DNA of 64,000 nucleotides from Bacteroidota bacterium (GTDB lineage: Bacteria > Bacteroidota > Bacteroidia > Chitinophagales > Chitinophagaceae): the NCBI GenBank assembly GCA_947448725.1, contig CANFOM010000008.1:1-64000 (forward strand), given 5' to 3'. A program made the position numbers and the translations under genes. Each line of letters begins with the position of its first letter. Positions within the stretch are counted from its first letter, which is position 1. The notes under the pieces were generated by a model. The model was given only the letters and a program-made list of their open reading frames with translations, was not told the origin of the DNA and searched no databases. Positions 1 to 64,000 of this stretch are shown piece by piece.

Positions 1-45
1 AATCAGATACACTAAAGTTTACTAGAAATCTCCAACTGAAAAAAA

Positions 46-1707
46 ATGAAAAAAAATAATTTACTAAAAAGCGCACTATTTTTTTTACTGCTATCAACTA
101 TAATAATTAACGCCCATGCGCAAACTGGATTAAATTTTCAGGGGGTAGCAAGAACAAGTAATAATGTGATACTAGCATCACAGGCCATCACAATTAAATT
201 AAGTATTTTACAAGGTAGTGCAACTGGAACTGCTGATTATATCGAAACTAGAAAAGTCACCACCAATGCACAAGGTTTATTTACAGCGGTAATAGGAGAC
301 ACAGGAGCTATTAGTACTTTAGGAAACTTTACTACCATTAACTGGAAACTATCTCCCAAGTTTTTGAAAATTGAAATGGATGCAGCAGCAGGAACTAATT
401 TTATTACAATGGGGACGACCCAGTTCCAGTATGTGGCCTATGCGCAATATTCAAAAAGTGTAGATGCTGAAAATATAGTAGGTATTGTTCCTGTAACATT
501 AGGAGGAACAGGTGTAAATAGTTTAACAGGTTTAAAGACGGCATTAACCTTAAATAATGTAAATAACACAACAGACCTAGCTAAACCCATTAGTACTTTA
601 ACTCAAACTGCACTTGATTTAAAATTAAATGCTGCAGATACGAGTAAATACACAAAACAAACCTATAGTGATTCAGCATTACTGACTAAATTAAACACAA
701 GTGGTAATGCGGCTACAGCGACTACAGCTGGAAATATAACAGCAACAACCAACACGACATTAACCTCCTTATCAAATTTAGCAACAGTTGGAACCATCAC
801 TAGTGGCGTATGGAGTGGAACAGCGGTGGCAGTTGAAAAGGGAGGAACAGGTGCTACAACAGCAAGTGCAGCAAGAACAAATTTAGGATTGGTGATTGGT
901 ACTAATGTACAAGCACCATTAGTTGCAGGAACAGATTATTTAACACCTACGGGCAGTGCTGCTAGTTTAACTAATTTTCCAACATTAAATCAAAACACAA
1001 GTGGTAATGCAACTACAGCAACAACAGCAACAACAGCGGGAAATATAACAGCAACAACCAACACGACATTAACTTCCTTATCAAATTTAGCAACAGTTGG
1101 AACAATCACTAGTGGCGTATGGAGTGGAACAGCGGTGGCAGTTGAAAAGGGAGGAACTGGATTAACTGCAGCGGGAACTAATGGTCAAGTATTAACATCA
1201 ACTGGAAGTGGAACTTTAACATGGACGGGCACACATTATATAGGAGAGTCATATGGTGGTGGTAAAGTATTTTATGTATATGACAATGGTAAACATGGTT
1301 TAATTGCTGCAACATCAGATCAAGGTACCGGAATCAGGTGGTATGGTGGTTCAAATACAAATACAAGAGCAAGGGCAGATGGGGTTGGTGCTGGTTTAAA
1401 AAATACTGCACTAATTATTGCAAATCAAGGAGCTGTAGATGGTGATGCATTTGCTGCAACGGTTTGTAATGAGTATTCAGTAACTGTTGATGGAGTAACT
1501 TATGGTGATTGGTACTTACCTTCAAAAAATGAACTCAATTTACTTTATTTACAAAAATCAGTGGTTGGAGATTTTGCGGGTAACTACTATTGGAGTTCTA
1601 CGGAGGACGACAGCTCCGTCGCGTGGAACCAGAATTTCAACTCTGGCAATCGGTACAACGCCTTTAAGGTCTACGCTCTCTATGTTCGCGCCATTAGGGC
1701 TTTTTAA
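46..1707 (+). CDS. Secreted tail-fibre-like repeat protein with DGR-type variable C-terminus
   Basis: This 553-residue protein has a signal peptide (MKK start, hydrophobic segment, cleavage after AHA-Q near residue 26). Low-complexity Thr/Ala/Gly-rich repeats of the kind seen in Bacteroidota adhesins and tail fibres fill about residues 150-400, including two near-identical copies of a segment ending SGVWSGTAVAVEKGGTG. The C-terminal 150 residues resemble the DUF1566/Lcl C-terminal (C-type-lectin-like) domain: YGDWYLPSKNELNLLY, then YYWSSTE, and a final YVRAIRAF. That domain type is a known target of diversity-generating retroelements (DGRs), and codons 513-553 carry the expected hypermutation footprint. 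An avd-like gene follows on the same strand 62 bases later, the usual DGR order. The inferred role is a cell-surface or secreted ligand-binding protein; the ligand is unknown. An ATG with an A-rich leader sets the start. Confidence 0.8.
   Translation: MKKNNLLKSALFFLLLSTIIINAHAQTGLNFQGVARTSNNVILASQAITIKLSILQGSATGTADYIETRKVTTNAQGLFTAVIGDTGAISTLGNFTTINWKLSPKFLKIEMDAAAGTNFITMGTTQFQYVAYAQYSKSVDAENIVGIVPVTLGGTGVNSLTGLKTALTLNNVNNTTDLAKPISTLTQTALDLKLNAADTSKYTKQTYSDSALLTKLNTSGNAATATTAGNITATTNTTLTSLSNLATVGTITSGVWSGTAVAVEKGGTGATTASAARTNLGLVIGTNVQAPLVAGTDYLTPTGSAASLTNFPTLNQNTSGNATTATTATTAGNITATTNTTLTSLSNLATVGTITSGVWSGTAVAVEKGGTGLTAAGTNGQVLTSTGSGTLTWTGTHYIGESYGGGKVFYVYDNGKHGLIAATSDQGTGIRWYGGSNTNTRARADGVGAGLKNTALIIANQGAVDGDAFAATVCNEYSVTVDGVTYGDWYLPSKNELNLLYLQKSVVGDFAGNYYWSSTEDDSSVAWNQNFNSGNRYNAFKVYALYVRAIRAF
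730..848 (+). repeat. Intragenic direct repeat, copy 1
   Basis: A 119-base in-frame segment that recurs at 1039-1157, exactly 309 bases (103 codons) later. I count two mismatches between the copies (the bases after taac and after ggaac). It encodes the GNITATTN...VEKGGTG unit. Such high nucleotide identity suggests a recent duplication or gene conversion. Confidence 0.9.
1039..1157 (+). repeat. Intragenic direct repeat, copy 2
   Basis: Second copy of the 119-base unit at 730-848, with two substitutions by eye. The similarity extends upstream at lower identity through the NTSGNA-type coding stretch (around 693 and 997). Confidence 0.9.
1579..1704 (+). repeat. Putative DGR variable region (VR)
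   Basis: Codons 512-553 of the upstream gene. Codons 521-525 read GAC GAC AGC TCC GTC, and 542-545 read GTC TAC GCT CTC; other candidate sites are TCT533, CGG536, TAC537, GCC539 and TTT540. Nearly all end in C or T, as expected if a template AAC/AAT codon had its two adenines replaced at random during mutagenic reverse transcription. They lie between conserved framework codons (YYWSSTE, AWNQNF, YVRAIRAF). A hand count over 1606-1703 gives about 54 percent GC, well above the AT-rich surroundings. No template repeat was found in this window, so the VR call rests on codon pattern, domain type and the neighbouring avd-like gene. Confidence 0.72.
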
Positions 1708-1734
1708 CAATTTAACTATTTGACAATTTAAAAA

Positions 1735-1749
1735 GTCCGCGTGGCGGAC
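1735..1749. other. Hairpin just downstream of the variable region
   Basis: GTCCGC, loop GTG, GCGGAC: a perfect 6-bp GC-rich inverted repeat 28 bases after the stop codon. In several characterised DGRs a hairpin or cruciform a short distance after VR supports retrohoming. This one sits in the right place but its loop is shorter than the usual 4-base loop. A second, weaker inverted repeat pairs ctttttaa (1700-1707) with ttaaaaag (1728-1735). With no long T-run after it, a simple terminator is less likely. Confidence 0.6.
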
Positions 1750-1769
1750 AAAAATATAAAGAATATAAA

Positions 1770-2057
1770 ATGGCATTATATTACGAGTTGCCAGTTTATC
1801 GGGATGTGTATAAGCTAATTTTGATGATATTTGAGTGTACAAAAGATTTTTCAAAAGAATATAAATACACACTAGGACAGGATATGAAAAGGGATGCATT
1901 GCAATTAGTCAGGAACATTTACAGAGCTAATAAGTCAGCAAATAAAAAGGAATATAAGTTTGGAATTAAAAAATCAGGATTTGATTTCAATTATACTGCG
2001 CTAGATAATGCCCCAAAGAAACCCTTCAAAACCCCATATTCCCCCTTTCTGCGCTAA
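1770..2057 (+). CDS. avd: Truncated Avd-like four-helix-bundle protein (probable pseudogene)
   Basis: A 95-residue frame whose first 62 residues match the DGR accessory variability determinant (Avd)/S23-like four-helix-bundle family: LPVYRDVYKLILMIF, then FSKEYKYTLGQDMKRDAL and LVRNIYRANKS. Family members usually run to about 110-130 residues with two more helices. Here the resemblance stops after NKKEY (about position 1955), and the remaining 33 residues, rich in Lys, Phe and Pro, look unrelated. The alternative frame after the break reads LELKNQDLISI, weakly reminiscent of the third Avd helix, so a frameshift or internal deletion is possible. Avd is a pentameric basic protein that binds the DGR reverse transcriptase and template RNA. 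The order target-avd is canonical, but template repeat and RT are missing, so this is probably a remnant. A free-standing four-helix-bundle protein is the alternative. Confidence 0.65.
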   Translation: MALYYELPVYRDVYKLILMIFECTKDFSKEYKYTLGQDMKRDALQLVRNIYRANKSANKKEYKFGIKKSGFDFNYTALDNAPKKPFKTPYSPFLR

Positions 2058-2079
2058 TTCCATATCCACCCCAATAAAC

Positions 2080-2110
2080 TTGGTTAGGAACTAATATTGG
2101 CGTATCTTTG
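2080..2110 (+). promoter_or_regulatory. Promoter of tRNA-fMet (Bacteroidota type)
   Basis: TTG at 2080-2082, 20 bases, then TATCTTTG at 2103-2110. This fits the Bacteroidota -33/-7 consensus (TTG/TTTG, N19-21, TAnnTTTG). The mature tRNA begins 12 bases after it. Confidence 0.75.
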
Positions 2111-2122
2111 CCGTCCAAACAT

Positions 2123-2194
<72 letters not shown>

Positions 2195-2201
2195 CATCAT
2201 C

Positions 2202-2236
2202 CCGCTCCCGATTCCTATCGAGAGCGGATTTTTTTT
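2202..2236 (+). terminator. Rho-independent terminator after tRNA-fMet
   Basis: Stem CCGCTC (2202-2207) with GAGCGG (2222-2227), then eight T residues at 2229-2236. It ends the tRNA transcript before era. Confidence 0.85.
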
Positions 2237-2276
2237 GTAGTAACTTTGTGAAAGCAAATAATCAATAATAGATTGA

Positions 2277-3146
2277 ATGAAAGCGGGTTTTGTAAACATA
2301 TTTGGAAGGCCAAATGCCGGTAAAAGCACTTTACTGAACGCTATAATGGGCGAGAAAATGGCTATTGTGTCCTCCAAAGTACAAACCACCCGACACCGTA
2401 TAAAGGCCTTCTTAAACAAGGAAAACGAGTACCAGATTATTTTTTCGGATACGCCCGGTATCATTGACCCAAAGTACAAACTACATGAGAAAATGATGGG
2501 GGCTGTGAAATCGGCTTTAGAAGATGCCGATGTGGCGCTTTTAATGGTGGATATGAGAGACGATATGAAGGAATTGGATGAATTATTTGCTTCCTTAAAG
2601 CTAAAAGTGCCCTGTGTGGTGGTGTTAAATAAGTCGGATTTGGCAGTAGGGACGCAGGTAAAAGAAGCTGTGGCCTTTTTTAAAGACAAACCTTATTGCA
2701 GTAAAACAATTTCGGTTAGTGCATTGAATAAGAGTGATATAGATAGGTTACTGAAACTTGTTATTGAAATGATTCCAGAAGGGGTTCCTTTTTATAGCGA
2801 GGACGATTTAAGTGATTTACCCACTAAGTTTTTTGTGAGTGAGCTAATTCGTGAAAAGATATACCAGTTGTTTGGGGAAGAGATTCCTTACCATACAGCG
2901 GTACTAGTGAACTCTTTTAAGCAACAGCCGTTATTGATTAAGATACAGGCCGATATTATTGTAAATAGAGAAACCCAAAAGGCGATTATTATAGGGGAGA
3001 AAGGGAAGATGATTAAGGAGATTGGGATTTTGGCGAGAAAGGATATTGAGGATTTCATTGGCTCCAAAGTGTATCTAGAACTGTTTGTGAAAGTGAAGCC
3101 TAAGTGGAGAGACAATGACAGTAAATTAAAAGAATTTGGGTATTAG
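2277..3146 (+). CDS. era: GTPase Era
   Basis: Ribosome-assembly GTPase that binds the 3' end of 16S rRNA during 30S maturation. The 289-residue length is typical. The GTPase domain has G1 GRPNAGKS (10-17), G3 DTPG (58-61) and G4 NKSD (118-121), with the G2-region TTRHRI motif near residue 37. The C-terminal KH domain carries the GEKGKMIKEIG loop near residue 243. The ATG at 2277 fits the family N-terminus (MKAGFVNIFGRPN). A TAACTTTG box lies at 2241-2248, without a clear -33 element. The next gene is the related double GTPase der, so the pair forms a ribosome-biogenesis unit. Confidence 0.97.
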   Translation: MKAGFVNIFGRPNAGKSTLLNAIMGEKMAIVSSKVQTTRHRIKAFLNKENEYQIIFSDTPGIIDPKYKLHEKMMGAVKSALEDADVALLMVDMRDDMKELDELFASLKLKVPCVVVLNKSDLAVGTQVKEAVAFFKDKPYCSKTISVSALNKSDIDRLLKLVIEMIPEGVPFYSEDDLSDLPTKFFVSELIREKIYQLFGEEIPYHTAVLVNSFKQQPLLIKIQADIIVNRETQKAIIIGEKGKMIKEIGILARKDIEDFIGSKVYLELFVKVKPKWRDNDSKLKEFGY

Positions 3147-3228
3147 TAATTCAGATATCAATTATTATTTAAAATATTGATAATGAATTATTTAAAATAG
3201 TATAATTGAATATTAAATATAAATAATT

Positions 3229-4566
3229 ATGAGCTATACAGTGGCTATTGTTGGAAGGCCAAACGTTGGTAAAAGCACTTTGTTTAATCGTTTCTTAGAG
3301 GAGCGTAAAGCCATTGTGGATGATATAAGTGGTGTCACCAGAGACCGTCAATATGGGGTCACAGAATGGGCTGGTAAAACCTTTAATGTGATTGACACAG
3401 GTGGTTTTGTGCCTGATTCTCGTGATATGTTTGAAACAGAGATTCGCAAGCAAGTTAAAATTGCTATTGAAGAAGCTAATTCGATCATTTTTATGGTAGA
3501 TGCTGCCGTTGGTTTAACCGATTTAGACGCTTCGATGGCCGATATGCTTAGAAGAAGTACTAAGCCTGTATATGTATGCGTAAATAAAGTGGATAATTCC
3601 ACTCGTGCTTTAGAAGGAACTGAGTTCTATGGTATGGGCTTTGAGCACAACTACTTTGTAAGTTCTATTTCTGGTAGCGGTACCGGCGAGCTTTTGGATG
3701 CTGTAACTAACGATATTAAAGTAAAAGAAGTAAGCAATGATGATGAAGAATTACCTGAAGGTGAGGAAGTAGTATTGGAGGTTCCTAAAATTGCCATTAT
3801 GGGGCAACCTAATGTGGGCAAATCTAGCTTATTGAATGCCATGATTGGTCAGGACAGAACTATTGTAAGTGATATTGCAGGTACTACTCGTGATACTATT
3901 CATACGCATTATACTATGTTCCAAAAGGAATTTATACTTATTGATACAGCAGGTATTAGACGTAAGAATAAGGAGAAAGACGATCTAGAATTTTACTCCA
4001 TTATTAGAGCCATTAAAGCCATGGATGAGGCAGATGTTTGTTTATTGGTTATAGATGCGACCAAAGGGGTTACTGCCCAAGATTTAAGTATTTTTAGCCT
4101 TGCTTCTAAAAAGGGCAAAGGCATCATCGTATTGATTAATAAATGGGATTTAATAGACAAGGAAACCAATACAGCTCGTGATTACGAGAAAGTGGTCAAG
4201 GACAAACTGGCACCTTTTACCGATGTACCTGTTTTATTCATATCTGCAGTAGAAAAGACCCGTATTTTTAAAGCCATTGAATTGGCCTTGGAAGTATATG
4301 AAAATAAGCACCGTAAAGTGGCTACTTCAAAATTAAATGACATTATGCTCAAGTCCATTATGAAATACCAGGCACCGGTGGTGAGAGGGCATGTGATTAA
4401 GATTAAATACGTATCCCAGTTGCCTACCAGGGTTCCTAGCTTCGCATTTTTTACCAATTTCCCTGATGATATTAAGGTTCCTTATCGCAATTACTTGGAA
4501 AATCAGCTTAGGGCTAATTTCAAGTTTACAGGGGTGCCTATTCGGATCTATTTTAGGAAAAAATAG
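3229..4566 (+). CDS. der: Ribosome biogenesis GTPase Der (EngA)
   Basis: Tandem-GTPase protein needed for 50S subunit assembly, 445 residues, normal length. The first G domain has GRPNVGKS at 9-16 and a DTGG G3 motif; the second has GQPNVGKS at 192-199, DTAG and NKWD. An acidic linker (DDEELPEGEE) separates them. The C-terminal KH-like domain includes PPTRVPSFAFF-type residues (written here as LPTRVPSFAFF). It follows era with an 82-base AT-rich gap holding no evident promoter, so co-transcription with era is likely. Confidence 0.97.
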   Translation: MSYTVAIVGRPNVGKSTLFNRFLEERKAIVDDISGVTRDRQYGVTEWAGKTFNVIDTGGFVPDSRDMFETEIRKQVKIAIEEANSIIFMVDAAVGLTDLDASMADMLRRSTKPVYVCVNKVDNSTRALEGTEFYGMGFEHNYFVSSISGSGTGELLDAVTNDIKVKEVSNDDEELPEGEEVVLEVPKIAIMGQPNVGKSSLLNAMIGQDRTIVSDIAGTTRDTIHTHYTMFQKEFILIDTAGIRRKNKEKDDLEFYSIIRAIKAMDEADVCLLVIDATKGVTAQDLSIFSLASKKGKGIIVLINKWDLIDKETNTARDYEKVVKDKLAPFTDVPVLFISAVEKTRIFKAIELALEVYENKHRKVATSKLNDIMLKSIMKYQAPVVRGHVIKIKYVSQLPTRVPSFAFFTNFPDDIKVPYRNYLENQLRANFKFTGVPIRIYFRKK

Positions 4567-4611
4567 AATTATTTCTGTGTAAAAAGGGTGGTTAAAAAAT
4601 AAATGTTAAAA

Positions 4612-4643
4612 TTTGGCGTTTTTGAAGGGGAAGACTATCTTCG
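4612..4643 (+). promoter_or_regulatory. Promoter of the small lipoprotein gene
   Basis: TTTG at 4612-4615, a 20-base spacer, then TATCTTCG at 4636-4643 (one mismatch from TAnnTTTG). Transcription would begin near 4650, which rules out the ATG at 4603 as start codon and supports 4681. Confidence 0.55.
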
Positions 4644-4680
4644 CTCACGTATTTTGATATCAAACTTTAAACAAAACAAA

Positions 4681-4845
4681 ATGAAAAAAGTATTCGCAAT
4701 TTTCGCTATCGCTGCATTAGCTGCTTGTGGTGGTGCTTCAACTGAAGTTAAAGCTGACACTGCTGCTGCAACTGTTGACACTGCAAAAGCTGCAACTGTT
4801 GACACTGCTGCTAAAGCGGTTGATACTGCTGCAAAAGCAAAGTAA
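4681..4845 (+). CDS. Small Ala-rich lipoprotein
   Basis: A 54-residue protein with a lipoprotein signal peptide (MKKVFAIFAIAALAAC, lipobox LAAC, Cys16). After GGAS comes an Ala/Thr/Asp/Lys-rich tail with an eight-residue period (ATVDTAKA, VDTAAKA). The underlying DNA has a 20-base exact repeat 24 bases apart (4765-4784 and 4789-4808). The frame is open back to an ATG at 4603, but that lies upstream of a promoter-like pair, so 4681 is preferred. A strong terminator follows, so the gene is a monocistron. The function is unknown; the tail resembles short, exposed envelope lipoproteins. It is easily missed because of its length. Confidence 0.75.
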   Translation: MKKVFAIFAIAALAACGGASTEVKADTAAATVDTAKAATVDTAAKAVDTAAKAK

Positions 4846-4848
4846 TTT

Positions 4849-4874
4849 AAGAAGTTATAGAAATATAACTTCTT
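4849..4874 (+). repeat. Perfect 10-bp inverted repeat after the lipoprotein gene
   Basis: AAGAAGTTAT (4849-4858), loop AGAAAT, ATAACTTCTT (4865-4874), just before a second hairpin that is a clear terminator. The two together may protect the 3' end of this short, probably abundant mRNA. Confidence 0.75.
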
Positions 4875-4883
4875 ACAAGAAAT

Positions 4884-4915
4884 TCCTCCTCGATTCGTCG
4901 GGGAGGATTTTTTTT
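4884..4915 (+). terminator. Rho-independent terminator of the lipoprotein gene
   Basis: Ten-bp stem (4884-4893 with 4898-4907, one G-T pair), loop TTCG, then eight T residues from 4908. Confidence 0.9.
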
Positions 4916-5006
4916 GGCATCAATATTGCCTTATTACGACAGGATAGCTCCATGGAAGAAATCAAATGGGGTATATGCCATTTTGACTATATTTAAAATA
5001 CAATTA

Positions 5007-7412
5007 GTGGATAAGACATTTTTATTTAAGGGGGAGGAAGACAACGAGTTTATACCTTTATTTTCATTCAATGAACAAGAGGAAGAAAATGAGCCTGAAC
5101 TGGTCATTGACGAACTATTGCCCATTTTACCTTTGCGCAATACCGTATTGTTTCCCGGAGTAGTGATTCCAATAACCGTAGGAAGAGATAAAAGCATTCA
5201 AGCAGTAAAAGCTGCTTATGGCAAAGACAAATTAATTGGAGTAGTTTCTCAAAAGGATGGCAATATTGAAGATCCTTCACCGGCCGATTTATGTGCTATT
5301 GGAACCGTTGCAAAAATCATCAAAATGATTAAGATGCAGGACGGCGGTACCACTATTATTATTCAAGGTAAAAAAAGGTTTGAGCTTTTAGAGATGAAAG
5401 AAGAAGACCCCTTTTTTAAAGCCAGTGTAAAAGTATTGGTGGAAGAAAAACTAGGAAAAGAGGATCAAGATTTTCAAGCTTACTTATCCAATATTAAAGA
5501 TTTAGCTACTCAAATTATTCAGTTGTCACCCAATTTCCCTTCGGAGGCAGCTATGATTTTAAAGAACATAGAAAATCCTATTTTCTTAATCAATTTTGTA
5601 AGCAGCAATTTAAATGTAGAAATACATGACAAACAAGGTTTGCTGGAACAGAATCAAATAAAATTAAGAGCCGAGAAACTAATTCAATTCTTACAACAAG
5701 AATTACAATTTGTTGAATTAAAGAATAAGGTAGCCAATAAAACGCGCACCGAAATTGACAAGCAACAACGCGATTACTTTTTGCAACAACAATTAAAAAG
5801 TATTAAGGATGAATTGGGCGGAGATCCTAATGAACGCGAAGTAGCGGATATGAAAAAGAAAGCCGAAGGAAAAAAATGGCCAGAGGCGGCGAAAAAACTT
5901 TTTCAAAATGGTTTAGAGAAATTAGAGCGTATGCATCCTAGCACGCCCGATTATTCGGTAGTGTATAATCATTTAGATTTATTATTAGACCTTCCTTGGG
6001 AAGAATATACTGCCGATAACTATGATTTAAAAAATGCTAAAAAAGTATTAGATGCGGATCATTATGGAATGGGGAAGATTAAAAATAGAATTTTAGAATA
6101 CTTAGCGGTACTTAAAATAAAAGGGGATATGAAAAGTCCTATCCTATGTTTTTTAGGCCCTCCGGGTATTGGTAAAACTTCTTTAGGAAAATCGATCGCG
6201 CACGCCATTGGTCGCAAATATATTAGAGTAAGTTTAGGGGGTTTGCATGACGAAAGTGAAATTAGAGGGCATCGTAAAACCTATATTGGGGCTATGCCAG
6301 GTAGAATCATACAAAGCATTCGAAAAATTAAAACATCTAATCCAGTAATGATATTAGATGAGATTGATAAAATAGGCAGTGATAATAGAGGCGATCCTTC
6401 TTCGGCTTTATTGGAAGTATTAGATCCAGAACAGAACCATAGCTTTTATGATAATTATTTAGAGTCGGAATACGATTTAAGTAAAACTTTATTCATTGCT
6501 ACGGCCAACGACATCAGTCGCATTCAGCCAGCACTTAGAGACCGTTTAGAAATTATTGATTTAAGTGGCTATGCCATTGAAGAGAAAGTAGAAATTGCCA
6601 AAAGACATTTATTGCCCAAGCAAAGAACTGCGCATGGTTTAGAAAAAATTACTTTTAAAGTATTGGACAATGTATTGGAAAAAGTAATTGAAGATTATAC
6701 CAGAGAAAGTGGGGTGCGTGAATTAGATCGTCAACTGGCTTCCATTATGCGTTATCAAGCCAAAGAGTTGGCGTATAAAAATAAAGTAAAACCTACGGTA
6801 ACTAAATCCGATTTGCCTAAAATTTTGGGTCAAGCTAAGTACAGCAATGAAATTTATAAAACAGTAAATATGCCAGGGGTAGCCGTTGGTTTAGCCTGGA
6901 CTTATGTGGGGGGTGATATTTTATTTATAGAAGTATTATTAGCCGAAGGCAAAGGAGGCATGAAATTAACGGGCAACTTAGGCAATGTCATGAAAGAGAG
7001 TGCAGATACTGCCTTTACTTATTTACAAAGCAATGCTAAAAAAATTGGCGTTGATCCTACTTTGTTTACGACCAAATCGGTTCATATTCATGTACCTGAA
7101 GGAGCGGTGCCTAAGGACGGTCCAAGTGCGGGTATTACCATGCTTACTGCACTTACTTCTGCTTTTACTGGACGAAAAGTAAAACCTTATTTGGCGATGA
7201 CTGGTGAGATTACTTTAAGAGGTCAAGTATTACCAGTAGGCGGCATCAAAGAAAAAATATTAGCCGCAAAAAGATCAGGGATGAAAGAAATTATTCTTTG
7301 CTGGCAAAATGAAAAAGACATCAATGAAATTGACCATACTTTTATTAAAGGACTAACATTCCATTACGTTAAAACCATGCAGCAAGTGCTTGATTTAGCT
7401 TTGGTAGGTTAA
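5007..7412 (+). CDS. lon: ATP-dependent protease La (Lon)
   Basis: Cytosolic AAA+ serine protease that degrades misfolded and regulatory proteins. Domains in order: N-terminal LON substrate domain (LPILPLRNTVLFPGVV near residue 37), coiled-coil middle, AAA+ with Walker A GPPGIGKTS (about 384-392), Walker B and sensor motifs, and the C-terminal S16 protease with catalytic Ser707 in PKDGPSAG and its Lys partner in GGIKEK (about 748-750). The frame is open to an ATG at 4914, but that ATG overlaps the preceding terminator and the extra residues do not look like Lon. I therefore favour GTG 5007 (about 801 residues); TTG 4983 is another option. Upstream TTTTG at 4981 suggests nearby regulation, but no convincing promoter was found. 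Confidence 0.95.
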   Translation: MDKTFLFKGEEDNEFIPLFSFNEQEEENEPELVIDELLPILPLRNTVLFPGVVIPITVGRDKSIQAVKAAYGKDKLIGVVSQKDGNIEDPSPADLCAIGTVAKIIKMIKMQDGGTTIIIQGKKRFELLEMKEEDPFFKASVKVLVEEKLGKEDQDFQAYLSNIKDLATQIIQLSPNFPSEAAMILKNIENPIFLINFVSSNLNVEIHDKQGLLEQNQIKLRAEKLIQFLQQELQFVELKNKVANKTRTEIDKQQRDYFLQQQLKSIKDELGGDPNEREVADMKKKAEGKKWPEAAKKLFQNGLEKLERMHPSTPDYSVVYNHLDLLLDLPWEEYTADNYDLKNAKKVLDADHYGMGKIKNRILEYLAVLKIKGDMKSPILCFLGPPGIGKTSLGKSIAHAIGRKYIRVSLGGLHDESEIRGHRKTYIGAMPGRIIQSIRKIKTSNPVMILDEIDKIGSDNRGDPSSALLEVLDPEQNHSFYDNYLESEYDLSKTLFIATANDISRIQPALRDRLEIIDLSGYAIEEKVEIAKRHLLPKQRTAHGLEKITFKVLDNVLEKVIEDYTRESGVRELDRQLASIMRYQAKELAYKNKVKPTVTKSDLPKILGQAKYSNEIYKTVNMPGVAVGLAWTYVGGDILFIEVLLAEGKGGMKLTGNLGNVMKESADTAFTYLQSNAKKIGVDPTLFTTKSVHIHVPEGAVPKDGPSAGITMLTALTSAFTGRKVKPYLAMTGEITLRGQVLPVGGIKEKILAAKRSGMKEIILCWQNEKDINEIDHTFIKGLTFHYVKTMQQVLDLALVG

Positions 7413-7428
7413 TTTGTCCTGTTTTAAA

Positions 7429-7459
7429 TTGTTATTCATGTTTTCAAACCCTAGCTTTG
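7429..7459 (+). promoter_or_regulatory. Promoter of porQ
   Basis: TTG at 7429-7431, a 20-base spacer and TAGCTTTG at 7452-7459. The expected start of transcription (about 7465) falls at the first candidate start codon, so the mRNA is either leaderless or translation starts at the ATG at 7479. Confidence 0.65.
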
Positions 7460-7463
7460 TTTT

Positions 7464-8489
7464 ATGAAAAGATATTTCATGCCAAAGCAAGGGTTTTTTA
7501 TAATTGCTTTATTTTTTTCTTCTATACACTTATTGGCTCAAAATACAGGGGGCAATGCCACTTATAATTTTCTAACCCTTCCTTATAGCGCCAAAGCTTC
7601 TGCATTGGGGGGAATGAATATTAGTGCTATTGGGAATGATTTGGGTTTAGCCATGTTTAATCCCTCCTTATTGGATTCTAGCATGAATGGTGATTTGCAT
7701 TTAAGCATAAGGCCTTATTTTGCCAATATCCAACAATATGATTTTAGTGGGGCCAATTATTGGGCTAAAAAAAAGTGGGTCATTGGATGGGGTGTTCACT
7801 ATATGGATTATGGTACTATTAAAATGACGGATGCGGCTGGAAATGAAATGGGTAATTTTAGACCCAACGATTACATGGCGCAAGTATCTTTGTCTACTTA
7901 TTATATTAGAAATGTTCAACTAGGTACTTCCTTAAAATGGATTCAATCTAATTATGGTATTTATAAGTCTAATGCCATGGCCATTGACGTGGCATTACGC
8001 TATACTTCTTCCAATGAATTAAATCAAGGGAGTATACTTTTGACTAATATAGGAGGACAAATAAAAACTTATACCAATAAAGAAGAGTTGCCTTTTAATT
8101 TAGTTGCGGGTTGGTCTATTAAATTAGAAAAAGCGCCTATTCAATTTTCTGTAACAGCGCAAAGAATATCGGTTTGGAACAATTCGTATTATGATGTTAA
8201 TTATGCCAATCAAGAAGGAGAGAAGGCGCCAGGTGCTATGCAAAATTTATTCAATCATTTGATTATTGGAGCTGAGGCGTATATAGGCAGTCAAGTAGAT
8301 ATTGATTTTGGTTATAATTTTATACGTCGTTTTGATTTGAATGTTCAAAACCAACAAAACTGGTTCAATGGATTGAGTGCAGGGGTGGGGGTTAAATTAC
8401 CGCGCACTAAAATACAATATGGAAATGCTTTTTTTCAAAGAAATTTATACCACCACTTCTCTGTTTTTTATTCCTTGAAAAATAAATAA
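7464..8489 (+). CDS. porQ: Type IX secretion system protein PorQ
   Basis: Outer-membrane beta-barrel protein of the type IX secretion system. In Porphyromonas PorQ works with PorZ in the attachment complex, helping place cargo on the surface. The family signature follows the signal peptide (cleavage near LLAQ-N): GGNATYNFL, then LPYSAKASALGGMN and GLAMFNPSLLD. The rest is a typical alternating barrel pattern ending in an aromatic residue-rich strand (FHHFSVFY-like). Length 341 is normal. A second ATG at 7479 (MPKQG...) fits the promoter position better than 7464. The gene converges tail to tail with the PBP1A-porW pair; the stop codons abut at 8489/8490. Confidence 0.85.
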   Translation: MKRYFMPKQGFFIIALFFSSIHLLAQNTGGNATYNFLTLPYSAKASALGGMNISAIGNDLGLAMFNPSLLDSSMNGDLHLSIRPYFANIQQYDFSGANYWAKKKWVIGWGVHYMDYGTIKMTDAAGNEMGNFRPNDYMAQVSLSTYYIRNVQLGTSLKWIQSNYGIYKSNAMAIDVALRYTSSNELNQGSILLTNIGGQIKTYTNKEELPFNLVAGWSIKLEKAPIQFSVTAQRISVWNNSYYDVNYANQEGEKAPGAMQNLFNHLIIGAEAYIGSQVDIDFGYNFIRRFDLNVQNQQNWFNGLSAGVGVKLPRTKIQYGNAFFQRNLYHHFSVFYSLKNK

Positions 8490-10907
8490 TTAATTTTTCT
8501 TTGGCGGAAAAATAGCTTTAGGTTTTTGCGCTTCCTTATTGGCTTTAGTAGCAGCTTTTTTGGTAGGAGCTTCTTTGGAGCTGATTGGTTTATTGTTATC
8601 AGTCTTATTAACTGTGGCTGGCGTATTGGTTACAGGTAGTTCGTAATCAGATTCTGCTTTTACATCTTCCTTATTTTCTATTTTAATAATATTTTTATCA
8701 AAAGGGATACTGTCCATGGTTACAAAGTCTACATTAAAATCGCTGGTAACATTGGAAGGTCTTTCAAAATTAGCATTGGCGTCTAAATTACAAGCTGGGT
8801 CGTGCGCTACTTTACTCATAAAATTGGCCCAGATGGGTAAGGCAGCATGCGCGCCTTGTCCAAAGTAATTATCAGCAAAACGAATGTATCTATCGTCACA
8901 ACCTACCCAAGCACCCGCTAAAAGTTGTGGAGTATAACCCATAAACCATAAATCACTATTATCGTTTGTCGTTCCTGTTTTACCTGCAATAGATTGAGTA
9001 GGCACATCATAGGAATACATACTTCTTGCAGTACCTTTTGATATCACCCCCTGCATCATGCTTACCACCGAGTAAGCAGTAACCTCATTGATAATTTTTC
9101 TTCTTTGTGGAGAAAAGCTTTCTAATACATTACCATTTTTATCTTCTATTCGATTAATATAAAAAGGTTGTGCATTGTAACCGCCACCAGGGAACATGGT
9201 ATAGGCCTGTACCATTTCGAATAAAGATATTTCACAAGCGCCTAAAGCAATAGATGGGTAGGGTTGAAGATCGGCTTTAACATTGCATTGTTTTAAATAA
9301 TCAACAAATTCTTTGGCCGCTTCATTGCCTTTGCCATTAATTTGTTTCATGATATAAGCCGAAGAACAGTTTCTCGACTCGGCCAATGCTTGTGCCATAG
9401 GCATAGACATTCCAGTACAAGATTTTGTGGTATTAGGCACCATACCATAGCCTTCAAAATTTTGTTGTTGATCTTGCACGATGGTATAAGGAGTAAATCC
9501 AGATTTCTCAATGGCTAAAGAATAGAGTAGTGGTTTAATGGTAGATCCTACTTGTCTTCTTGTATTAATATTGGCATGATCGTATTTAAATGTTTTAAAA
9601 TCCACACCACCTACCCATGCTTTCACTTCCCCTGTATTGGGATCAACCGCTAAAAATCCTGTTTGCAATACCTGTTTATGATATTTTAAGGAATCATAAG
9701 GGCTCATGATGGTGTCGATGTATCTATTCTTGTTCCAAGCAAACACGCGCATCGGAAGGGGGTCGTTAAAAGTTTTTCTAATTACTTGTTCATCTATATC
9801 CTCTTTTTTCATATTCCTCCAACGATCGGTTTGTTTAATAGCCAATTCCAATTGACTGCTAAATTCTTTCCAAATGGTGCCTGATTTTATATTGCTTTGC
9901 TGGTTGAATTCTTTTTGTAAATAAGCCATATGTTTGGCCACGGCTTCCTCTGCATACAATTGCATTCTTGGGTTAATGGTGGTGTATATTTTTAAACCAT
10001 CGCGATATAAATCGTAAGGATCGCCATTATTTTTTTTATGTTCTTTACACCACTTTTTCATGTACTCGCCCAATGTCATTCTAAAATAGGGGCCAAGTCC
10101 ATTATTTTGATCCAGCTTTCTAAAATTGGTAGCTATGGGTAATTTTTTACATCCTTCTGCTTGCTCATTGGTAATATATTTTTGACCAGCCATTCTATTT
10201 AAAACCAAGTTTCTTCTTTCTAAAGCCAATTTAGGATTTCTATTAGGGTTGTATTTGGTAGGAGCATTAATCATACCTATTAATAAGGCTGCTTCCTCAA
10301 TGCTTAAACGATCGGGTTCCTTTTGAAAGAAAGTACGGGAAGCATTGCTTACACCAAATACATTTTCACTAAAGGGAACTGTATTTAGGTATAAAGTGAT
10401 AATTTCTTGTTTGGTAAAATTCCTTTCTAATTTAATGGCGATAATGCTTTCCTTAATTTTTTGAATAAACCTTAATAGCTTACTCTTAGTACTCCAATTA
10501 TCGGTAAATAAATTTTTAGCAGTTTGCATGGTAATGGTAGATGCACCTCCTTGACTTCCTAAAAAAGCCACGGCCCTCATTAAACCTTCTCCGTCTATCC
10601 CATAATGATCATAAAAACGTTTGTCTTCGGTAGCGACCAATGCTTGTAATAAATAAGGGCTAATGTCACGGTACTTAACACTAATTCTGTCTTCCAAGTA
10701 AAACTTACCCATAGGGGTAGCGTCTTGTGCATATACTTGGCTGGCTAGGGATGCCGTTGGATTTTCGATATCGTTTAAATTTGGCATATCACCTATCCAT
10801 CCCCAATTTAACATCAATAGGAATAATATAAATACGCCGGCAGTAATAAAATAGTACTTCCAAAAGAGTCGTACCCAGTTTTTGGATTGATGCGCAGGTT
10901 GGTTCAC
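8490..10907 (-). CDS. Penicillin-binding protein 1A, bifunctional transglycosylase/transpeptidase
   Basis: Class A PBP that polymerises and cross-links peptidoglycan at the inner membrane. One N-terminal transmembrane helix (about 16-36), then the GT51 glycosyltransferase with catalytic Glu94 in TEDKRFYDHYG. The transpeptidase domain has SxxK at Ser455-Lys458 (GSTIKPL), an SRN motif in ESRNCSSAY, and KTGTTND from Lys643. The C-terminus after about residue 720 is a Lys/Pro/Ala-rich tail (TKKAATKANKEAQKPK), probably unstructured. Length 805 fits the family. It starts 10 bases after the porW-like gene, so the two are co-transcribed, linking wall synthesis with a T9SS component. Confidence 0.95.
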   Translation of the reverse strand: MNQPAHQSKNWVRLFWKYYFITAGVFILFLLMLNWGWIGDMPNLNDIENPTASLASQVYAQDATPMGKFYLEDRISVKYRDISPYLLQALVATEDKRFYDHYGIDGEGLMRAVAFLGSQGGASTITMQTAKNLFTDNWSTKSKLLRFIQKIKESIIAIKLERNFTKQEIITLYLNTVPFSENVFGVSNASRTFFQKEPDRLSIEEAALLIGMINAPTKYNPNRNPKLALERRNLVLNRMAGQKYITNEQAEGCKKLPIATNFRKLDQNNGLGPYFRMTLGEYMKKWCKEHKKNNGDPYDLYRDGLKIYTTINPRMQLYAEEAVAKHMAYLQKEFNQQSNIKSGTIWKEFSSQLELAIKQTDRWRNMKKEDIDEQVIRKTFNDPLPMRVFAWNKNRYIDTIMSPYDSLKYHKQVLQTGFLAVDPNTGEVKAWVGGVDFKTFKYDHANINTRRQVGSTIKPLLYSLAIEKSGFTPYTIVQDQQQNFEGYGMVPNTTKSCTGMSMPMAQALAESRNCSSAYIMKQINGKGNEAAKEFVDYLKQCNVKADLQPYPSIALGACEISLFEMVQAYTMFPGGGYNAQPFYINRIEDKNGNVLESFSPQRRKIINEVTAYSVVSMMQGVISKGTARSMYSYDVPTQSIAGKTGTTNDNSDLWFMGYTPQLLAGAWVGCDDRYIRFADNYFGQGAHAALPIWANFMSKVAHDPACNLDANANFERPSNVTSDFNVDFVTMDSIPFDKNIIKIENKEDVKAESDYELPVTNTPATVNKTDNNKPISSKEAPTKKAATKANKEAQKPKAIFPPKKN

Positions 10908-10917
10908 TAAATTATAT

Positions 10918-13900
10918 TTATGGTTTGTAAATATTTTGGATCATAAACTGTTCGTATTTTTTTAAATCATCTGGAGTCTTAATTAAGATAATATTCGATT
11001 TCCCAAATAAATACAATTGGTATTGTTTTGTTGGTACAAATGAAATAATTTCTTTGCTTAGTCTCGGCTTTATTTTATTTAAGTAGGCACTGGCGTTTAT
11101 TCTGTTATTAAAAGAGCCAATCCACACAATATAAGTAAAGTCGTCAAATTGAATGTAAGTTACATTTAATTTTTGCTTGCTAAACTCTTCATTATTTAAT
11201 AAGTTAAATGCATTTTGGATTTCTTTAACAAAGCTAGCACTTACTTTATTGGTAAAAAGTGCAATATAATGTTGCTCCAAGCTATCATTTTCAAAACTAA
11301 TAACTTCAGGAACTAGGCTGTCCGTTGTATTTTTTTTATCAATTGTTTTAGTCAAGGACTTGATAGTTAAAGTAGGGTTGTCCTTAGTAACTACTTTTTG
11401 GGTAAGGGTGCTCGTTTGAGCTAAAGGGGCCAAAGGCGTAATGATTAAGTTGGGTTCTTCTTTGATACGAACAAAAGGCAACTCTTTAATTACCTTTTTT
11501 AATTTCATAGTATCAAGGTAGGTTTCGGTTATTTTTCTATTATTAATTTCTGTTAAAATAGTGTTTGCTTTGTCTTTGATTCTTTCGCTTTTATTGGAAC
11601 TAATAATGGAATCTAATAATTTAATGGCTAAGCTGTCTCTTCTTTGTTGAGCATACATTTTCACCTTTAAAAATTGATAAGGAAAATACCATTTACTTCC
11701 TTTTAAACTAGTATTTAAGCTAGAACTTGTGTTTGCAAAACCATCCCAATTGCCAATTTGAGTTAAAAAGTAAGCTTCTTTATAACTTTCAACCAGCGCA
11801 TTATCTTTATTTTTTTTATCTAATGCCTCATTTTTTTTGGTGATGTAAAAGCCAGTTGGGAATTGAGTTAATACAATTTGAATAATGCTATCGGCTATTG
11901 CTGGCTTACTATCATGTATGTATTGACTCGCTAAATCTAACATAGCTCTTTCGGTAATCACTGGGTCAATATTCTTTTTTATTATTTTTACATAAATAGG
12001 GTAGGCTTTCTCAAAATCATTTAATTGTAGCAAAAATAATTGTGCATTGGCTATTGCCGCATTATTCCATGCAGTCATGGAACTTGACAATGAAATGGCG
12101 TCTTTAATTAAAACGATTGGTAGGGTATCAGTATCAATGCTGGTATTGCCTTTATTCAAAGAATTTCCATTTGCATTAGGATTGGACAAAGGGTTATTAC
12201 CCTGATTATTTCCAGGGCCATTCCCCTGATTATTCCCAGGACTATTCCCTTGACCATTCCCATTTTTATTATTTGCGTAAGCTATATTGGGGCTTGTTTT
12301 TCTTCTCCATTGATCTACATTGGGTCTTTCTCCCCATTTTTTAATAAAGGTTTGTTTTCCTTGCTGAACAGTGCTTTTATTATCAAAGTAAAAGTCGGTA
12401 TTAGAGGAGTTGCTATTATTGTAGTTATTGAGTAGGGTGGCGTTGATATTTTCTTCAACAGCATATTGAGCAGTTGATTTAATAACCTTGTCAAGAAATA
12501 AATTCTTATGAAGCAATTTTGTATTGCTTAGTCTTTTTTGCCAAATGCTAGAGAAAGCTTCTTGTTGATTGGGCGTTAAATCATAAATAAATTGTAGCGT
12601 GTCTTGAAGTTTAATAATTTTATCATTTTTTTCGATATCACTCATCCATTTTTTTCTTAATTCAATGGTTTCGAAATTAGGGTTTGTTTTTAATACTCCT
12701 ATTAAGCTATCATAAGCAATTTTTGTAATAGTATAATCTTCAATAGTATAATTGATGCTACCTAGTAGTTCAAATGCTTTTTGTTTTTGTTTTAAATTGC
12801 TATTATTTTTTTTGATAGAATAAACAAGCCAGTCGGTAGCATTTTTGTATGATTTATTTTGAATAGCTAGTTTTGCCATTTCAAAATAGATGATATCCGT
12901 ATAAGGTTTGTATTTATCTCTTTTGGTCATTTTTTCTAATGCATAGGCCAATTCTAACCAAGGGGTATTGGCATTTTTTGAATCAATAGTGATGATGGCA
13001 ATTTTTGCATACACAGCCACAATAGGGTTGGTGGCATATTGCTCTGCTTTTTTATACCAGCTGTAAGCCTTTTTCCAGTTTTCTGCTTTTTGCCATAATT
13101 GTGCAATTAAATAATACCATCTTGTTTTGGCAGCGTCATCTAAAGCATTGGGCAATGCATTTTCAAGAGCAGCGGCCGCTTTGTCATTTACTTCCATTAA
13201 ATAATAGCCATAAGCCATTTGCTCATTCAAGAAAGGTTGAAGCCTTTTGGGGAATAGGGCATCTGATTGTAACAACTGCAATAAACTCATTCCTTCATTT
13301 AATTCGCCAATTTCAAAATAGTTTCTTGCTTGCCATATCATACTTTCATTTCTCACATTCACATTCTCCCATAACCGATTCTTTTCGGGGGTGGCAATAC
13401 TAAATTTACCTTTGGTGTTTCTTACATTACTTCCAACTGGAATATCGGCTCCATTTTCTTTTTCGTCAAAGGAGTAGTTAATAAATTGCAAAATACTACC
13501 TGCAGTATCAAAATTCTTATGAAACAAATAAGCTTTTGCTAACATAAGATAAGCATCGTCAACATAATTACTTCTTAAATCATGCAATACAATATTCGCA
13601 TTGCATCGATAGACCATAGAGTCTAAACTGTGTTTAGCAGTAGCACTTAAATCATAATCGTAAAAACTAATTAAGGAAGTATAATCATCTTGGTACTCAG
13701 TTCTTACTTTTAGTAAATTTTCATTGAATTCTTCTTCGGCATTAAATAAATAGTTAAACTGAGAAACTGTATTTTGATAAGCCCTTCGCCCCAAACTATA
13801 TTTTGTTTTTAAAAGGCGTTCATAGGGTAAGGGTCTTTCCACCTCTCTAAATACTCCTTTTTTAATGGTGCTGTTTACTGCACTATCTGCTTTTGCCTGA

Positions 13901-14133
13901 ATTTGGTTGGCTTTGCTATAAAATATACCCTTTATTCTTTTTTGATTAGAATCTAAAATTTTATTGATGCTTTTGATTAATTTGGTATCGTTGATATTAA
14001 TCAATCCTGATGTACTGTCGGTCTTTTTTTTAGAAGTATCCTGCGCACTTAAACCAAGTGGCAAAACTAGGCTAAAGCAAATTGCCCAAAACCAATAACT
14101 GTAATATTTAAAAGGGACTCGTCTTCTTTGCAT
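10918..14133 (-). CDS. porW: TPR-rich T9SS component, PorW/SprE-like
   Basis: A 1071-residue exported protein with N-terminal signal sequence (hydrophobic WFWAICFSLVLPLGLSAQ). Many helical TPR-like repeats cover about 180-500 and 690-830. A Gly/Asn/Pro-rich low-complexity linker sits at about 622-664 (NGQGNSPGNNQGNGPG type). The C-terminal 110 residues match the end domain of the SprE/PorW family: IVWIGSFNNRINASAYLNKI, then FVPTKQYQLYLFGKSNI and DDLKKYEQFMIQNIYKP. SprE/PorW proteins are required for gliding or type IX secretion and link periplasmic and outer-membrane parts of the machine. Unlike described PorW lipoproteins, I see no clean lipobox here. The PBP1A gene follows 10 bases downstream and porQ lies next to it, which supports the assignment. 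A generic TPR protein is the alternative. Confidence 0.7.
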   Translation of the reverse strand: MQRRRVPFKYYSYWFWAICFSLVLPLGLSAQDTSKKKTDSTSGLININDTKLIKSINKILDSNQKRIKGIFYSKANQIQAKADSAVNSTIKKGVFREVERPLPYERLLKTKYSLGRRAYQNTVSQFNYLFNAEEEFNENLLKVRTEYQDDYTSLISFYDYDLSATAKHSLDSMVYRCNANIVLHDLRSNYVDDAYLMLAKAYLFHKNFDTAGSILQFINYSFDEKENGADIPVGSNVRNTKGKFSIATPEKNRLWENVNVRNESMIWQARNYFEIGELNEGMSLLQLLQSDALFPKRLQPFLNEQMAYGYYLMEVNDKAAAALENALPNALDDAAKTRWYYLIAQLWQKAENWKKAYSWYKKAEQYATNPIVAVYAKIAIITIDSKNANTPWLELAYALEKMTKRDKYKPYTDIIYFEMAKLAIQNKSYKNATDWLVYSIKKNNSNLKQKQKAFELLGSINYTIEDYTITKIAYDSLIGVLKTNPNFETIELRKKWMSDIEKNDKIIKLQDTLQFIYDLTPNQQEAFSSIWQKRLSNTKLLHKNLFLDKVIKSTAQYAVEENINATLLNNYNNSNSSNTDFYFDNKSTVQQGKQTFIKKWGERPNVDQWRRKTSPNIAYANNKNGNGQGNSPGNNQGNGPGNNQGNNPLSNPNANGNSLNKGNTSIDTDTLPIVLIKDAISLSSSMTAWNNAAIANAQLFLLQLNDFEKAYPIYVKIIKKNIDPVITERAMLDLASQYIHDSKPAIADSIIQIVLTQFPTGFYITKKNEALDKKNKDNALVESYKEAYFLTQIGNWDGFANTSSSLNTSLKGSKWYFPYQFLKVKMYAQQRRDSLAIKLLDSIISSNKSERIKDKANTILTEINNRKITETYLDTMKLKKVIKELPFVRIKEEPNLIITPLAPLAQTSTLTQKVVTKDNPTLTIKSLTKTIDKKNTTDSLVPEVISFENDSLEQHYIALFTNKVSASFVKEIQNAFNLLNNEEFSKQKLNVTYIQFDDFTYIVWIGSFNNRINASAYLNKIKPRLSKEIISFVPTKQYQLYLFGKSNIILIKTPDDLKKYEQFMIQNIYKP

Positions 14134-14226
14134 AATCGGGTTAAAAACAGCTTAAAAATACATTTATTTCCTATTATTTACTTAAAAAAATAGAATCCAT
14201 CGTATCTTTAACAAGCTTTCAATTTT

Positions 14227-14622
14227 ATGCCAAATTTAGACATCAATAATACGTTTAAGCGGACCAGTAATACCTATCGATTGGTGATTATGAACGACGA
14301 TACCTATGACGAGGTATTGGCCTTTAGATTGTCAAGAAGATCGGTGTATTTAGGAGTGAGCATTACTTTTATATTATTAGTTGGAATGACTATTGCCTTG
14401 ATTGCTTTTACGCCACTTAGGTATTATATTCCTGGATATGGCACCAAAGAAAGTAGAACGGCACTTCAATTGTTAAAAATTCGTACCGATTCTTTAGAGC
14501 AGTCCATTCATTATAAAGAACAATATTTAGAAGGCATTAAAAAAGTGTTATCGGATGGCAATCCTAAGCAATTGGATACCTTGCCATTGAAATTGCCCGA
14601 GAATAAACAATCTTTTGATTAA
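14227..14622 (+). CDS. Short membrane protein matching the N-terminus of M23 peptidases
   Basis: A 131-residue protein. Residues 1-35 (NTYRLVIMNDDTYDEVLAFRLSRRSVY) and the single transmembrane helix (about 43-63) followed by FTPLRYYIPGYG match the N-terminal region common to Bacteroidota M23/LytM family envelope peptidases. Those are usually about 290-330 residues and continue through a coiled coil to the peptidase domain. Here a short coiled coil (LKIRTDSLEQSIHYKEQYLEGI) ends at residue 131 and no LytM domain follows. The stop codon overlaps the next ATG by one base (TAATG), so translation is coupled to the AtpZ-like gene. It could be a truncated peptidase or a genuine short scaffold form. 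A TATCTTTA box lies at 14203-14210. Confidence 0.6.
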   Translation: MPNLDINNTFKRTSNTYRLVIMNDDTYDEVLAFRLSRRSVYLGVSITFILLVGMTIALIAFTPLRYYIPGYGTKESRTALQLLKIRTDSLEQSIHYKEQYLEGIKKVLSDGNPKQLDTLPLKLPENKQSFD

Positions 14623-14855
14623 TGTCTAGTCATTCTACTGAAAAAAAATCTTCCAACAGGGAACCTAATTATAATTGGTCTAAATATATTGGGCTAGGGT
14701 CACAGTTAATAGTTGGTTTATTAATCACCTTATTCGTTGGCAAGAAACTAGATGAATATTTTAACAAACATTCCTTTTTTGCTTGGTTAACGCCAACCTT
14801 ATTTATATTGGTGGTTTTAATTAGTGTGGTAAGAGATACTCAAAACAAAAAATAA
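14622..14855 (+). CDS. AtpZ/AtpI family protein
   Basis: A 77-residue protein with two predicted transmembrane helices (GLGSQLIVGLLITLFVGKKL and FFAWLTPTLFILVVLISVV). It matches the AtpZ family, small proteins normally encoded upstream of F-type ATP synthase subunits and linked to assembly or divalent cation transport. The first ATG overlaps the previous stop codon, so the genes are coupled. The six-base gap to the next gene also suggests an operon. No other ATP synthase subunit follows in this window, which is unusual for AtpZ. Confidence 0.8.
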   Translation: MSSHSTEKKSSNREPNYNWSKYIGLGSQLIVGLLITLFVGKKLDEYFNKHSFFAWLTPTLFILVVLISVVRDTQNKK

Positions 14856-14861
14856 AATCGA

Positions 14862-15233
14862 ATGTTTAAAAATAAAACACAATCGGTACTGTTGCTTTTT
14901 GTAGCGGTCAATTTATTTGGATTTTTAGCACAGAAAGGGTTTTTAGCTACTTCCCTTAAAATTAATTTTCTATTAGTAGTGAATGCGATGTTAATGCTTA
15001 TGTATTTTGTAAATGCTATTAGAATTAAACAAGTGGATAAAACCAATCCCAATGCTATGATTAGGTCGGTAATGATGGGCACTTTACTAAAAATGGTTGT
15101 TTTTGTTAGCGTAGCCATGGTGTATACCACTCAAGTTAAAGTACCGGTGGGAATACCCACTTTAATGACCAGCATGGGCTTGTATCTTTTTTATACTTGG
15201 CTAGAGATTAAAGGAGAAGTATACAAGAAGTAA
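14862..15233 (+). CDS. Small membrane protein, probable ATP synthase subunit I-like
   Basis: A 123-residue protein with about four hydrophobic helices: residues 8-26, 31-52, 66-86 and 95-115. No soluble domain or catalytic motif is visible. Its size, topology and place six bases after an AtpZ-like gene match the AtpI-like proteins that sit at the head of F0F1 operons in Bacteroidota, where AtpI assists assembly of the c-ring. The family assignment rests mainly on context; the sequence alone only supports a membrane protein. Confidence 0.55.
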   Translation: MFKNKTQSVLLLFVAVNLFGFLAQKGFLATSLKINFLLVVNAMLMLMYFVNAIRIKQVDKTNPNAMIRSVMMGTLLKMVVFVSVAMVYTTQVKVPVGIPTLMTSMGLYLFYTWLEIKGEVYKK

Positions 15234-15258
15234 TTAAATTATTTAATATTTTCCAACA

Positions 15259-15888
15259 TTGTCCAAGGTCGAACATCCACTTCATGCACTTGCTCATTAT
15301 CTCCCAGAGGGGGCTTTTGAACCTGTGGTGCAACTCATTCATCAATACAAAGTTCATTTAACGGTTACCAGAGCGCGCAAATCGGTTTTAGGTGATTATA
15401 GACATCCATTTATGGGCTCTAATCATAAAATAACTGTCAATGGCAATTTAAATAAGTATGAGTTTTTAATTACTCTTTTACATGAATTGGCGCATCTGTT
15501 GTGTTTTGAGCAATATAAAAATAGGGTAGAAGCACATGGCAAAGAATGGAAACAGATTTATGGAAATTTATTAGGGGGCTTTATAGATTTAAATTTATTT
15601 CCGCTGGATATTACTAAGAGTTTGAAAAAAACATTACTCAATCCTGCAGCCACCGCCAATGGGGAAACTGCTTTGTTATTGGTTTTGAGGCAGTACAATA
15701 AGGTAAATGCATCAGGAGCAGTGGTGTTAGCCAATTTGCCAGACGGAACTTTATTTACTGCCGAAAAAGGAGCTGTCTTTAAAAAAATTAAATTACGTCG
15801 TAAGCGTATTGAATGTTTACAAGTAACAACAGGAAATATATATTTATTTAGTGCACTAACAGAAGTGCAAGTAGTGAAAAATTATTAG
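15259..15888 (+). CDS. SprT-like zinc metalloprotease-domain protein
   Basis: A 209-residue protein with the SprT-like zincin motif HELAH (His75, Glu76, His79) and a third ligand in EAHGKEW (His93). The AHGKEWKQIY pattern is typical of SprT/Spartan-like folds. The C-terminal half has no recognised zinc ribbon but a basic cluster (FKKIKLRRKRIECLQ) that might bind nucleic acid. The predicted start is TTG at 15259 (MSKVEHPL); no ATG lies early in the frame. Whether bacterial members cleave DNA-protein cross-links as Spartan does is not established. It lies 25 bases after the AtpI-like gene and converges on sucC. Confidence 0.8.
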   Translation: MSKVEHPLHALAHYLPEGAFEPVVQLIHQYKVHLTVTRARKSVLGDYRHPFMGSNHKITVNGNLNKYEFLITLLHELAHLLCFEQYKNRVEAHGKEWKQIYGNLLGGFIDLNLFPLDITKSLKKTLLNPAATANGETALLLVLRQYNKVNASGAVVLANLPDGTLFTAEKGAVFKKIKLRRKRIECLQVTTGNIYLFSALTEVQVVKNY

Positions 15889-15891
15889 AGT

Positions 15892-15937
15892 ATAATTCAA
15901 AGCCCATAAATTCTTCGAATTTGGGCTGTAGAATTAT
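15892..15937. terminator. Intergenic stem-loop between sprT-like gene and sucC
   Basis: Nested inverted repeat: ATAATTC (15892-15898) with GAATTAT (15931-15937), AGCCC (15901-15905) with GGGCT (15923-15927), and AAATT with AATTT around loop CTTCG. It sits between convergent genes and likely serves both strands. It lacks a long T-run. Confidence 0.6.
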
Positions 15938-17148
15938 CAAGCAACGGCTTGTTTCACCAAGGCGGCTGCTTCGCTCAATTGAATAGCAGATTGAACTTTC
16001 AATCCACTTTCATCAATTAGTTTTTTAGCTTCTACCGCATTGGTTCCTTGCAAACGAACAATAATAGGAATATTAATATTGCCTAATTTATTGAAAGCTT
16101 CAATTACTCCCGAAGCCACACGATCGCAACGAACAATACCGCCAAATATATTAATAAGAATAGCTTTTACATTAGGGTCTTTCATGATAATTCTAAAACC
16201 TGCTTCAACGGTTTGTGCATTAGCAGAACCACCTACGTCTAAGAAATTGGCTGGTTCGCCACCGCTTAGTTTAATCATATCCATGGTAGCCATAGCCAAA
16301 CCTGCGCCATTGACCATACAACCTACGTTACCATCCAATTTAACAAAGTTTAAATTGTATTCGCCCGCTTCTACTTCCGTAGGATCTTCTTCTGTAACAT
16401 CACGCATCGCTAATAAATCTGGATGACGCATTAAAGCGTTGTCATCTACATTCATTTTACAATCTACTGCAATCATTTTATCGTCAGAAGTTTTGAACAA
16501 AGGGTTAATCTCTAGCATACTGCAATCCAATCCCACATAAGCGTTGTATAAATTAGACACAAACTTTACGCAACTTTTAAAAGCATCTCCACTCAAACCT
16601 AGGTTAAATGCAATTTTTCTTGCTTGAAAACCTTGCAAGCCACCACCTGGATGTACCCACTCTTTGTAAATTTTTTCTGGGGTATCATGTGCTACATCTT
16701 CAATATTCATTCCACCTTCGGTGCTATACATAATAACATTCATGCCTTTTGCACGATCTAATAAGATAGATAAATAAAATTCCTTAGTAGGTTGAGGGCC
16801 TTCATAATAAACGTCTTGCGCTACTAAAATTTTAGATACTAATTTTCCAGCAGGACCAGTTTGAATGGTCACCAAGGTTCCTCCTAATATGTTTTTTGCA
16901 AAGGTTTCAATATCAGCAGCTGATTTACCAACCGCAACCCCTTTTTGTTCGGTACCAATAATTTTTCCTTTTCCTCTTCCTCCTGCATGAATTTGAGCTT
17001 TCACTACAGCAAACTTATTATTGGTTTCGCCTGCAATTTTATGGTAAGCAGCAATGGCAGCGTCAACGGTTTCTACAGCGATACCTTCTTGAACTGGAAC
17101 ATTGTACTTTTTAAGTAATTCTTTGGCTTGATATTCATGCAGATTCAT
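15937..17148 (-). CDS. sucC: Succinyl-CoA ligase (ADP-forming) subunit beta
   Basis: TCA-cycle enzyme subunit, with SucD forming succinyl-CoA synthetase (succinate + CoA + ATP). The N-terminus MNLHEYQAKELLKKYNVPVQEG starts the ATP-grasp domain; HAGGRGKGKI is the nucleotide-binding loop near residue 53. The C-terminal CoA-ligase half shows NGAGLAMATMD and GGSANAQTV, then NIFGGIVRCD. Length 403 is close to the usual 390-400. The gene stands alone: sucD is not adjacent, which is common in Bacteroidota. Confidence 0.97.
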   Translation of the reverse strand: MNLHEYQAKELLKKYNVPVQEGIAVETVDAAIAAYHKIAGETNNKFAVVKAQIHAGGRGKGKIIGTEQKGVAVGKSAADIETFAKNILGGTLVTIQTGPAGKLVSKILVAQDVYYEGPQPTKEFYLSILLDRAKGMNVIMYSTEGGMNIEDVAHDTPEKIYKEWVHPGGGLQGFQARKIAFNLGLSGDAFKSCVKFVSNLYNAYVGLDCSMLEINPLFKTSDDKMIAVDCKMNVDDNALMRHPDLLAMRDVTEEDPTEVEAGEYNLNFVKLDGNVGCMVNGAGLAMATMDMIKLSGGEPANFLDVGGSANAQTVEAGFRIIMKDPNVKAILINIFGGIVRCDRVASGVIEAFNKLGNINIPIIVRLQGTNAVEAKKLIDESGLKVQSAIQLSEAAALVKQAVA

Positions 17149-17207
17149 ACGATGTAAATTTTGGCGAAGTTAATAGATTTTAACATAGAATTAGTCTAAA
17201 AATTAAT

Positions 17208-17238
17208 TTTGTTGTTTAAACATTGATTTATATCTTTG
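17208..17238 (+). promoter_or_regulatory. Promoter of the YceI-family gene
   Basis: TTTG (17208-17211), exactly 19 bases, TATCTTTG (17231-17238): a consensus Bacteroidota -33/-7 pair. The leader to the ATG at 17311 is about 65 bases. Confidence 0.8.
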
Positions 17239-17310
17239 TTGTCTAAATTACAATAATAGCATGTACTTTAGTAAACTCAAATTAATAAACAATTAAACAA
17301 AAATTCAAAT

Positions 17311-17886
17311 ATGAAAAAAATCATGTTCTCATTAACCGTTATCGCTGCGTCGATTTCATTGTTATCATTTACCCCTAAACAAAATAAAGTAGATGCGGTA
17401 ACTTTTACTGTAACTGCTCAAAAAAGCAAAATAGACTGGATTGGTTCTAAAAAGAGTGATTACCATACGGGTTATTTCCCTATTAAATCTGGCTCGGTTC
17501 AAGTAGAAGCTGGAAAGTTAGTAGGGGGTAGTTTTGTAATTGATGTAGCAGGTTTAAAAGTAACTGACGAGCGAGGTGGCGAAAAGTTACAAGGTCATTT
17601 GTCTTCTGCAGACTTTTTTGATATTGCAAAATTCGGAGAAGCAAGTTTTAAAATTACTAGTGTAAAATATACCACTGGCGATAAAGCTTCTATTACAGGC
17701 GACTTAAAAATTAAAGATTTATCTGCTCCTATCACTTTTATAGCTAGCATTAGAAATACAGATGATAAAGGTTTCTTTGCTGAAGCTTTTTTACCATTTG
17801 ATAGAACTGTATTTGGAATTAAATATGGTGTAGGTATGGTTGATTCTGATGTTCAATTAGCGATTCATATTTACGGTACTAAATAG
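17311..17886 (+). CDS. YceI family periplasmic lipid-binding-type protein
   Basis: A 191-residue exported protein. A signal peptide (MKKIMFSLTVIAASISLLSFTP) is followed by the YceI lipocalin-like barrel: SKIDWIGSKKSDYHTGYFPIKSGSV, then LQGHLSSADFFDIAKFGEASFKIT and FDRTVFGIKYG. YceI proteins bind isoprenoid-type lipids in a central cavity. The consensus promoter and terminator make this a monocistronic gene, probably well expressed. It diverges from sucC over a 162-base gap. Confidence 0.93.
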   Translation: MKKIMFSLTVIAASISLLSFTPKQNKVDAVTFTVTAQKSKIDWIGSKKSDYHTGYFPIKSGSVQVEAGKLVGGSFVIDVAGLKVTDERGGEKLQGHLSSADFFDIAKFGEASFKITSVKYTTGDKASITGDLKIKDLSAPITFIASIRNTDDKGFFAEAFLPFDRTVFGIKYGVGMVDSDVQLAIHIYGTK

Positions 17887-17908
17887 TTTCCTTAGCACAT
17901 ACTATTAA

Positions 17909-17936
17909 AAGCCCTCCGAATTTCGGGGGGCTTTTT
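17909..17936 (+). terminator. Rho-independent terminator after yceI
   Basis: Stem GCCCTCCG (17911-17918) with CGGGGGGC (17924-17931), extended by A-T pairs, then a T-run at 17932-17937. Confidence 0.88.
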
Positions 17937-18028
17937 TGTAAATTTATTTTTAGAGGGTCTTTTTTATTAGGACCTAAAAAGGTATAAGAAATTGTAAGGC
18001 CTAATGAAGAAAATAGGGTGTAGCCTAT

Positions 18029-18541
18029 TTATATTGAGTAACGCTCTTTAAGTACATGCAAATGATGCAAGGCATGACCAAAAATAATAAAGCCTATCGC
18101 ATTCACCGAAATAGGTAAATCACTTGCAGTACCTTTTTGTTTTAAATCTTCTTCCGTAAAAGAAGCAAATAGCAAATTGGTAGATTGTCTTACTATTTTC
18201 CATTCAGCAATCATTTCTTTCCAATTTCGATGCGTCGCTGTAGCATTTTTAGCATATTCATTTTCGTCAAAGCCCAGTAGTCCTGCTGGCTCTTTTCTGG
18301 CAATGGCTAAAGCCCGATAAGCAAATATTCTTTCAGTATCTATTACATGCTGTAGCATTTGTTTGATCGTCCACTTGTCTGGTGCGTATGCGAAATTTAT
18401 TTTCTCTGTAGGGATGGCATTCCAGGCATCAATAATACGGTCATTGTATTGTTGTAATAAGATGGAGTAATCTTTTCCACTGGTGTAGTTAATATAAGTT
18501 TGATGAAAACTAGCGTATTCGGTGGCACTGGGTCTGGGCAT
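18029..18541 (-). CDS. DinB family protein
   Basis: A 170-residue four-helix-bundle protein. The DinB/YfiT-type metal-binding His residues appear in KQMLQHVIDTERIF (helix 2) and in the C-terminal FGHALHHLHVLKERY. The middle helix has DENEYAKNATATHRNWKEMI, typical of DinB_2. Members include metal-dependent thiol transferases and many uncharacterised damage-inducible proteins; no substrate is implied here. It lies downstream of the subtilase gene on the same strand with a 36-base gap, so the two may be co-transcribed. Confidence 0.88.
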   Translation of the reverse strand: MPRPSATEYASFHQTYINYTSGKDYSILLQQYNDRIIDAWNAIPTEKINFAYAPDKWTIKQMLQHVIDTERIFAYRALAIARKEPAGLLGFDENEYAKNATATHRNWKEMIAEWKIVRQSTNLLFASFTEEDLKQKGTASDLPISVNAIGFIIFGHALHHLHVLKERYSI

Positions 18542-18577
18542 AGTTGGTAATTATTCGGTAAATATTGAATTAAATTC

Positions 18578-20242
18578 TTAATTAGTTGATCTTTTCTTTT
18601 TATTCGATTTTGCTGGGGTAATAGCCGCCATTGCTTTTGCCAATTGAATGGCATTGGCTGCATTAACAATACCGCCTGCTTTAGCAATTTCATCTAATTT
18701 TTTGGATACTTCGCGTTGAGGTATACTATATCTTAAATTTTTGTCAGCAGGTTGCCATACCGATTTAATTAATATATCTTTTACTTGTAGCGCAGTAAGT
18801 TGAGGAAAATAGGATCTAATGATTGCAGCAATATTACTTATAATAGGAGAAGCCATGCTGGTACCACTTAATAAACCATGATTGTTGGTGCCTGGTAATG
18901 TAGAATATATTTTATTACCTGGTGATAATACATCCACCACTTTGGGGCCGTAATTACTAAAGTCTGTTAACATACTTTCTCCAACGGTTATATCACTACT
19001 TGCGGCTACAGTGAGGATATTTTTTGCCGAATCATTGAGGCTACTAGAATAGGGGTTAGGGAATACATTTTTTTGATCCAAATTATAAAACTCATTACCT
19101 GCAGAATGAACAATGAGCACATCTTTTTCTGCTGCATATCTTATAGCACTATCTACCCATATTTGTTGGGGTGAATAAGATTTGCCAAAACTCATATTGA
19201 TAATTTTAGCACCATTGTCTACAGCATATCTTATGCCGAGTGCAATGTCTTTATCATATTCATCTCCATCGGGTACGGCTCTTATGGTCATAATTTTTAG
19301 GAGTGGATACCATTTATTTACTTGCCAACTACTATCGGGTAAACTGGCTACTAAACCTCCTACATGGGTACCATGCCTTGCATTAGGACCTGTAATATCA
19401 TTGTTGCCATAATATCGATCCGAAAAATTGGCATAATCATCTTTTATGATGTCTTCTCTTATAGTAGATAGCATGGTTTGCTTTGCATTGGCCAATCTTT
19501 CTTTCCCTTCTATGTATTCTTTTAAATCATTGATGATTTCAGGAAAGGAGATTTCTTTATCAATGCCTAAAATGTTTACAGTTCTTAAAAAAGCGGCTTT
19601 AGCTTCTAACGCCATTCTACCCATGGGTTGATAAGGAGCTAATTTATTAGCACTAAAATTAGAATCGCCCATATCTTTAATAATGGTGGCGCCAATTTTC
19701 TTAAGCGCATTCATTGCCATGGTGATGTATTGTAAATTGGCTGCTTCTTGATCCGAAAATTCCATGTCTTTAGCTACTTCCTGCCAAATAGTATATTGTT
19801 TTTTTTGAAGCTTATTCATGGAAAGGGTATCCACTACTTTATTTTCGAATTGGTTTTTATATTGATGATAAATTCTTGTTTTTTCTGCATCGGCTTTATC
19901 TATATTTCGTCCATCTTTTCCACCTAAAAAATTCCAGCCGTGTATATCATCTACATAACCATTGTGATCGTCGTCAATATGGTTGTTGGGAATTTCTGCT
20001 GGATTAGTCCAGAGTATATTTTTTAATTCGATATGATTGGTATCAATTCCGCCATCAATTACGGCCACAATTATTGGACTAGGTTGTATAGCGTAAGATG
20101 CTAATAATTGGTAAGCTTTTTGTAAGCTTATTCCATGGACACTGTCTTTTTCATAATCTTTCCAATGCCAATTTTTTGTCGACTGACTCCAAGAAATTAT
20201 AGAGATGAATAAAAAAAAGAGAATAGATAGCACTCGTTTCAT
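18578..20242 (-). CDS. Secreted S8 (subtilisin-like) serine protease
   Basis: A 554-residue exported protease. A signal peptide (MKRVLSILFFLFISIISWSQ) precedes the S8 domain with catalytic Asp63 (VIDGGIDTNH), His290 (ARHGTHVGG) and Ser462 (LSGTSMASP). The Asp-to-His interval of about 227 residues is much longer than in subtilisin, so there is a helical insertion (about 130-260, charged and Lys-rich). The N-terminus has no long propeptide before the catalytic Asp. The C-terminus ends in Lys/Ser-rich NKKKRSTN, with no T9SS sorting domain visible. Confidence 0.92.
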   Translation of the reverse strand: MKRVLSILFFLFISIISWSQSTKNWHWKDYEKDSVHGISLQKAYQLLASYAIQPSPIIVAVIDGGIDTNHIELKNILWTNPAEIPNNHIDDDHNGYVDDIHGWNFLGGKDGRNIDKADAEKTRIYHQYKNQFENKVVDTLSMNKLQKKQYTIWQEVAKDMEFSDQEAANLQYITMAMNALKKIGATIIKDMGDSNFSANKLAPYQPMGRMALEAKAAFLRTVNILGIDKEISFPEIINDLKEYIEGKERLANAKQTMLSTIREDIIKDDYANFSDRYYGNNDITGPNARHGTHVGGLVASLPDSSWQVNKWYPLLKIMTIRAVPDGDEYDKDIALGIRYAVDNGAKIINMSFGKSYSPQQIWVDSAIRYAAEKDVLIVHSAGNEFYNLDQKNVFPNPYSSSLNDSAKNILTVAASSDITVGESMLTDFSNYGPKVVDVLSPGNKIYSTLPGTNNHGLLSGTSMASPIISNIAAIIRSYFPQLTALQVKDILIKSVWQPADKNLRYSIPQREVSKKLDEIAKAGGIVNAANAIQLAKAMAAITPAKSNKKKRSTN

Positions 20243-20256
20243 AGATAGAAAAAAAA

Positions 20257-21780
20257 TTACAAATCAAATTTTATTCCCTGTGCCAAAGGCAATTGATTGC
20301 CCCAATTGATGGTATTGGTTTGCCTGCGCATGTAGGCTTTCCAAGCATCACTTCCGCTTTCTCTTCCGCCTCCTGTTTCTTTTTCACCGCCAAAGGCGCC
20401 TCCTATTTCTGCACCACTGGTTCCAATATTTACATTGGCGATACCACAATCGCTTCCTAAGGTAGATAAAAACAATTCGGATTCTCTCATGTTCAAGGTC
20501 ATGATTGCAGAGGATAAACCTTGTGGAACGGAATTTTGAATAGCAATGGCTTCTTCGATTTTAGTATACTTCATTACATATAAAATGGGTGCAAATGTTT
20601 CATGCTGCACCATCTTATAATGGGGGAGTGCTTCGGCGATGCATGGTTTTACATAGCAACCACTTTCAAATCCTGCCCCTTCTAAAACGCCACCTTCTAC
20701 AATAAACTTGCCGCCTTCTTTTTTGCAAGCGGCTATAGCATCTAAATACATTTTTACTGCAGTGGTATCAATCAATGGGCCCATATGAATAGCAGCATCC
20801 AATGGGTTACCTATTTTTATTTGTTGATAGGCTTTCACTAATTTAGCAACGAATGTGTCATATATTTTTTCATGAATAATTAATCGACGAGTGCTGGTAC
20901 ATCTTTGTCCTGCGGTACCTACTGCTCCAAAAACAGCACCTACTAGTGACATATCTAAATCGGCGTGTTCCGAAATAATGATCGCATTGTTTCCGCCTAA
21001 TTCCAATATGGTTTTACCTAATCTTGCAGCTACAGCTTGGTTTAATTCTTTTCCCATTCTGGTAGATCCTGTGGCAGAGACCAAAGGAATTCTGATATCA
21101 TGACTCATCCATTCACCCACTTCTCTACCACCTTGAATTAAATTATTAACGCCTTCTGGTACTTGATTGGCTTTAAAAACTTTAGCCACAATATGTTGAA
21201 TGGCATTGCCACACAAAGGTGTTTTTTCACTGGGCTTCCATACCGTCACATTGCCGCATACCCATGCTAAAGCAGCGTTCCAACTCCATACTGCTACAGG
21301 AAAATTAAAGGCAGATACAATACCTACAATGCCCAAAGGATGCCATTGCTCATACATTCGGTGCAATGGACGTTCGCTGTGCATGGTTAATCCATACAAT
21401 TGTCTCGATAAGCCCACTGCAAAATCACAGATGTCTATCATTTCTTGTACTTCTCCTAAACCTTCTTGTAAACTTTTTCCCATTTCATAACTTACCAATT
21501 GACCTAATGCTTGCTTGTCATTTCTTAATGCATCTCCTAATTGTCGAACTACTTCTCCTCTTTTTGGTGCAGGCCATTTTCTCCATTCTTGAAAGGCAGA
21601 TTGCGCGGTGGTAATTATATTTTCGTAAGCTTGTTGGTCGGTGCTAATAACGGCTCCAATTTCTTGATTGTCTACTGGCGAGTAGGAACTTATTTTTTGC
21701 CCATTACTTTTTTGCCAAATAGTTCCAGTGGAACTTCCTTCGTTTTCTTTTTGTATTTGTAAGGGTTGTAAAAATTGCAT
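20257..21780 (-). CDS. ALDH7-type aldehyde dehydrogenase (L-aminoadipate-semialdehyde type)
   Basis: NAD(P)-dependent dehydrogenase of 507 residues. The catalytic Cys294 is in [13 protein letters not shown], the general-base Glu in [12 protein letters not shown], and the cofactor-binding region includes [22 protein letters not shown] and PSEKTPLCG. These patterns fit the ALDH7 (antiquitin) subfamily, which oxidises alpha-aminoadipic semialdehyde to aminoadipate in lysine breakdown. Substrate choice is an inference from family resemblance; other semialdehydes are possible. It lies upstream of the subtilase on the same strand, with a 14-base gap. Confidence 0.92.
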
Positions 21781-21845
21781 TATATTAATATTTTTAAAAT
21801 GAAAGGGGTATAATCAATGCTGAACTACCTAAAAAGCTAGCTCCA

Positions 21846-22334
21846 TTATTTTTTTATTTTTTCAATCAATTGTGTGGTAGAGAAACCTTCTACGATTGGG
21901 TTGATAATTACTTTTCCCCCATGAGCAATCACTTCTTTGGCACCCACAATTTGTTCAATCGTATAATCGCCTCCTTTGACCATGACATCAGGTAAAAGTG
22001 CTTTTATTAAATCCAGTGGTGTATCTTCTTCAAAAATAATGACCATATCTACCACTAGTAAATTAGCTAATACAATGGCCCTGCTTTGGGTGTTGTTAAT
22101 GGGTCTGGTGGGGCCTTTAAGCCTTTGAACACTTTGATCGCTGTTTATTCCAACCACTAAAAAGTCGGCTTCTTGTGCAGCTTGTGCCAATGAAAATAAA
22201 TGACCTGGATGTAAAATATCAAAACAGCCATTCGTAAATGAAAAAGTTTTTCCAGTTACTTTCCAAGCATTGATTTGCGTTTTTGCTTCCTCTATCGTTT
22301 TAATTTTTTGTTCTATCAATGCTACTGCTCGCAT
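21846..22334 (-). CDS. rfaE2: D-glycero-beta-D-manno-heptose-1-phosphate adenylyltransferase
   Basis: A 162-residue nucleotidyltransferase. The HxGH-type motif is present as NGCFDILHPGHLFSLAQA (His42, His45), followed by GINSDQSVQRLKGPTRPI and the conserved KGGDY. It makes ADP-heptose from heptose-1-phosphate for lipopolysaccharide core assembly. The length matches the stand-alone second half of E. coli HldE, so the kinase half (rfaE1/HldA) must be encoded elsewhere. It follows the flippase-like membrane protein with a one-base gap, so the two are translationally linked. Confidence 0.92.
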   Translation of the reverse strand: MRAVALIEQKIKTIEEAKTQINAWKVTGKTFSFTNGCFDILHPGHLFSLAQAAQEADFLVVGINSDQSVQRLKGPTRPINNTQSRAIVLANLLVVDMVIIFEEDTPLDLIKALLPDVMVKGGDYTIEQIVGAKEVIAHGGKVIINPIVEGFSTTQLIEKIKK

Positions 22335-22335
22335 A

Positions 22336-23319
22336 TTATTTAGTTTGTTTATTTATGATAGGGAGTATTATTAAACTAAGACCACCCAAAACGATCACTA
22401 TTAAAAACTGAGAAAACCATTGAAGGGTTCCATTGGCGAGTCCTAGGGTATAATCAATTCCATTGAGCTCAAGTACTTTTGCCATAAAATAAGCGTAAGC
22501 TCCAATTCCTCCTGGTGTAATGATCATGCCAATGCTAGCATAGGCCAAACAACTAATAGCAGTTGCAAATGAACTTTCGGTGCCTTCTGTGCCATACAAG
22601 CCTATATAGGTAGCAAACAAATATAAAAACCAAATACCGAATGAATAAAGGAAAAATAAATTGTGTTTTTTTAATTTAGTGGCACTCATAATTCCAGCCC
22701 ATACACCCCAAAATATATTTTTTATACTTGCTACGACCTTGGTTAATTTATTTTTAAAAGCGAAAAACAAAACAATCACTACAACAATTGCTCCTGCCAT
22801 AATTTCAAGAATGAGTTGTGTGTGATTTGGAGCGCCGCTTGCTGCTACTGGTGCTGTACGTAATTGATTCCATCCAGTTTGAATAACACTAAATTGTAAG
22901 GTTAGGGCTAGTAAAAAAATAAGCCCTAAGCAAAAAACATCAAAGGCGCGTTCCGCTACTATGGTACCTACTATTTTATCGGCGGGTACTTTTTCGTATT
23001 TTGAAAGAAGGGTACACTTTAATACCTCGCCTAAACGAGGAATTGCCAAATTGGCCAAATAACCTATGAGCACTGCTAAATAGGTATTCATTATACCTGG
23101 CTTATAGCCTAATGGCTCCATAATTAAACGCCATCTTAAAGCACGTAGTAAATGGGAGAGGCCCAATAAAAAAAATACAGGAATAATGATCCAAAAACGG
23201 GAATGTTGTAAGGATAGCTTGAACTTATCCCATTCTTGAGGTGGAATTTGATGTAAACTCCACCAAATCAACAATATGCCTATTAAAAAAAAGAAGGCTA
23301 TTTTTAGAAGTTTACCCAT
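22336..23319 (-). CDS. Flippase-like membrane protein (UPF0104/LPG synthase TM family)
   Basis: A 327-residue protein with about seven or eight hydrophobic helices. The sequence has family hallmarks: SLHQIPPQEWD after the first helix, LLRALRWRLIMEPLGYKPG, NLAIPRLGEVLKCTLLSKYE, and TPGGIGAYAYFMAKVLE near the C-terminus. The family covers the membrane domain of lysylphosphatidylglycerol synthase (MprF) without its aminoacyltransferase part. Members are often lipid or polyprenol-sugar flippases or regulators. Pairing with rfaE2 hints at an envelope role, but the substrate is unknown. Confidence 0.85.
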   Translation of the reverse strand: MGKLLKIAFFFLIGILLIWWSLHQIPPQEWDKFKLSLQHSRFWIIIPVFFLLGLSHLLRALRWRLIMEPLGYKPGIMNTYLAVLIGYLANLAIPRLGEVLKCTLLSKYEKVPADKIVGTIVAERAFDVFCLGLIFLLALTLQFSVIQTGWNQLRTAPVAASGAPNHTQLILEIMAGAIVVVIVLFFAFKNKLTKVVASIKNIFWGVWAGIMSATKLKKHNLFFLYSFGIWFLYLFATYIGLYGTEGTESSFATAISCLAYASIGMIITPGGIGAYAYFMAKVLELNGIDYTLGLANGTLQWFSQFLIVIVLGGLSLIILPIINKQTK

Positions 23320-23432
23320 TATTAAAGATTTAATTCAATACTCTGCAATTTACAACCAAATGTCTATAAACGAGGGTAGAAGGGCTTATTTATTCCCCTT
23401 TTTTGTCGTTTCTTAAAGTGCTTAGTATTACG

Positions 23433-23440
23433 TACCTTTG
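23433..23440 (+). promoter_or_regulatory. TAnnTTTG -7 box before the glycogen-synthase-like gene
   Basis: TACCTTTG at 23433-23440, 37 bases before the ATG at 23478. I see no clear TTG at the expected -33 position (TTTC lies there), so the call is moderate. It argues against translation from the upstream open frame that begins at 23403. Confidence 0.45.
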
Positions 23441-23477
23441 CACACTCAAAGTTTCTACTGAGTTAAACCCAAACGGA

Positions 23478-24296
23478 ATGTCTGAAAAAAAACGAATCTT
23501 ATTCATCGCCACCGAGATGTCACCTTATTTAGAGTTGACAGAATTCGCTGAGGTCATTAATAAGCTCGCTATAAAAAGCAATGACAGTGGTCTAGAAGTA
23601 CGCTGTATTATGCCTAGGTTTGGTGTAATTAATGAAAGAAGGCATCGCCTACACGAAGTGGTTCGTCTTTCTGGTATCAATGTTCAATTGGATGGGGATG
23701 ATTATCCTTTACAAATTAAGGTAGCCTCTTTGCCTAATGCCCGTTTGCAGGTTTATTTTTTAGAAAATGAGGACTTTTTCAAAAGAAAACACTTGTTTCA
23801 TGACGAAAATGAGAAATGGTTTGAGGACAATGCCTTAAGAACCATCTTCTTCTGCCGAGGTGCTTTGGAAACTGTTAAGAAATTTGGATGGCCTCCAGAT
23901 ATTATTCATTGTAGCGGATGGATGACTGGCTTGATTCCGGCCTACATTAAAACGGCATTTAAAAAGGAGCCTGTTTTCTCAAATGCCAAAACAATTTTTA
24001 CTATAGGTCAAAATACTTTTGAAGAAAAATTCAATAAAGATTTTTTAACTAAAGCGCTTATCAACACGAATATTAAGGATAAAGATTTAGAACCTTTTAA
24101 GGATTTAAATAATACTTCTTTATTTAGAGGAGGGGCAACTTACGCAGATGCCATTTCCTTTGGTTCTGATCTTATAGATAAAAAGCTAGTGTCTGAATTT
24201 TCGACTGTTAAAGGCAAAAAAGTAATTCCTTTCAATGGATGGGATTCCGATTTAACAGAGTATTTAGATTTATACAACGAACTTGCAGGCAAATAA
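23478..24296 (+). CDS. Glycogen/starch-synthase-like N-terminal domain protein
   Basis: A 272-residue protein (ATG 23478, MSEKKRILFIATEMSPY) resembling only the N-terminal GT-B half of GT5 glycogen synthases. Shared features are the FIATEMSPYLEL start, EVRCIMPRFGVINERRHRLHEV, PDIIHCSGWMTGLIPAYIKT, and KTIFTIGQNTFEEKF. The ADP-glucose-binding KxGGL motif of true synthases is absent (TEFAEVINKL stands there), and the C-terminal half with the catalytic EPCG-type motif is missing. It is probably not an active synthase and may be regulatory. The neighbours are a flippase-like protein upstream and a DUF4270 lipoprotein downstream, 18 bases away. A true glgA is at 54781. Confidence 0.75.
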   Translation: MSEKKRILFIATEMSPYLELTEFAEVINKLAIKSNDSGLEVRCIMPRFGVINERRHRLHEVVRLSGINVQLDGDDYPLQIKVASLPNARLQVYFLENEDFFKRKHLFHDENEKWFEDNALRTIFFCRGALETVKKFGWPPDIIHCSGWMTGLIPAYIKTAFKKEPVFSNAKTIFTIGQNTFEEKFNKDFLTKALINTNIKDKDLEPFKDLNNTSLFRGGATYADAISFGSDLIDKKLVSEFSTVKGKKVIPFNGWDSDLTEYLDLYNELAGK

Positions 24297-24314
24297 AGTC
24301 AAATTAATTCATTC

Positions 24315-25805
24315 ATGGCATCGAATAACATAGTTAGAAATATTCTTATAGCTACTTTTTCCACTCTTCTTTTTTCGGCCTGTACTAAAGTTGGTACAAC
24401 CGAAATGGGACTTGGTCTTTTATCCCCTTTAGATTATTTTAATACAAAAGATACTAGTTTAGATGTCATTACTACCACAGTTGATTATCCTGACACTTTA
24501 AGAATATACGGATCTGATTACCATGTTGTAGGTAATATCACCGACGATGCTTTATTTGGTACAACCAAGGCGACCATGTATTTTCAATTAGTACCCAGTA
24601 GTTTTCCTTTTTATATTCCAGGCAATCGAGATAGTTTAGAAGTAGATTCGGCAGTTTTAATTTTATCCTATAAAGGTTTTTATGGTGATTCAACAAAACC
24701 TGTAGTATTGAACGTAAGAAGAGTTGATGACAATACACCCTTAATTTTTGACACCACTCGATATGCAAATAATTATCCCGAATTGTATAATATACAAGCT
24801 AGTAGTGCATTAGCAGCCCCTTTTTCTTTAGATTTTACACATGTTAGAGACTCCGTCAATAATAAATTTGAAGCAGCTGCCAATCAAATTAGAATTCCTT
24901 TGTTCTCCTCCATTGCAAGAATGTTTATTAGAAATTATGATTCTAACAATGCTTACCGTTCTGATACTACTTTTAGTGCTAGTTTCCCCGGGATTGCTTT
25001 ATCTACAGATCCTTCTTCTAATAAAAATGTATTGGTTCAAATAAGTTTAAATGATACCAATACCAAGTTGGCGTTGTATTATAAAAGTACTTCCAATACA
25101 AGTTCCACCTATGAAAGAGACACGGCAGTAGCTTACTTTAAATTTAGCATGTACAATAATGGACATGCCAATTTTATTAAGAGAAATACCACCGGGTCGG
25201 AATTAACTAGACACTTAAAAAATAAAATAAGTGATTCTTTAGTTTATATTCAAACTAGTCCAGGCACCATGGTAAAAGTTAAAATTCCAGGTTTAAAATC
25301 TTTTAAGAATAAAATCATACATCGTGCAGAATTAATTGCGGAGCAAGTTCCAACAGAACCAGGGGCTAATGTAATTGAGCCGTATTTACTACCTCCTCAA
25401 TATTTATTCTTAGGTACTTATGATTCTACCATACAAAGAATAAGAAGCGTGCCGAATGATTTTACTGGAACCACTGATGCTGCCGGCATGAGTCGATTTG
25501 GTGGGCAACTTAAATATCAAACCCTTAATGGGGTTCCTAATGTGGCTACTTATAATTTTAGTATTAGTAGGTATGTTCAAGGGGTTATTTCTAGGTCTGA
25601 TTCTGTTTTTGATTTTAGAATATTGGCTCCAGTGAACGATTCTATTCAATATGTATATCCACGTCCTCAAAATACGCAACCTGCTGCTACTAACTTTTTA
25701 TCAAGTTCAATGGGAAATCAACCTGCCATTGGTAGGGTGAGATTAGGGGGAGGTACCCATTCTAAGCATAGAATGAGACTTCATATTTATTATTCCGATT
25801 TATAG
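24315..25805 (+). CDS. DUF4270 lipoprotein
   Basis: A 496-residue predicted outer-membrane or surface lipoprotein. The signal ends at a lipobox (LLFSAC, Cys23), followed by the DUF4270 pattern: GLGLLSPLDYFNTKDTSLDVI, then VVGNITDDALFGTTKATMYFQL and VDSAVLILSYKGFYGDS. Mostly beta-rich with many Asp/Ser/Thr. DUF4270 proteins are found in Bacteroidota and have no established function. It is 18 bases downstream of the glycogen-synthase-like gene, probably in one transcript, an order common in related genomes (from memory, not checked). Confidence 0.8.
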   Translation: MASNNIVRNILIATFSTLLFSACTKVGTTEMGLGLLSPLDYFNTKDTSLDVITTTVDYPDTLRIYGSDYHVVGNITDDALFGTTKATMYFQLVPSSFPFYIPGNRDSLEVDSAVLILSYKGFYGDSTKPVVLNVRRVDDNTPLIFDTTRYANNYPELYNIQASSALAAPFSLDFTHVRDSVNNKFEAAANQIRIPLFSSIARMFIRNYDSNNAYRSDTTFSASFPGIALSTDPSSNKNVLVQISLNDTNTKLALYYKSTSNTSSTYERDTAVAYFKFSMYNNGHANFIKRNTTGSELTRHLKNKISDSLVYIQTSPGTMVKVKIPGLKSFKNKIIHRAELIAEQVPTEPGANVIEPYLLPPQYLFLGTYDSTIQRIRSVPNDFTGTTDAAGMSRFGGQLKYQTLNGVPNVATYNFSISRYVQGVISRSDSVFDFRILAPVNDSIQYVYPRPQNTQPAATNFLSSSMGNQPAIGRVRLGGGTHSKHRMRLHIYYSDL

Positions 25806-25870
25806 TCAGTTTTTCATTCAAATTGTTTTTATTAATATATTTGCACTTTACAAACTCTAAATAAAAGATA

Positions 25871-27124
25871 ATGCCTTATTTATTTACTTCAGAAAGCGTT
25901 TCCGAAGGACATCCAGACAAATTAGCCGATCAGATTTCTGACGCCTTAATTGATAACTTTTTAGCCTTTGATCCGCAATCAAAAGTGGCTTGTGAAACAT
26001 TGGTAACTACTGGACAAGTAGTATTAGCTGGTGAAGTAAAATCTAAAGCTTATTTAGATGTACAAACTATTGCACGTAATGTAATTAAGAAGATAGGTTA
26101 TACAAAAAGCGAATATATGTTTGAAGCGGATAGCTGCGGAATTTTATCAGCTATCCACGAACAATCTGCCGATATTAACCAAGGGGTGGATAGAAAGAAA
26201 AAAGAAGAGCAAGGTGCTGGTGACCAAGGTATGATGTTTGGTTATGCTACCAACGAGACTGAAGATTATATGCCTTTGGCTTTGGACTTAGCGCATAAAA
26301 TTTTAATTGAATTAGCTGCCTTAAGAAGAGAGAACAAAGCGATTAAATATTTACGTCCTGATGCAAAATCTCAAGTTACATTAGAGTACAACGACAAAAA
26401 CGAACCCGTAAGAATTGACGCGATTGTAGTTTCTACACAACACGATGATTTTGATGCAGAAGCTAAAATGTTAGCTAAGATTAAAAAAGACATCGTTGAA
26501 ATTTTAATTCCAAGAGTTAAAGCAAAATATAAGAAATACGCTAAGTTGTTTAACAACGATATTAAGTACCATATTAACCCAACGGGTAAGTTTGTAATTG
26601 GTGGACCACATGGTGACACTGGTTTAACAGGCCGTAAAATTATAGTAGATACTTACGGTGGTAAAGGAGCTCATGGTGGTGGGGCATTCTCTGGTAAAGA
26701 TCCAAGTAAGGTAGATCGTTCTGCTGCTTATGCAACTCGTCATATAGCTAAGAACTTAGTAGCTGCTGGTGTAGCTTCTGAAGTATTGGTTCAAGTTTCT
26801 TACGCCATTGGGGTAGCTAAACCAACCTCCATTAACGTAAACACTTATGGCACTGCGAAAGTAAAATTAACCGATGGTCAAATTGGTAAATTAGTAGAAA
26901 GCGTTTTTGATATGCGTCCTTACTTTATCGAGCAACGTTTAAAGTTAAGAACTCCAATGTACAGTGAAACTGCTGCCTACGGACATATGGGTCGTAAGAA
27001 CGAAGTAGTTACTAAAACATTTACTACTCCTGATGGTAAATCTAAAACCATGAAAGTGGAATTATTTACTTGGGAAAAATTAGATTATGTAGCCAAAGTG
27101 AAAAAAGCTTTCGGTTTAAAATAA
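25871..27124 (+). CDS. metK: S-adenosylmethionine synthetase
   Basis: Makes S-adenosylmethionine from methionine and ATP; cytosolic tetramer. All signatures are visible: [17 protein letters not shown] at the N-terminus, the hexapeptide region [12 protein letters not shown], and [19 protein letters not shown]. Length 417 is at the upper end of the family because of an Ala/Lys-rich insertion ([13 protein letters not shown]). A TATATTTG -7-like box lies at 25836-25843. A strong terminator follows, so the gene is probably transcribed alone. Its codon use is slightly richer in C- and G-ending codons than its neighbours, as in highly expressed genes. Confidence 0.98.
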
Positions 27125-27140
27125 AATATTTCAAATAATT

Positions 27141-27173
27141 AAATCCCTCTCGAATGCTCGGGGGGGATTTTTA
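27141..27173 (+). terminator. Rho-independent terminator after metK
   Basis: Twelve-pair stem (27141-27152 with 27159-27170, with G-T pairs), loop AATGCT, then T residues. Confidence 0.85.
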
Positions 27174-27196
27174 GTTTATTGCTAAATAAAAATAAA

Positions 27197-27757
27197 ATGG
27201 AACAGGAACAAAATCCTTGGAAAACCATCAGCGGCAAAATAGTTTATGATAATCCCTGGATCAATTTAACGGAGTATCAAGTGATGACTCCTGCCAATAC
27301 TCCTGGCATTTATGGAAAAATTCATTTTAAAAATATTGCCGTTGGTATTATAGCGCTGGATGAACAAGGCAATACTTATTTAGTAGGCCAATACCGATTT
27401 CCATTAAATGAATACAGTTGGGAAATTCCCGAAGGAGGCTGTCCGGAAGGGACAGACATTTTAACTTCCGCAAAAAGAGAATTGAAAGAGGAAACTGGGT
27501 TTGAAGCAAATCAATGGACTGAATTATTGCGCATGTATTTATCAAATTCTGTTTCGGATGAATATGTAGTGGTATTTATTGCTCAGGATTTAGTGGCAGG
27601 AGAAGCCGAGCCAGAGGACACTGAAAAATTGGCCATTAAAAAATTACCTTTCGCAACAGCATTGGAATGGGTGATGGAAGGGAAAATTACCGATTCCATC
27701 ACAGTTGCTGCTATATTGAAATGGCAATTGATTCAATCAAAAATGCTCTTAAAGTAA
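27197..27757 (+). CDS. NUDIX hydrolase
   Basis: A 186-residue protein using ATG 27197 (MEQEQNPWKTISGK); an upstream TTG at 27179 would add six residues and is less likely. The Nudix box is IPEGGCPEGTDILTSAK followed by RELKEETGF. One conserved acidic position is Thr instead of Glu, a variant seen in ADP-sugar type Nudix enzymes. The N-terminal GKIVYDNPWINLTEYQVM strand pattern and the central AGEAEPEDTEKLAI loop fit ADP-ribose/ADP-sugar pyrophosphatases. Substrate not determined. It follows the metK terminator directly, and rlmB starts 34 bases after its stop. Confidence 0.88.
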   Translation: MEQEQNPWKTISGKIVYDNPWINLTEYQVMTPANTPGIYGKIHFKNIAVGIIALDEQGNTYLVGQYRFPLNEYSWEIPEGGCPEGTDILTSAKRELKEETGFEANQWTELLRMYLSNSVSDEYVVVFIAQDLVAGEAEPEDTEKLAIKKLPFATALEWVMEGKITDSITVAAILKWQLIQSKMLLK

Positions 27758-27791
27758 AAGGAGTAAGCTAAATCGACTAACTTTGAAACCT

Positions 27792-28613
27792 ATGGAGGAA
27801 AGACAATCAAAATCGGGCAGACCTTATAAACCTAGACCTAGATTCAATTCGGAGCGTTCTGTTGCTACCGAACGAAAATTCATTATTGGTCGTCAGCCTT
27901 TAATTGAAGCTTTTGACTCAGATACCAATATTGAAAAAATATTAATCCAAAAAAATGTACAAGGGGAGGGCTTGAATGAAATCAAACAAGCTGCTCGCGA
28001 AAAAAATATTCCTGTTCAATTGGTGCCCATTGAAAAATTAAACGGTTTAAGTAAAGCCAATCATCAAGGGGTATTGGCTTTTATTTCTAAAGTAAAATAT
28101 TTAGAATTACAGGAAGTCATTGACTTTGTGGTAGCAAAAGGGGAGACCCCATTATTTTTAATGTTGGATGGAGTGACCGATGTAAGAAATATTGGTGCCA
28201 TTGGACGTAGCATACATTGCTGCGGTGCACAAGCTTTAATTATTCCAGATAAAGGGGTAGGCGCTTTAAATGAAGAAGCATTTAAAAGTAGCGCTGGCGC
28301 TTTAGAACATATTCACATTGTAAGAGTTGCTAGTCTTTTAAAAGCGGTAGATTTATTGCATTTGAATGGCATACAAGTTTTTACTAGTGAAATGCGCGCC
28401 GAAAAAAATATTCATGAATTAGATCTTTGTTTGCCAGCATGTATTATTATGGGAGATGAAGGAAGAGGCGTGCAACCTTATTTAGCAAAAGCGGCAGATT
28501 ATTTTTTCAAAATACCCATGGCAACTAATTTTGATTCTTTTAATGTGTCAGTAGCTGCAGGGATCATATTATATGAATCAATGAAACAAAGAATGTTTCC
28601 TGTAAGTAAATAA
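27792..28613 (+). CDS. rlmB: 23S rRNA 2'-O-ribose methyltransferase, SpoU/TrmH family (RlmB-like)
   Basis: A 273-residue SPOUT-fold methyltransferase acting on guanosine 2251 of 23S rRNA by family assignment. After a basic N-terminus come the substrate-binding domain (FIIGRQPLIEAFDSD) and the SPOUT knot: DVRNIGAIGRSIHCCGA, IIMGDEGRGV and NVSVAAGIILYESM. The start is ATG 27792; a TAACTTTG box at 27778-27785 lies only six bases upstream, so the mRNA may be leaderless or nearly so. The GSCFA gene begins 13 bases after its stop codon. Confidence 0.92.
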   Translation: MEERQSKSGRPYKPRPRFNSERSVATERKFIIGRQPLIEAFDSDTNIEKILIQKNVQGEGLNEIKQAAREKNIPVQLVPIEKLNGLSKANHQGVLAFISKVKYLELQEVIDFVVAKGETPLFLMLDGVTDVRNIGAIGRSIHCCGAQALIIPDKGVGALNEEAFKSSAGALEHIHIVRVASLLKAVDLLHLNGIQVFTSEMRAEKNIHELDLCLPACIIMGDEGRGVQPYLAKAADYFFKIPMATNFDSFNVSVAAGIILYESMKQRMFPVSK

Positions 28614-28626
28614 ACGGAGGCCCCTT

Positions 28627-29637
28627 ATGAGCCAATTAAAATTCAAATTAACGCTTGCAGCTAAAAAATCTCCTTATCCAATGGGCTATCGGGATAAAAC
28701 CTTTTTGATTGGATCATGTTTTTCGGAAAATATTAGAGCTAAATTAAATACGCACTTATTTAATGTTTTAGAAAATCCTCATGGCATTTTATTTAATCCC
28801 ATAAGTGTAGCGAATTCATTAATCGATTGTATCCAAAATAAATCCTATCAAGAAGCTGATTTATTTTTACTCAATGATGTTTGGAATAGCTGGCATCACC
28901 ATAGTCGATTTTCGGGAGTGACCATTAAAGAATCCTTGGAAATGATCAATAGTTCCATTCATAATGGGCATCAATTTTTAAAAACTGCCGATCATATAGT
29001 TATTACATTGGGTTCTGCCTGGGTATATCAATTAAACAATCAAGCTTCTTTTACAGTAGGTCAAGTAGTGGCCAATAACCACAAAGCGCCAGCCAATTGG
29101 TTTGATAAGAGATTGATGCAGCCCAATGAACTTATTAAGTTATTAAATGATTTAGTAAAACAATTACTTTCCTTCAATCCTCATTTGCATATTGTATTTA
29201 CCATAAGCCCTGTGCGCCATTTAAGGGAAGGGTTAGTGGAAAACAATCGGAGCAAAGCGGTTTTAATTCATGCAGTACATGAAGTAGTCAACGAGCTTGA
29301 AAATATCGACTATTTCCCCTCCTATGAATTCATTATAGATGATTTGAGAGATTACCGTTTTTATTCGGAAGATATGGTTCATCCCAATTATGCAGCTTCA
29401 AATTATGTTTGGGAAAAATTAGTTGAAACTTATATGAATGAGGAAACCCAATCCATTATGAAACAGGTGGCCGAATTACAATTGGCCTTGCAGCATAAAC
29501 CATTTTTTGCAGGGTCTACACAACACCAAGAATTTTTACAAAATTGTGTAGCTAAAACCGAACGACTTTTAGGATTACATCCCTATTTACCATTGAATGA
29601 CCAACTTCAGTTTTTTAAGCAACAAATTGGCAAATAA
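28627..29637 (+). CDS. GSCFA domain-containing protein
   Basis: A 336-residue protein named for the IGSCFSENI motif (residues 27-35), with SGDH-like catalytic features further along (ITLGSAWVYQL; HIVFTISPVRHL; DMVHPNYAASNYVWEKL). The GSCFA family belongs to the SGNH-like hydrolase superfamily; function is unproven. No signal peptide is visible. It forms a same-strand run with nudix, rlmB and penicillin acylase, with gaps of 13 to 34 bases. Confidence 0.85.
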   Translation: MSQLKFKLTLAAKKSPYPMGYRDKTFLIGSCFSENIRAKLNTHLFNVLENPHGILFNPISVANSLIDCIQNKSYQEADLFLLNDVWNSWHHHSRFSGVTIKESLEMINSSIHNGHQFLKTADHIVITLGSAWVYQLNNQASFTVGQVVANNHKAPANWFDKRLMQPNELIKLLNDLVKQLLSFNPHLHIVFTISPVRHLREGLVENNRSKAVLIHAVHEVVNELENIDYFPSYEFIIDDLRDYRFYSEDMVHPNYAASNYVWEKLVETYMNEETQSIMKQVAELQLALQHKPFFAGSTQHQEFLQNCVAKTERLLGLHPYLPLNDQLQFFKQQIGK

Positions 29638-29667
29638 ATTCTTAATTTAGGAGTCTAAATATTTGTT

Positions 29668-32154
29668 ATGCGTTTATTGCCTTTTTTAGCGTCTGCTATA
29701 GTAACCATTGGGGTTGTTTTTGTCTTAAATACTCAATTAACCATAGGGCCAACCAAGTCGCCTAAATTGGGTTATTTTTTATCTCCTCAACACGGCTTTT
29801 GGAAAAATGCAGAAAATGTAAACACCAATTTTGATGCCAGTATAGTAGCTGGTGAATTAAAAGGAAATGTAGATGTTTATTTAGATGATCGTTTGGTGCC
29901 ACATATTTATGCCGACCATGACGAAGATGCTTATTTTGTTCAAGGGTATTTACATGCTAAGTATAGATTATGGCAAATGGATTTTCAAACCAGGGTGGCT
30001 TCGGGCAGGTTAAGTGAAATTGCTGGAGCAGATAAATTATCCATTGATCGTTTTTTTAGAAGATTGGGCATGGTGTATGGGGCAGAACAAACAGAAGCCA
30101 ATATTAATGCGACGAACCCAGTGATGAAAGCCACTGTGGATGCCTATACGTCAGGGGTAAATGCTTACCTGAAACAATTAGCGCCTGAAGATTTACCATT
30201 TGAATATAAGTTGATGAATTATGAGCCAGAATTATGGACACCTAAAAAAACTTATTTGTTTTTAATGTTCATGTCTTATGATTTAACTGGACATTCGGTT
30301 GCTGCTGATTTGCAATTAACCAACACAAGAGATTTTTTAAGCTATGATTTGTTTAGTAAATTATATACCAATAATCAAGATTCTTTAGATCCTATTATAC
30401 CTAAAGGAACCGTATATCAAAAGCCATCTATTATTCCTATTAAACCAGTAAATGCAGATTCTACTTATTTGCTGCATAAAAGCGGGGTGGCTTACAACTT
30501 GCAAACGAAATTCGAAACTAGTCCCGAAGCCCCTAATAAGAACAATGGTAGTAATAACTGGGCTTTAGCAGGAAGCAAAACAAAGTCGGGTCGACCAATA
30601 TTATGTAGCGATCCTCATTTGGGTTTAAATCTTCCTTCGCTTTGGTACGAAGTACAAATTACTACACCCACGCATAGCACTTATGGTGCAAGTTTTCCTG
30701 GCTCGCCAGCTGTGATTATTGGATTCAATGATAGTTTGGCTTGGGGCGTAACCAATGCGGGACGTGATGTATTAGATTATTATGAATTAAAATTTAAAGA
30801 TAGTACTGAGAATGAATACTGGTTCAATGGAGAATGGAAATCGGTGACCAAAAGAAAAGAAGTGATTAAAGTAAAAGACAGTGCCGATGTGGTGGAGGAA
30901 ATAGCGATGACCCATTGGGGTCCTGCGATGTATGACGCGCATTATCAAAATCCACAATCCAAAGGTCGCAACTTAGCCGTAAAGTGGACTGCGCACAATG
31001 CATCAACAGGAGTAGAAACTTTTTATCAGTTAAATCGTGCAAAAAATTACGATGATTATTTACATGCCATTTCATTATGGACCTGTCCTGGTCAAAATTT
31101 TGTAATGGCTACCAAGTCGGGGGATATTGCAATCAAACAACAAGGGTCTTTTGTAGCAAGATGGGAGCGTCAAGGCGATTTTATTATGCCAGGACAAGAC
31201 AGTAGCTATGATTGGCAAGGGATAATTCCTAATGAAGAAAATCCTATTATTAAAAATCCAATACGAGGTTTTGTTAGTAGTGCCAATCAAAAAGCTACGG
31301 ATGTTACTTATCCTTATTATTTAGGTACCGCTACTTCCTTTCCACTGTATCGTGGAATTAGTGTAAACAAGCATTTGATAAACATGTCACAAATTACACC
31401 ACAGGACATGCAATCCTTGCAAACCAATAATTACAATGTTTTTGCTGAAACTGCTCGTCCTGCTTTGATGCGCTATTTGCAAACAGATAAATTGAGTACA
31501 GATGCAAAAAGAATGGTAGAAGAATTAACTCATTGGAATTTATTTAATGAAGAAGGTTCTAAAGGGATTACTGTTTTTAAAATAATATGGGATAGTGTAG
31601 AACAAGCAGTATGGAGTGATGAATTAGCTGGTTCAGATATTCCGCTTACTAAACCTGATGCTTATGTATTATTGGATCAACTATTAAAAGATTCCAATTG
31701 GTCTATTGCAGATGATATTCGTACGAAGGATAAAATAGAAAATTTTAAAGATCAAGTAACACTAGGGGTAGAAAATGCCACTAAAAAATTATTGGAATTA
31801 GAAAAAGAAAATAAATTAGAATGGGCTTTATTTAAAGCCACTCGAGTAATGCACTTAACTAAAATTCCTGCTTTAAGCAGAATGAATTTACCTATTGGTG
31901 GCGGTGTCAATATCATAAATGCTACTACTGAAAATCATGGGCCTAGTTGGAGAATGATTGTTCATATGACAGATGAAATAGAAGCCTATGGCTTGTATCC
32001 TGGAGGACAAAGTGGTAATCCAGGAAGTCCTTATTATGATAGCTTCATTAATTATTGGGCCGCGGGTAAATATTATCATTTGTTATTTTTATCAAAAGAA
32101 AAGTTGATTAAAAATGAAAGAACCAAGTGGCATATTCAATTTAAGACAGCTTAA
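29668..32154 (+). CDS. Penicillin acylase family (S45) Ntn-hydrolase
   Basis: An 828-residue exported amidohydrolase. A hydrophobic signal-anchor covers residues 1-20. The alpha subunit (about 22-290) contains DVYLDDRLVPHIYADHDEDAYFVQGY. The autoproteolysis site precedes Ser295 (NNGSNNWALAG), which becomes the new N-terminal nucleophile of the beta subunit. Downstream motifs (SDPHLGLNLPSLWYEV; VIIGFNDSLAWGVTNAG; PGQNFVMATKSG) are those of the S45 family. The reaction is acyl-amide hydrolysis, but the natural substrate (acyl-homoserine lactones, acyl-amino acids or lactams) cannot be read from sequence. No sorting domain is visible. Confidence 0.92.
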   Translation: MRLLPFLASAIVTIGVVFVLNTQLTIGPTKSPKLGYFLSPQHGFWKNAENVNTNFDASIVAGELKGNVDVYLDDRLVPHIYADHDEDAYFVQGYLHAKYRLWQMDFQTRVASGRLSEIAGADKLSIDRFFRRLGMVYGAEQTEANINATNPVMKATVDAYTSGVNAYLKQLAPEDLPFEYKLMNYEPELWTPKKTYLFLMFMSYDLTGHSVAADLQLTNTRDFLSYDLFSKLYTNNQDSLDPIIPKGTVYQKPSIIPIKPVNADSTYLLHKSGVAYNLQTKFETSPEAPNKNNGSNNWALAGSKTKSGRPILCSDPHLGLNLPSLWYEVQITTPTHSTYGASFPGSPAVIIGFNDSLAWGVTNAGRDVLDYYELKFKDSTENEYWFNGEWKSVTKRKEVIKVKDSADVVEEIAMTHWGPAMYDAHYQNPQSKGRNLAVKWTAHNASTGVETFYQLNRAKNYDDYLHAISLWTCPGQNFVMATKSGDIAIKQQGSFVARWERQGDFIMPGQDSSYDWQGIIPNEENPIIKNPIRGFVSSANQKATDVTYPYYLGTATSFPLYRGISVNKHLINMSQITPQDMQSLQTNNYNVFAETARPALMRYLQTDKLSTDAKRMVEELTHWNLFNEEGSKGITVFKIIWDSVEQAVWSDELAGSDIPLTKPDAYVLLDQLLKDSNWSIADDIRTKDKIENFKDQVTLGVENATKKLLELEKENKLEWALFKATRVMHLTKIPALSRMNLPIGGGVNIINATTENHGPSWRMIVHMTDEIEAYGLYPGGQSGNPGSPYYDSFINYWAAGKYYHLLFLSKEKLIKNERTKWHIQFKTA

Positions 32155-32186
32155 TAAATTACTATAACTAAGATAAAATATATTCA

Positions 32187-32534
32187 ATGAAAATAATAAT
32201 CAGTATTCTTTTGTGCGCTTTGCTTGCTTATGCAGTAGGCATTTATGGAAATTTACCTTGGTGGAGTTTTGTAGTCACTAATTTAATAGTTGCCATAGTG
32301 GTTCCTCAAAAATCATTTCATTCTTTTTTAATTGGTTTCTTGTCGATAGGTCTTTTATGGGGTGGGTTGGCCTTAGCCATAGATCAAGGGAACCATCATA
32401 TTTTAGCTACAAAAGTGGCTACCATATTGCCCTTAAAGGGATCCTATATAAGCTTGATTGTTCTTACAAGTTTTGTTGGTGCATTATTGGGTGGCTTGGC
32501 TTCCTTAACAGGTTCCTTTATCAAAATGAAGTAG
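32187..32534 (+). CDS. Small integral membrane protein
   Basis: A 115-residue hydrophobic protein with about four helices (1-18, 22-40, 46-63 and 85-107). I do not recognise a family. It follows the penicillin acylase gene by 32 bases and precedes the trhO leader. Confidence 0.6.
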   Translation: MKIIISILLCALLAYAVGIYGNLPWWSFVVTNLIVAIVVPQKSFHSFLIGFLSIGLLWGGLALAIDQGNHHILATKVATILPLKGSYISLIVLTSFVGALLGGLASLTGSFIKMK

Positions 32535-32655
32535 TTATCAATAGCTGGGTGATGATTTTTATCAGCTAGTCTTTTTTGGGTGCTATTTTTATTAGCTTAA
32601 CTTTGTGTTGAATTTGCCCAACCTGTAATTGGGTCCATTGATAGGAACATCCTAG

Positions 32656-33714
32656 ATGTCTAAATTTAATTATATGAGCGTTTTGCACAATCGAATCTCC
32701 AATAAGGAGTTGAAAGAAAAATTGTATGAGGAAACTTTTCCTCGCACCACCATTAGTTTTTATCAATATTTCACCATTCAAAATCCATCCATCTTTAGAG
32801 ATGATTTGTATAAAGCATTGAATGCTTTGCAGGTATTTGGCCGAATTTATGTAGCCAAAGAAGGAATCAATGCGCAGGCAAGTGTACCCACTCATTTATT
32901 TGAAGATTTTAAATCCTATTTGTATTCTATAGCTGGTTTAGAAGGGTTGCGTTTAAATCAAGCATTCAATGATAATGGTAAAAGTTTTTGGGTATTAAGA
33001 ATTAAAACACGTGAAAAAATTGTTGCCGACGGTATCGAGGATCCTAGTTTTAGTATGGATAATAAAGGGAAATATGTGAATGCCGAACAAATGAATGTCT
33101 TATTAGAAAATAAAGACACAATTGTCATTGATATGCGCAATCATTATGAATATGAAGTGGGACATTTTGACCATGCCATTGAAATTCCTTCTGATACTTT
33201 TAGAGAGCAATTGCCCATGGCGGCAGAAATGATGAAAGACAATAAGGATAAAAATATTATCATGTATTGCACTGGAGGCATTCGTTGTGAGAAAGCCAGC
33301 GCCTACATGTTACATGAAGGGTTTAAAAATGTATTTCATTTGGAAGGAGGGGTAATTAATTATGCCAACAAAATTAAAGAAGCAGGCTTGCCCAGTAAAT
33401 TCAAAGGGAAGAATTTTGTTTTTGATGACAGGCTAGGGGAAAAAATTACGGAGGATATTATTGCTAAATGTCACCAATGTGGCACGCCATGTGATACGCA
33501 TACCAATTGTAAAAATGATGGTTGTCATTTATTATTTATTCAATGTCCATCTTGTGCTGAAACTTATGCAGGATGCTGCACACAGGCTTGCACCGATATT
33601 GTTCACTTGCCACTTGAAAAACAAATTGAATTAAGAAAAGGTATTGACAAAGGGCAACAAATTTTCAATAAAAGTAAACAGCGCTTAAGACCAAGATTGG
33701 GAATTGATATTTAG
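32656..33714 (+). CDS. trhO: tRNA uridine(34) hydroxylase TrhO (rhodanese-like, UPF0176)
   Basis: A 352-residue enzyme installing 5-hydroxyuridine at position 34 of tRNAs. The N-terminal domain matches UPF0176 ([20 protein letters not shown] and [17 protein letters not shown]). The rhodanese domain has the active Cys205 in [16 protein letters not shown]. The C-terminal zinc-ribbon-like segment is Cys-rich ([21 protein letters not shown]). The length fits the longer (YceA-type) members. The ATG at 32656 gives [14 protein letters not shown]; an ATG seven codons downstream is an alternative. Confidence 0.92.
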
Positions 33715-33726
33715 TCTACTTTTTAT

Positions 33727-33900
33727 TGAAGTTTAAAATATTTCATTCTTCTCAACTCGCCATGACGCTAAAAAATACAAATGAATCTAAAATTGTGAAC
33801 TCGCTGCGCTCAGACATGCACAATTTTGACGATTCATTTTTTTATTTTTCTTAACGCTATGTCTCAATGTTCAGAAGTGAAATATTTTAAATTTCAAAAC
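33727..33900. repeat. 170-base imperfect palindrome (MITE-like or bidirectional terminator)
   Basis: The interval between convergent trhO and purC is one long inverted repeat. The left arm 33727-33800 (tttaaaatatttca, then acgctaa, aaatgaatc, aaaattgtg) reappears reversed and complemented in the right arm 33818-33900 (cacaatttt, gattcattt, ttaacgct, tgaaatattttaaa). The centre CTCGCTGCGCTCAGACATG resembles repeats frequent in other Bacteroidota genomes, as far as I remember. No ORF lies inside. It may be a small mobile element remnant or a strong folded terminator. Confidence 0.75.
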
Positions 33901-33906
33901 ATTAAA

Positions 33907-34833
33907 CTAACTAAGTTTTTCTAATGTAGCGCAAACTATATCGTAAGTTTCTTCGTCTGATAATTTTTGTGGAACAAATTTTTCGCCAATCACTTGTTCA
34001 TACAATTCAATATAGCGTTTGGAAATAGTATCAATCCAATCGGCCGACATGGCTGGAACCGTTTGACCCTCTTTGCCCATAAAGTTATTGGCAATCAACC
34101 ACTCTCTAACAAACTCCTTACTCAATTGTTTTTGTTTTTCCTTTTTGGATTGTCTTTCTTCAAATCCATCTGCATAAAAATAGCGGGATGAATCGGGTGT
34201 GTGAATTTCGTCCATTAAATAAATAGTGTCCTCTATTTTTCCAAATTCATATTTAGTATCTACCAATATCAATCCACGATTGGCAGCAATTTCTTTTCCT
34301 CTTTGAAATAAGGCCAAAGCATATTTTTCTAAAATGTCCCAGTCTGCAGCACTAGCCAAACCTTGCGCGATAATTTCTTCTTTAGAAATATCTTCATCAT
34401 GCCCCTCACTGGCTTTGGTGGAAGGGGTTATAATAGGAGTTGGGAAATAATCATTTTCATTTAAGCCTTCCGGTAGGGTTACGCCACATAAAATTCGTCC
34501 ACCAGCTTGGTAGGTTCTCCAAGCGTGTCCTACTAAATTACCTCGAACCACCATTTCAATTTTGAAGGGGGTGCATTTTTTTCCAATAGCCACATTGGGG
34601 GCTGGGGTAGCAAGTAGCCAATTGGGGCAAATATCCTTAGTAGCTGCCAACATATAAGCGGCTATCTGATTTAAGACTTGTCCTTTAAAAGGGATGGGGC
34701 TAGGTAAAATCACGTCAAAAGCAGAAATTCTGTCACTAGCAATCATCACAAGTATTTGATTGTCAATATAATAGACATCTCTTACTTTGCCATGGTACTC
34801 ATTAATTTGATGAGGGAAGGGTCGATTATTCAT
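33907..34833 (-). CDS. purC: Phosphoribosylaminoimidazole-succinocarboxamide synthase
   Basis: Purine biosynthesis enzyme that joins CAIR with aspartate (ATP-dependent). The 308-residue length matches the long, yeast-ADE1-like form. Motifs include [31 protein letters not shown] at the N-terminus, the ADE1 signature [20 protein letters not shown], and [11 protein letters not shown]. It is read towards trhO; the long palindrome separates them. Upstream, 66 bases away, a TonB-receptor gene diverges. A TATCTTTA box lies upstream on the minus strand. Confidence 0.96.
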
Positions 34834-34932
34834 ACTGTAAAATTATATTTTTAAAGATACAAATGATAATTTTTTCTAAAATGGGTACAATATGTTAAAT
34901 TGTACCAACAATTCAACTTAAAACAAAAATCT

Positions 34933-37884
34933 ATGAAAAAATTTTTAAGAAATTTTGCTGTCCTATGCTTAACTACCTTATTGGTAATGAGTGCAAAGGC
35001 ACAAAATGCAAGTACTGTTACTGGTACGGTTAAAAATTCAAACACCTCTGAATCGGTAGCTGCCGTTTCTGTAACTTTAAAAGGGTCAAATCAAGGCACT
35101 TATACAGATGATAAAGGTAATTTTAAGATTACCATCACTCAAAAGGCACCCTATATTTTGGTGTTTTCTTCGGTTGGATTTGAATCTAAAGAAGTGACAG
35201 TTGATGCTTCCAATAAAGTAAATGTAACACTTAAACCTTCTTTTGTATTAGGTTCTGAAGTAGTAGTAGCTGCATCAAGAGTAGCGGAAAGAATTCTTGA
35301 ATCACCTGTTACGATTGAAAGAATTAGTAATTCTACTATTAAAAATGCACCTGCTTCTAACTATTATGATATCCTTGGAAATTTAAAAGGGGTAGACGTA
35401 GTAGCAGCAAGTTTAACTTTTAAAAGTATTAGTACAAGAGGTTTTAACGGTAGTGGTAACACCCGTATGAATCAATTAATCGATGGAATGGATAACCAAG
35501 CTCCAGGATTAAACTTCTCTGTGGGTAGCATTGTCGGACTAACCGAATTAGATGTTGATAATATAGAATTATTACCAGGAGCTTCTTCTGCATTGTATGG
35601 TGCAGGAGGTATGAATGGTACTGTTTTAATTAACAGTAAAAGTCCATTTAAATATCAAGGGTTAAGTTTTCAAATTAAATCAGGGATGAACCATGTGGAT
35701 GGTTATGAGCGTCCAAAATCTGGTTATAGCGATTATACCGTAAGATGGGCTAGCAAAATAAATGATCGATTTGCTTATAAAATTTCTGCAGAATCAACAG
35801 AAGCCCAAGATTGGTTGGCTCAAAATACAAATAACTATTCTCGTACAGCTACTGGTTCAAACCCATTGGGTCAAGTCATTGGAGGAGATAGATTGTCTGA
35901 TCCTAACTATGATGGTGTAAACGTATATGGTGATGAAACAACAGTTGATTTAAGAAATTTTAGTGCTTCTTATAAAGCTGGGGTATCAGGTTTAATAGGA
36001 GTTCCAACATTTAATGCATTATATGATGCTGCTGCAGGGTTCAATTCCTATGCTGCCTATGCTGGTTTTTTAGCTGGAGCTACTGGTGCAAAATGGGCTG
36101 CTTTACAAGCCTATGCACCTATTTTATATCTTGATAAAAAAGGCGCTTATGGAAATGTAAGTAGAACTGGATATAATGAAATTGATGTGATAGATCCTAC
36201 CACAAGAAATAATAAAGTATCTGGATCTATTCATTACAAAGTAAGTGATCAAACAGAAGCTTCTTTTAGTGCTTATACTGGAACAGGAAATACTGTTTAT
36301 ACTGGAAGTGACCGTTACTCATTAAAGAACTTACAAATGAGTCAATTCAAATTTGAATTGAAATCTAAAAACTGGTACATAAGAGCTTATGAAACTATTG
36401 AAGATGCCGGTAATTCATTCAATGCTACTATTGCAACTCGTTTATTTAATGAATCATGGAAACAAAGTTATGATAAGACAAGTCCAGAGACAATTGCTGG
36501 TTCTTGGTATCCACAATATTTTGGAGCATTGACTAAAGCAATGGCTGGTGGTGCTAGTGCCGCCGCCGCAGATGCAGCAGCAAGAGCTTATGCTGATTAC
36601 GGTGATCCAGCACACTCAAGACCAAATGGTCCTATAGGTAAAACAGCTGCTTTTAATGCAATAACTTCTAAAGCAATTTCACAAGGTGGTGGTCAATTTA
36701 TTGACAAATCAACTTTAGCAGTAGTGGAAGGGCAATTAAATTTAACAGAGACTTTAGGACTTGATAAATACAATATGGATTTATTAGTTGGTGGAAGTTC
36801 AAAAACTTATACTTTAAATTCACAAGGAACTTTATTTGCGGATACTGCTGGCAAGATTGGAATTAGTGAATCAGGCGCTTATGCACAATTATCAAAGAAA
36901 TTTTTTGGTGATGTATTAAAATTAACTGCTGCAGGACGTTACGATAAACATGAGAATTTCAAAGGACAATTTACACCAAGATTTACCGCAGTAATTAAAG
37001 TGGCGGAAGATAATAACTTACGTGTATCTTATCAAACTGCTTATCGTTTTCCTACAACACAAAACCAATACATTAACTTAACAGTGGGTGGTGGTACTCG
37101 TTTAATGGGAGGCTTGCAAAGTTTAAGAGATCATTATAATTTTAATACTAATCCAGCATATACTGCTGCTAGTGTTGCAGCATTTGGAGCATCTTATTTA
37201 GCAGGGGCATCTAATACTGCTTTATTGCAACAACAAGTATTTGGAGAGTTTAAGCCCGAATCTATGAGTTCATTTGAAGTTGGCTATAAAACTTTAATTG
37301 CTAAAAGATTATTGATTGATTTTTATGCTTATTCTGGTACTTATACCAACTTCATTGGTGGTGTAAATGTGGTACAATCAAGAAATGCGCTTAATCCTTA
37401 TGGAGTATTAAGTGCAGACACTCGTGTTGGGTATAGTATTTCTACGAATGCTACCGCTAATGTATCAACTTCAGGTTGGGGTGTTTCTGCTGATTATATG
37501 TTGCCAGGTAACTTTACTTTTACTAGTAGCTTATACACAGATAATATTGGAGATTTACCAGTTGGATTTATTTCTTATTTTAATACACCAAAATGGAGAG
37601 CAAATTTTGGCTTAAGCAATAGTGGATTTTTATTAAAGAAAAGATTAGGCTTTAGCGCTTCAATGCATTATCAAGATGAGTTAAATTATGAAGGTACTTT
37701 TGCTGTAGGTAAAATAGCTTCTTTTAATACTATTGATGCTGTATTAACTTATAAAGTACCTAGTATTAAATCTTTGATTAAGGCAGGTGGTACCAATATT
37801 TTCAATAAATATTATTACACAGCTTATGGTAGTCCAAAAATTGGTGGATTGTACTATGTAAGCGTAGCTTATAACATATTCTAA
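34933..37884 (+). CDS. TonB-dependent receptor with carboxypeptidase-like regulatory domain
   Basis: A 983-residue outer-membrane active transporter (start ATG 34933, MKKFLRNFAVLC; upstream codons from 34900 are unlikely). A signal peptide ends near AKAQ-N. Domains: carboxypeptidase-regulatory-like beta domain (about 25-115, VTGTVKNSNTSESVAAVSVTLKG), a plug (VVVAASRVAERILESPVTIERI, then FNGSGNTRMNQLIDGMDNQ), and a 22-strand barrel ending in YYVSVAYNIF. The terminal aromatic residue is typical. No SusD-type partner follows, so this is not a standard polysaccharide-utilisation pair; the substrate could be a siderophore, cobalamin or peptide. A strong terminator follows. Confidence 0.92.
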   Translation: MKKFLRNFAVLCLTTLLVMSAKAQNASTVTGTVKNSNTSESVAAVSVTLKGSNQGTYTDDKGNFKITITQKAPYILVFSSVGFESKEVTVDASNKVNVTLKPSFVLGSEVVVAASRVAERILESPVTIERISNSTIKNAPASNYYDILGNLKGVDVVAASLTFKSISTRGFNGSGNTRMNQLIDGMDNQAPGLNFSVGSIVGLTELDVDNIELLPGASSALYGAGGMNGTVLINSKSPFKYQGLSFQIKSGMNHVDGYERPKSGYSDYTVRWASKINDRFAYKISAESTEAQDWLAQNTNNYSRTATGSNPLGQVIGGDRLSDPNYDGVNVYGDETTVDLRNFSASYKAGVSGLIGVPTFNALYDAAAGFNSYAAYAGFLAGATGAKWAALQAYAPILYLDKKGAYGNVSRTGYNEIDVIDPTTRNNKVSGSIHYKVSDQTEASFSAYTGTGNTVYTGSDRYSLKNLQMSQFKFELKSKNWYIRAYETIEDAGNSFNATIATRLFNESWKQSYDKTSPETIAGSWYPQYFGALTKAMAGGASAAAADAAARAYADYGDPAHSRPNGPIGKTAAFNAITSKAISQGGGQFIDKSTLAVVEGQLNLTETLGLDKYNMDLLVGGSSKTYTLNSQGTLFADTAGKIGISESGAYAQLSKKFFGDVLKLTAAGRYDKHENFKGQFTPRFTAVIKVAEDNNLRVSYQTAYRFPTTQNQYINLTVGGGTRLMGGLQSLRDHYNFNTNPAYTAASVAAFGASYLAGASNTALLQQQVFGEFKPESMSSFEVGYKTLIAKRLLIDFYAYSGTYTNFIGGVNVVQSRNALNPYGVLSADTRVGYSISTNATANVSTSGWGVSADYMLPGNFTFTSSLYTDNIGDLPVGFISYFNTPKWRANFGLSNSGFLLKKRLGFSASMHYQDELNYEGTFAVGKIASFNTIDAVLTYKVPSIKSLIKAGGTNIFNKYYYTAYGSPKIGGLYYVSVAYNIF

Positions 37885-37908
37885 GATATTTAGGATGGGT
37901 TAGTCCTA

Positions 37909-37946
37909 ATCCCTTCCTCCCTGTTTGGGCGGAGGGGATTTTTTTT
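37909..37946 (+). terminator. Rho-independent terminator after the TonB receptor
   Basis: Ten-pair stem AATCCCTTCC (37909-37918) with GGAGGGGATT (37931-37940), then a T-run to 37946. Confidence 0.85.
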
Positions 37947-38012
37947 ATGACCTAGAATTACTTTTTTCTTGTATAAAACTCTATTTTTGCATCTCAAATT
38001 AAAATTAGATTC

Positions 38013-38999
38013 ATGCGATCAATAGCCTTAAGAGAAGCCATCCGCGAAGCAATGAGTGAGGAAATGAGAAGGGATGAGCGAGTTTTGCTAATGGGGGAAG
38101 AAGTAGCCGAATACAATGGTGCTTATAAAGTAAGCCAAGGGATGTTGGCCGAATTCGGGTCTAAACGTGTTATTGATACTCCAATTTCAGAATTGGGCTT
38201 TACAGCAGTTGCTGTGGGGGCGGCTCAAAATGGCTTGAGACCCATTGTTGAATTCATGACCTGGAACTTTGCCGTATTGCCTTTAGATCAAATTTTGAAT
38301 ACAGCTAGTAAGATGTTGGCCATGAGTGGTGGACAAATAGGATGTCCTATTGTAATGAGAGGCCCCAATGGAAGTGCTGGTCAGTTAGGTGCGCAACATT
38401 CTACTGCTTTTGAAAGTTATTTAGCCAATATTCCTGGTATTAAAGTAGTGTCTACAGCAAGTGCTTATGACGCTAAAGGATTGCTTAAACAAGCTATTAG
38501 ATATGAAGAAGATCCTATAATGTTTTTGGAATCGGAAGTGATGTATGGCGATAAAGAGGAAGTGCCTGATGAAGAATATTACATTCCATTAGGCCTTGCC
38601 GCAGTTAAAAAACCAGGTAGGGATGTAACGATTGTATCTTATAGCAAAATGATGAAAGTGGCGCTAGGGGCCGCTGCAGAATTAGAAAAAGAAGGCATCA
38701 GTGCAGAAGTGATCGATTTAAGAACCATTCGTCCTTTGGATTGGATGACTGTTTTAGAAAGTGTAAAAAAAACAAACAGATTGGTTATTATTGAAGAGCA
38801 ATGGCCATTTGCTTCAGTATCTTCAGAATTAAGTTACCGCATTCAAAAAGAAGGCTTTGATTATTTAGATGCACCTATAAGAAGAATTACCAGTGCTGAT
38901 GCACCAATGCATTATGCGCCCAATTTAACAGCTTTGGCTATTCCTGACATTGCTAGGTCGGTAAAATTGGTGAAGGAAATAATGCATCAATACAAATAG
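38013..38999 (+). CDS. pdhB: Pyruvate dehydrogenase E1 component subunit beta
   Basis: Thiamine-diphosphate-dependent 2-oxoacid dehydrogenase beta subunit, 328 residues. Key patterns are REAIREAMSEEMRRDERVLLMGEEVAEYNGAYKVS at the N-terminus, the GLRPIVEFMTWNF strand, the QHSTAFESYLANIPGIKVV segment and the C-terminal transketolase half (SAEVIDLRTIRPLDWMTVLESV). It pairs with a separate alpha subunit, not present here, and E2/E3 of the complex. Assignment to the pyruvate rather than branched-chain complex is by similarity. A TATTTTTG box at 37982-37989 precedes it. Confidence 0.95.
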   Translation: MRSIALREAIREAMSEEMRRDERVLLMGEEVAEYNGAYKVSQGMLAEFGSKRVIDTPISELGFTAVAVGAAQNGLRPIVEFMTWNFAVLPLDQILNTASKMLAMSGGQIGCPIVMRGPNGSAGQLGAQHSTAFESYLANIPGIKVVSTASAYDAKGLLKQAIRYEEDPIMFLESEVMYGDKEEVPDEEYYIPLGLAAVKKPGRDVTIVSYSKMMKVALGAAAELEKEGISAEVIDLRTIRPLDWMTVLESVKKTNRLVIIEEQWPFASVSSELSYRIQKEGFDYLDAPIRRITSADAPMHYAPNLTALAIPDIARSVKLVKEIMHQYK

Positions 39000-39064
39000 G
39001 GATTCGATAATCCTTTATTTGAGCCTTTTATACAGTTTAACAATAAATTCAACATCTTTTTATC

Positions 39065-39090
39065 AATATCCCTCACAAAGGGATATTTTT
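39065..39090 (+). terminator. Hairpin terminator after pdhB
   Basis: AATATCCCT (39065-39073), loop CACAA, AGGGATATT (39079-39087), then T residues to 39090. A TATTTTTG box overlaps the end of it and could serve lepB. Confidence 0.7.
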
Positions 39091-39113
39091 GTTTATAATA
39101 ATACACAACAATT

Positions 39114-40625
39114 ATGGGCGTTCTATTTTTGATTATTTTTTGGTTTGGCTGGCATATAGGTATTTATAGCATGCTTAAAAAAGCTGGCGTAGATAATACC
39201 AAAGCAATAATACCTATTTACAATACTTGGGAAGTGGTTAAACTATGTCAAATACCAAAAATTTGGTTTTGGATACAGCTAATTCCTATACTTGGCCAGT
39301 TTGTAAGTTTATGGATTTCTATCATTTTTGTGATGCATTTCAAAAAAGTAAATTTAATTCAACATGCTTTAACAGTTTTCGTTCCATTTATATACCTGCC
39401 TTATATAGGTTTTTCAAAAGATGCAAAATGGTATGGTGATGCCGCTTTGGTACATTACCATAAACCCGCTTCCAGAGAATGGATAGATGCTGCTGTATTT
39501 GCGGTGGTGGCTGCCACTTTAATTAGAACTTTTATTTTTGAAGCCTATGTGATTCCAACGGAAAGTATGGAGAAAACTTTATTGGTAAATGATTTCTTAT
39601 TTGTAGATAAAATTACTTTTGGTGCTAGAGTTCCTCAAACGCCCATATCATTTCCTTTTGTGCACAATACTATGCCAGGTGCACCAACAACCCCTTCTTA
39701 TGTAAAATGGGTTCAATTAGATTATAGTAGGTTACCTAAAATTAGAGACATCAATAGAAATGATGTAGTAGTGTTTAATTTTCCTGCAGGCGATACTATT
39801 ATTAACGACCCAGACTATGGAAGTAAAAATCCATATTACGATGTGTTAAGATCTCCTGAATTTAATGGAGATAGAGAAAAATTAAAAGCGCAATTTCCTA
39901 TTTTAGTTCATCCTATTGATAAAACAGATAACTATATAAAAAGATGTGTGGGAGTTCCTGGTGATTTGATACAAGTAAAAGAGAGTCGTTTATGGATCAA
40001 TGGTCAACCTGCCTATGTTGCCCCTAATGCTCAAACAGAATATTTAGTAGTCACCAATGGCAAGCCCATTCCAGAAGATTTTGTGGAAGATAGCCTTGGC
40101 ATAAGCACTACCGATGCCACAAACGATTTTAGAATGATAGATGGAAGAACCAATACCTATTTAATTAATATGACCGCAGGCGCAGCAGCCAGTTTAAAAA
40201 ACATACCTCAAGTAGTCTCGGTTACAAACTATGTCGAAAACACAGTGGGCTATACTTTTCCCAATGATGTAGCGCATTTCCCTTTCTCGGTTGATAATTT
40301 TGGACCTATTCGTATTCCTAAGAAAGATGATATCCTTAGTTTGAATGATAGTACCATCGAATTGTATCGCCGACTCATTACTAATTACGAGCACAATACT
40401 TTAGATAAAGTAAATGGTCAATACTTATTAAATGGGAAACCAGCTACTACCTATACTGTGAAACAGAATTATTACTGGATGATGGGCGACAATCGCCATA
40501 GAAGTCAGGATAGCCGTTATTGGGGCTATGTGCCAGAAACACATATCGTGGGTAGAGCAGCTTTAATTTGGTTTAGTTACAATAAATCTATTAGGTGGAG
40601 TCGTCTATTTAATCGCATTAAATAA
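39114..40625 (+). CDS. lepB: Signal peptidase I (large Bacteroidota form)
   Basis: Inner-membrane serine protease that removes signal peptides. A 503-residue version, roughly twice the E. coli catalytic core because of an N-terminal DUF5684-like membrane region (about three helices in residues 1-100) and a long insert between active-site motifs. The catalytic Ser151 is in PTESMEKTLL; the Lys276 is in DNYIKRCVGVPGD. The C-terminal GDNRHRSQDSRYWG motif completes the S26 fold. The cytidine deaminase begins five bases after the stop codon, so the two form an operon. Confidence 0.95.
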   Translation: MGVLFLIIFWFGWHIGIYSMLKKAGVDNTKAIIPIYNTWEVVKLCQIPKIWFWIQLIPILGQFVSLWISIIFVMHFKKVNLIQHALTVFVPFIYLPYIGFSKDAKWYGDAALVHYHKPASREWIDAAVFAVVAATLIRTFIFEAYVIPTESMEKTLLVNDFLFVDKITFGARVPQTPISFPFVHNTMPGAPTTPSYVKWVQLDYSRLPKIRDINRNDVVVFNFPAGDTIINDPDYGSKNPYYDVLRSPEFNGDREKLKAQFPILVHPIDKTDNYIKRCVGVPGDLIQVKESRLWINGQPAYVAPNAQTEYLVVTNGKPIPEDFVEDSLGISTTDATNDFRMIDGRTNTYLINMTAGAAASLKNIPQVVSVTNYVENTVGYTFPNDVAHFPFSVDNFGPIRIPKKDDILSLNDSTIELYRRLITNYEHNTLDKVNGQYLLNGKPATTYTVKQNYYWMMGDNRHRSQDSRYWGYVPETHIVGRAALIWFSYNKSIRWSRLFNRIK

Positions 40626-40629
40626 ATCA

Positions 40630-41112
40630 ATGCTAAAAAAATACGAATTTGAATATGAGTTATTAGATCATGCAGGCTTGCTATCAATAGCAAATCAAGC
40701 ATTGCTAAATGCCGCTATTAAAGCTACTGAAACTGCGTATGCCCCTTATTCAAATTTTAAAGTAGGTGCCGCAGCTTTATTGTCAACTGGTCAAATCATC
40801 ATTGGATCGAATCAAGAAAGTGCTAGTTTCCCGGTAGGTATTTGTGCCGAAAGAACTTTATTAAATAGTATTGGTAGTCAATACCCCGCTGCATCTATCA
40901 TTGCAATGGCCATTAGTTATGATCCATTAAATAAACCATCCATAGAACCTATTTCGCCTTGTGGAATGTGCAGACAATCTTTATTGGATTATGAAACAAG
41001 GTATCAAGCACCTATTAAAATTATTCTAGCAGGAAAGTCTGGCCCCGTTATGGTATTGCCATCTGCAGCAAATTTATTGCCCTTTGGTTTTGATGGGGCA
41101 ATTTTACAATAA
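40630..41112 (+). CDS. cdd: Cytidine deaminase
   Basis: Zinc enzyme of pyrimidine salvage that converts cytidine to uridine. The 160-residue protein has the zinc motif: CAERTLL (Cys and catalytic Glu), and PCGMCRQ (two Cys). The N-terminal APYSNFKVGAAALLSTG segment holds the conserved substrate-binding Phe/Asn. The family range is 125-165 residues, so the length is typical. It sits four bases after lepB and its stop codon is seven bases from the convergent ogt gene. Confidence 0.94.
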   Translation: MLKKYEFEYELLDHAGLLSIANQALLNAAIKATETAYAPYSNFKVGAAALLSTGQIIIGSNQESASFPVGICAERTLLNSIGSQYPAASIIAMAISYDPLNKPSIEPISPCGMCRQSLLDYETRYQAPIKIILAGKSGPVMVLPSAANLLPFGFDGAILQ

Positions 41113-41119
41113 GCCCTTC

Positions 41120-41620
41120 TTAAAATAAGGTTTGTACACCCAATTCCAATCTGAACTCGTGTTGAAGCAACCATTTTTTTCTGGATTTACCCCAAGCATA
41201 TCCTACCAAAGATCTATCGGCGCCAACGATTCTATGACAAGGAACAATAATGGCTATTTTATTTTTACCATTGGCAGAAGCAGCAGCACGCACTAAATTA
41301 GGGTCGCCCATTTTTTTGGCCAATTCGCCATAGCTTAAAGTTTTTGAAAAGGGGACCTCATACAATTCTTTCCAAACCTTTTGCTGAAACTCTGTTCCAG
41401 CTTGATTAATGGCCACACTAAAATGTTTTCTTTTTCCTGCAAAGTATTCAATCAATTCGTCGATGCATTGGTTAATAACCTCTGGAGTGGTAGTAGAAAT
41501 TGTTAACTGATTCAATTTTGCATCCTCTATAAAAACCAATTCTTCTATACAAAATTCATCGGCCACTATTTTAATGATGCCAATGGGGCTATGATAAATT
41601 TGTGTATAGTTGGCTATCAT
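41120..41620 (-). CDS. ogt: Methylated-DNA-[protein]-cysteine S-methyltransferase
   Basis: DNA-repair protein that removes alkyl groups from O6-alkylguanine in a single-turnover transfer. The 166-residue protein has the active-site Cys128 in IIVPCHRIVG, the helix-turn-helix recognition segment (AKKMGDPNLVRAAASANGKN), and a C-terminal AWGKSRKKWLLQHE. No Ada regulatory domain is fused. The start codon is the ATG at 41620; the stop of csaA at the same place shares the overlap (stop and start overlap by one base), which suggests co-transcription. Confidence 0.95.
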   Translation of the reverse strand: MIANYTQIYHSPIGIIKIVADEFCIEELVFIEDAKLNQLTISTTTPEVINQCIDELIEYFAGKRKHFSVAINQAGTEFQQKVWKELYEVPFSKTLSYGELAKKMGDPNLVRAAASANGKNKIAIIVPCHRIVGADRSLVGYAWGKSRKKWLLQHEFRLELGVQTLF

Positions 41621-41949
41621 TATCCGATGGGTTGGCCATTTGTGACAGGTAAGGAAGGGTGTAGTAAAATGACTTCCTGCGCTTCATTGTAAACACCTAA
41701 TACCAAGCATTCACTTATAAAATTGGCAATTTGTTTTGGAGGAAAATTAACCACTGCAATGATTTGTTTGCCCACTAAGTTATCTATAGAGTAATGGTCT
41801 GTAATTTGAGCAGATGATTTTTTAATACCCAATGGACCAAAGTCAATACTTAATTGATAAGCAGGTTTTTTTGCTTTAGGAAATGCAGCTACCGTTAATA
41901 TTGTGCCGCATCGGATGTCTACTTTTGTAAAATCGTCCCAGGTTATCAT
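41620..41949 (-). CDS. csaA: tRNA-binding protein CsaA-like (EMAP domain)
   Basis: A 109-residue single-domain protein of the CsaA/tRNA-binding EMAP family. Visible features are TWDDFTKVDIRCGTILTVAAFPKAKKPAYQLSIDFG and KKSSAQITDHYSIDNLVGKQIIAVVNFPPKQIANFISECLVLG, a dimeric OB-fold. In Bacillus CsaA is a chaperone-like secretion factor; the tRNA-binding role is by family. It overlaps the downstream ogt by one base. A 33-base gap separates it from the SirB1-like gene upstream. Confidence 0.9.
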   Translation of the reverse strand: MITWDDFTKVDIRCGTILTVAAFPKAKKPAYQLSIDFGPLGIKKSSAQITDHYSIDNLVGKQIIAVVNFPPKQIANFISECLVLGVYNEAQEVILLHPSLPVTNGQPIG

Positions 41950-41982
41950 AATTCCTAAAATTTCTACCTAAAAGTACAATGC

Positions 41983-42852
41983 TTAGGTTAATAAATTGGC
42001 TAATTCTATGAGGTCATTTTGTTTGTATTGCAGGGTAGGGCTTTGGAAACATTTTGCAAATTCTAATAAATGCTTTTTAATAATAGCTGTATTGGATAGT
42101 TGCTTGTAATAACTATTTTTGGGTTCTATATTGCTTCTAAGCATGTATTGATCTAAGTCTTTTTGTGAAAAGGCATTCCCAGTAGTCCCTTCTACATAAA
42201 ACTGGATGAATTCTTGAGGATTAGGAACAATTTCCTCTGGATCCCAATCGGAAGTATAAAAAGCTATGATACACTGCTTGGGTATATTTATAAAATGGGC
42301 TTGAATATCTAATTGCTGACAAAGTTCGGCATATAATAAGGTATTGGCAATGGCATTTCCCTTTTTGGATTGTAAGGGAGCTGCTATTAAAAACTCTTCT
42401 GGTTTTTCATAATTCACTTCTACTCCTTTTATCTGGTAGTAATTATATAAGATATTTCTAATAACGTTAGCTTGTTCTAAGGGCGTTAAATAATTGTTTA
42501 ATTCAAGCCAAATATTACGTCTAATTTTTTCCATTTGATGACGTAAGGTATCTAATGCCAACTCGGGAAATTGAAACTGTGTCACTAATAAAGCACCTTC
42601 AAATAAAGAGGCATTGGGGTCGGCGTTCCATTTTGTAAAAGCTTCCCTCAAATCTTGTAAGCGAAGTTTATAAATCATTATTTCAATCCGTTCCAAAGTG
42701 GCTTCGTCTAAAGTATTTTCCCATAAATGTTCTAAGTCAGGAATAATAGGGGATCCATAAACTAACAATCGATCAGCAATGGTATTAAACACTTCCTCAT
42801 CTGGGTCGTCAATCAATTTAAATAAAGCGTTTATTTCGGATACTTTTTGCAT
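41983..42852 (-). CDS. SirB1/transglutaminase-like family protein
   Basis: A 289-residue cytosolic protein with no signal. The region around residues 110-205 (YYQIKGVEVNYEKPEEFLIAAPLQSKKGNAIANTLLYAELCQQLDIQAHFINIPKQCIIAFY) resembles the SirB1/transglutaminase-like fold, where the core helix normally carries GIPI and a conserved Tyr. A catalytic Cys is not present at the expected spot (NAIANTLLYAELC ends with a Cys four residues further). The N-terminal 100 residues are helical and unrecognised, with HEAT-like acidity. The function is unknown. Confidence 0.6.
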   Translation of the reverse strand: MQKVSEINALFKLIDDPDEEVFNTIADRLLVYGSPIIPDLEHLWENTLDEATLERIEIMIYKLRLQDLREAFTKWNADPNASLFEGALLVTQFQFPELALDTLRHQMEKIRRNIWLELNNYLTPLEQANVIRNILYNYYQIKGVEVNYEKPEEFLIAAPLQSKKGNAIANTLLYAELCQQLDIQAHFINIPKQCIIAFYTSDWDPEEIVPNPQEFIQFYVEGTTGNAFSQKDLDQYMLRSNIEPKNSYYKQLSNTAIIKKHLLEFAKCFQSPTLQYKQNDLIELANLLT

Positions 42853-43056
42853 AGACAGGCTAATAGTGGTTGTAAATATTATTCAAATCAACGCAAAATA
42901 TTGACAATTCACGATTATACTTATCCTATAGGTGTGGATATATTTAACAAATGTTTACATAATAAATAGAATTATTAAACGTTCGGCTAAATATCTGCTA
43001 TTTAAAGACAGTAGTATTGGTATTTGTCTTTTCTTTGTATATACAACGAAAAGCAA

Positions 43057-44148
43057 ATGTCAACCCCTACTACAGCCACTCCTAAATTTCCAGTAATGGC
43101 TAAATCATTACATGCCGAATTAAAAAGTAGAGTCAATCAATATTTAGCAGAACATGCTATCAAGGCAACTGGAAATTATAAATTGTTTTCAAAAGCCATT
43201 ATACTGCTTACTTTATTTGTTCTTATTTACATTCATTTAGTATTTTTTACTCCACCAGTTTTTTATGCAATTATTGAATGTATTATTTTTGGTGGGTTAA
43301 TCGCAGCTATTGGATTTAATGTGATGCACGATGGAAGTCATGGCAGTTTTAGCAAATATGCTTGGTTAAATAAATTAGCTTCTTCTTCCATAAGTGTTTT
43401 AGGTGCTAGTAGATTTATGTGGGCTATGAAACATGTTACCTTACACCATACTTTCACGAATATTGATGGGGTAGACGACGATATTGAAGTGGGCGCCTTA
43501 ATGAGAATGGCACCTACACAAAAACATTATGTATTACATCGTTTTCAACATATTTATTTTTGGGTGTTGTATATGCTATTGTATATTTTTTGGATCTTTT
43601 TTGCTGATTATAAAAAATATTTTTCTGGTAAAATTGGTTCAGTTGAAATAAAGAACATGAGCATTGCAGATCATATTGAATTTTGGGCTGTTAAATTGTA
43701 TCATGTTATTGTATTTGTAGTGTTGCCTATTTATATGGTTGGTTGGGTAAGTTGGCTGGTTGGGTTTTTAGTAATAGGTTGTTTTGCAGGCTTTGTTTTA
43801 AGTATTGTATTTCAATTAGCACATACGGTTACCGAAACAGCATTCCCTGTTGCTATTCAACCCGAAAATAAAATGCCAGATGAGTTTGCTACGCATCAAA
43901 TTCAAACTACTGCGAACTTTGCAACCAAAAGCAAATTGGTAAGCTGGTTGGTGGGTGGATTGAATTTTCAAATTGAACATCATTTGTTTCCAAAAATTTC
44001 TCATGTTCATTATCCTGCTATTTCTAAAATAGTTAAAGAAACCTGTGCCGATTTTAAATTAAAATACATTGAGTATCCAACTGTGTTAAGTGCCATAAAA
44101 GCGCATGTTCAGTATCTTAAATTAATGAGTAAGCCTGCCCTACAATAA
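43057..44148 (+). CDS. Fatty acid desaturase, membrane-bound histidine-box type
   Basis: A 363-residue membrane enzyme (ATG 43057, MSTPTTATPKF; the open frame reaches 43024 but the leading TTG is unlikely). Three histidine boxes bind the di-iron site: HDGSH (about residue 92), HVTLHHTF (about 127) and QIEHHLFP (about 306). Four hydrophobic segments lie at about 40-65, 70-90, 160-185 and 215-260. The pattern matches front-end/acyl-lipid desaturases (delta-6-like) of Bacteroidota. A strong terminator follows, and the leader of about 205 bases contains nothing else. Confidence 0.92.
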   Translation: MSTPTTATPKFPVMAKSLHAELKSRVNQYLAEHAIKATGNYKLFSKAIILLTLFVLIYIHLVFFTPPVFYAIIECIIFGGLIAAIGFNVMHDGSHGSFSKYAWLNKLASSSISVLGASRFMWAMKHVTLHHTFTNIDGVDDDIEVGALMRMAPTQKHYVLHRFQHIYFWVLYMLLYIFWIFFADYKKYFSGKIGSVEIKNMSIADHIEFWAVKLYHVIVFVVLPIYMVGWVSWLVGFLVIGCFAGFVLSIVFQLAHTVTETAFPVAIQPENKMPDEFATHQIQTTANFATKSKLVSWLVGGLNFQIEHHLFPKISHVHYPAISKIVKETCADFKLKYIEYPTVLSAIKAHVQYLKLMSKPALQ

Positions 44149-44179
44149 ATTAAGTTTTAATACAATAGGATAAGATAAA

Positions 44180-44213
44180 AAAAGTCCCCTCGATTATTCG
44201 AGGGGACTTTTTT
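44180..44213. terminator. Bidirectional terminator between desaturase and topA
   Basis: Perfect 13-bp stem AAAGTCCCCTCGA (44181-44193), loop TTAT, TCGAGGGGACTTT (44198-44210), flanked by A-runs on the left and T-runs on the right. It can terminate both converging genes. Confidence 0.92.
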
Positions 44214-44235
44214 AGTATAGGAAAGAATGAATTAA

Positions 44236-46596
44236 TTAAGACGCTTTCTTTTTTCTTGCCATTTTACGAGGTGGGTTGGCTTTTAGTTCCACTATAATGG
44301 CATTGACTTCTTCAATGGTTAAGGTTTCTACTTTTTCTTGTTGTTCTTTATTCAATTTGAAGTTGCGTAAGCCTTGTTTAATATAGGGACCATAAGGGCC
44401 ACGTAAAAGTTGAATTTTCTCTTTCTCAAACACTTTGATGGTTCTTTCGTCTTTGGCCTTTCTCTTTTCTGCTATCATTGGAGTCAATTCCTCCAAGCTT
44501 ACCGTGTAAGGGTCCATTTCCTTGTTAAGGGAGTAAAACTTCTTAGCATGGGCCGCATAAGGGCCAAAGCGGCCAATATTAACAGAAACATCCTCGTCTT
44601 CGAATTGCCCCACCATTCTAGGTAGCTTAAATAATTCCATAGCTTCTTCAAAACTGATGGTTTCGATACTTTGTGAAGCTTTTAATTTAGCAAATTTTGG
44701 CTTTTCTTCTTCATCCTGATGACCAATTTGAACCATCGGGCCATATCTGCCCATACGCGCAATTACTTTCTTGCCTGTAATGGCATCGAAACCCAATTCT
44801 CTTTCTCCTTTTGCTCTTTCTGCAGTTTCAAGGGTATGTTCAATAGTAACATGAAAAGGCTCATAAAAGGAAGCCAACATATCACTCCATTTTAATTTTC
44901 CTGCAGCAATTTCATCAAACTCACCTTCAATTTTAGCGGTAAAATTAAAGTCCATTACTTTGGAGAAGTGTAATTTTAAAAAGTCGGTCACCACCAAACC
45001 TAAATCGGTAGGGGATAATTTATTTTTTTCAGCACCCGTAATTTCAGAAGCTGCTTCTTGTTTAATTTCATCCTTATTACTTAGGGTTAAAATTTGATAT
45101 ACCCTTTTAATCCCTTCTTTTTCTCTTTTTTCTACATAATTACGTTTCATGATGGTAGAAATCGTAGGTGCATAAGTAGAAGGTCGTCCAATGCCTAATT
45201 CTTCTAATTTTTTTACCAAAGAAGCTTCGGTATATCTTGATGACGCACGGCTAAATCTTTCCAAACCAGTCATGGAAGTAAAATCTAATACTTGTCCTTT
45301 GGAAAGAGGAGGTAATAAACTTTCATCTCCATCTTCTATGTTGTCTTCGTCTACTTCATCTTCATCCTTGCCTTCTAAATATACTTTTAAGAAACCATCA
45401 AACTTCATTACTTCACCACTTGCTGTTAAAGTTTCTTTATTGGTAGAAATTTCAATTTTCGCAGTTGTTTTTTCAAATTGCGCATCGCTCATTTGTGAAG
45501 CAATGGTTCTTTTCCAAATCAACTCATACAATCTATTTAAATCAGCATCATCCACTTTGCTTTCATTCATGTAAGATGGACGAATGGCTTCGTGCGCTTC
45601 TTGCGCACTTTCATTTTTATTTTTAAACTTTCTTGGTTGATAATATTTTTCTCCAAAACTAGAATTGATTTCTGATTTAATGGCTTCCACTGCTGTTTCA
45701 CTTAAACTAATACTATCGGTTCTCATATAAGTGATTTTACCACTTTCATATAATTTTTGCGCCAATAACATGGTTTTACTTACACTATAGCCTAATTTTC
45801 TAGAAGCCTCTTGTTGAAGGGTAGAAGTAGTGAAAGGCGCTGATGGCGTACGTTTCCCGTCTTTTACTGCAATATCTTTAACCGTATACTTGGCGCCCTT
45901 ACATTCGTTTAAAAACTTTTCGGCGGCACCTGCAGTGGTTAATTTTTGAGGGCCCTCTGCTTTAAACTTAACTTTTTTCTTATTAATATCAGGAGCGCTA
46001 AATAAGGCCGAAACTTTAAAAACACTTTCTGGAATAAATTGATTGATCTCTCTTTCTCTTTCTGCAATTAATCTTACCGCGACACTTTGCACTCTGCCTG
46101 CACTCAAACTTTTTTGCATTCCAATTTTACGCCACAATACGGGGCTTAATTCAAAACCAACAATTCTATCTAATATTCTTCTTGCTTGTTGTGCATCTAC
46201 CAAATCCATATTAATAAAACGTGGATTGGCTACTGCTTTTTTAATGGCAGGGGCGGTAATTTCATGAAATACAATTCTTTTGGTTTTTTTGGGATCTAAA
46301 CCCAACACTTCCGCTAAATGCCAACTGATACTTTCTCCTTCACGGTCCTCATCCGATGCTAACCATACTTCTTTAGCCTTTTTAGTCATCGATTTTAATT
46401 CCTTAACTACCTTCTCTTTCTCACTAGGTACCGCATAGCGTGGGGCAAATTTGTTTTTTAGATCAATGCCCATATCAGCTTTTTCTAGGTCTCTAATATG
46501 ACCATAGCAACTGCGCACTTCAAAATCTTCACCTAAAATCTTCTCGATCGTTTTTGCCTTTGCAGGCGACTCAACAATTAATAAGTTCTTTGACAT
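44236..46596 (-). CDS. topA: DNA topoisomerase I
   Basis: Type IA topoisomerase relaxing negative supercoils. A 786-residue form. The Toprim domain opens with NLLIVESPAKAKTIEKIL and DREGE at about 80-84. The catalytic Tyr290 is in ITYMRTDSISLS. The C-terminus has no four-Cys zinc ribbons but three topoisomerase C-terminal repeats: GRYGPMVQIG, GRFGPYAAHA and RGPYGPYIKQG. This is the repeat-based tail commonly seen in Bacteroidota. It ends Arg/Lys-rich (PPRKMARKKKAS). The gene is monocistronic between a shared terminator and an intergenic region with no other feature. Confidence 0.97.
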   Translation of the reverse strand: MSKNLLIVESPAKAKTIEKILGEDFEVRSCYGHIRDLEKADMGIDLKNKFAPRYAVPSEKEKVVKELKSMTKKAKEVWLASDEDREGESISWHLAEVLGLDPKKTKRIVFHEITAPAIKKAVANPRFINMDLVDAQQARRILDRIVGFELSPVLWRKIGMQKSLSAGRVQSVAVRLIAEREREINQFIPESVFKVSALFSAPDINKKKVKFKAEGPQKLTTAGAAEKFLNECKGAKYTVKDIAVKDGKRTPSAPFTTSTLQQEASRKLGYSVSKTMLLAQKLYESGKITYMRTDSISLSETAVEAIKSEINSSFGEKYYQPRKFKNKNESAQEAHEAIRPSYMNESKVDDADLNRLYELIWKRTIASQMSDAQFEKTTAKIEISTNKETLTASGEVMKFDGFLKVYLEGKDEDEVDEDNIEDGDESLLPPLSKGQVLDFTSMTGLERFSRASSRYTEASLVKKLEELGIGRPSTYAPTISTIMKRNYVEKREKEGIKRVYQILTLSNKDEIKQEAASEITGAEKNKLSPTDLGLVVTDFLKLHFSKVMDFNFTAKIEGEFDEIAAGKLKWSDMLASFYEPFHVTIEHTLETAERAKGERELGFDAITGKKVIARMGRYGPMVQIGHQDEEEKPKFAKLKASQSIETISFEEAMELFKLPRMVGQFEDEDVSVNIGRFGPYAAHAKKFYSLNKEMDPYTVSLEELTPMIAEKRKAKDERTIKVFEKEKIQLLRGPYGPYIKQGLRNFKLNKEQQEKVETLTIEEVNAIIVELKANPPRKMARKKKAS

Positions 46597-46741
46597 AGAG
46601 GGCTACCGCTCCTACGGGTTATTTTAGAAATTGAATATCAAGTAATTATGAAAAAATAAATAACCCTTTTATGGAGAGGCTAATTCTTTTCTCGCGATGC
46701 AATATTAGAGCTTTCGACTAAAAAATAAAAATTAGCTAAGC

Positions 46742-47701
46742 TTAGGAAGCCAAAAATGCCATGATTTTATCAATAACCTCCTGGGTTTTATATAGTTTAT
46801 TATGACCTAATCCATTGGTTATCAAGAATTTAATATTTTCAGGGGCTTTATTTTGAAAATCTATTAAATCTTTATAAGGGCAGACCATATCTTCTTGATC
46901 ATGGACCCAAAGTACTGGGCCGGTATAATTTTGAAGTGCTCGATCGGCTTCAAAATAGGAAACAGGTTGATGTGTATGCTTTTGTAATTCCTCTAAAAAA
47001 GCAGTTCTAACCCCTTGGTTAAAGTGCATCATGTTAAAATACCTTTCAAAAGTACTGGTGGTTTTAGTGGCTGGGGCAATGAGTACAAACTTATGCTGCA
47101 TTGGATGAGACAAGGTTTCTGCAACCATAGCAAGAGTGATGGCGCCTAAAGAATGTCCTATAAAATAATCCACAGGCCCGTGATCCTTGATAATTTGTTG
47201 TATGGTTTGCTGGTAGATGGGTATATTAATGTATTTGCCTTGGCTTAATCCATGACCTGGCGCATCAAAACATAGTACACTAAAGCCTAATTTTAATAGG
47301 GGCTGAATATATTGTTCAAATTTATAGGCACAACTTGCATAACCATGAGCTATTAATACAGTTTTTCCATTGCTTTTGGCTGGTTTCCACTCAAACCCAT
47401 TTAGTATAGAGCTACCATTATTATGTAAGCCATCACCTATCACTTTAACTTGGATGGCATTGGCTTGATGAAAAATGGCAGGAGCTTTTCTTTTTTTAAA
47501 TTTAGGGTAGGGCGTGCAAAATAAATTTAAAGCCAATTTACCCGCAATAGGTGGTGCCACCATTCCTAAGGTCTTAAATTTTGTTCGTAAATATTGTAAA
47601 TACACCCTTTCCGAGAACCCCTGATTGGCCATAATACCTAAATTAGAATGCAAAGATAAGTTTAGCGATGGGGTTGGGCTATTTTTTTTGTATTTCGACA
47701 A
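46742..47701 (-). CDS. Alpha/beta hydrolase
   Basis: A 319-residue protein with the alpha/beta-hydrolase fold: nucleophile elbow GHSLGAI (Ser at about residue 181), oxyanion region HGYASCAYKFEQY, and GHNK with the catalytic His near the C-terminus. The acid is Asp in WVHDQEDM. No signal peptide is visible. The start is uncertain: TTG at 47701 (MSKYKKNS) or ATG at 47632 (MANQGFSERV); the latter gives 296 residues. The first residues contain Ser/Asn-rich text that does not look essential. Substrate unknown. Confidence 0.8.
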   Translation of the reverse strand: MSKYKKNSPTPSLNLSLHSNLGIMANQGFSERVYLQYLRTKFKTLGMVAPPIAGKLALNLFCTPYPKFKKRKAPAIFHQANAIQVKVIGDGLHNNGSSILNGFEWKPAKSNGKTVLIAHGYASCAYKFEQYIQPLLKLGFSVLCFDAPGHGLSQGKYINIPIYQQTIQQIIKDHGPVDYFIGHSLGAITLAMVAETLSHPMQHKFVLIAPATKTTSTFERYFNMMHFNQGVRTAFLEELQKHTHQPVSYFEADRALQNYTGPVLWVHDQEDMVCPYKDLIDFQNKAPENIKFLITNGLGHNKLYKTQEVIDKIMAFLAS

Positions 47702-47770
47702 AGAAAATTATCAATGAAACTATAGCATTGAAGGTTTAAAGTTATTTTTGCAAAAATCTATCAAAGGGCT

Positions 47771-48106
47771 ATGTATTCATTAAAAATTAATTTTGAGCAA
47801 AAAGGGTTGGAGCCATTAACCTTAACCAATATTAAACCAGACCAAAGTTTATTAGAGGTTATTCTTGATGCAGGTATTGAATTACATCACAATTGTGGGG
47901 GAGTATGCGCTTGCAGTACTTGTCATATATATATTAAGAAGGGAGCTGAATTTTTACAAGAACTATCAGATAAAGAAGAAGATTTTATAGATCGTGCAGT
48001 GAGTCCAAGAATTGAATCAAGATTAGGTTGTCAATGTGAATTACTTGCTGGTTCGGGAACCATTGAAATAAATTTGCCAGATCAAACCCAATTTTTAGGA
48101 GAATAA
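47771..48106 (+). CDS. 2Fe-2S ferredoxin
   Basis: A 111-residue adrenodoxin-type ferredoxin. Cluster ligands are Cys42, Cys48 and Cys51 (NCGGVCACSTC) plus Cys in RLGCQCEL near residue 90. An extra Cys46 sits inside the loop, as in bacterial Isc-type ferredoxins. Ferredoxins of this type supply electrons during Fe-S cluster assembly. The iscX gene follows 15 bases later, which supports that role. A TATTTTTG box lies at 47744-47751. Confidence 0.92.
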   Translation: MYSLKINFEQKGLEPLTLTNIKPDQSLLEVILDAGIELHHNCGGVCACSTCHIYIKKGAEFLQELSDKEEDFIDRAVSPRIESRLGCQCELLAGSGTIEINLPDQTQFLGE

Positions 48107-48121
48107 ATAATTAATAAACGT

Positions 48122-48361
48122 ATGAGTCAGTTTGAACCACCTATCCATTGGAATGATCATGAAGACATCGCCCAAAAATTGTATGAAAAATTCGGGGACG
48201 ATTTTTCGGAGTCTAAAATTTATCGTGTTCGTTTCACCGATTTATTAGAATGGGTTTTATCCTTGCCTCATTTTGAGGGTAAAAAAGAAGAATCTAATGA
48301 GGGGCATTTGGAAATGATCCAAAGTGCCTGGGTGTATGAGTGGAGAGATAATCAAAAATAG
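48122..48361 (+). CDS. iscX: IscX family Fe-S assembly accessory protein
   Basis: A 79-residue acidic protein matching IscX (formerly YfhJ): IHWNDHEDIAQKLYEKF, VRFTDLLEWVLSLPHFEG and SNEGHLEMIQSAWVYEW. IscX binds IscS and iron and modulates cluster assembly. Its length is slightly more than the E. coli protein (66). It lies directly after the ferredoxin gene, mirroring the fdx-iscX order of Proteobacteria, although no other isc gene is in the window. Confidence 0.88.
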   Translation: MSQFEPPIHWNDHEDIAQKLYEKFGDDFSESKIYRVRFTDLLEWVLSLPHFEGKKEESNEGHLEMIQSAWVYEWRDNQK

Positions 48362-48391
48362 GCTTACATTTATAGTCTAAAATTCAGACAC

Positions 48392-48907
48392 TTGCTAGCA
48401 GCTTTTAAAAAAATCAAATGTTTTGTATTTGATGTCGATGGTGTTTTAACCAATGGCAAAGTATTAGTCATGCCCAATGGTTTAATGGCAAGGGTAATGG
48501 ATATTAAAGATGGTTATGCTTTGCAATTGGCCATTAAAAAAGGATACCATGTTTGGATTATATCTGGTGGTAATTCTGATGAAGTAAAAGAGCGGCTTCA
48601 AAAATTAGGGGTATCCGAAGTATTTATGAAAGTGGTTAATAAATTAGAATTGTTAAAAGAGTTGTCTATCTTAAATAAAGTATCCTTAGCGGAGATTCTA
48701 TATATGGGCGATGACATGCCCGATTATGATGCTATGAAAGCGGTGGGTTTAGCTGCTTGTCCAAATGACGCTGCTGCAGATATCAAAGCCATTTCGGCGT
48801 ATAATGCTATTTCAAAAGGGGGAGAAGGTTGTGCTAGAGAAGTCATTGAAAAAACATTGAAATTAAATGATCATTGGGATTTAACCGATCAAATTCAATC
48901 CAAATAA
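48392..48907 (+). CDS. kdsC: KdsC-type HAD phosphatase (KDO-8-phosphate phosphatase)
   Basis: A 171-residue HAD enzyme with the catalytic FDVDGVLTNGKV motif (Asp14 and Asp16) and the DDMPDYDAM motif in the fourth position. It dephosphorylates KDO 8-phosphate in lipopolysaccharide synthesis. No ATG opens the frame; TTG 48392 gives MLAAFKK, which leaves the family motif at the expected distance. Gaps to neighbours are 30 and 17 bases; ubiA and maf follow on the same strand, an arrangement common in the phylum. Confidence 0.9.
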   Translation: MLAAFKKIKCFVFDVDGVLTNGKVLVMPNGLMARVMDIKDGYALQLAIKKGYHVWIISGGNSDEVKERLQKLGVSEVFMKVVNKLELLKELSILNKVSLAEILYMGDDMPDYDAMKAVGLAACPNDAAADIKAISAYNAISKGGEGCAREVIEKTLKLNDHWDLTDQIQSK

Positions 48908-48924
48908 ATGCTTAAATAATTATT

Positions 48925-49860
48925 TTGAAGCTACTGATTCATTTTTTAAGATTGATACGTTGGCCCAATTTGCTATTTATTTTATTGGCAGAATGTTTAT
49001 TTCATTTTTGTATCTATAAGCCTTTGTATCCGTTGTCTGGGGCTGAGGTTGATTTCCGTTTTTATTTAATGTTGGTATCTAATGTTTTTATTGCTGCAGC
49101 AGGGTATATTATCAACGATTATTTTGATGTTAATATTGATCAAATTAACAAACCCACTAAAGTAGTCGTGGGCGCTTATATTAGCAGACGATGGGTTATA
49201 TTTTGGCATTTAATACTAAGTGTTTTTGCAATTTATATCTCTACCATTGTTTTCCCTTTTAAATCTTATTGGCATATCCATTTGTCTAATTTATTGGCCA
49301 TTTTATTATTGTGGTTTTATAGTACCACTTTTAAAAAGAATTTTTTAATAGGCAATATTATTATATCGATATTGACTGCCTGGTCTATTGCAGTAGTTTA
49401 CTTTTCTAAATTAACTATACAAGAAATACTGCATCCCAATATCACTGATATAGCCAATTTTAAATTTGCAAAACTTACTTTATTGTATAGTGCTTTTGCC
49501 TTTATTCTTACTTTGGTTAGGGAGGCACTCAAGGACTTAGAAGATATGGAAGGAGATGAAAAATTTGGTTGCACCACTTTACCTATTAAATGGGGTTTAA
49601 AACCTACAAAAGTGTATTTGTTTGTATGGCTAATTGTGGTGATTGCTGTTTTGTTAATCATACAATTGGTGGTTATTCCTTTTGGCTGGTGGTGGAGTGC
49701 TTTATATTGCCTAGTATTTATTGTAAGCCCCTTGGTTATAGTTTTAATCAAATTGCCAAAGTCTTTTACCAATAAACATTTTAATGAGTTAAGTACTTGG
49801 GTAAAAGTGGCCATGTTATTTGGTATTTTATCCATTGCATTTTTCTACTTCTTATTTTAA
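48925..49860 (+). CDS. UbiA-family prenyltransferase (geranylgeranylglycerol-phosphate geranylgeranyltransferase-like)
   Basis: A 311-residue membrane enzyme with about eight hydrophobic helices. Two Asp-rich motifs typical of UbiA appear: NDYFDVNIDQINKPTK and KDLEDMEGDEKFG, which bind the prenyl diphosphate through Mg. Bacteroidota homologues are often annotated as geranylgeranylglycerol-phosphate geranylgeranyltransferase by analogy to archaeal lipid enzymes, but the role in bacteria is unclear; a heme-O/quinone prenyltransferase is an alternative. The start is TTG 48925 (MKLLIHFLRLIRWPN); no ATG is near. It is part of the kdsC-ubiA-maf run. Confidence 0.82.
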   Translation: MKLLIHFLRLIRWPNLLFILLAECLFHFCIYKPLYPLSGAEVDFRFYLMLVSNVFIAAAGYIINDYFDVNIDQINKPTKVVVGAYISRRWVIFWHLILSVFAIYISTIVFPFKSYWHIHLSNLLAILLLWFYSTTFKKNFLIGNIIISILTAWSIAVVYFSKLTIQEILHPNITDIANFKFAKLTLLYSAFAFILTLVREALKDLEDMEGDEKFGCTTLPIKWGLKPTKVYLFVWLIVVIAVLLIIQLVVIPFGWWWSALYCLVFIVSPLVIVLIKLPKSFTNKHFNELSTWVKVAMLFGILSIAFFYFLF

Positions 49861-49867
49861 TTAGTCC

Positions 49868-50455
49868 ATGAGCCAAATTATTTTAGCCTCTCAATCGCCT
49901 CGTCGTAAATCTTTATTAGAGTGGGCCGAATTGTCTTTTGAAATTATAGTTTCTGAAGCCAACGAAGATTATCCAGCAACCATGCCTATAGAGGAAGTGC
50001 CTATTTTCATTGCTCGTAACAAAGCCAATGCGGTTAAAGAAAAAATTGCTGTTGAAAATACCACCTTATTAAATAGTTGTATTATAGCGGCTGATACAGT
50101 AGTGGTGTTAGATCAACTTATTGTTGGAAAACCTGCACACAAACAAGATGCCATTGACTCTTTACAAAAATTATCGGGACGCATACATCAAGTAATTACG
50201 GGAGTAGTATTATTATATGATGGCCAAGAGATTGCTTTTAGTGAAACCACCCAAGTGGAATTTCATCCATTAACCCAGGCCCAGATTGAATTTTATGTCG
50301 AAAAATACAAGCCTTATGATAAAGCTGGTGCTTATGCCATTCAAGAATGGATAGGGGTAGTGGGCATTAAAAATATACAAGGCGATTTTTACAATGTAAT
50401 GGGTTTGCCCGTAAGTAAACTGATACAAAAAATAAAGCAACTAGGAATTAGCTAG
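49868..50455 (+). CDS. maf: Maf family nucleotide pyrophosphatase
   Basis: A 195-residue Maf-family protein with the signature ILASQSPRRKSLLEWA at the N-terminus and GKPAHKQDAIDSLQKLSGRIHQVITG in the middle. These enzymes hydrolyse dTTP/UTP (or m7GTP in the YceF subtype) and prevent incorporation of modified nucleotides; the subtype is not resolved. It lies eight bases after ubiA. The stop codon overlaps a terminator hairpin at 50434-50462. Confidence 0.92.
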   Translation: MSQIILASQSPRRKSLLEWAELSFEIIVSEANEDYPATMPIEEVPIFIARNKANAVKEKIAVENTTLLNSCIIAADTVVVLDQLIVGKPAHKQDAIDSLQKLSGRIHQVITGVVLLYDGQEIAFSETTQVEFHPLTQAQIEFYVEKYKPYDKAGAYAIQEWIGVVGIKNIQGDFYNVMGLPVSKLIQKIKQLGIS

Positions 50456-50462
50456 TTGCTTT
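50434..50462. terminator. Hairpin spanning the maf stop codon
   Basis: Perfect 11-bp stem AAAGCAACTAG (50434-50444), loop GAATTAG, CTAGTTGCTTT (50452-50462). It lies between the convergent maf and osmC-like genes, and can serve as a terminator although the T-run is short. Confidence 0.75.
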
Positions 50463-50492
50463 ATAAATTAATTTTTATACTTGATTGAAAGA

Positions 50493-50900
50493 TTAAAGCC
50501 AATCAAAAGTAATAGCTAATGCTACTTCTGGGTGTAAGCTTCTTTCTACAGGGCAGGTTCTAGCTACTTTTTCTAAAATTTCTTTTGTCTTATCATCTAT
50601 ATTTAATCCAGCAGGCATAGTTACATGGGCTATTATTTTTCCAATTCTTCTTGGATCTGAAACCATTATTTTAGTTACTTCTACTTTTGCACCATCCAAT
50701 GCAATTTGCATACTTTCTGCTTTAATACCCATAGTGGTAATCATACAGGCCCCAAGACCCGTAGCTATTAAATCGGTGGGTGAGAATCTTTCCCCTTTCC
50801 CTTTATTGTCGGTAGGTGCATCTGTTTCGATATGGGAGCCACTTTGTAAGTGTAAACAGGTTGTTCTTAAATTAGATTCGTAAGTAACTGTAGCAGTCAT
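50493..50900 (-). CDS. OsmC family peroxiredoxin-like protein
   Basis: A 135-residue OsmC/Ohr-type protein. The two reactive cysteines appear as GLGACMITTMG and RTCPVERSLHPEV. The family reduces organic hydroperoxides; this length and absence of an Ohr-specific pattern favour the YhfA/OsmC-like subgroup. It converges with maf over a 37-base interval and diverges from lipA, which starts 184 bases away, a region of AT-rich sequence and a TATTTTTG box (51055-51062) for lipA. Confidence 0.9.
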   Translation of the reverse strand: MTATVTYESNLRTTCLHLQSGSHIETDAPTDNKGKGERFSPTDLIATGLGACMITTMGIKAESMQIALDGAKVEVTKIMVSDPRRIGKIIAHVTMPAGLNIDDKTKEILEKVARTCPVERSLHPEVALAITFDWL

Positions 50901-51084
50901 AGTATTAATTTTAGTGTGTAATAATTAAGATGTATAATTAATGAAGCTTTCTTAGAAGCATTCTATAATTTGTGATTTTGGTAAATTTACGATGAAAGGG
51001 TTTATTTTGGATTAATTGAGTCGATATAATATTCTTTTTTAAGCACAAGTCTTGTATTTTTGTACCTGATTACAGAAATCGTTT

Positions 51085-52005
51085 ATGCAAGAATTACCTG
51101 TTGTTTCTTCTGGGGCGGATACAAGAATTAAAAAGCCAGACTGGTTAAGAGTTAAATTACCTATTGGCGAGAGTTATAAACACGTGCGCGGATTAGTAGA
51201 CACCCATAAATTGCATACCATTTGCGAAAGTGGTAATTGCCCTAATATGGGAGAATGCTGGGGAGAAGGAACCGCTACTTTTATGATTCTTGGTAATATT
51301 TGCACAAGAAGTTGTCAATTTTGTGCCGTAGCCACTGGTCGTCCTAAAGCAGTGGAATGGGACGAACCTCAAAGAGTAGCAGAAGCCATCTTACTAATGA
51401 AAGTGAAACATGCTGTATTAACCAGTGTAGATAGAGATGAATTGGCTGATGGGGGTTCTATTATTTGGTTCAACACTATTAAAGCTATTAAAGCATTAAC
51501 ACCCGAGACTACTTTGGAAACCCTAATTCCAGATTTTAGAGGTATTGCCGATCAAATACAAAGAATCATTGAAGCGGCGCCCGAAGTGGTGAGTCATAAT
51601 ATGGAAACAGTAGAACGCATTACTCAAAAAGTACGTGTTCAAGCCAAATACAGAAGAAGTTTACAAGTATTAGAAACCTTAAAGAAAGGGGGCATGCGTA
51701 CCAAGACGGGCATCATGTTAGGTATAGGGGAACAAAAAGAGGAAGTCATTCAAACCATGAAAGAATTAGTAGGGGTAGGTTGTGATGTGTTAACCCTGGG
51801 TCAATATTTACAGCCCACTAAAAAACATTTAGCTGTTCAGCGTTTTGTTCATCCGGATGAATTTGCAGAACTAAGACAAATAGGATATGAATTAGGCTTT
51901 GATTATGTAGAAAGTGGACCACTAGTAAGATCTTCTTACCATTCCGAAAAGCATGTTATTGCTGGATGGGGAAGGAATAAGTGGCTAGAAGAAGCTATTA
52001 AATAA
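51085..52005 (+). CDS. lipA: Lipoyl synthase
   Basis: Radical-SAM enzyme inserting two sulfurs into octanoyl-lipoyl domains. A 306-residue protein with the auxiliary cluster motif [12 protein letters not shown] and the radical-SAM CTRSCQFC. The C-terminal SSYHSEK is the third auxiliary cluster ligand (RSSYH). It supplies the lipoyl cofactor for pyruvate dehydrogenase (pdhB in this window) and other 2-oxoacid dehydrogenases. It converges with the ROK kinase gene over five bases. Confidence 0.96.
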
Positions 52006-52010
52006 TTTAC

Positions 52011-52961
52011 CTACTCCCACATTAGTGCACTTGCTCCTAAGATAGCCGCATCTGATTCTTTTAAATGACTCACTAAAATTTTCACTTTATTTTCGAAGAT
52101 TTCTATAACGTTGTCTTCTAAATGTTCGCGCGTTGGTTTTAAAATTAAATCACCAGCTTTAGTTAATCCTCCAAATAGTATAATGGCTTCTGGACTAGAG
52201 AACATGACAAAGTTGGCCAAAGCCATACCTAAAATTTTACCTGTGTATTCAAAAACTTCTTTAGCAATTTCATCTCCCTTAGTGGCTGCTTCAAATACAA
52301 TTTTAGAATTTAATTCACTTAGAGCAACGCCTCTTAATAAACTTGGTCGATCAGATTTTTCTAAAATTTCTATAGCAGTCAAAGTAACTCCAGTAGCAGA
52401 AGCATAACTTTCTAAGGAACCTCTTTTGCCTGTTCCAGGATGTAATCTTCCATCAGGGATAATTATGGTATGTCCTAATTCGCCAGCAAAACCATCGTGT
52501 CCATAAATTAATTGGCCATTGGCTACAATACCACTTCCTACACCAGTACCTAATGTAATCATGATGAAATCTTTCATTCCTTGCGCTGCACCATATTTCA
52601 TTTCGCCCACCGCAGCCGCATTGGCATCATTGGTTAATTTAACGGGTAATTTGGTTTTATCCTGAATCATCTTTGCCAAAGGGATAATACCTTTCCAAGG
52701 AAGATTAGGCGCATACTCAATAGTTCCTGTATAAATATTTCCATTGGGCGCTCCCACACCAATTCCTTTAATGCGTCCAACTCCACCCACTTTGTCTATT
52801 AGCTCCATTAATTTTTCATCCAATTCGTCAATGAAACTGTGTACTTGCTCATGTTTTTTGGTTGACATTTCGCTAGAAAATAAAACATTTCCAACACTAT
52901 CAACAATACCAAACTTAGTTCCTGTTCCACCTATATCAACTCCCACTACAAAAGAATCCAT
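52011..52961 (-). CDS. ROK family sugar kinase (probable glucokinase)
   Basis: A 316-residue kinase of the ROK family. The N-terminal GVDIGGTGTKFGIVD phosphate-binding motif and the internal GAPNGN and TLGTGVGSGIVANGQLIYG motifs are present, with ELGHTII and GRLHPGTGKRGSLESYAS marking the ROK zinc/DNA motif region. The zinc Cys triplet of ROK repressors is absent, so a kinase is likely. Glucose is the probable substrate because a sugar MFS transporter is the next gene upstream (25 bases) and glycogen genes follow. Fructose or another hexose cannot be excluded. Confidence 0.9.
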   Translation of the reverse strand: MDSFVVGVDIGGTGTKFGIVDSVGNVLFSSEMSTKKHEQVHSFIDELDEKLMELIDKVGGVGRIKGIGVGAPNGNIYTGTIEYAPNLPWKGIIPLAKMIQDKTKLPVKLTNDANAAAVGEMKYGAAQGMKDFIMITLGTGVGSGIVANGQLIYGHDGFAGELGHTIIIPDGRLHPGTGKRGSLESYASATGVTLTAIEILEKSDRPSLLRGVALSELNSKIVFEAATKGDEIAKEVFEYTGKILGMALANFVMFSSPEAIILFGGLTKAGDLILKPTREHLEDNVIEIFENKVKILVSHLKESDAAILGASALMWE

Positions 52962-52986
52962 TTTATTTTTTTATTAAATTATTTAA

Positions 52987-54597
52987 TTAATGACTACTAT
53001 TTACTTGCGCATCAAAGTCAAGACCTTGTTTTTGTAATACACTTTTTAATTTTAATGCAAGTAAAGCAACAATTCCAAAACAAGCAGCTGCTATAAAATA
53101 GGATTGATGCATTCCAATATTTACATTATCGCCAAGAGCGCCTTGTAAAGGGGGGATAATAGCTCCACCTAAAATCATCATGATTAAAAACGCAGAACCT
53201 TGGCTGGTATATTTGCCTAAACCACCCAAACCTAAAGAAAAAATACAAGGCCACATAACGGAACAAGCCAATCCACCAGCCATAAAGGCATATACAGAAG
53301 TGATGCCTGTTGTAAAAACACCGATCAACATAGCTATACCTGCAAATACAGAAACTGCTACTAAAGTTTTAACTGGCTTTTCTTGTCCATAAAAAAATAC
53401 AGCTAATGCAATTATAATCCAAATAGCATATCCATATAAATCCGAAGTATCATTGCCGTAAATTTTACTTACGCCTAATACTATGGCAAATGCAATAAAT
53501 GGTACTACTACCATCATTAATTTTTTCATATTCCCTTTAAAGTTAAATACGCTCACTGCGCCTGTCCAACGGCCAATCATCATACTACCCCAATACAAAG
53601 AGATGTATTTTGAGATTTTACTTTCATCCAAACCTAGTTCAGTGATGTATCCAGGTGTTTTTAATAACGCACCAAAATTATTATCAATAGTAACTTCTAC
53701 GCCTACGTAGATAAAAATAGCCAGCATACCATAAATGAGTTGTTGATATTTCATAGCGCCCCATCCAGCTTCATTTTTAATGGCACTTTGATTAGAATAA
53801 AATAAAATCACTACTACCGAAACCAAGGTCATAAGGAGTAATGATAATTTAGGCACATTAGTAAGTTGACCAACCACTATAATTGCACCAATTAAAAAAG
53901 TCATTATTAATAGTGAGCCGGCTGCTTTATTGGCGGTTTCAAACTTTTCATCATTTTTTCCGTCGGGTAATTTTTTGGAGAAGCTAAAAAATATAGCCAC
54001 TGCAGCAAATACACCTGCGACGATTAGATAAAGTAGATTGATATTGGTAACAGTTACAACACTATTTTTACTATCGGGACTTCCAAATAAGAAAAAACTT
54101 ACTATTAAGGGGCCAATTGTGGTACCAATACTATTTAAACTTCCTCCTAAATTTAAACGATGTGAACCAGTCGCTGGATCACCTAATAAAATAGCAAATG
54201 GTTGAGCCGCCGTTTGTTGTAAAGAAAATCCAAGTGCCACTACAAAAAAGGCTGCTAAAATTGCAGGAAAAGAATTGGCATTGGCTGCAAGAATAATTAA
54301 TAAAGCACCTACCACTGAAATTGATAAACCATAGATGATCCCTTTTTTATACCCGATTTTATTTAAAATATCATAGCCAATAAGGTTGGAGCATAAGAAT
54401 AAAATTAAAGATCCAATAAAATAGGCGCCGTAAAAAGCTGAACCAATCAACTGAGATTCAAATTGACTTAAATGAAAATGGGTCTTGCAAAAAGGGATAA
54501 AAATACTATTAGATGCAGCTATAAAACCCCAAAAAAAGAAAACAAGTACAAGTGTACTTAAAGCTCCAGTATTGGTAGGTTGTTTGGTTTCACTCAT
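52987..54597 (-). CDS. Sugar MFS transporter (FucP/GluP-like)
   Basis: A 536-residue major-facilitator transporter with about twelve helices. The N-terminus FFFWGFIAASNSIFIPFCK and the loop QTAAQPFAILLGDPATGSHRLNLGGSLNSIGTTIGP mark the FucP/GluP subgroup that takes up glucose, galactose or fucose by proton symport. Its length is long because of the inserted loop between helices 6 and 7 (SKKLPDGKNDEKFETANKAAG). It is divergent to glgA across a 183-base gap. Together with the ROK kinase it forms a sugar-uptake pair. Confidence 0.9.
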   Translation of the reverse strand: MSETKQPTNTGALSTLVLVFFFWGFIAASNSIFIPFCKTHFHLSQFESQLIGSAFYGAYFIGSLILFLCSNLIGYDILNKIGYKKGIIYGLSISVVGALLIILAANANSFPAILAAFFVVALGFSLQQTAAQPFAILLGDPATGSHRLNLGGSLNSIGTTIGPLIVSFFLFGSPDSKNSVVTVTNINLLYLIVAGVFAAVAIFFSFSKKLPDGKNDEKFETANKAAGSLLIMTFLIGAIIVVGQLTNVPKLSLLLMTLVSVVVILFYSNQSAIKNEAGWGAMKYQQLIYGMLAIFIYVGVEVTIDNNFGALLKTPGYITELGLDESKISKYISLYWGSMMIGRWTGAVSVFNFKGNMKKLMMVVVPFIAFAIVLGVSKIYGNDTSDLYGYAIWIIIALAVFFYGQEKPVKTLVAVSVFAGIAMLIGVFTTGITSVYAFMAGGLACSVMWPCIFSLGLGGLGKYTSQGSAFLIMMILGGAIIPPLQGALGDNVNIGMHQSYFIAAACFGIVALLALKLKSVLQKQGLDFDAQVNSSH

Positions 54598-54780
54598 AAC
54601 ATTTGTTAGTTTAATCGAAGTATATTTAAATTAATGATTTATTCGAATACGTAAAATACTTAAAATTATAATTCAATGTATAAAATAGCTTATAATCTAT
54701 CTATAATATATTAGAATTAAGTGATCAAAAACAAGGAGTTTTAAGGACAATGAAGTAAATTGAAACAAAATAATTGTTCC

Positions 54781-56196
54781 ATGGTTATTGTTCATGTAAG
54801 TGCAGAATGTTACCCTATGGCTAAAGCAGGTGGTTTAGGCGATGTGGTGGGTGCTTTACCAAAATACCAGGCCAAACTAGGGGATGATGCGATGGTGGTT
54901 ATGCCGATGTACCAAACACCATTTTTACAGCAAAACAAATGGGAACTGCATTTTAAAGGGAACACCAATTTAGGGGATTGGTTTTTTGATTATACCATTA
55001 TCAAAGAAAGTACAGGGAAATTAGGCTTTAATTTATATTTAGTAGATATCCATGGTTTATTAGATAGGCCAAAAATTTATGGTTATCCAGATGATACAGA
55101 CCGCTTTATTGGTTTTCAAGTGGCTGTAGTAAATTGGTTGTCACATTGGAAATCCTTGCCAGACATAGTTCATTGTCATGATCATCAAGCAGGATTGATC
55201 CCTTTTATGATGAAGTATTGTTTTGATTATCAGAAATTACAATTTGTAAAAACAATAGTAAGCATCCACAATGCACAATATCAAGGAGCCATGGGTTGGG
55301 AAAAGAGTTTACTTATTCCTAGGTGGGATACTTGGAAAAATGGACTGCTGGAATGGAACAATAGCATCAATTCTTTAGCTACTGCTGTAAAATGTGCCGA
55401 TAAAGTAACTACCGTAAGTCATAGCTATATGCAACAACTCAAATTTCAATCCAATGGTTTGGAAGCTTTATTTGAATATGAACAAGGGAAGTGCGTGGGC
55501 ATTTTAAATGGGATTGATACTGAAGTTTGGAATCCTGCAACCGATCCAATGGTGGCCTATCATTATACTGCAACCAATGTGTTAGTAGAAAAGAAAAAAA
55601 ATAAAAATGCCTTGTGTGCAAAATATAATTTAGATCCTAGTAAACCTTTAATTGTTTTTATTGGCAGGTTGGTGGGTGAAAAAGCGGCAGATGTTTTACC
55701 AGGGGCAATACAACACGCTATGGATAAAACAGATAGCGGGGCTAATTTTTTTATTATTGGCGCTGGGGATACCGCTACCGAATCGGCTTTAAATTATTTA
55801 GTGCAATTGTATCCCGGTAACTATAATACTTTTATTGGGTATGATGAAAAAGTAGGACACGAAGCTTATGCCAGTGCCGATTTTTTATTAATGCCAAGTA
55901 GGGTTGAACCTTGTGGATTGAATCAGTTGTATGCATTGCGCTATGGCACCATTCCTATGGTAAGAGATACGGGTGGCTTACACGATACGGTAGTGGATAT
56001 GGGAGACCCAGATGGGTTTGGTATTAAATTTTTACATGCAACCGAAGAAGATATTGTTTATTCAATTGAGCGAGCTATCGCAGTGTATCAGGATAAAAAT
56101 CAAATGAATAAAATGATACAATTTGCTATGAATATTGATCATAGTTGGGAATCGGTAGTGGAAGAATATAAAAAAGTATACGAATCAATTTTATAA
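54781..56196 (+). CDS. glgA: Glycogen synthase (ADP-glucose, GT5)
   Basis: A 471-residue GT-B glucosyltransferase that elongates glycogen from ADP-glucose. The Lys15 of KAGGLGDVVGALPK binds ADP-glucose; HCHDHQAGLIPF and the C-terminal SRVEPCGLNQLYALRYGTIPMVRDTGG (catalytic Glu) complete the active site. The frame extends to TTG 54760, but ATG 54781 (MVIVHVSAECYPMAKAGG) gives the usual family N-terminus. It heads a five-gene run with glgC, an MFS transporter, a GH13 hydrolase and glgB (gaps of about 3 to 18 bases, glgC being 16 bases on). Confidence 0.95.
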   Translation: MVIVHVSAECYPMAKAGGLGDVVGALPKYQAKLGDDAMVVMPMYQTPFLQQNKWELHFKGNTNLGDWFFDYTIIKESTGKLGFNLYLVDIHGLLDRPKIYGYPDDTDRFIGFQVAVVNWLSHWKSLPDIVHCHDHQAGLIPFMMKYCFDYQKLQFVKTIVSIHNAQYQGAMGWEKSLLIPRWDTWKNGLLEWNNSINSLATAVKCADKVTTVSHSYMQQLKFQSNGLEALFEYEQGKCVGILNGIDTEVWNPATDPMVAYHYTATNVLVEKKKNKNALCAKYNLDPSKPLIVFIGRLVGEKAADVLPGAIQHAMDKTDSGANFFIIGAGDTATESALNYLVQLYPGNYNTFIGYDEKVGHEAYASADFLLMPSRVEPCGLNQLYALRYGTIPMVRDTGGLHDTVVDMGDPDGFGIKFLHATEEDIVYSIERAIAVYQDKNQMNKMIQFAMNIDHSWESVVEEYKKVYESIL

Positions 56197-56212
56197 TTTT
56201 AATAATAAGTTT

Positions 56213-57496
56213 ATGGCAGTATATGCAAAAGAAACAGTTTCAATTATTTTAGGTGGCGGTGCTGGTTCAAGATTGTATCCTTTAACAGCCAGTCGTTCAA
56301 AACCAGCTGTGCCTATTGGGGGTAAGTATCGTTTGGTGGATATTCCTATTAGTAATTGTATCAATAGCAATTTGAATAGAATATTTGTATTGACTCAATT
56401 TAATTCGGCTTCCTTAAATCAACATATTAAAAACACTTATCATTTTAGTGCGTTTAGTTCTGGCTTTGTAGATATTTTGGCAGCCGAACAAACCCCTGAT
56501 AATCCAGGTTGGTTTCAAGGTACTGCAGATGCAGTAAGGCAGTCATTAAGACATTTGGCAAAAATGGATTTTGACTATGTGCTTATATTAAGCGGGGATC
56601 AATTGTATCAAATGGATTTTAGTAAAATGATTGAGGCACATAAACAAAGTGGTGCTGCGTTAACCATTGCTACTATTCCAGTAGGAGAAAGAGAAGCACC
56701 AGAATTTGGTATACTTAAAGCCAATAATGAAAATGTAATTACTTCATTTGTTGAAAAGCCCAAAAAAGAAATTTTAAAAGACTGGGTGAGTGACACTGGA
56801 AAGGAGATGCAAGATCAGGGAAGAAACTATTTGGCATCGATGGGAATTTATGTATTCAACAAAGAAATTTTATATCAATTTTTAAATGAAGTACACGCTA
56901 CTGCAACCGATTTTGGAAAAGAAATTATTCCGGATTCAATAGCACACTACAAAGTATTAAGTTATCAGTATGATGGCTATTGGACAGACATTGGAAATAT
57001 CTACTCTTTTTTTGAAGCTAATATTGCATTAACGGAAGATGTTCCTTTGTTTAATTTATTTGACAGTACACAAACCGTCTATACTAGATCAAGAATGTTA
57101 CCACCCGCTAAAGTAAGTGGTACTATTATTAATAAAGGCATCATTGCCGAAGGGTCAATCATTTTAGCTAAAGAAGTGTCTAATTCGGTTGTAGGTATTC
57201 GTTCTAGAATAGGGAAAGACACGGTGATAAAAAACACCTATATCATGGGTTGTGATTATTATGAAACCATGGATCAAATCAATATAAAAAATGCCAAAGG
57301 TGAGCCGATATTGGGTATTGGAGAGCGTTGCATTATTGAAAATGCCATAGTGGATAAAAATTGCTCCATTGGGAATGATGTACAAATTAGTGGAGGGGTG
57401 CATCTTGAAAAAGTTGACCATCCTTTGTATACCATTAAAGATGGAATAGTCGTTATAAAAAAAGGGGCCTTTATACCTAATGGTTTTATTATATAA
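56213..57496 (+). CDS. glgC: Glucose-1-phosphate adenylyltransferase
   Basis: Makes ADP-glucose from glucose 1-phosphate and ATP, the committed step of glycogen synthesis. The 427-residue protein has the nucleotidyl-transferase motif GGGAGSRLYPLTASRSKPAVPIGGKYRLVDIPISN, the FVEKPK substrate loop near residue 180, and left-handed beta-helix hexapeptides in the C-terminal 130 residues (GTIINKGIIAEGSIIL). It lies 16 bases after glgA and 18 bases before the SLC45-like MFS gene. Confidence 0.96.
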   Translation: MAVYAKETVSIILGGGAGSRLYPLTASRSKPAVPIGGKYRLVDIPISNCINSNLNRIFVLTQFNSASLNQHIKNTYHFSAFSSGFVDILAAEQTPDNPGWFQGTADAVRQSLRHLAKMDFDYVLILSGDQLYQMDFSKMIEAHKQSGAALTIATIPVGEREAPEFGILKANNENVITSFVEKPKKEILKDWVSDTGKEMQDQGRNYLASMGIYVFNKEILYQFLNEVHATATDFGKEIIPDSIAHYKVLSYQYDGYWTDIGNIYSFFEANIALTEDVPLFNLFDSTQTVYTRSRMLPPAKVSGTIINKGIIAEGSIILAKEVSNSVVGIRSRIGKDTVIKNTYIMGCDYYETMDQINIKNAKGEPILGIGERCIIENAIVDKNCSIGNDVQISGGVHLEKVDHPLYTIKDGIVVIKKGAFIPNGFII

Positions 57497-57514
57497 TTGA
57501 TTAAAGCAAACAAG

Positions 57515-58831
57515 ATGAATACAGCCTATACTGGAGTTAAAGTCAAATTAAGTTTTTGGCAAATTTGGAACATGTGTTTCGGATTTTTTGGCATTCAATT
57601 TGGATGGAGTTTACAAATGGGCAATATGAGTGCCATTTATGAATTTCTGGGTGCTACGCCCGAACAAATTCCTGGTTTGTGGTTAGCGGCACCTATGACA
57701 GGTTTATTGGTACAGCCAATTGTAGGGTATTTAAGTGATCGTACTTGGCATCCAAAATTAGGAAGAAGAAGACCCTTCTTTTTAGTGGGCGCTATTTTAA
57801 GTTCGGTTTTATTATTTGTCATGCCTAATTCTGGAAGCATGTGGATGGCCGCAGGGGTGTTATGGATTTTAGATTCTAGCATCAATGTTACCATGGAACC
57901 ATTTAGAGCTTTTGTAGCTGATAATTTAGATGATAAACAACGTTCTTTAGGATTTGCCATGCAAAGTATGTTTATAGGATTGGCGTCCTTCATTGCAGGT
58001 TATTTGCCACAGGTTTTAGTGAATTGGTTTCATGTATCTAGAGCAAAAACAAATGGCTCTATTCCTCAAAATATTTTAATAAGCTTTTATATAGGAGGGG
58101 CTGTTTTTTTAGTTTCAGTTTTGTATACTGTTTTTAAAAGTAAAGAATATCCGCCGTCTCAAAATAAAGCCACAGAATCCAATGAAGATAAAAAGGGAAT
58201 TGCTCAAGATATTATACATTCTATAGTGCATATGCCCATTCAAATGAAAAGATTGGCCCTGGTTAATTTTATTACTTGGCCTGGTTTGTTTTTAATGTGG
58301 TTTTATTATAGTACTGGGGTAGCGAGTCAATTATTTCATGGAGACCCTATAACTAGTAGTGATATTTATACGATGGGATTGGAACATGCCAATACCACTT
58401 CGGCCATTTTAAATTTAGTCACTTTTGGTTTCTCTTTTACGCTGCCTTTTTTAGTGGGGAAAATTGGAAAAAAAATGACCCATGTTGCCTGTTTATTAAT
58501 TGGAGGCATGGGATTGATTTCGGTATACTATGTTCAACAACCTAATTTATTATATGTAAGTATGGGCTTAGTAGGTATCGCGTGGGCTTCCATCTTATCG
58601 ATGCCTTATTCTATGTTAGCAGGGTTTATTCCCGAACAAAAAATGGGTATCTACATGGGCATCTTTAATTTCTTCATTGTACTCCCCGAAATTATCGCCT
58701 CTATATTTTTTGGAAAGATAATGTCTACTTATTTGCACAATGATAGATTGATGGCAGTTCAGATAGGCGGGGTTTTATTATTATTAGCCGGTGTGGTTTG
58801 TGCCATTATTATTAAAGAAGAAAAAAAATAA
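57515..58831 (+). CDS. MFS transporter, SLC45/GPH sugar symporter-like
   Basis: A 438-residue transporter (ATG 57515, [13 protein letters not shown]; the open frame from 57497 adds six residues from a TTG). About twelve helices. [35 protein letters not shown] and the [24 protein letters not shown] motif match the SLC45/GPH sugar-proton symporters (maltose or sucrose). Position inside the glycogen cluster and next to the alpha-amylase gene suggest maltose or maltodextrin import. Specificity is not determined by sequence. Confidence 0.9.
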
Positions 58832-58836
58832 ATCCT

Positions 58837-60705
58837 ATGATCTTTACTAAATTCTTTTGGAGAAGTATTGGAATCTGTGTTATTCTAATGGGAGCATTAT
58901 TTATTCAATTATCCGCTCAAAGTATCGAAGCCTATCCTTCGAATTGGTTTGTACAAATGAAATTAAATAAAGTACAAATTTTATTTAGAAGTACTACCTC
59001 CAATTTTTCAAAAGCGACTATACAAACCAATTATCCTGGATTAACAATTTCGGGGGTACATCATTTTGAAAACAATCATTATCTGGCGGTGGATATAACT
59101 ATTGCTTCCAGTGCTAAAGTAGGCGTGGTTAATTTTATCATAGCCTCCAATGGACAAAAAATTAATACCACTTGGCCACTCTTGTCAAGAAGAGCAGGTA
59201 GAGGAACTTCCTTTGCACAAGGCATTAATTCGGCTGATTTAATTTATTTTTTAATGCCTGACCGATTTAGCAATGGGGATCCTTCCAATGATCGGGTAGT
59301 AGGTTTAAAAGATCAATCCTTAAACAGAGATTCTATTTTTTTAAGACATGGGGGTGATTTAAAAGGGGTAACCAATCATTTAAACTACTTTCAAAAATTA
59401 GGCGTAAGTACTTTGTGGATGACACCTGTTATTGAAAATGACATGCCTGATAGAACAGAGCATGGTTATGCAGCCACTAATAATTATGCCATTGAAAAAC
59501 GATTGGGAGGCGAACAAGCCTATCGATTATTAAGCGACAGTTTGCATCATAGAGGTATGAAATTAATTCAGGACATTGTTTATAATCACTTTGGACGTTT
59601 TCATTTTCTTGTACAGGATGCTCCTGCCAAAGATTGGTTGCATCAGTGGCCTAAGTATACACAAACACATTATAGAGAGCAAGCTATATTTGATCCACAT
59701 CATTCCAAAGTGGATGCAGAAAAAATGATTAATGGTTGGTTTACCACCGAAATGCCTGATGTGAATCAAGAGAATAGTTTTGTAGAAAAATATTTAACGC
59801 AAAACGCGATTTGGTCGGTAGAGACATTCGGCATTGACGCTTTTAGAATTGATACCTATAAGTATTGTAATGTGGAAGTGATGAATCGATTAAATCAAGC
59901 ATTGATTAACGAATACCCTAAAATATTTGCTTTTGGAGAATGTTGGGTAGATGGAGTAGCTACGCAAGCATATTTTATTCGAAATAATTTAGACATTCCA
60001 TTTAAAAGCAATTTACACGCTACTTCCGATTTTCATTTATTATTTTCTGGCATCTTGCCTGCTTTAAATGAAAAAAATACATGGGGAGAGGGGGTTATCA
60101 AATTATACACCACATTAAGCAATGACTATTTGTATAAAGTGCCCAGTAACAATGTAATATTTTTAGACAATCATGATATGACCCGAATACATTCTTCTTT
60201 GGGAGAAAGTATTCCAAAAACAAAAATGGCCTACGCCTGGTTAATGACTTGTAGGGGTATTCCGCAAATGTATTATGGTTCTGAAGTTTTAATGAAAGGA
60301 ATTTCAAATCCAGATGGTTGGGTAAGATTAGACTTCCCAGGTGGATGGACTGGAGATAAGAAAAATGCATTTACAGAGGATGGTTTAAATGAGCAAGAGA
60401 AAGATTTTTTACATTATACTCAGCTATTGGGTACTTATCGCAAAGGAGCAAGCGCCTTAAAAACGGGGGAAATGATGCAATATCTTCCAGAGGATGGATT
60501 GTATGTTTATTTTAGATATGATAAGGGACAAACCATTATGTGTGTCATGAATACAGACAACAAAGAAAGAAAAGTTAATTTTGAGCAATATCTTGAAAGA
60601 ACAAATGGTTTTAAGGGTGGGAAAGATATTGTTACTGGAAATAAATTAGGGAATCAATTTTCAATACCTTCCATGCAAATGTTAGTGTTAGAATTAACTA
60701 AATAA
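58837..60705 (+). CDS. Secreted GH13 alpha-amylase/neopullulanase
   Basis: A 622-residue exported glycoside hydrolase. After a signal peptide (LMGALFIQLSAQ) comes a cyclomaltodextrinase-type N-terminal domain (about 28-120), then the GH13 TIM barrel: Asp339 in FRIDTYKY (nucleophile), Glu368 in FAFGECWV (acid/base) and Asp447 in FLDNHDMTR. The DVVYNHFG-like motif is DIVYNHFG here. It should cleave alpha-1,4 (and perhaps 1,6) bonds in starch or pullulan, similar to SusA. It starts five bases after the MFS gene and is separated by two bases from glgB. Confidence 0.93.
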   Translation: MIFTKFFWRSIGICVILMGALFIQLSAQSIEAYPSNWFVQMKLNKVQILFRSTTSNFSKATIQTNYPGLTISGVHHFENNHYLAVDITIASSAKVGVVNFIIASNGQKINTTWPLLSRRAGRGTSFAQGINSADLIYFLMPDRFSNGDPSNDRVVGLKDQSLNRDSIFLRHGGDLKGVTNHLNYFQKLGVSTLWMTPVIENDMPDRTEHGYAATNNYAIEKRLGGEQAYRLLSDSLHHRGMKLIQDIVYNHFGRFHFLVQDAPAKDWLHQWPKYTQTHYREQAIFDPHHSKVDAEKMINGWFTTEMPDVNQENSFVEKYLTQNAIWSVETFGIDAFRIDTYKYCNVEVMNRLNQALINEYPKIFAFGECWVDGVATQAYFIRNNLDIPFKSNLHATSDFHLLFSGILPALNEKNTWGEGVIKLYTTLSNDYLYKVPSNNVIFLDNHDMTRIHSSLGESIPKTKMAYAWLMTCRGIPQMYYGSEVLMKGISNPDGWVRLDFPGGWTGDKKNAFTEDGLNEQEKDFLHYTQLLGTYRKGASALKTGEMMQYLPEDGLYVYFRYDKGQTIMCVMNTDNKERKVNFEQYLERTNGFKGGKDIVTGNKLGNQFSIPSMQMLVLELTK

Positions 60706-60707
60706 AT

Positions 60708-62648
60708 ATGCCTAAATACGAGGAAGTACATTTTGTCAATACCCAACAAGCCGTTTGGAATTATTCATTGTTCACAGATGAAGATGTAAGAAATTTTCAA
60801 AATGGAACTCATTACTCCTTGTACCAATTGTTTGGGAACAAGCAAATAGAAGTAGCAGGTTTAAAGGGTACTTATTTTGCTGTTTGGGCACCCAATGCCA
60901 CTGCTGTTTTTGTAAAGGGCAATTTTAATGATTGGAATAATGAAACACATCCACTCAAGGTTAGGCAAGATAGTTCAGGGATTTGGGAAGGTTTTATTCC
61001 CGTCATTGAACAAGGGGAAGTGTATAAATATCATCTACACGGTTTTCAAGGAGTAAAGTTGGATAAAGGAGATCCTTTTGCCAATTATTGGGAATTAAGA
61101 CCCTTAACTGCTTCTATTACTTGGGATACAAAATATGAATGGAAAGATGCAAAATGGTTGGAGCAAAGAAAAATTAAAAATAGAACAGATCAGCCTTATT
61201 CGGTGTATGAAGTGCATTTGGCCAGTTGGATGCGTCCCGATAAAAACAATGAGAATTCGTATAATTCTTATACGCAATTAATCAAATTATTGGTGCCCTA
61301 TGTAAAAGAAATGGGCTTTACACATGTAGAATTTATGCCCATCATGGAACATCCTTATGATGGAAGTTGGGGATATCAAGGGGTAGGATTTTTTGCACCC
61401 ACTTCCCGTTTTGGCAATCCGCAAGAATTTGCCGCATTGGTAGAAGCCTTTCATGCGGCAGCAATTGGGGTGATTGTAGATTGGGTGCCTTCTCATTTTC
61501 CTTATGATGCACATGGTTTATTTATGTTTGATGGGGCGAATACTTATGAATATGCAGATATGCGTAAAGGCTATCATCCGGATTGGAATTCTTATATTTT
61601 TAATTACAAAAGAGGAGAGGTGAAATCTTTTTTAATTAGCAGTGCTCGTTTTTGGTGTGATCAATTTCATATTGATGGGTTAAGGGTGGATGCGGTAAGT
61701 TCTATGTTAAGATTGGATTATAGTAGAGAAGAAGGTCAATGGGAGCCTAATGAATTTGGAGGCAATGGGAATATAGAAGCCATTGCTTTTATTAAAGATT
61801 TAAATGAAACCTTATACAGAGATTTTCCTTATATACAAACCATTGCCGAAGAAGCATCTGATTGGCCAGGAATTAGCAAACCCACTTTTATGGATGGTCT
61901 TGGTTTTGGTATGAAATGGATGATGGGCTGGATGCATGATACCTTGGATTATTTTAAATTGGATCCATTGTTTAGGCCCTTTCATCAGGACAAATTTTCT
62001 TTTTCGATGATGTATTATTATGACGAAAATTTTATGTTGCCTCTAAGTCATGACGAAGTGGTACATGGAAAAAGCCCCATGATTTATAAAATGCCTGGGG
62101 ATGATTGGCAAAAATTTGCCAATTTAAGATTGTTATATACTTATATGTTTACCCATCCTGGAGCAAAGTTGTTATTTATGGGCAATGAATTTGCTGCTAC
62201 CAAAGAATGGAATTTTACTACAGAATTACAATGGGACTTATTAACTATTCAAAGTCATGCGGGAATGAAATTGTGTGTGCAATCATTGAATGAATTATAT
62301 AAAGCCTATCCATCCTTTTATGAATATCAATTTGATCCCAAAGGATTTGAGTGGGTGGAGGTAAATAAAAGGGAGGAAGCCGTGATTGCTTTTAAAAGAA
62401 AGGGGAAAAATGCCGAGGAGGATATCTTAGTAGTGATGAATATGACGCCTATTCCTAGATATGATTTCCCGATTCATGTGCATGGGAAAAAACAATGGAA
62501 AGAAATTTTTAACAGCGATGCCAAAAAATATTGGGGGGTTGGCGATTTAAACAATGCGTCCATCCCCATGCATCCACAAGATGAAATAGGAGAATGGAAT
62601 AAGCTATTATTGAATCTCCCAGCCTTATCTGCAATTGTTTTAATATAA
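60708..62648 (+). CDS. glgB: 1,4-alpha-glucan branching enzyme
   Basis: Introduces alpha-1,6 branches into glycogen (GH13 family 8/9). The 646-residue protein has an N-terminal CBM48 domain (about 45-130; GTYFAVWAPNATAVFVKGNFNDWN) and the barrel with Asp328 in GLRVDAVSSM (nucleophile), Glu381 in TIAEEASDWP and LSHDEVVHGK (transition-state Asp). The C-terminal beta-domain is present. It ends the glg run, two bases after the GH13 gene. No terminator is obvious within 100 bases of its end, so read-through to the small gene at 62802 is possible. Confidence 0.95.
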   Translation: MPKYEEVHFVNTQQAVWNYSLFTDEDVRNFQNGTHYSLYQLFGNKQIEVAGLKGTYFAVWAPNATAVFVKGNFNDWNNETHPLKVRQDSSGIWEGFIPVIEQGEVYKYHLHGFQGVKLDKGDPFANYWELRPLTASITWDTKYEWKDAKWLEQRKIKNRTDQPYSVYEVHLASWMRPDKNNENSYNSYTQLIKLLVPYVKEMGFTHVEFMPIMEHPYDGSWGYQGVGFFAPTSRFGNPQEFAALVEAFHAAAIGVIVDWVPSHFPYDAHGLFMFDGANTYEYADMRKGYHPDWNSYIFNYKRGEVKSFLISSARFWCDQFHIDGLRVDAVSSMLRLDYSREEGQWEPNEFGGNGNIEAIAFIKDLNETLYRDFPYIQTIAEEASDWPGISKPTFMDGLGFGMKWMMGWMHDTLDYFKLDPLFRPFHQDKFSFSMMYYYDENFMLPLSHDEVVHGKSPMIYKMPGDDWQKFANLRLLYTYMFTHPGAKLLFMGNEFAATKEWNFTTELQWDLLTIQSHAGMKLCVQSLNELYKAYPSFYEYQFDPKGFEWVEVNKREEAVIAFKRKGKNAEEDILVVMNMTPIPRYDFPIHVHGKKQWKEIFNSDAKKYWGVGDLNNASIPMHPQDEIGEWNKLLLNLPALSAIVLI

Positions 62649-62801
62649 TATAAGCTGCTCTATTTCAATGAATTCATAGAGGTACATGAACATTTTTAGT
62701 CAAGTTTTCCACATTTATGTTTATATGATGTTTGTTAATGATTAGGTAACAATAACATAGGAACTTTGTATTGTAATCAAACCCATTAAAAACTTTAATG
62801 T

Positions 62802-63116
62802 ATGAAAGCAACCAACAAAGCAATGTTGTATGAAGCTGTTTCAGAATTTATACAATTGCACGCCTTCGATCATTTATTGGACAATGAGTTAGCACAGTTA
62901 AAAAGTTTATTAAATGCATGGATTGTATCCGAAGAGGGTAATGAAATGCACGAGCTTTTAACCAAATTAATTCCTTTGTTAAGCAAAGTCAATTTCTTTG
63001 TAGAATCTATTTCTCCTGCTGCTATTCAATTATGGTTTTATGCTTTATCCTATAATGAAATACCTATCAGTGGTATGATGCAGGATTTAAGCAACACCAA
63101 CGAATTGGTGAATTAG
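62802..63116 (+). CDS. Hypothetical small helical protein
   Basis: A 104-residue, mostly helical, acidic protein with no signal or membrane segment. I do not recognise a family. The region upstream contains a GAACTTTG box (62761-62768) one mismatch away from TAnnTTTG, and a strong terminator follows, so it is probably an independent, real gene. A link to the glycogen genes before it is only positional. Confidence 0.65.
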   Translation: MKATNKAMLYEAVSEFIQLHAFDHLLDNELAQLKSLLNAWIVSEEGNEMHELLTKLIPLLSKVNFFVESISPAAIQLWFYALSYNEIPISGMMQDLSNTNELVN

Positions 63117-63139
63117 ATTAGGTTTTAAATATTTTACAT

Positions 63140-63180
63140 AAAGGAAAGGCCTCCCGGTTTAATGGGAGGCCTTTCCTTTA
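63140..63180. terminator. Strong hairpin terminator between convergent genes
   Basis: A 16- to 17-bp near-perfect stem (63140-63155 with 63164-63179), loop GGTTTAAT, with A-rich left and T-rich right flanks. It separates the small gene at 62802 from the minus-strand coiled-coil gene. Confidence 0.9.
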
Positions 63181-63216
63181 TAATTTATTTACTGCAAGCA
63201 ATAAATACTAATCATC

Positions 63217-64000
63217 TTAAAATAATCCTTTCTTTAAGCTAGTTTTTCCTTCACCAATTTTAAAACCGTTGTGGTACACTTCAATTTTATAATCCCCTTC
63301 GGCTAATTTTGTAGTTTGTTTGATATCATAACTTACACCTAACTCTTTATTTTGTTCATATTGAACAGAAATTTTATTGGCATAGTCTCTGTTACCATCT
63401 TCTCTGGTGCTAAATTTACCGCCAGTTGAAAATGCTATTCCGTCAGGACCTGTAATACACACATAAAGCTCTTGAGCGCCAGAAGGGGTAATCTTATTTT
63501 TATCAATTTGGAAGGACAGGCGAAGCGTATTGGCTCTTCTTGAATTATTTGTTTTCTTCTCTGTTCCATCTTCTTTAATTCTTAAAGATTGGATGTTGAA
63601 AGAAGAAGCGTGCAAAGTTGAACCTATATCCTGTAATCTTTCTTTCTCTTTTTGAGTGGCAGTTAAATTGCTATTTAAGGTAGTATTAGTTGTAGTTAAT
63701 ACTTCGTTTTTTGCGGACAAATCTTTGTTCTCTGCTTGTGCTTTGGTTAAGTCGGCAAATAGGCCAGTTACTTTGCCATTTAATTCTGCAATTAAAGTTT
63801 TTGCTTCTGACAATTCTTTATCTGTTGCATCTTGCTTACGTAAGATATTACCAATATTGGTTTTTAACTTTTGAATTTGAGTTGATTTCTCCAAAAGGTC
63901 ACCTTGTAAGGTTGTATTTTGTTGCGTTAAAGAATCTGCTTTCGCTGAAACTTCTATAAATTCAGATTGAATTTTTGATTTAGCACTATCAATGACAGCT
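63217..64000 (-). CDS. Coiled-coil protein, N-terminus beyond window (partial)
   Basis: Only the C-terminal part is visible. The frame beginning at a TTG (63894) is not the true start: reading upstream on the minus strand it stays open to the window edge with more heptad-like sequence (SKIQSEFIEVSAKADSLTQQN). The visible 261 residues consist of a long coiled coil (about 130 residues; KTLIAELNGKVTGLFADLTKAQAENKDLSAKNEVL) and a C-terminal beta-rich domain (LRLSFQIDKNKITPSGAQELYVCITGPDGIAF... KIEVYHNGFKIGEGKTSLKKGLF), similar in appearance to envelope or surface appendage proteins. The family is not recognised. Confidence 0.7.
   Translation of the reverse strand, partial: AVIDSAKSKIQSEFIEVSAKADSLTQQNTTLQGDLLEKSTQIQKLKTNIGNILRKQDATDKELSEAKTLIAELNGKVTGLFADLTKAQAENKDLSAKNEVLTTTNTTLNSNLTATQKEKERLQDIGSTLHASSFNIQSLRIKEDGTEKKTNNSRRANTLRLSFQIDKNKITPSGAQELYVCITGPDGIAFSTGGKFSTREDGNRDYANKISVQYEQNKELGVSYDIKQTTKLAEGDYKIEVYHNGFKIGEGKTSLKKGLF

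Follow-up and report, generated by a model that had tools for sequence, protein, structure and literature searches.

A probable orphan variable repeat, written by a diversity-generating retroelement, in an adhesin-like gene of a Chitinophagaceae bacterium

The window, the 64,000-nucleotide stretch of Bacteroidota DNA that was analysed, opens with a gene for a surface protein whose last codons bear the footprint of a diversity-generating retroelement (DGR). With a probability of about 85%, we read this variable repeat (VR) as written by a DGR whose cassette, formerly present in cis, was lost by an internal deletion of approximately 1.8 kb, so that the locus is now an orphan VR and not a complete DGR. 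The original prediction of such a footprint is borne out by variation restricted to template adenines, by the AAC/AAT templates of relatives, and by the avd remnant and hairpin downstream.

Target gene and codon footprint

The features of the locus are as follows.

46–1707, plus strand: DGR target gene for an exported, repeat-rich surface protein of 553 residues (open reading frame, Lcl_C match, repeats; signal peptide by eye)
1312–1698, plus strand: Lcl_C domain bearing the VR, residues 423–551 (Pfam Lcl_C, E 3e-9)
1567–1704, plus strand: VR, with an approximate 5′ limit (A-site comparisons between VRs)
1681–1704, plus strand: 3′ end of the VR, invariant and located where an IMH would lie (same 24-mer in the second VR of this genome and in two viral contigs)
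1735–1749, plus strand: hairpin between VR and avd, with a 6-bp stem and 3-nt loop (hairpin scan, folding)
1770–1952, plus strand: truncated avd, first 61 codons or so (bAvd and DivGenRetAVD profiles; L093 Avd)
1953–1976, plus strand: junction of the deletion, followed by the final codons of a DGR reverse transcriptase (RT), KFGIKK (match to G336:C172:128–332)
2123–2195, plus strand: tRNA-Met, apparent insertion hot spot (5′-half copies elsewhere)
Window 1956–2160, with G000:C32 (L132 8245–8400), L133 128–332, L134 5064–5182 and L135 80–193: tRNA-Met upstream region and tRNA nucleotides 1–38, with copies

The name IMH and the corresponding role are our assumption for the invariant segment at 1681–1704. 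The translation of the target gene ends in VRAIRAF, and codons 521–525 (GAC GAC AGC TCC GTC) and 542–545 (GTC TAC GCT CTC) lie where they had been placed from the sequence alone. The protein was also rightly described as exported and repeat-rich, with a signal peptide recognised by eye and two direct repeats of 137 nt each (96% alike) inside the gene. The solved chain of HbP1 (8q4e) matches the Lcl_C region at E 6e-25 in a sequence-profile comparison, which uses sequence only; in the HbP1 literature, the matches listed included only an unrelated namesake protein. Lcl_C is presumably the present name of DUF1566. The latter is reported, in the accessible part of the source, to be the most common target domain of DGRs and to have a C-type-lectin fold (PMC6642488).

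The VR ends at the stop codon of the target gene. The GC content of 1579–1704 is raised relative to AT-rich flanks, as had been claimed, with a value of 50.0% and not the 54% given before; it is 37.6% in 46–1578 and 32.8% in 1708–2100, and only 0.34% of the 126-nt stretches of the window have a GC content as high. Codons ending in C or T make up 35 of 45 in the VR vs 228 of 508 in the remaining gene, and those ending in C make up 19 of 45 vs 44 of 508. The count of 19 is the maximum among 17,419 overlapping 45-codon stretches of long open frames and is matched at one or more other places in the window, on the minus strand.

A paralogue on another contig of the same genome (G000:C21; L003 16–1626) is 90% identical to window 31–795 and has a different C-terminal domain; both genes start at base 46 of their contigs. 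A third contig, C32, stops within a gene (L132 8652–8858). Since five loci (L229, L242, L071, L227 and L052) have a relative of that gene on the strand of the VR domain, approximately 2.5–3.2 kb upstream, C32 may run on into the start of the window's contig. In a module common to this genome and Aquirufa (L052 8373–13591, L071 5561–10522), the VR target comes last, after a membrane protein whose C-terminus is AraC-like by eye and then a small secreted protein.

Variation at template adenines

Intact cassettes are present in relatives. In G103 (L044) the order is target, avd (113 residues), template and RT (396 residues); the target-avd-RT layout recurs in L075, L093 and L096, and in L097 and L101 with cuts at contig ends. 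A template could be read in five of the six cassettes (L044, L075, L093, L096 and L097), and none was read in L101. At most of the places where codons vary in the window, these templates have AAC or AAT, in agreement with the origin proposed for those codons.

The last 120 nt were divided, with template adenines taken from the templates of relatives, into 53 positions with an A in one or more of four templates and 67 that are never A. A search of the genome for a segment differing at A sites, proposed with the original prediction, yielded a second VR (G000:C7), which differs from that of the window at 26 of 53 A sites and at 0 of 67 never-A sites (p 6e-12). With the majority template, A sites account for 24 of the 26 differences (p 1.4e-10), and the remaining two lie at positions that are A in the L044 and L075 templates. 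The sole difference in a third codon position falls in a codon that is ACA in the templates. Identical residues are encoded by identical codons in 23 of 23 cases in the VR and in 41 of 68 elsewhere in the domain, and no synonymous change was found outside template-A sites between the two VRs of this genome. The locus thus has a VR at the 3′ end of its target that varies at template adenines, as expected of a DGR. Conservation of these codons without A-site bias, the outcome that would have spoken against the prediction, did not occur, as the codons vary at template-A sites.

Similar patterns are found in other hosts and in viral contigs. Relative to the window, the VRs of G319 (another species of this genus) and of a 117-kb IMG/VR contig each differ at 28 of 53 A sites and 0 of 67 never-A sites, those of G435 (same genus) and Aquirufa antheringensis each at 29 and 1, and that of G399 (same genus) at 31 and 3; these five are the rows with the fewest never-A differences in an ungapped 120-nt comparison table of 63 rows. 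The VR of the 117-kb contig is also present in a second viral contig of 65 kb. Together with C7 and the window, these rows form a set of seven VRs (never-A differences 0, 0, 0, 1, 1 and 3; the next row, L054, has 4), in which the low never-A count is partly a result of selection while the contrast between A and non-A sites is not. The VR pattern was found in 27 viral contigs, of which only L191, L195, L196 and L198 are in the table (L061 and L063 were left out). Where the length of a VR differs from that of the window, the table is out of register (by eye), and such rows (L041, L042, L047, one L049 copy, L057, L072, L080, the second L083 copy, L086, L092, L096, L098 and the second L052 copy), with an A bias ranging from none (p 0.96) to p 1e-5, were not used.

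Outside the VR, the domain bodies share 23–54% amino-acid identity with the window, except for Aquirufa (116 of 123 residues). Of ten sequences compared, that of G074 most resembles the body of the phage domain (87 of 120 residues), and the framework of the phage VR is that of the window, with identical codons at 21 of 21 identical residues, vs 15 of 22 with G074. We infer from this mismatch of body and framework that the phage VR was probably overwritten independently of the phage domain body. The VRs of this genome, G319 and the virus agree at all 67 never-A sites, and that of Aquirufa at 66, so that one template most likely wrote the VRs of the window, C7, G319, the 117-kb viral contig and Aquirufa. 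Near-identity at never-A sites with VRs of other hosts also speaks for recent writing of the window VR.

Aquirufa antheringensis, a distant bacterium of the order Cytophagales, offers the clearest comparison and serves as a stand-in for the comparison among strains that had been proposed. Its sequence has 6 mismatches in 327 bases (98.2% identical) against window 1240–1566 and 36 mismatches in 138 bases against the VR (1567–1704), corresponding to a divergence of 1.8% just outside the VR vs 26% inside; the start at 1240 was chosen after the mismatches had been seen, and an ungapped comparison of 1205–1239 gives 20 mismatches. Of the 30 differences within the last 120 nt, 29 fall at A sites. 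The similarity spans window 1038–1714 (BLAST identity 87.5% over 1042–1714) and drops to about 71% further upstream. The best Aquirufa matches of five other window proteins are only 32–39% identical (400 kb sampled in 20 stretches of the 2.5-Mb genome). This low identity, set beside the near-identity outside the VR, indicates that part of the gene was probably shared recently between the two distant bacteria and differs mainly in the VR.

Two further observations concern viral contigs. In L200 (5968–6697) and L201 (3202–3928), three or more VR-bearing frames stand in tandem approximately 345 bp apart, each diversified differently. L203, of 58.7 kb, combines a VR, an AAC-rich template-like repeat and an RT, and looks like a complete viral DGR that belongs to the wider family. 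It is the one contig of the 27 with a match to RVT_1; none was found in the other 26, many of which may be fragments and some of which are near-copies of each other.

Cassette remnants and the search for template and reverse transcriptase

Hairpins just after the VR have a role in DGRs, and one is present here. Perfect GC-rich hairpins are also found 29–36 nt after the VR in L093, L096, L097, L075, L043, L047 (with the same stem as in the window) and L051; a simple scan found none in 11 of 20 loci, L044 among them, and the fold of the whole region has a z of only −1.57. The avd remnant is 85% identical to residues 1–62 of the L093 Avd. It matches the bAvd profile at E 1.7e-8 (residues 13–61) and the DivGenRetAVD profile at E 9.8e-8 (residues 7–61), in both cases below the curated cut-off, and with only about its first 61 codons it falls short of a full-length Avd.

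The avd sequence is followed, at about codon 62, by the codons for KFGIKK, with the junction near 1953–1956. Window 1956–2160 is 83% identical to G336:C172:128–332, which directly follows an RT C-terminus that is itself 63% identical to the L044 RT; of this RT, the contig edge leaves only a C-terminal piece. The G336 stop codon is a sense codon in the window, so that the remnant frame 1770–2057 continues. Relative to the L093 layout, approximately 1.8 kb is missing, including the end of avd, the template repeat (TR) and nearly all of the RT. Joining of an avd piece to 3′ codons of an RT points to an internal-deletion scar of a full cassette. The avd fragment and the scar go beyond the original prediction, which named neither. 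Other avd remnants beside VRs (L043, L046 and L098), whose similarity ends or breaks at other places, suggest that such cassettes may have decayed repeatedly. RVT_1 was not found in the genomes of L043 (G159) and L046 (G074), and the genome of L098 matches the L093 RT at only 33%.

The G336 RT piece adjoins a half tRNA-Met, and era was not found within the 8 kb read there, so that the two loci, alike in sequence, are at most candidate orthologues. The genes beyond the tRNA-Met of the window resemble era and der. Copies of the region upstream of the tRNA together with tRNA nucleotides 1–38, ending just after the anticodon, are found in this genome and in relatives, and the tRNA-Met looks like an insertion hot spot, as judged from these sequences. 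In G401 and G298, half copies are approximately 1.1–1.4 kb upstream of a full tRNA-era. Genes for a GNAT acetyltransferase and a TacA-like antitoxin (L132 7296–8125) adjoin one half copy. Pfam did not support an integrase identity for the frame next to the half tRNA in G336, and the NCBIfam XerD match is weak (E 3.4e-4). A tRNA gene (Met, Lys, Asp or Leu) is located within 400 bp downstream of the VR match in 7 of 20 VR loci of the genus, a count that has no matched control.

The prediction had tied its fate to a template and an RT in the genome as well as to variable codons; neither of the former was found, which counts against it, and the codons are not conserved, which counts in its favour. 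RVT_1 was not found in this genome up to E 10, two DGR RT queries (L044 and L093) had no match, and VR and TR queries matched only VRs. The 38 contigs of the assembly amount to a completeness of 94.8%, and the first base of the target is base 46 of its contig, so that an RT or TR could be absent from the assembly rather than from the genome. The locus corresponds to an orphan, RT-less VR, with A-confined variation and no RT or TR in this assembly; of the parts of a complete DGR, a template in the same genome and a DGR-type RT, apart from the scar of the last codons, were not found.

VR-like DNA occurs at E 1e-5 in 14 of 147 genomes of the genus, this one included, and avd only in the window, with a stop-bearing fragment in G432. 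The L093 RT has matches in 9 of the 147 genomes at E 0.01, all outside the 14 with VRs; only the match in G336 is close (65% over 45 residues). The L044 RT matches five of the 147, including the VR-bearing G384 (a weak match of 60 residues with two stops). In a set of 32 genomes (28 obtained via loci of one protein query of genome contigs, plus G000, G074, G103 and G159), the L093 RT has a match at 1e-5 in 16, eight of them at 53% identity or more, counting the genome of the query. Aquirufa antheringensis (strain 30S-ANTBAC) has no match to the L093 RT at E 1e-5. Exact-pattern searches of IMG/VR for a TR of the window's type returned VR-bearing contigs only, and a further pattern search returned four contigs with AAC-rich templates and RTs 36–38% identical to the L093 RT. 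Phage records had no match to a query of the VR/template type, and plasmids had one, at 71%, in a Methylomonas plasmid.

Origin of the diversity and implications

In the preferred reading, the target gene would once have headed a standard cassette of target, hairpin, avd, TR and RT, as in L093, L096, L044 and L075. A DGR RT would have copied the template repeat, placing random bases opposite template adenines, and the mutagenised cDNA would have replaced the 3′ end of the adhesin-like gene. Such mutagenic retrohoming would explain why change is confined to A sites, why the framework is invariant and why the VR is independent of the domain body. A deletion of approximately 1.8 kb (by the L093 layout) would then have taken out the TR together with the 3′ part of avd and almost the whole RT, leaving a fused remnant frame at 1770–2057 and an orphaned VR. 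We infer that the deletion took place in the window's own lineage and that the VR was last rewritten either by the cassette once present in cis or from a further copy of its template. The template used last may have resided in the lost cassette, at another site in the organism or on a mobile element.

It is highly improbable that the binding domain varies through ordinary diversifying selection or recombination, with no DGR involved: binding domains do often vary, and genes of this kind move between hosts, but every difference between the two VRs of this genome falls at a site where the template of one or more relatives has A, synonymous changes elsewhere being absent, four other VRs show a similar confinement, and the absence of differences at 67 never-A sites already contradicts such an origin. 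A less remote, if still doubtful, alternative is that a working RT and TR survive in an unassembled part of the genome or on a plasmid and rewrite both VRs in trans, the cis remnant being an old duplicate. The lack of never-A differences between the two VRs implies recent writing, the assembly is incomplete, and remote variable proteins are known in cyanobacteria, according to the accessible text of the report (PMC7517822). Against this, RVT_1, the two DGR RTs and the TR and VR queries reveal no RT or TR in this genome; within the genus, 13 further genomes bear VRs and all lack an L093 RT match (E 0.01), G384 alone among them having the weak, interrupted L044 RT match, and Aquirufa likewise lacks an L093 RT match. 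It is rather unlikely, and somewhat more so than rewriting in trans, that only a fragment with the target and the start of avd was copied here, never with an RT of its own, while TR and RT travel on a mobile element that visits many hosts. Near-identical target DNA in Aquirufa, a single template for bacterial and phage VRs and the tRNA genes close downstream of 7 of 20 VR loci would fit such a transfer, but the fusion of the avd piece to RT 3′ codons points instead to deletion from a full cassette.

The locus resembles Avd-containing cassettes with a DUF1566/Lcl_C target (L075 and L093) in having a VR at the 3′ end of the target, a hairpin and avd downstream and, in their case, an AAC/AAT-rich template; unlike in those, avd is truncated and TR and RT were not found. 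As far as the accessible parts of the following reports go, a VR apart from any RT, as in the C7 copy, is also known from the remote variable proteins of cyanobacteria, whose genomes, in contrast to this one, hold an RT and TR (PMC7517822). Incomplete cassettes occur in crAss-like phages, with VRs in 80 genomes and TRs in 30 of these (PMC7290462); there too the VR is retained while the remaining cassette decays, whereas the window is from a bacterial chromosome and its template is most likely common to distant bacteria and a phage. DUF1566 target domains (PMC6642488), remote VRs (PMC7517822) and decayed cassettes (PMC7290462) are thus already in print, to judge from the same portions of these papers. 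The new part is the presence of orphan VRs with one template across distant bacteria and a phage; no description of RT-less VRs with such a template was found in titles and the openings of abstracts, a scope outside which most subscription journals fall.

More tentatively, a mobile or trans-acting DGR, with a template in none of the collections searched, might write one cassette into adhesin-like genes of distant bacteria and phages, the VR serving as a shared landing pad and many recipients having a VR only. If so, bacteria and phages would draw diversity from one template. Comparison that starts from the VR reveals VRs in bacteria and viral contigs that have no detectable RT and have one template in common, and hypervariable proteins may therefore outnumber what counts of RTs indicate. 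It also becomes possible to test for diversification in trans, whether among hosts or between a host and a phage, and the Aquirufa pair provides a clean natural experiment.
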